Below are positions 1 to 21,853 of a DNA stretch of 21,853 nt, in pieces. Location of the stretch: assembly GCF_000003605.2 (NCBI RefSeq), contig NW_003139336.1, forward strand, positions 1-21,853, written 5' to 3'. Position numbers and translations under genes: made by a program. The DNA is from Saccoglossus kowalevskii (lineage: Eukaryota > Hemichordata > Enteropneusta > Harrimaniidae). The number at the start of each line of letters is the position of its first letter. Within the stretch, counting starts at the first letter, position 1. A model generated the notes under the pieces. That model saw only the letters and a list, made by a program, of their open reading frames with translations, did no database searches and was not told the DNA's origin.

Positions 1-740
1 CCCAGTTGAGGTGTTACGAGACGAACTCTCCTGTTGTGGTCTTATGAGACGAACTCCTCAGTTGAGGTGTTACGAGACGAACTCCCCAGTTGAGGTGTTA
101 CGAGACAAACTTCCCAGTTGAGGTGTTACGAGACGAACTCTTCTGTTGTGGTCTTATGAGATGAACTCCCCAGTTGTGGTGTTACGAGACGAACTCCCCA
201 GTTGAGGTGTTACGAGACAAACTTCCCAGTTGAGGTGTTACGAGACGAACTCCCCAGTTGTGGTGTTACGAGACGAACTCCCCAGTTGAGGTGTTACGAG
301 ACAAACTTCCCAGTTGAGGTGTTACGAGACGAACTCTGCTGTTGTGGTGTTACGAGACGAACTCCCCAGTTGAGGTGTTACGAGACGAACTCCCCAGTTG
401 TGGTGTTACGAGACGAACTCCCCAGTTGAGGTGTTATGAGACGAACTCTCCTGTTGTGGTGTTACGAGACGAACTCTCCTGTTGTGGTGTTATGAGACGA
501 ACTCCCCAGTTGAGGTGTTCGAGACGAACTCCCCAGTTGAGGTGTTCGAGACGAACTCCCCAGTTGTGGTGTTACGAGACGAACTCCCCAGTTGAGGTGT
601 TACGAGACGAACTCCCCAGTTGAGGTGTTACGAGACAAACTCCCCAGTTGAGGTGTTACGAGACGAACTCCCCAGTTGAGGTGTTACGAGGCGAACTCCC
701 CAGTTGTGGTGTTACGAGACGAAATTCCTTGTTGAGGCAA
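1..740 (+). repeat. 28-bp minisatellite, subfamily A (truncated by window start)
   Basis: About 26 tandem copies of a 28-bp unit, core AGTTGAGGTGTTACGAGACG plus AACTCCCC. Variant units are interspersed (AGTTGTGG, TGTTGTGGTCTTATGAG, AGACAAACTTCC), and two units near 505-545 lack two bases. The array already starts at base 1, so its true length is unknown. Because 28 is not a multiple of three, the three frames cycle into a 28-residue pseudo-repeat peptide; this is not a gene. Confidence 0.95.
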
Positions 741-1275
741 TATGAGGTTAACTCCTCAGGTGGAAGATCATTAGTTGAACCACTAAGTTTCAGGTGGTAA
801 AAGGTGAACTCCACAGTTGAGTTGTTACGGGGTGAACTCCCTCATTGAGGTATTACAGGGTGAACTCCCTCATTGAGGTATTATGGGGTGAACTCCCTCA
901 TTGAGGTATTATGGGGTGAACTCCCTCATTGAGGTATTATGGGGTGAACTCCCTCATTGAGGTATTACGAGGTGAACTCCCTCATTGAGGTATTACGGGG
1001 TGAACCCCCTCATTGAGGTATTACGGGGTGAACTCCCTCATTGAGGTATTATGGGGTGAACTCCTCATTGAGGTATTACGGGGTGAACCCCCTCATTGAG
1101 GTATTGCGGGGCGAACTCCCCAGTAGAGGTACTACGAGGCGAACTCCCCAGTAGAGGTATTACGAGGCGAACTCTCCAGTTGAGGTATTATGCAATAAAC
1201 TCTTTAGATGGGATATGTCTTTAAATGAATTCTCCAGTTGAAATGAATTCTTAGCTGGGATCTATTTTGAGGTGA
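741..1275 (+). repeat. 28-bp minisatellite, subfamily B with degenerate edges
   Basis: After a degraded stretch at about 741-815, the same 28-bp period resumes with a different consensus, core GGTATTACGGGGTGAACTCC plus CTCATTGA. There are about eleven homogeneous copies to about 1110. Two or three intermediate units (GAGGCGAACTCCCCAGTAGA) follow that again resemble subfamily A. Recognisable but decaying units persist to about 1275. Subfamilies A and B are related, as they share period, phase and most positions. Confidence 0.9.
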
Positions 1276-2560
1276 ACTCCTGAGTTTGGTGATAGGTACT
1301 GGGCACTCAATTGATTCTGCACATCTGTATTTATGTTATCCTAAATGCCAATTATTCCCACTAGTTGCAATGTTTTATTCTTACAATCAAATCTATTTAT
1401 TGAACCCTTAATGTGTGGTAACTAACTGTAGACAATTTGTACTGTATGTGTTTTGTCCTGTAGGATGACCCAAAGAAGCCTGTTAACAACATAGTAGGCA
1501 TTCCATGCTCAACTTTGTTTGTATAAAAGGGGATATTATACTTGCTGACCCACCTCTAGATAATGGCATGATTAAAGACATAGCATGTTTACTTTTTTTT
1601 GCTTCCTACACTTTCCCACCAAAACTGATAAAAAGAAAAAAATGATTTTCTTTAACTTGTCAGTTTTAATGACTAAAATAATGTGTGCAAAAAACTCATT
1701 GTTATTTCATTGTTTTTTGATAACAAAACTGTTGTTAATAATCACTAGTACCAATTAAATTCTGGTACTATTTGTTAACCCTGTGAATGCCTTAATTTTC
1801 TACCAATACTCTAGTGCAACATATTTATGTATTTCTTAATTTTGAACATAATTTTTCATGTCTTGATATCAGATCCTTATAAAATTTGTGCAAAAATTTC
1901 AGAAAAAAATCAATATTTTGTCAAAGTTGACATTGGCATGCAAAGGGTTGAGTTTGATTATCATTTATTTGAAGTTTGGGTGAGTTTGTTTCTGAGATTA
2001 TTGTGGTAGTTCTGGTGGGAAATATGTGGTATAGTTCTTTCTTCTGTCTCTCTTTGTCCTTGGTTCTCTGCACATCTTTCTCATTCACCCTTTTGTAGTT
2101 TGAAAACATACACAATAAAAAGTTAAATCACCAACAGAGATAATTCAGAACATTTTGTTTTTTGAATTTCTGCAGATATTTTAAGATTCTTCAGTTATTG
2201 TTCACATCAGACTATAAAAAGGGTTATTTTATTATATTTTTATAGATTTTCTTGAATCACTATTTTTTATTCAAGCACACATTTCTTGCACTCTTTTTTT
2301 ATGCTTAGCATTTTATATATTTAGAATATTTGACATTTCTTCGATTTCAAGCACATTTTTCTTTTTTGTGTGTTGAAGTGTGTATTTTTGACTATTTTCT
2401 TTTGTTTTTTATTGCTGTGCTTACTAAGGACAAAGGGAGAGAAGTGGAAAAGATAATTAAGGTTTGTTCTTATCAAGAGAGCAGTAAGGCCCAGCAAGAT
2501 TTTAAAAATGGTTGAACTCTTCATCCCAGCAACTTCTATTTACATATTACACATTCATCC
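1276..2560. other. AT-rich non-coding DNA, probably intron
   Basis: Apart from the possible 30-nt exon at 1464, this stretch is T-rich low-complexity sequence with short chance frames (for example 1827-2009 and 2330-2515) that have no recognisable motif or coding composition. I see no RNA gene or transposon ends. Confidence 0.6.
1464..1493 (+). CDS. Possible 30-nt exon upstream of the acidic exon
   Basis: A strong acceptor (TGTTTTGTCCTGTAG) is followed by ten open codons, DDPKKPVNNI, and a GTAGGC donor resembling the GTAGGA used at 13798. The phase is 0-0, compatible with direct joining to the exon at 4813. The composition fits the acidic/Lys linker upstream of the MYPT1 Ser-rich tract, and MYPT2 has an ADKKPEAFVNHS-like stretch nearby. 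This is weak evidence for so short a piece; it may be chance. Confidence 0.3.
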
Positions 2561-2575
2561 AATCACCTTAGAGTC

Positions 2576-2702
2576 AATTTGCATATGATGAATATGCTAA
2601 TTTTAATCAGCCAATCAAGTTTGATCAAATCAAACCAGATTTTCCAATTTGCATCTCATGAATATGCATATCAATAAATTAGCATCTCATCAGTATGCAT
2701 AT
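2576..2702. promoter_or_regulatory. Cluster of octamer-like (ATTTGCAT / ATGAATATGC) motifs
   Basis: Three copies of a roughly 26-bp motif occur at 2576-2601, 2646-2671 and 2677-2702. Copies 1 and 2 start AATTTGCAT, copy 3 starts AATTAGCAT, and all continue into an ATG(A/C)ATATGC-like half. ATTTGCAT is the classic POU/Oct octamer. A further ATTTGCAT lies at 2889-2896, and two CCAATCA boxes lie at about 2559 and 2611. A regulatory role is inferred from motif density only; a small degenerate repeat is the alternative. Confidence 0.35.
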
Positions 2703-4812
2703 ATGACTGTAATCAGGTAGAGGTTTAGTAATCTTCACCACTACAGTGCTGGCTGTTAACCTTCCAACAAGATTTCTTTCTAGGTCTTATTTGGTAAAAT
2801 GCAGACACCGATGACATGTGGTCCTGACAGTAGAAGAGCTTTACTTTGCTTCATGTTAAATTGCCTGAAATCAACAACTGCTGCATATATTTGCATAAAT
2901 AGTTCATTATAACATCTATACTAACCACTATATTCATTATGCACATTTATTTTCTGTTGCTTTTCTTTCTATTTTCATAAAAAAATCTTTCTTTCACAGA
3001 CTCTGGTTCTTGCACTGCTCTGTTTAATTTTCATATTTTCTGCCATTATTCATTTTCTGGCTGTTATCATTGCCAAGATCATTTTAACGCCTAGGTTTGC
3101 ACGCTTTAGCCAAGGCCAAGCTGTCAAGATCATGTGAAATCGTGTTTTCTAAAGGAAGAAATTGATGGTTGCTTGTCTCCACCCGCTTTTCAGTTCACTC
3201 TCCATGTTAGTGATTTGAATCAGAATAGAAAACAACTTTACTTAATCTCTGTCTGAATTTGTCATTTAATAAATGTTTGTATTGGATGCTTTGTGGTGAA
3301 AAGCAAAAAATTCGAAAATAATATCGAAGGATCTAAAATATAAACTTTCTATATTCAACACATTGTATAGACATCTCATACATATTGTGTTGTGTATTAT
3401 AGTAGGATAAGATCATGCAGAATGGCTGTACAGTGATCACCAGGGTGTCCAGTGTTATATTTTTCTTGTAGTAATAAATCAGTTAAATATACCCGACTAA
3501 AATGCCAGTGAAAAACATTTTACAAAATTTATGACGCGATTCTATTTCGGACATGCGCTATATTGTTTCCCTGTTAGATGCACACAAGAGTGTTCGAATG
3601 TGATTTAAAATCTTGCTTTAATTTTGCGAGCCTGAAAATTGCATAGTTTTGTAGCTTATCCCATGCTATTCATGTTTAATGAATGCAGTAAAATGAAAAT
3701 TCTAGCACCGAAAATTTAATGGTTTACTGTTATGGAAAATTTGAAATGTTGTAGTCTGTTTGACCTTTTAACCACCAGACTTTTTCGCCCAAATTTGTCT
3801 GCACTTTTTTCTTATATTCTTCAATATTTGGTATTGAGCCCTAATTTTGGAACCAACAGACAAAATTTGAGTTAATTTTCTGTTTTTACTATTTTGTGAT
3901 GAAAAGAGGGAACTGGTGGTGAAAAGATTGAAACGAATGGAATGCTACAATCTATTGTGTATGGGGTTAGATATCATTTGTCTTTAATGACATGGTGTAA
4001 AACGTGTATTCCTGTAAGTTACAGTAGGTGATTAGAAGTAACATTGACATAGTCCAACATGCAAAATGAATCTGGAAAGCGGGTTGTCCCCAAACAAATA
4101 GCAAAACTGTACCTCACGCATCCTCCGCACTACATTCCAATTTTCTCTATCTGCATTGCTCTGCTTTGTAACTGGTAAGTGATATGATTATGCTCAAATT
4201 GTATGATTTGTGATGTACAGCTTACATTGTGAATATCCTGTCTACCTTCAATCAATCACAGCTAGCAAAATATCTACAATTAATCATTTCTAATTAATGC
4301 TGATCAAATACAGTGTCAATAACTACAGGGATTACCGTTACTAAAGTATTGTATACCCTCTCAACTGCATTTCGCTTTAGAACACATCAATTGTTGTATC
4401 AATCCTTATAACATTTCCAATACTGTTGATGCGTTAATTTGCAAGAAACAAAATTTCGAGAGTCAATGCAAATCGTAAAATTTTGTAGCAATTTCTGTGT
4501 TGTCCTGTAAGTGTTGCTGACTTTCGTAAGATCGCGTTATGAAAATTATACTGTTTACTTTGTCTTGACTGGAGTTTACAATATGTCAAACTAAAAAAAA
4601 AAATAACTATTGTCTGATAGTTCATACTTGCAGCTCATTTAACCTAAATGTTTTCCATTTTACTATTGTCATAAAATAAAGTTTATTAAAGGGTAGATAT
4701 TCCAAAACAACAAAAGCTGTTAAATAAATCAAACATACTGAGAATAATCGCTACCCACTTTTAGCGCACATTGACAGCATGTGACTCATTATTTTGTATT
4801 TACTTTTCTCAG
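2703..4812. other. Intronic DNA with no confident exon
   Basis: No segment in phase with the MYPT exons is convincing. Two stretches have tempting splice signals. At 3000-3137 a hydrophobic 45-codon frame follows a good acceptor. At 4059-4174 a 38-codon ATG frame ends at CTG|GTAAGTG, but its phase does not fit the exon at 4813. An imperfect inverted repeat spans 3771-3920. The remainder is AT-rich with no recognised feature. Confidence 0.6.
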
Positions 4813-4896
4813 GATAAAAAAGAATCGAGTAGTGATGATTCAGATGATGAAAAGGATAAACCTTCAGTTCCACCAACAACTCCATCGAGGAAAGAG
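4813..4896 (+). CDS. PPP1R12A: MYPT1-like exon: acidic Ser/Asp tract
   Basis: A 28-codon exon, phase 0 at both ends. The acceptor is a pyrimidine-rich tract ending TTTTCTCAG and the donor is GAG|GTGAGAAT. The peptide starts DKKESSSDDSDDEKDKP and ends TPSRKE. It matches in position and character the acidic Ser-rich linker after the ankyrin repeats of vertebrate MYPT1, where SSS/acidic runs precede a TDKTKP-like stretch. The SSSDDSDDE run is a good casein kinase 2 type substrate by composition. The frame stays open upstream to a chance ATG at 4771 and runs past the donor, but both extensions lose the compositional signal, so I place the boundaries at the splice sites. Confidence 0.85.
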
Positions 4897-7800
4897 GTGA
4901 GAATGTTGTCATTCTCTAAACTTGACATCAAAAGTTCAAAGTTCAAACAGTGCATATGTGGTGTTCGGGAAATTTTGATGCGCTGGATCCATCTATGAAT
5001 TGCTTTGTTAGTCTCAGAAGTTAGGAGTTTACACTCATGTCAAGTGATATGATATTCAGTAGATCTTTAGATCTCGGTACCCTTTCTAGTGAAGCAGGCT
5101 GGGTATCAACAGAAGTGAGCTCTATAGATAATGTGTATATAGAAGAGTATGGAAGATTCTATCTATATACCCTAAGAGTTTGAAAACAGTGCACTTCCGG
5201 TCAATGAGTGTCGTCATTTTGTTTATTTTATTTTATTGTGCGTAATGAAACAGCTCATTCATGGTAAAACACCATTAGAATTTTGTTCAATGATAAGGCA
5301 ATTGTTTTCTGCTGGCAATGGACTGAAAATAGTTCAACTTTGAGTGTTTTTTTCCCCGTCGTTTTCATCAGCGGCGACACATGAATGATACGTTTGTATA
5401 ACACTTGGAAGGATAATCTGCAAATGAAATAAGAAATTATACAAATTCAGTCTGGACATGGCAATAAATACAAATACGTTGTTTATGAATAATTCCATTC
5501 CATACACCCGGAGTCACGGTTTAAACCGAAGGAAGAAATGCTTATCTAGTATTGGTCAATACTAACCCTGAACTGTGATTTGTCATTCTTTGTATGTCGT
5601 CTAGTGTTTATTGTCCAGAATGGTGACCCTATCGTCATGACTACAGCAAGCATTCTGCCATTAGCATCAGCATGAACTTTGACATTCACCCCTTAGCAAT
5701 TTGAACTTTGAACTTTGATTACATGGTGTATTTATTCAATTTATTGTACTTCACAAATCCTGGTACATAGCGTCAATCCCTTCATCACTCTTTTACAGGC
5801 AACTTCTTTTTTGAGTGTGTAATTTAAAACATAAATCTATTTTTTTCATTCATGCTTTTTTGCCTTTTTTCCCTTTATAGGCTCTGACTCAAGTTCTCAC
5901 TTCTTAACATTACTTGATATGGCTGTATATATTTTTGTAAATGCAAACAACTAATACTTTATCTATTTATTTATTTATTCATTTCTTTATTTATTTTTAT
6001 ATTTTGCTGACTCAATTTATTTTGCAAGGTGTTTTGTAATGTTTGTTTTATTGCTGATTTGTGTAATCATTAATCTAAAGGCACCGAGCTTCACGCCAAA
6101 ACCCCTTGTAAAACAAGAATCTGAGAAAAAAGATGAACAACCATCATGGAGGCAAGGCCGGAAGACTAGTAGTAGCGAATCAAATCGTAGCGAAGAGAGA
6201 ATTCCCCGCTCTGCATCAGCCCCACAAATGCCAACGACAGACAGGAAAAAGGTGAGAAAAGAAAAGCACTAATCCATAAACCAGCCACTGACTAAATGCA
6301 ATAAATGCATAATAACTTCAGCTTTTTCTTTGTTTCATAGCAACTCTTTTTCTCTTCTTATCCATCTAACTTTTACATTTGCCACCAGGTAGTTATTATA
6401 TTGTACCGTCCTTTGTTACTAATTTTGATTTCTTCTGTTTCTACAGCCTGAGGAAACGCGCACAAGTGATTCAGAGTCTGGGTAAGTGCCAGGTTTATCT
6501 CATGACAGGGCTTTATTTATATCTAGCATTTCAGATATATACTGGCACTAGTAAATCTTTGCGCCAAGGACTGATGTCTGACGTGGTTCGATTCAATCTT
6601 TTGCTTATGTCGGTTCTGCAGATTGTGATACATTTAGTAACTGAAGAACCCGAAACAGTGGCCAGAATGGGCTTGACATTTTTGTCCCCAGCAGTGACTT
6701 GTAACATGTTCACCACAATGCTTTTATGTGTCCCAAATTGACCAGTGATACAATGACCATGGTTCGTTTAGAAACTGCTCCCATTTTATAGTTAAAATCA
6801 ATACATGTATACAGTAACATAATTACAGTAGTATTTACTGTTAGACTCTGACAACATTAGCATAAAATGATTGCATGTGTACTTACTTGTGCATGCTTAT
6901 CTAATATTTAAAACTAAAGTTTACTGTTGGTAAATCTGTAACAACAGTACACTGCATCGGCATATGAGACAATTTCACATTATAAAAGCTGTAAAAGCCT
7001 ATTAAAAAAACTAAAATAAATCATTTCTACTTCGGCTCTTGCTCCAATCTATTTAAAATGTCTTCATAATGGTATGCAAAAAAAGCTATTTCATTTTAGG
7101 CAAACAAAATGATTTGTTTCTGGTTTCTGTCAAAATACTTGGAAAATGAAAGTAAGAAGGGGGTTGAAGAAGGTTTTTTAGCTCCGCTGTCGACTTTGTC
7201 GAGCGGAGCTTATCATATGAGTGATTGTCCATCGTCCGTGTCAATGTTTTACTTTTTCGACTTCTTCTTGAAAACTACAAGCCTGAATGCTTTGATACTT
7301 GGTGTATATGTACCTTGGGTAGACCTCTCTCAGATTTGTTCATTTCATGATCATATCTTCAATTCTCTAATTTTGGTGAATATTTTTGTCATTTTTGGTA
7401 AAAAGTGATATTTTCGACTTGTTAAAAACCGCAAATCCAATTCCTTTGATAATACATATATAGGTACTACATGTGGACCTGTCTCAGATTTGTTCATTTT
7501 GTAATGATATCTTTAATTCTCTAATTTTAGTGAATATTTTTGTCATTTTTGGTAAAAAGTGATATTTTCGACTTCTTGTTAAAAACCACAAGTCCAATTG
7601 CTTTGATATTACATATATAGGTTCCACATGTGGACCACTCTCAGATTTGTTCATTTTGTTATGATATCGTCAATTCTCTAATTTTGGTGAATATTTTTGG
7701 TAAAAAGTGATATTTTTGACTTCTTGTTAAAAACGACAAGTCCAATTGCTTTGATATTATTAAATATATAGGTACTACATGTGGACCTCTCTCAGATTTG

Positions 7801-10800
7801 TTCATTTTGTAATGATATCTTAAATTATCTAATTTTGGTGAATATTTTTGTCATTTTTTGGTAAAAAGTGATATTTTCTTCTTGTTAAAAACCACAATCA
7901 TTTATGGTGAAAAATGATATTTTTGAATTCTTGTTGAAAACAGCAAGTCCCATTGCATTGATACTATACATATTGTTCATTTTCTAATGATATCTTCTGT
8001 TCTTTAATTGAAATGTGCATTGCTAACAGCGGGGCTATCTCAGCCGAGAGGCTGCTTGTTTATCAGTACAGACAAATTATTACAAGTACACATTGATGAG
8101 ACACAATTCATAGAATGATTGGTATAGGATTGCAAATAATCCATCTCATATGTTATCAAAATGTCATTATTCAGGTCTTAAGGTAGAGGCCTACTCATAA
8201 TTTTTTAGAAAGTTTTGTCATAAATCGCATAACGGTGTTCTTACGTTTATTATGCAAAATATTGTCCCATGGTATCATGAAGTAGCATTCTTTTGTGTGT
8301 TACAGTGACATTTTTTGAGAAACTATTTTTTTCAATAATCGCTAATAATTTTTAGAACAGTTCCATGTTAATGAAAAACAACATTTTTTAAAACCTGGAT
8401 TTTTTCGAAATAATTTACAGGACAACAATAAGCAACCCATCATTCACAATATACAATTTCTTCATGTCACCAGCGTGCAATTTAAGATATGGCATAATAT
8501 CTCTGCCATAGGAACCTGTGGTAAAATCATAATGGCCACTAAAAAAACAACTTATTTTAGGTCATTATCCTTATAATGCCCAGAGGTACAATTTATTGGA
8601 AAATAAATAAATTTTGTATATTTGCATTCATGAATAGGCTTCTACCTTAATACATGCTCCTGCAAAGTTACCAGAGTTTAACTATGTTTTGAACATCTCA
8701 GGACCAGGAACAATTATGTTTTAGCCTGATAAGATCAATATAGTCGTGAAAGAGATGATTTTAAATCCTAATTTTTTCATCAAATTGATGCTGTATTGGG
8801 TGTGCATGCTGTGTTCACTGGCTGCAAAGCTTCCATGCTACTCACATCATCCTTAAATCTTGTTGCAAAGCATCCCATTTGATGGGTATATGCAATTGAT
8901 AGGATGACCTGCCTTACCCATCTAACCACCAGCTGCATTGCGTACTACATGTGTCTTTTCTAACAGTTACACAAGAAGGAGGTGGGCCGACATGGAACGA
9001 GAGCGTGAACAGGAACGAGAAAAAGAAAAGGAGCGGGAACGGGAAAGGGAGAGGGAAATAGAAAAACAGAGAGAACAGGAAAGGCAGAAAGAAAAGGAAC
9101 AAGAGCGGCAACGAGAAAAAGAGCTTGAGAAAGAAAGAGAAAAAGAGCGTGAGAAAGAAAGAGAAAAAGAGCGTGAGAAAGAAAGAGAAAAAGAGCGCGA
9201 AAAGGAAAGGGAAAGGCTAAGGCAAAAGCAAAAGCTCACAGGAAGTTTCCGAGACAAGACTGTGACAACACTTACTGCAAAAAGGTATTCAAATTTGGTG
9301 TCATGGTAGGGTTATGCAGTCTTAAGACATGGAAAGACTAGCTCATTATAGTAGAATAAAATGATGACAGTATAGGATATCATCTTATGAAGTCTGAAGA
9401 GGCAGTCGTGCCATGGTGATGCAAAATCTGAAGGGACAGTATGGTGATGTAGTCTTAAGACACAGTACGAATAACTCAATGTAGTAGAACAAAGTGATGA
9501 CAAAATAGGATATCATCTTATGAAGTATGAAGTAATGCATTTCCGAACTGTAATGATAAATGACGGTGCTTTAACTCAAATTCCCAAATACACAAGAAAT
9601 ATATAATATAAATTCGCTGAAACCGGCTCTCGTCAATCCAAGGAATGCTACACTGTAATCACGTTTCTATTTTGAGTCTGTTAAGTTAAATTTGCTGTGA
9701 AAAGAAATGCTGAACAAGGAAGACACAGGATCTGAGGGAGGTTTTTCGAGAGGTCCATAGAAGTGTTTTTGCTTTCTAGATTGTTAGTTATAATTGTGTG
9801 AAGTTTACTGACTGGTTTGCATAATATAATTTGCCAATAAAGTGTGCAAATAACAACTAATAGTAGTATTCCCTTTCATCCAGTGTCCCTTATATAGTGG
9901 ATCATAGGTCTAAGGTTATATATTGCTGAACAAAATAAATTCCTTCAAGAGTTACAATTTCCATAGGCTTACATTTAAAAAGTGATTGCGACAATTTGCA
10001 TATTCATATTCCGGAACATATGTAGCTTTGTGCAGATATTTCAACTTGTGCTATTAAAATGATTTACTTGTATATATAGACACATTTTCATATGCATTTC
10101 ATGCCATTAATTTGATTATACAAATTTCCTCTCACAGTGACTTTTAATCCTACAAATGAATTTTCTTCAGACCTGTTATTTGAATCCAGTATTGCTAATA
10201 CTATGATTTATTTCATCAATAAAAAGCAGGAATGTTAAAAACTTTTTAATCAATATCTATAGGCCATCATATATGACCCCTACCACAGAGGACACAGAGT
10301 CTGAAACACAACGTAGATCCAGGGCCAGAAGAGAACGTGCAACTAGAAGATCAACGCAGGTGAGAGAAGCTGCATCCTTCAGCACCTCATCTTTACCGGC
10401 TACATCACTAATTTGTCTCTTCTCTTTTTATGCATTAATTTCATCACTGCTCTTCTCTACCTATCTATTGCAATAACTACATCACTGCTCTTCTTTATCA
10501 GTGCATTCTGTTCTCAGTTCATATTTTTTTGCATGATGCTGCTAAGGGAGTAGAGTGAAAGTAAGGCTTGTGGGGAACAGTTGGAGATGCTGCTAAGAGA
10601 ATAGAGTGAAAGTAAGGCTTGTGGGGAACAGTTGGAGCTGCTGCTAAGGGAGTAGAGTGAAAGTAAGGCTTGTAGGGAACAGTTGGAGATGCTGCTAAGA
10701 GAATAGAGTGAAAGTAAGGCTTGTGGGGAACAGTTGGAGATGCTGCTAAGAGAATAGAGTGAAAGTAAGGCTTGTAGGGAACAGTTGGAGATGCTGCTAA

Positions 10801-13800
10801 GAGAATAGAGTGAAAGTAAGGCTTGTAGGGAACAGTTGGAGATGCTGCTAAGAGAATAGAGTGAAAGTAAGGCTTGTAGGGAACAGTTGGTGATGCTGCT
10901 AAGAGAATAGAGTGAAAGTTAGGCTTATAGGGAACAGTTGGAGATGCTGCTAAGAGAATAGAGTGCAAGTAAGGTTTGTAGGGAACAGTTGGAGATGCTG
11001 CTAAGAGAATAGAGTGAAAGTAAGGCTTATAGGGAACAGTTGGTGATGCTGCTAAGAGAATAGAGTGAAAGTAAGGCTTGTAGGGAACAGTTGGTGATGC
11101 TGCTAAGAGAATAGAGTGGAAGTAAGGCTTGTGGGGAACAGTTGGAGATGCTGCTAAGAGAGTAGAGTGGAAGTAAGGCTTGTGGGAACAATTGGTGATG
11201 CGGCTAAGAGAATAGAGTGAAAGTTAGGCTTATAGGGAACAGTTGGTGATGCTTCTAAGAGAGTAGAGTGAAAGTAATGCTTGTAGGAAACAATTGGTGA
11301 TGCTGCTAAGAGAATAGAGTGAAAGTAAGGCTTGTGGGGAACAGTTAGAAATGCTGCTAAGAGAGTAGAGTGAAAGTAAGGCTTGTAGGGAACAGTTGGA
11401 GCTGCTGCTAAGAGAGTAGAGTGAAAGTAAGGCTTGTAGGGAACAGTTGGTGATGCTGCTAAGAGAATAGAGTGAAAGTAAGGCGTGTGGGGAACAGTTG
11501 GAGATGCTGCTAAGAGAGTAGAGTGGAAGTAAGGCGTGTGGGGAACAGTTGGAGATGCTGCTAAGAGAGTAGAGTGGAAGTAAGGCGTGTGGGGAACAGT
11601 TGGAGATGCTGCTAAGAGAGTAGAGTGGAAGTAAGGCTTGTGGGAACAATTGGTGGTGCGGCTAAGAGAATAGAGTGAAAGTTAGGCTTATAGGGAACAG
11701 TTGGTGATGCTTCTAAGAGAGTAGAGTGAAAGTAAGGCGTGTGGGGAACAGTTGGAGATGCTGCTAAGAGAGTAGAGTGAAAGTAAGTCTTGTAGGGAAC
11801 AGTTGGAGATGCTGCTAAGAGAATAGAATGAAAGTAAGGCTTGTGGGAACAATTGGTGGTGCGGCTAAGAGAATAGAGTGAAAGTTAGGCTTATAGGGAA
11901 CATTTGGTGTTGCTGCTAAGAGAATAGAGTGAAAGTAATGCTTGTAGGAAACAATTGGTGATGCTGCTAAGAGAGTAGAGTGAAAGTAAGTCTTGTAGGG
12001 AACAGTTGGAGATGCTGCTAAGAGAATAGAATGAAAGTAAGGCTTATAGGGAACAGTTGGAGATGCTGCTAAGGGAGTAGAGTGAAAGTTAGGCTTATAG
12101 GGAACAGTTGGTGATGCTGCTAAGAGAATAGAGTGGAAGTAAGGCTTATAGGGAACAGTTGGAGATGCTGCTAAGAGAGTAGAGTAGAAGTAAGGCTTGT
12201 GGGAACAGTTGGTGATGCGGCTAAGAGAATAGAGTGAAAGTTAGGCTTATAGGGAACAGTTGGTAATGCTGCTAAGAGAGTAGAGTGAAAGTAAGGCTTG
12301 TAGGGAACAGTTGGAGCTGCTGCTAAGAGAGTAGAGTGAAAGTAAGGCTTATAGGGAACAGTTGGTGATGCTGCTAAGAGAGTAGAGTGAAAGTAAGTCT
12401 TGTAGGGAACAGTTGGAGATGCTGCTAAGAGAGTAGAGTGAAAGTAAGTCTTGTAGGGAACAGTTGGAGATGCTGCTAAGAGAATAGAATGAAAGTAAGG
12501 CTTATAGGGAACAGTTGGAGATGCTGCTAAGGGAGTAGAGTGAAAGTTAGGCTTATAGGGAACAGTTGGTGATGCTGCTAAGAGAATAGAGTGGAAGTAA
12601 GGCTTATAGGGAACAGTTGGAGATGCTGCTAAGAGAGTAGAGTGGAAGTAAGGCTTGTGGGAACAGTTGGTGATGCGGCGAAGAGAATAGAGTGAAAGTT
12701 AGGCTTATAGGGAACAGTTGGTGATGCTGCTAAGAGAGTAGAGTGAAAGTAATGCTTGTAGGAAACAATTGGTGATGCTGCTAAGAGAGTAGAGTGAAAG
12801 TAAGGCTTGTAGGGAACAGTTGGAGCTGCTGCTAAGAGAGTAGAGTGAAAGTAAGGCTTATAGGGAACAGTTGGTGATGCTGCTAAGAGAGTAGAGTGAA
12901 AGTAAGGATTGTAGGAAACAATTGGTGATGCTGCTAAGAGAATAGAGTGAAAGTAAGGCTTGTAGGGAACAGTTGGAGATGCTGCTAAGAGAATAGAGTG
13001 AAAGTAAGGCGTGTGGGGAACAGTTGGAGATGCTGCTAAGAGAATAGAGTGAAATTAAGGCTTATGGGGAACAGTTAGAGATGCTGCTAAGAGAGTAGAG
13101 TGAAATTAAGGCTTGTGGGGAACAGTTAGAGATGCTGCTAAGAGAGTAGAGTGAAAGTAAGGCTTATAGGGAACAGTTGGAGATCCTGCTAAGAGAATAG
13201 AGTGAAAGTAATGCTTGTAGGAAACAATTGGTGATGCTGCTAAGAGAATAGAATGAAAGTAAGGCTTGTGGGGAACAGTTGGAGATGCTGCTAAGAGAGT
13301 AGAGTGAAATTAAGGCTTGTGGGGAACAGTTAGAGATGCTGCTAAGAGAGTAGAGTGAAAGTAAGGCTTATAGGGAACAGTTGGAGATGCTGCTAAGAGA
13401 ATAGAGTGAAAGTAAGGCTTGTAGGGAACAGTTAGAGATGCTGCTATAAGAATAGAGTGAAAGTAAAGCTTGTAGGAAACATAGTTATCTATATCATTGT
13501 CTTAAATTGTGTCAATGCCTTATAACATGCATGCAGTCATCTTGTCTCTAGCTTCACACATGCTTTTCAATTCAATACATTCCATTCTGTGAAAAAAGGT
13601 GTCAGTGCAGATGACAGTATTGTTGAGTCTACATCCTTATCTGTTAATTCAAAACGTGTTTTGATTATCAACATTTTAAAGGAAGTCTGATGTTATATTT
13701 GCATGCCTTAAAGTGAATTGTGTACAATGTTGCTTCCTAGGGGGTGACAGCAGAAGACTTAGAAAATGCTGAAACGCTGGTTGGACAAAAAGACAAGGTA

Positions 13801-16800
13801 GGAGGATCTACTGAGTTATCTCATTCATGTTCCAGGGCTATTAACATGTCTCTTTGCATTTACAGTTGATAAATTAGGCATTCATGTTGTATTTCAGAAT
13901 TCCTGCATACTTTAAATGTGTTGTTTTGCAAGTTTGTTATCTTAGCTTCACTCTACAAATGTATGTCTGTTGATTCAAGTGTAGCAAAAAATGTCTGTTC
14001 TTGTGAAATTGTTGGTACCGATATCTTCCAAGTAATTGAAAATTTGCAATAGATCAAAATAATTTATTGTTACAGTATTTAAATTAAAACTTTTAATTTC
14101 TTAGTGTTTTACAATATGTCATTGTTGCAACTATGATTTAGTTTTGATTATTGTAGTTTTCAAGGACTTCATGAATAATTAAAGATGGTTATAATGTGCG
14201 TTATTGCTGGCACTACATATCGCTTGTAGTGTTATTGCTTGTACTATCTCTCAATTATTGCTTGTACTATCTTATTACTTTGTCATTTAATATATGTATC
14301 TTATATCTTCTCTACGTTATTGTTTGTGCTATGTTGAAATATGTACATTATCGCTTTTACTACGTTATACATTGCACAAGTATATATCACTTGTACTACA
14401 GTAAAATACTTTATTTTCGCTTGGATTTCATTTTTCTTTTTTTGCTGAAGGGACGATTAAGTGAAAATGAAATCCAGCAAACATGCCTTTTTTCATACAT
14501 TTTACATTTATCTCGCCAAAAATCATTGAGAATAAGTTCCATACAAACGCCCAAAATGTATTTTCAGCAAAAATTCCAACTAAAATAAAGTGTTTTCCTG
14601 TATATTTTGTTATTGCTTGTGCTATGATAACAATGTAAGTAATTGGCCTTTGATACCCAACCCTGCGAGATTTAATAGATGTTCAAATGCAATAAAATGC
14701 ACAACATTTTTAAAACTGTCAGAGGAGAAGCAGGCAACTGAACATGATATATACTGTGTTCCAATCGTCTTTTTGCACAGGACACAAACAAACGAGCCGA
14801 GGAAAGAGAAACTACTGGTTACAGTCGTCGCTCTAGACTACGCGAGGAAGATGAGGTGAGATCATAACTTTAATTTTTTTCTTCCAGTCAGATAATATAC
14901 TGTTAAAAGGGAACCGCTCAATCCCATGGATTGCACCACATGCTCATGGGTAATTAACTCCGCCTCTGTCCACGAAGTAAATTAATTTTTATTAAGCTTG
15001 CTTACTCAAACTGTGATTGACAGGCCATTTTAAACTCTGGATTTTTAGTTGTCACTGCAGGTTTCGACCGAAAACAACAACTTTTATACATCAAAAGCCC
15101 AACCAGATGAGTTTAATCACTAACGTACTTATTCATGCCCCTGTAGAAATGTATTTGGAATCACAGCTTGATCTCCAAACATCGTAAATGGCACATTTGC
15201 CGGAGCTCCCGCCACGATGTGAGCGGCTTGGTTCGAATTAGCATACTAATTGCGGTGGCCATCTTGCCCTTATTTATAGTATTGGTTCCCCTTATAGTAT
15301 TGGTTTAATTTCGGTTGCTAGGATTTTCTACAGTTTCATTACTTAATGGTGTTCATGAGGACATTATGCAAAAGTTGCTATGACCCTCAAATGAAACTTT
15401 GTTTCTAGCAAAATAAAAGCTGTATTTTAGCAGCAAATTAAAAGTACAGTTCATTGTACAGCTTTACTCCTGTCTCTACCATAATGACAGATAAAGTCAC
15501 TGGAAACTCACACAAATGTGAATTGATTCACAAAGATTCAGTTCTGTTCAAATTACTGCCTTCCAGAGTAGTTTTGAACAACTGCAAATCCAGATGTATC
15601 ATCATATGCTCTCTATAATTTGTGAATATTGAGACCATCAAATATTCTATGTATTAGTCCAGAAACCCCAATGAAGTTCTTTTTGTGCTGTTTCCTCATC
15701 GAGCTGTTTTCATCGGCTTCTATAGTGGCGTTCTACAGTAGCTGTTGCAGAGCCCGCACAGAGCCAATAGAAGTACATGGTACTGTGGTGCATGTCTTAG
15801 AAACGTGGAACGTTCTGTGACGTAGCTCCGCTTGAAGATAGTGCCAAATATAGATGCATGTGCACGTACACAGAATTTACGGAACATGTATGATGGCCTA
15901 TAAAGCAAACATTTCATACCAAGTCCTCATTTGCTCTTCGGTAGAGAGATTTCGTAGGAGTTAAAAATATTGTACTTGTATACAATACAATGCCTTAGTA
16001 TAGGGAATAATTCTAACTGAGAGATAAGTTTTACTTATAATAGTGCCTCCCAACGTAATAAGTGACTTGTGATAAATTAAGTTTCTTCATTTATATCTTT
16101 AACAGTAATTGGATGCAATGGAAAGAAACTCCATACTTTACATAGGTTGTACTATTGTATACGTTCTTACATTTAATGTGTGTACAATACCTAATCTACA
16201 CATTAACTTGTGATTATTATTTCATTTATAAAAACAAAATAACTTGGTATGGTGTAGAAACCCGGTGTTAAATTAATCCATTTGGTTTAAGTTGTTGTTT
16301 GTATCAAGACAACATTCTATTCAGTTTGTTTGAACACATTACAATAACTTTTTTCGGTTAGACAACTATGGACGATGTTGTCTTAACCTTTTTCGTTTTA
16401 AATTAATTGTTTGTATATTAATTAGTTATTTTGCATATTATTTAGTTTGTATCTGTTTAACAGCTGGTTTGTATTAAACATATTTGTGTATAGCCAGTTT
16501 CAATATTATCTTCAACATTGTCTCAACTTCCCACTTGCCATACAAAAAAAACTTTTTTAAAAGTTGGGTATCAGAAATTAACAAGGATGAAATTTCAAAT
16601 ACCATAATAGAAGTTCACATAAACCCAAAAATTGTATGCGTTTATCTGAAATGTGACTTATTTTGATTTACGTGTATGCTACAAATAAATCAAATATTGT
16701 ACATTTATTGACATCTATAGTCTACACTGAGTTTAGATGATAAGAGCCCGTTTAGATACAACTTGATTCTCTCTGCTGTGTTTGGCTAATCTTTATTCTT

Positions 16801-17074
16801 GTTTTCACAGGACACAAACAAAAGAGCTGAGGAAAGAGAAACTAGTGGTTACAGTCGTCGTTCTAGACTACGCGAGGAAGATGAGGTGAGATCACGACCT
16901 TCTAGTGGTTACACTCCACGGTATTCTAGTACTACTCCGAGTACAGCAACTTCTAGTCGACTCTCCGGCACTTCATACGGCAGCGGCACTTCTAGCTATT
17001 CTAGACCTAGTTCTACTAGTTCGTATCGGTCATCAACGGGTAGCTCGTACACGCCTTCATACCGGAGATACTAG
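4813..17074 (+). CDS. PPP1R12A: Myosin phosphatase targeting subunit (MYPT1-like), central to C-terminal exons, partial gene
   Basis: This is the multi-exon gene that explains the window. MYPT1 anchors the PP1 catalytic subunit to myosin II and other substrates; Rho-kinase (ROCK) phosphorylation of the subunit inhibits the holoenzyme and so raises myosin light-chain phosphorylation. Seven exons plus one duplicate join in frame, including split codons at two junctions (GG|T and AG|G). The joined protein runs through an acidic Ser/Asp tract, SWRQGRKT, RSASAP, YTRRRW, SYMTP and RRSTQGVT, in the same order as I recall them in vertebrate MYPT1/MYPT2. Absent here are the KVKF-type PP1 docking motif and ankyrin repeats, which should lie left of the window, and the C-terminal leucine zipper, which is either to the right or missing from the isoform ending at 17074. 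Many invertebrates have one ancestral PPP1R12 gene, so 12A versus 12B is a label only. The family call is firm; the isoform structure is inferred. Confidence 0.9.
4897..6080 (+). other. Intron with TTTA-type microsatellite
   Basis: A 1,184-nt GT..AG intron. It holds a TATT/TTTA-type microsatellite at about 5960-6000 and the palindrome-like tract GTATATAGA...TCTATCTATATAC around 5135-5170. It also carries two copies of the 13-mer AGTTCAAAGTTCA (4933-4945 on +, 5702-5714 on -). No other gene is visible. Confidence 0.75.
6081..6251 (+). CDS. PPP1R12A: MYPT1-like exon: SWRxGRKT and RSASAP motifs
   Basis: A 57-codon exon, phase 0-0, between a weak acceptor (TAATCTAAAG|GCACCG) and the donor AAG|GTGAGAAA. 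The N-terminal part (SFTPKPLVKQESEKKDEQ) precedes PSWRQGRKTSSS, which corresponds to the ESPATWRLGLRKTGS block of vertebrate MYPT1. RSASAPQM near the C-terminus corresponds to the conserved RSASSPR phosphorylation motif. The exon closes with TDRKK. The region is predicted to be disordered and rich in Ser/Thr sites. The acceptor has a poor polypyrimidine tract, so the exact 5' edge is less certain than the 3' edge, but phase agrees with the exon before it. Confidence 0.88.
6447..6481 (+). CDS. PPP1R12A: MYPT1-like microexon (35 nt)
   Basis: A very short exon with strong signals: acceptor TTCTGTTTCTACAG|CCT and donor GG|GTAAGTGC. It encodes PEETRTSDSES plus the first two bases of a Gly codon. 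That phase-2 end is completed exactly by the T that opens the exon at 8967, giving ...SESG-YTRRRW. Vertebrate MYPT1 has a comparable TSD...SSS-YTRRKW arrangement. The upstream intron is only 195 nt (6252-6446), the shortest seen here. The exon is too short to stand on its own; it is supported by the splice sites and by phase on both sides. Confidence 0.82.
6482..7175 (+). other. Start of the 2.5 kb intron, unannotated part
   Basis: The intron runs 6482-8966. Its first ~690 nt contain an open frame (6379-6741) that merely overlaps the microexon in another frame and has no recognisable domain. I see nothing else before the repeat element at 7180. Confidence 0.6.
7180..8060. mobile_element. Dispersed repeat element with a hairpin at each end and ~150-bp internal repeats
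   Basis: The left end is a perfect-arm hairpin at 7180-7210: AGCTCCGCT and CGAC pair with GTCG and AGCGGAGCT around a TTT loop, with one GT bulge. The right end is CAGCCGAGAGGCTG at 8041-8054, a 5-bp stem with a GAGA loop. Between them lie four good copies and one or two broken copies of a 151-157 bp unit; CAGATTTGTTCATT recurs at 7331, 7485, 7642 and 7793. The order hairpin, CCRTCGTCCGT, TTCGACTTCTTCTTGAAAAC matches a repeat type I remember from mollusc and other marine invertebrate DNA. No transposase is encoded. The 99-aa frame at 7109-7408 falls inside it and is not a gene. Confidence 0.6.
7256..7985 (+). repeat. ~154-bp tandem repeats inside the hairpin-capped element
   Basis: The unit runs from TTCGACTTCTTGTTAAAAAC through CAGATTTGTTCATTTTG to GGTAAAAAGTGATATT. 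Spacings between landmark copies are 154, 157 and 151 nt. The last units (about 7875-7985) are shortened by internal deletions. Confidence 0.85.
8178..8650. mobile_element. MITE-like element with 23-bp terminal inverted repeats and TTAA ends
   Basis: The left terminus begins TTAAGGTAGAGGCCTACTCA at 8178. The reverse complement of the right terminus (8628-8650) begins TTAAGGTAGAAGCCTATTCA, with 20 of 23 positions matching. TTAA stands at both outer edges, as expected for a piggyBac-type target-site duplication. The 473-bp interior has no transposase frame, so the copy would be non-autonomous. The superfamily is inferred from TTAA only. Confidence 0.7.
8967..9284 (+). CDS. PPP1R12A: MYPT1-like exon: YTRRRW motif followed by a long ER/K charged helix
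   Basis: A 318-nt exon, entered in phase 2 and left with AG| (two bases of a codon). The acceptor is TCTTTTCTAACAG and the donor AAAAG|GTATTC. It begins YTRRRWADMERE, matching the conserved YTRRKWEDD of vertebrate MYPT1. Roughly 75 residues follow made almost only of Glu, Arg and Lys, with some Gln (EREKEKERE style), then LRQKQKLTGSFRDKTVTTLTAK. The i to i+4 alternation of Glu with Arg/Lys is typical of a stable single alpha helix (ER/K helix) rather than a true coiled coil, because hydrophobic a/d positions are missing. Three near-identical 24-bp units at about 9127-9198 show that the tract grew by tandem duplication. The opposite-strand Ser/Phe/Cys-rich frame is a shadow of this codon pattern. 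Confidence 0.9.
9127..9198 (+). repeat. Coding 24-bp tandem repeat inside the ER/K helix
   Basis: Three consecutive 24-bp units start at about 9127, 9151 and 9175. Each encodes the octapeptide EKEREKER and they differ by only a base or so. Less regular GA-rich units flank them on both sides. Because 24 is a multiple of three, changes in copy number would lengthen or shorten the helix without shifting the frame. Confidence 0.85.
9285..10262 (+). other. Intron (978 nt) with a two-copy direct repeat
   Basis: GT..AG intron between the ER/K exon and the SYMTP exon. Besides the duplication at 9318-9532 it holds only AT-rich sequence without exons or transposon ends. Confidence 0.75.
9318..9532 (+). 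repeat. Two-copy ~82-bp direct repeat, 133-bp offset
   Basis: Copies at 9318-9400 and 9451-9532 both start AGTCTTAAGACA and share AGGATATCATCTTATGAAGT near their ends, with scattered substitutions between. The intervening 50 nt contain partial echoes (ATGGTGATG twice). It begins only about 33 nt after the exon's donor site. Confidence 0.8.
10263..10359 (+). CDS. PPP1R12A: MYPT1-like exon: SYMTP block and first half of the Rho-kinase site (RRSTQ)
   Basis: A 97-nt exon. Its first G completes the split codon from 9284 (AG|G, Arg), followed by 32 full codons. The acceptor is ATCTATAG and the donor CAG|GTGAGAGA. The peptide runs PSYMTPTTEDTESETQRR, then SRARRERATRRSTQ. This parallels the vertebrate RRRSYLTPVRDEESESQRK...RRSTQGV segment. 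RRST carries the equivalents of human Ser695 and Thr696, the PKA/PKG site and the ROCK/ZIPK inhibitory site. The Thr-Gln pair lies at the very end of the exon, so the residues after the phosphosite come from the exon at 13741. Confidence 0.92.
10360..13740 (+). other. 3.4 kb intron splitting the Rho-kinase site, mostly minisatellite
   Basis: Phase-0 intron between RRSTQ and GVT. About 87 percent of it is the 51-bp array. The 5' flank (10376-10530) is pyrimidine-rich with two copies of CATCACTGCTCTTCT (10442 and 10480). The 3' flank (13483-13740) is ordinary AT-rich sequence leading to the acceptor. Confidence 0.85.
10535..13482 (+). repeat. Large 51-bp minisatellite (about 58 copies) in the intron
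   Basis: The unit starts GATGCTGCTAAGAGAATAGA and continues GTGAAAGTAAGGCTTGTAGG GAACAGTTGGA, 51 bp in total. Copies are similar, with diagnostic variants: TAAGAGAGTAG, GTTAGGCTTATAG, GGCGTGTGGGG, TAGGAAACAATTGG, and a one-base-shorter form with GTGGGAACA and GCGGC. The + strand is strongly purine-rich, with few C. As 51 is a multiple of three, several minus-strand frames stay open for over 130 codons as 17-residue repeats; these are by-products of the period, not genes. Confidence 0.97.
13741..13797 (+). CDS. PPP1R12A: MYPT1-like exon: GVT continuation of the Rho-kinase inhibitory site
   Basis: A 19-codon exon, phase 0-0. The acceptor is TTGCTTCCTAG and the donor AAG|GTAGGA. The peptide GVTAEDLENAETLVGQKDK aligns directly with the vertebrate GVTLTDLQEAEKTIG stretch that follows RRSTQ, so the reconstituted site reads ATRRSTQGVTAEDL. 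This is the segment thought to engage the PP1 active site when the threonine is phosphorylated. A 3.4 kb intron filled with a minisatellite separates it from its other half. Confidence 0.92.
13798..14780 (+). other. Intron with a degenerate GTTATTGCTTGTACTAT-type repeat
   Basis: GT..AG intron of 983 nt. Between about 14200 and 14420, and again near 14610, a loose motif (TTATTGCTTGTACTAT and variants) recurs every 25-35 nt. The frames at 14196-14588 and 14590-14859 arise from this T-rich repeat; the second overlaps exon copy A in the wrong frame. Confidence 0.7.
14781..14855 (+). CDS. PPP1R12A: MYPT1-like exon copy A of a duplicated exon pair
   Basis: A 25-codon exon, phase 0-0, with acceptor CTTTTTGCACAG and donor GAG|GTGAGATC. 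The peptide is DTNKRAEERETTGYSRRSR followed by LREEDE. It differs from copy B (16811-16885) at only four bases out of 75; three are synonymous and one gives Thr instead of Ser. If the donor is not used, the frame stops after three more codons (VRS then TAA at 14865-14867), so this copy needs splicing to be useful. Downstream of the donor the similarity to copy B fades within about 16 nt, and two of the changes turn a CGA codon into TAA. Confidence 0.85.
14856..16810 (+). other. Intron between the two exon copies
   Basis: GT..AG intron of 1,955 nt if copies A and B are both used. The first ~450 nt include a possible inverted-repeat insertion (14903-15308) of higher G+C. The remainder is AT-rich, and I find no additional exon in the MYPT phase. 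Confidence 0.7.
14903..15308. mobile_element. Possible short inverted-repeat insertion
   Basis: The left edge TTAAAAGGGAACCGCTCAAT and the right edge ATTGGTTCCCCTTAT form imperfect inverted repeats around about 380 bp of sequence with higher G+C than its flanks. TTAA occurs at 14903-14906 and 15305-15308. The right end carries a tandem duplication of TTATAGTATTGGTT. The arms are short, so this is tentative. Confidence 0.35.
16811..17074 (+). CDS. PPP1R12A: MYPT1-like exon copy B with read-through to an alternative C-terminus
   Basis: The first 75 nt (16811-16885) duplicate copy A: DTNKRAEERETSGYSRRSR then LREEDE, after a TTGTTTTCACAG acceptor. The donor-like GAG|GTGAGATC is also present, so the exon could end at 16885 and splice on. 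Unlike copy A, the frame continues for 62 codons of Ser/Thr/Tyr/Arg/Gly/Pro-rich sequence (VRSRPSSGYTPRYSSTTPS at the start, SYTPSYRRY at the end) to TAG at 17072-17074. This tail is clearly richer in G+C than the flanking introns and resembles the YRPVSTSSSTTPSSS region after the same point in vertebrate MYPT1, so it is probably real coding sequence. The product would end without a leucine zipper. A possible internal donor (CGG|GTAGCT near 17039) could instead rescue a longer isoform. Confidence 0.8.
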   Translation, partial: DTNKRAEERETSGYSRRSRLREEDEVRSRPSSGYTPRYSSTTPSTATSSRLSGTSYGSGTSSYSRPSSTSSYRSSTGSSYTPSYRRY

Positions 17075-19820
17075 CTAATAACCCGCTTGTTGCACTTTCT
17101 TGATACTGAGCAGAAAGTACTAGACAATTCGTTTCATGCAATACAATTCCCCTGTACAACCTTATTGAGGGGTGCTGGCTCACCCTGAAGCCGATTCTCA
17201 GTCCCTCGAAGTCCCCATCTTATTATATCTATGTACAGGGTCATTTCTAAATGCATCTTTGAATTATGTCTACTTTCTGCTTGGACTTACAGCTTTTTAT
17301 TACTGCTGTCTTCTCAGTGCTTTTGTTGTGATGTTTTTTTTTGTTTTTTTTTGACCATATCAGGGCTAAGATGGAACACTTGAATAGCCAGGTACTGTGG
17401 GTGGTAGGACATTGTCATATGAACAATATTTCCAGTATTTTGGTCTCAGTCTGACGCTTGCTGGCGGATAACACTACTTACTTGCCTAATCAAGTGTAAC
17501 ATCTTAACAAAAAAAAAGTGAAAAAATGGGAAAAAATCTGGGGAGGGTATTCTTACTCAGTCTCCTGACTTGTGTTGTTTGAAGTGTGAAATGTCTTTTA
17601 ACTTCTTCCTGGAGTCGTCCCATTCCACTATAATCTAATTACATCTTTAAAGTGTACTGTAACATAATTGACGGTAAAACTTGACCCCTGACCTCTCGGT
17701 GTAAATGATCAATTATTGAAACTACCATAATGACACAAATGGGGACCCAAGGAAAATAGCGTTTGCAACATGGTGTATAAAAAATAACAATTCATTTCAT
17801 GTTTAGAGGTCACAGTTCAAGGGGTCATTCAAGGTAACTTGTGCCACATGTAAGTCTTAAAATGTGTACAGAAAAGCAGTTCTGCATTGAGAGTTCAAAG
17901 TTGACAGTTCAAAGTTCAAGAGATTATTACATGTGATTCAGTGTTGTTACCTATTGTACAGTGATGGAATTCTCTCTTTATTAGAATAAGGTCATAGGTC
18001 ACTAAACTAGGCTGCCTAAGTTAAAATAAAACATAGTAAGCAAAACATAAAAAAAAAAAGCTTTTGGTGGCAAATTTGGCTTTCTTAGGCATGTAGTCAG
18101 GGTTAGTTGGATTCGACAACTCGTGTAGTTTGACTTTTATTTTTAATTGGTTGCTTGCTATTTCTTTTCTCCTCTGTATAATCTATGAGTTTCTGCATTC
18201 ATTGTATCTGTTTTTTTCCATTTGATACACTGAAGTCAGTTCAGTATTGTAAAAAAAACACCAACCTTTTGTTCTTTTTATCCTTTACCAAGTTGTTGAA
18301 ACATCATTCCTCCCTTGTCCATATTGCCACCATACCATATGCTCCATCCCATCTTACCAGAATCAATCACTGCTCTATATACCTGTAATGCTTTTGCGTC
18401 TCCATGCTATTGCTCCCCGTCTCCCCCATGATCTTCTCCTCCCCCTTCCTCTATTTTGTGTGCAGTGTATATGTAATTTATATCCTTTTGTTGAATAAAA
18501 GTGACTCAGTTCGGAATGTTTCCATACCCTCTATCTTTTGCTTCTGGGTTCGTTTTTTCTGCATGTCTATTTTTCTTGCACTTACATGTACACACACAGC
18601 TTTCTTCTATCTTGAAACGTCTATGGTGATCTGATTACAGTGACTTCTAATCTGAGATTCACAACTTTTCTTGTATGGTTTTCTTGATTCTATTTGTCTG
18701 TTACTACTTTGCCTGAAGCTGTCAGCGCTTTGCATTATTGGTTTGCTAGTTCCTGCATGGATTATGCATTACTTTGCATGTTTGTTGTCACTTCCCTCCT
18801 TTCCTTGCTTGTTTCATTTCATTCATGCACTAATCACAATCTCCCCATGTGTATCAGTTGTCAGTTCTAGTCAGTTACCAAGTCTCATTAATATTTCCAT
18901 AATCATAAATAATCCTTAAAAAAAAAAATTACCGTTTTTATATCTAACATTTTGATGTGTGTTTACCCTGACACCCCTAATTCCTCCATAGTGGAATGAC
19001 CCATCGAGCCTGAATGATGGGGGTATTCCAAAACTGCTTGGAATGGGGGTTATGCTGTGTTGTACTAATAATTAGCTGTATTTCCTACTGTGAGGATTGT
19101 AATCATTGTTTGTAGTTTTCTATGTTGAGGGTGCTCTACTTCCTGAATCCAGAATGAGGCTTGCTGGCACATTATTAACCTAGTAATCTCATTGGATTCT
19201 GAAGGACGAATTACATTCCTTGCATTTTAAGAAGCAGGTGTTCAAGGCTATTGGATTGCTGGTCGTGCCTTACTTTGAAATCTGGAAGCAGAGTGCCCCC
19301 AAATATAGGAATTAGTTATAAAATAACTTGATTGATTACATTCAGAGCTTCATCCACCTCTGGATGTGTTGGCATCTGTTTGTCTGTCTTGGTATAAATA
19401 GTGCTATGTGTGTGGATTCCATAAAACGATGATTGTTGCTATTAACAGCATGAATTAACTTTTGTGACAGCAGAATCATAAAACACCATGTTGATGTTGT
19501 AATCTGGAAAAAGAATATGAACGCATTATTACTCATTGCATAAATTAGAACCAATTCTGACCAATCCAACTGCATACAGTTGCAACAGAGCTTAAATGGT
19601 TTTCTGAGTTAACCCAGTTTAAAAAAAATCATTGAAATGAGCAATCACTTTCAGGATCACTGAATTTTGAAAACCATAGTTACCCTGTTTGAATGCCCAC
19701 TGTATGTGCAGTGTGTTATACCAACTGAGTAGACTAAGAAAAGAATTATGTCACACATTGATGTAAAGTAATCATTAACTTAGACATTCTGAAAAACTTG
19801 TGTTTACTGTATGGGACTTG
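17075..19820 (+). other. Putative 3' UTR of the short isoform, or next intron
   Basis: No coding exon is recognisable. If the TAG at 17072 is used, this is 3' UTR followed by flank; AATAAA occurs at 18025-18030 and 18494-18499. A third AGTTCAAAGTTCA lies at 17906-17918. Frames at 17172, 18185, 18404 and 18671 are hydrophobic T-rich chance frames. The MYPT coiled-coil/leucine-zipper exons are not found here. Confidence 0.5.
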
Positions 19821-19828
19821 TATTAAAG

Positions 19829-19957
19829 CAGAAGTCGTCAACCTGCGCACACATGGGAATTGAGTCCCAAGTGACGATAACAACACATGTAGACGCTTGT
19901 TTGTGAACAATGACGCGCTATGGCCATCTGACGCATGCGCAAGTGACGACTCCCCCA
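19829..19957. mobile_element. ~130-bp inverted-repeat element, hAT-like or piggyBac-like MITE
   Basis: AGTCGTCAACCTGCGCA at 19833-19849 is mirrored by TGCGCAAGTGACGACT at 19936-19951 with one mismatch and one gap. It is an island of higher G+C than its flanks. The left end CAGAAGTCGTCAACCTGCG resembles the CAGGGGTCGGCAACC terminus of some hAT elements I recall. TTAA also occurs on both sides (19823-19826, 19960-19963), so the superfamily is undecided. A minus-strand 89-aa frame crosses it and is not a gene. Confidence 0.45.
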
Positions 19958-19963
19958 CTTTAA

Positions 19964-21853
19964 ACACTATGCAGAGTGAAGACTGACTCTGTAAAATGTT
20001 GTACTCCCAAAGCATCTATAGGGTTTAATTAAGTTTTGGCATATTTATATTATATAAAATATTTGATGGTCTGGGTATGCATGCATTGAGGGAGAATGAG
20101 AATTCTTCAGGATTCTGCGATTCGAATTACTGCATCTGGTAGTAACAGAAACAATTTTTTGTCATTCAATGTGTGTTGGGATGAAAAACCAAAATGAACA
20201 CTAGCTTCAAATGTGCCAAATAGTATTGAAATTTGACTATTATATATTACCCACAATTGGCTTATATTCAGACCATCAAATATGGTTAACATTTTCCAAG
20301 ACCTCAATGCTCTATGAACAGAGTTCAGCTGTGAAGTACAATATAATCACACTACATCTAATCAGTCTCAGTGATTCTGCTTTCTACACTTGCCAAAGAA
20401 GAAGAAAGGCTTTCGTGTGTCTGTCTAAAAACAACTGACATTTTTTGTCCTAAAAATCACTTATTGTATTTTGTTGACAAGTTTGTCGCAGTGAACATTT
20501 CACTTTGGACCTTTAAGACAGCAAGATTTAAAGAAGTCTTAAAAAAGCTGTTCTGATTTGTCATGTCAAGAAAATTGACAGTGATGAAAATTTAATGATT
20601 TACATTATCTACATTCAAGTCTGTATAACCCACCAAAATATCGCCAGTTTATAAAAAACGCTACCTCAGCTAAATTATTAAAGACAATGTACGAGTTAAA
20701 AATGAATGTATTAGTGTTTCTTAATCCATGTTTACCAAGTCAGTTACCATGGTTAAGCTAAATTAACTAATGCATGATATGTACAATGACGCGAGGTATA
20801 TTTATGATATTTGTTTGTTTGCAAATTCATTTTTCAAATGTTTACAAATGCATAGCGTGAACATCCTAATATTTTATCCTATTCTCACGAGCAAATATCC
20901 AGGCAATTTCACCTCCTGGCAATCAAAACCAATGAGAACAGCAGTTGTAAACTCTTAAAAAACTTTTGGGCAAATTAACTTCTGAACATGTGCAACATGT
21001 ATAAATGTTGTTGTTCAGGATTACCTCATAGTTGAGTTTGTGCTACGTTCTTGACTTTAGTCGTCTTCACCAGCTCTTCAATCGGTGCAGCTTATACTTT
21101 TATTTACACCCACACCATTAAATTATGGCAACTTTTGCTTGACATACCATTGAACACAATTTAGTGAGAGATTGAATCTGTCAGTATTTTATCATCAATT
21201 GATGTATCTTTGGATCATCTTCCTCAATGGCAATGGCATGTGCTAGGTGACTGTAAATCACTCTGATCATCTGATGCAATCCACTAAAACATTGCTGTAC
21301 AACAAGTGTTACTGTAAAATTAGTTTTATGATGGAGCTCTTGAAGTTAGTGAGGATTGATCTTTTATGACATTGCCGCCCTGCCCTACTTATGGTTTTAT
21401 GAGAAGTGTCTGTGAACCCATTACTGGTATCAATTTTATGCTTCAAAACACACTATTCATATAAAAACTAGAACCAAAGCAGTCTAACAAGTATTTAAAA
21501 CTAGGTCAGTAGTGATGTCTATCTTATTGAAAACCGAAAACTAAGTATTGTCAATGCCAACAAGTGAAAACTGTACAAGATAATAAAAACTTTACTGACG
21601 TTATTAAAAATTATAATCTAAAATCTATAATATTATTATCATCTTGTTTAAATTTGAATTTACATTTTCCAGTTGACCGAAATGTTTTGTATAAAATTAA
21701 TTGAAATGCAGTCAGTGAAAATTATTAAATTTTAAAAATGTCACTCACTAAGGTCTAAAAGTCGCACTGGCTTTCCCAAGTTTATTCTCGCACTGAACTC
21801 CATCGAATTTGGGTAATGGTATACAACTGTCACTCGCTGGGTTCAAAAGTCAA
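19964..21853. other. AT-rich sequence with no recognised gene
   Basis: Several short frames (20107-20307 minus, 20211-20438, 20371-20556, 20770-20958) overlap one another on both strands and show no domain, splice context or codon signal. A possible tandem repeat begins at 21740 and runs out of the window. Confidence 0.55.
21740..21853 (+). repeat. Start of a possible ~89-bp tandem repeat, cut by window end
   Basis: GTCACTCACTAAGGTCTAAA at 21740 and GTCACTCGCTGGGTTCAAA at 21829 are related and both lead into AAGTC. Only one full period and the start of a second are visible. Confidence 0.35.

Follow-up and report, generated by a model that had tools for sequence, protein, structure and literature searches.

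Tandem homologous exons are a well-described class (PMC9741552, PMC9013439). Exons Ab and 3 of U2AF1 are a case that resembles the locus reported here, being likewise a pair of short (67-nt) homologous exons in tandem, between which a small divergence has persisted throughout vertebrate evolution (PMC5224494). The U2AF1 exons are used mutually exclusively and their 67 nt are not a multiple of 3, whereas the two exon copies that we describe in a MYPT gene, hereafter copies A and B, are 75 nt long and keep the frame in any combination; moreover, copy B runs into a putative terminal extension, unlike Ab and 3 as they are portrayed in that text (PMC5224494). The mutually exclusive exons of a further study are likewise adjacent homologous exons within one gene, but the MYPT copies are almost identical in protein and the same use is only a candidate for them (PMC9013439).

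Alternative isoforms are also known from MYPT genes themselves. Vertebrate PPP1R12A likewise produces MYPT isoforms, by the cassette exons E13 and E14 of the central region and by E24, and inclusion of E24 in vertebrate MYPT1 leads to a shorter C-terminus without the leucine zipper (PMC9367544). There the short C-terminus comes from the frameshifting E24, whereas here it would come from a putative terminal exon that directly follows the first ROCK site, and the accessible account of PPP1R12A splice variants describes no tandem exon copy (PMC9367544). Similarly, composite terminal exons and intronic polyadenylation involve an internal donor which, when ignored, makes the exon the last one and truncates the coding region (PMC4227790), but the available portions of two sources on such exons make no mention of an upstream copy by which the internal exon would be freed (PMC4227790, PMC5928244). 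A survey of the literature by titles and abstract openings turned up no report of a tandem exon in MYPT, and none of an invertebrate MYPT truncated in such a way.

The MYPT Gene and the Exon Copies

The window, that is, the whole stretch of DNA that was analysed, is an entire small contig (C3055, 21853 bp, ending at 21853) of an assembly of 572 Mb, and it carries part of a MYPT (PPP1R12-type) gene on its forward strand (Table 1). The protein read across the ROCK-site exon and the following 57-nt exon matches PPP1R12A in the PDB (2kjy_A, E 0.0017, query residues 1-32), the sole chain matched at E up to 10 when the spliced MYPT context was used as query, and the match includes the ROCK inhibitory site, RRSTQGVT, by which a MYPT can be recognized. 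On the strength of this match, we assign the gene to the MYPT (PPP1R12-type) regulatory subunits of myosin phosphatase. The N-terminal RVxF motif and ankyrin repeats of such subunits were not seen in the contig. The joined exons, in a query that carried one surplus Arg at an exon joint, returned no Pfam family, and the whole window returned no Rfam match at the gathering threshold.

Several parts of the contig are repetitive. The exon at 8967-9284 encodes mostly Glu/Arg/Lys repeats and is built of 24-nt tandem units, while tandem repeats of ~154 bp occupy part of an intron (7254-7897) and have similar sequence in L004 (contig C1955). A 51-bp minisatellite of ~58 copies with 91% match (10535-13481) takes up the greater part of the intron that separates the ROCK-site exon from the 57-nt exon, and a 28-bp minisatellite of ~43 copies lies at the contig start (1-1190), where it is perhaps the reason for the contig end.

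Table 1. Features located in the window, with the basis of each placement.
Feature	Position	Strand	Basis
Ser/Asp-rich MYPT exon	4813-4896	+	sequence
Further MYPT exons	starts 6081, 6447, 8967	+	coordinates set by eye on sequence
MYPT exon ending in ROCK-site motif ...RRERATRRSTQ	10263-10359	+	splice-flanked open frame, start set by eye; motif match to PPP1R12A 2kjy_A
57-nt exon GVTAEDLENAETLVGQKDK, phase 0-0	13741-13797	+	sequence; mostly inside PPP1R12A match
Interspersed repeat with inverted ends (~205 nt), intron preceding copy A	14397-14602	.	genome matches, inverted repeat I1
Exon copy A, DTNKRAEERETTGYSRRSRLREEDE; read-through gives VRS, then stop	14781-14855	+	sequence, donor score
MITE-like interspersed repeat, TTAA at left end, 47 nt downstream of exon A	14903-15293	.	
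Exon copy B, DTNKRAEERETSGYSRRSRLREEDE; strong donor GTGAGA at 16886	16811-16885	+	sequence, donor score
In-frame extension of B, 62 codons, VRSRPSSGY...PSYRRY, stop TAG at 17072-17074	16886-17074	+	
Putative 3' UTR of short isoform	17075-18499	+	AATAAA at 18025, 18494

The original prediction had described the two copies as a duplication in the MYPT regulatory region near the ROCK site, with 71 of 75 bases identical, three synonymous changes and one Thr/Ser exchange, with phase 0-0 and an acceptor and donor on each copy, and with the frame kept whether zero, one or two copies are included, and on all of these points our analysis agrees with it. The copies lie just after the ROCK-site exons covered by the 2kjy_A match; the alignment places the synonymous differences in codons 5 (CGA/AGA), 6 (GCC/GCT) and 17 (CGC/CGT) and the replacement in codon 12 (ACT Thr in A, AGT Ser in B); and both copies are in phase 0, which keeps the frame in each case. 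Chance is excluded as a source of this likeness, because in every other ungapped 75-nt position along the forward strand of the window, A and B excepted, copy A matches at no more than 37/75 (mean 18.7, SD 3.9). As adjacent homologous exons in the same phase, each with its own splice sites, A and B constitute a tandem exon duplication.

Both acceptors are usable (TTTGCACAG for copy A, TTTTCACAG for copy B), and the copies share one strong donor, GAG/GTGAGAT, with the slash at the exon end. Scored with a simple consensus matrix, this donor reaches 9.84, a value equalled or exceeded by six of the 1457 GT sites on the forward strand, A and B counted; the donor of the 57-nt exon ranks 16th in the same set. 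The pyrimidine tract is longer in B (14/17 vs 12/17 in A), and B has a CTAAT branch-point-like motif at -25, with no YTNAY motif present within 100 nt of A. With its shorter pyrimidine tract and lack of such a motif, A is therefore apparently the weaker, conditional exon.

When the 572-Mb assembly was searched at the DNA level, the exon pair and the B extension matched on this contig only, the remaining two matches of one exon-pair search being to a repeat within the intron, and no second allele or paralogue of the exon pair was seen. The 12-mer CTAGTGGTTACA occurs twice in the putative composite exon B (16842-16853 and 16902-16913), with CTACTGGTTACA as its counterpart in copy A. The Thr/Ser difference falls within this repeated 12-mer, which could hint at local conversion.

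The description of a plain 75-nt duplicated exon, also part of the original prediction, suits both copies as such but is too narrow for B, the frame of which runs on for 62 codons past the donor. Read-through of copy A meets a stop after three codons, unlike that of B, and the predicted protein of the B extension is Ser/Thr/Tyr-rich (VRSRPSSGYTPRYSSTTPS...SYTPSYRRY). The extension has a GC content of 49%, vs 34% in the inter-copy intron, and 84% GC at second codon positions. At the composition of the inter-copy intron, 62 open codons would arise with a chance of ~0.012; the openness of the extension alone is nevertheless weak evidence, because a second forward frame is likewise open for 62 codons at almost the same place (16890-17078). 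The next best donor inside the extension scores 3.8, vs 9.8 at 16886, and a further AATAAA, at 21582, follows the two that lie in the putative 3' UTR. A frame that passes an internal donor and stays open up to a stop codon, followed by poly(A) signals, has the sequence pattern of a composite or alternative terminal exon. B is best read as the start of such an exon, and A as an internal duplicate of the first 75 nt of B.

We also compared the B tail with the Ser/Thr-rich region of human PPP1R12A. When B was held fixed and the tail shuffled, 104 of 1000 shuffles were as good, and homology of the tail to the central region of vertebrate PPP1R12A is not supported. Against the same region, 2 of 300 full shuffles of B plus tail were as good, as were 74 of 300 for the tail alone and 78 of 300 for B alone.

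Homology between the copies covers 100 nt at 92% identity (14772-14871 vs 16802-16901) and ends abruptly on both sides, the block consisting of ~9 nt upstream, the 75-nt exon and ~16 nt downstream, and flanks of at least 400 nt align no better than 60 shuffles. Nei-Gojobori counts for A vs B give a dS of 0.21 (approximate interval 0.04-0.68) and a dN of 0.017, values that are in line with protein-level constraint, though they derive from four changes only. In a simple simulation with 200-nt introns, sequences at a divergence of 0.21 were still clearly alignable (median score 190), and those at 0.68 did no better than the observed score of 22. If the introns were duplicated too, the copies would therefore be older than the point estimate of dS suggests; if only an exon-sized block (~100 nt) was copied, the introns should be unrelated whatever the age of the copies.

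The introns flanking the copies have also been rebuilt by insertions. The ~205-nt repeat matches at least 39 other places over about query positions 600-805 (40 scored of 1867 candidates), and the MITE-like repeat, which has terminal inverted repeats GGGAACC/GGTTCCCC and boundaries set against seven loci, matches at least 39 other genomic places (40 scored of 1456 candidates). The unrelated introns had been taken as a sign that selection or gene conversion holds the coding sequences together. That the introns are unrelated is borne out by flanks that align at shuffle level, but the step to selection or conversion is not established, because a duplication of ~100 nt needs no shared introns, because the introns hold different interspersed repeats, and because the dS interval includes values at which introns no longer align.

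Interpretation of the Exon Pair

The reading that we favor, at a probability of about one half, is that B forms the front of a composite or terminal exon, with A as an internal cassette, both stemming from a duplicated block of ~100 nt in the MYPT gene. The block, made up of 9 nt of the acceptor, the 75 coding nt and ~16 nt beyond, would have been duplicated within the gene. Where B is read through, translation would continue into the extension, the 57-nt exon would be followed by 87 more residues up to a C-terminal YRRY, and the transcript would use a poly(A) signal farther downstream. Copy A, severed from the extension, would be a pure internal cassette with a donor; its most likely junctions would place it as an extra 25-residue repeat before B or, in a putative long isoform, join it directly to exons that lie past the contig end. 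Transcripts that end at B and transcripts that go on would thus both contain the 25-residue RRSR/acidic cassette.

Tentatively, we further suggest that the duplication settles a conflict inherent in a composite exon, since the first 75 nt of the terminal exon, copied upstream, would provide an internal version of the same segment. A long isoform with the C-terminal coiled coil and a short one ending in YRRY could then both carry the 25-residue cassette, and the identity of the copies could be kept by this shared need.

One point against the composite reading is the donor of B, which is equal in strength to that of A, and B may also be a plain 75-nt exon with the extension only an intron. It is possible on these grounds, if somewhat doubtful, that A and B are plain tandem cassettes or mutually exclusive exons, used as alternative or additive 75-nt internal exons and joined to exons beyond the contig, with 16886-17071 as an intron. 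The two are alike in length, phase and donor, and 75 is divisible by 3, which leaves every combination in frame. Set against this, the 62 in-frame codons after B have a coding-like composition, unlike the sequence after A, and copies that differ by one Thr/Ser would give mutually exclusive use little to choose between.

Mutually exclusive splicing had been suggested for the pair, and we find no sequence support for it. The inter-copy intron, at 1955 nt, is too long for steric exclusion. Complementarity between introns of the docking/selector type was scored in three comparisons, each against 100 shuffles in two-base blocks, and gave scores of 27, 35 and 31, with 44, 2 and 25 of the 100 shuffles as good; intron pairing as a mechanism of mutual exclusion is thus at or near shuffle level, and we rejected it. 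The borderline case (2/100) pairs 15632-15656 of the inter-copy intron with 20048-20072 of the far 3' sequence. With the stop-bearing extension of B, the likely mechanism shifts from a swap of near-identical exons to a choice between an internal and a terminal exon.

The gene may instead end at B, with a terminal exon from 16811, an internal GTGAGA that is never a donor, and A as one extra 25-residue repeat under stepwise inclusion, an arrangement that we consider unlikely. The downstream AATAAA signals would suit it, and so would our searches for later exons and for the C-terminus. A simple scan of 14856-21700 for exons (phase 0 only, with set acceptor and donor thresholds) yielded five candidates, among which B was the best and the other four were not MYPT-like, and a six-frame scan for ROCK-site and coiled-coil words recovered only the known RRST; no recognisable later exon thus appears in the contig. 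A genome search with PF15898 (PRKG1_interact), which can miss split exons, gave two matches, both below the cut-off, and a control set also gave one weak match. The frame around one of them, on contig C203, looks on inspection by eye like that of a LINE ORF1-like protein. The other, on contig C645 (E 0.1, PF15898 positions 74-94), is a short EENQRLRDENAALIRE-like stretch resembling the end of the MYPT coiled coil; it lies in a 387-codon frame (L005 1369-2532, minus strand) that is otherwise not MYPT-like by eye and probably encodes another coiled-coil protein. Because PRKG1_interact was not found above the cut-off in the genome, the long isoform of our favored reading is unproven. An end of the gene at B would, however, be at odds with the C-terminal coiled coil present in well-studied MYPTs, and a six-frame family search may miss a C-terminal domain that is split among exons, as it is in vertebrates.

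A recent exon-only duplication of no consequence, in which A is young and rarely spliced, would agree with a dS interval that extends down to 0.04, with a homology block of ~100 nt and with the weak branch-point context of A, but is very improbable in view of the intact frame and splice sites of A and of the three synonymous changes among four. An assembly artefact might be suspected in a small contig with a 2.9-kb minisatellite and other arrays, but is scarcely credible, as four coding differences and unrelated introns with different repeats are not expected of a simple collapse or misjoin.

Implications

Exons duplicated in tandem and alternative last exons are each known kinds, and this locus seems to join the two in one place. 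If B is a composite or terminal exon and A its internal copy, the locus would show an exon duplication supplying internal and terminal versions of one protein segment. In that case, a truncated MYPT with the ROCK inhibitory site and without the coiled coil at its C-terminus would provide myosin phosphatase with a built-in alternative regulator, and through the exon pair the gene may produce proteins that differ in length, beyond the swapping of near-identical pieces.
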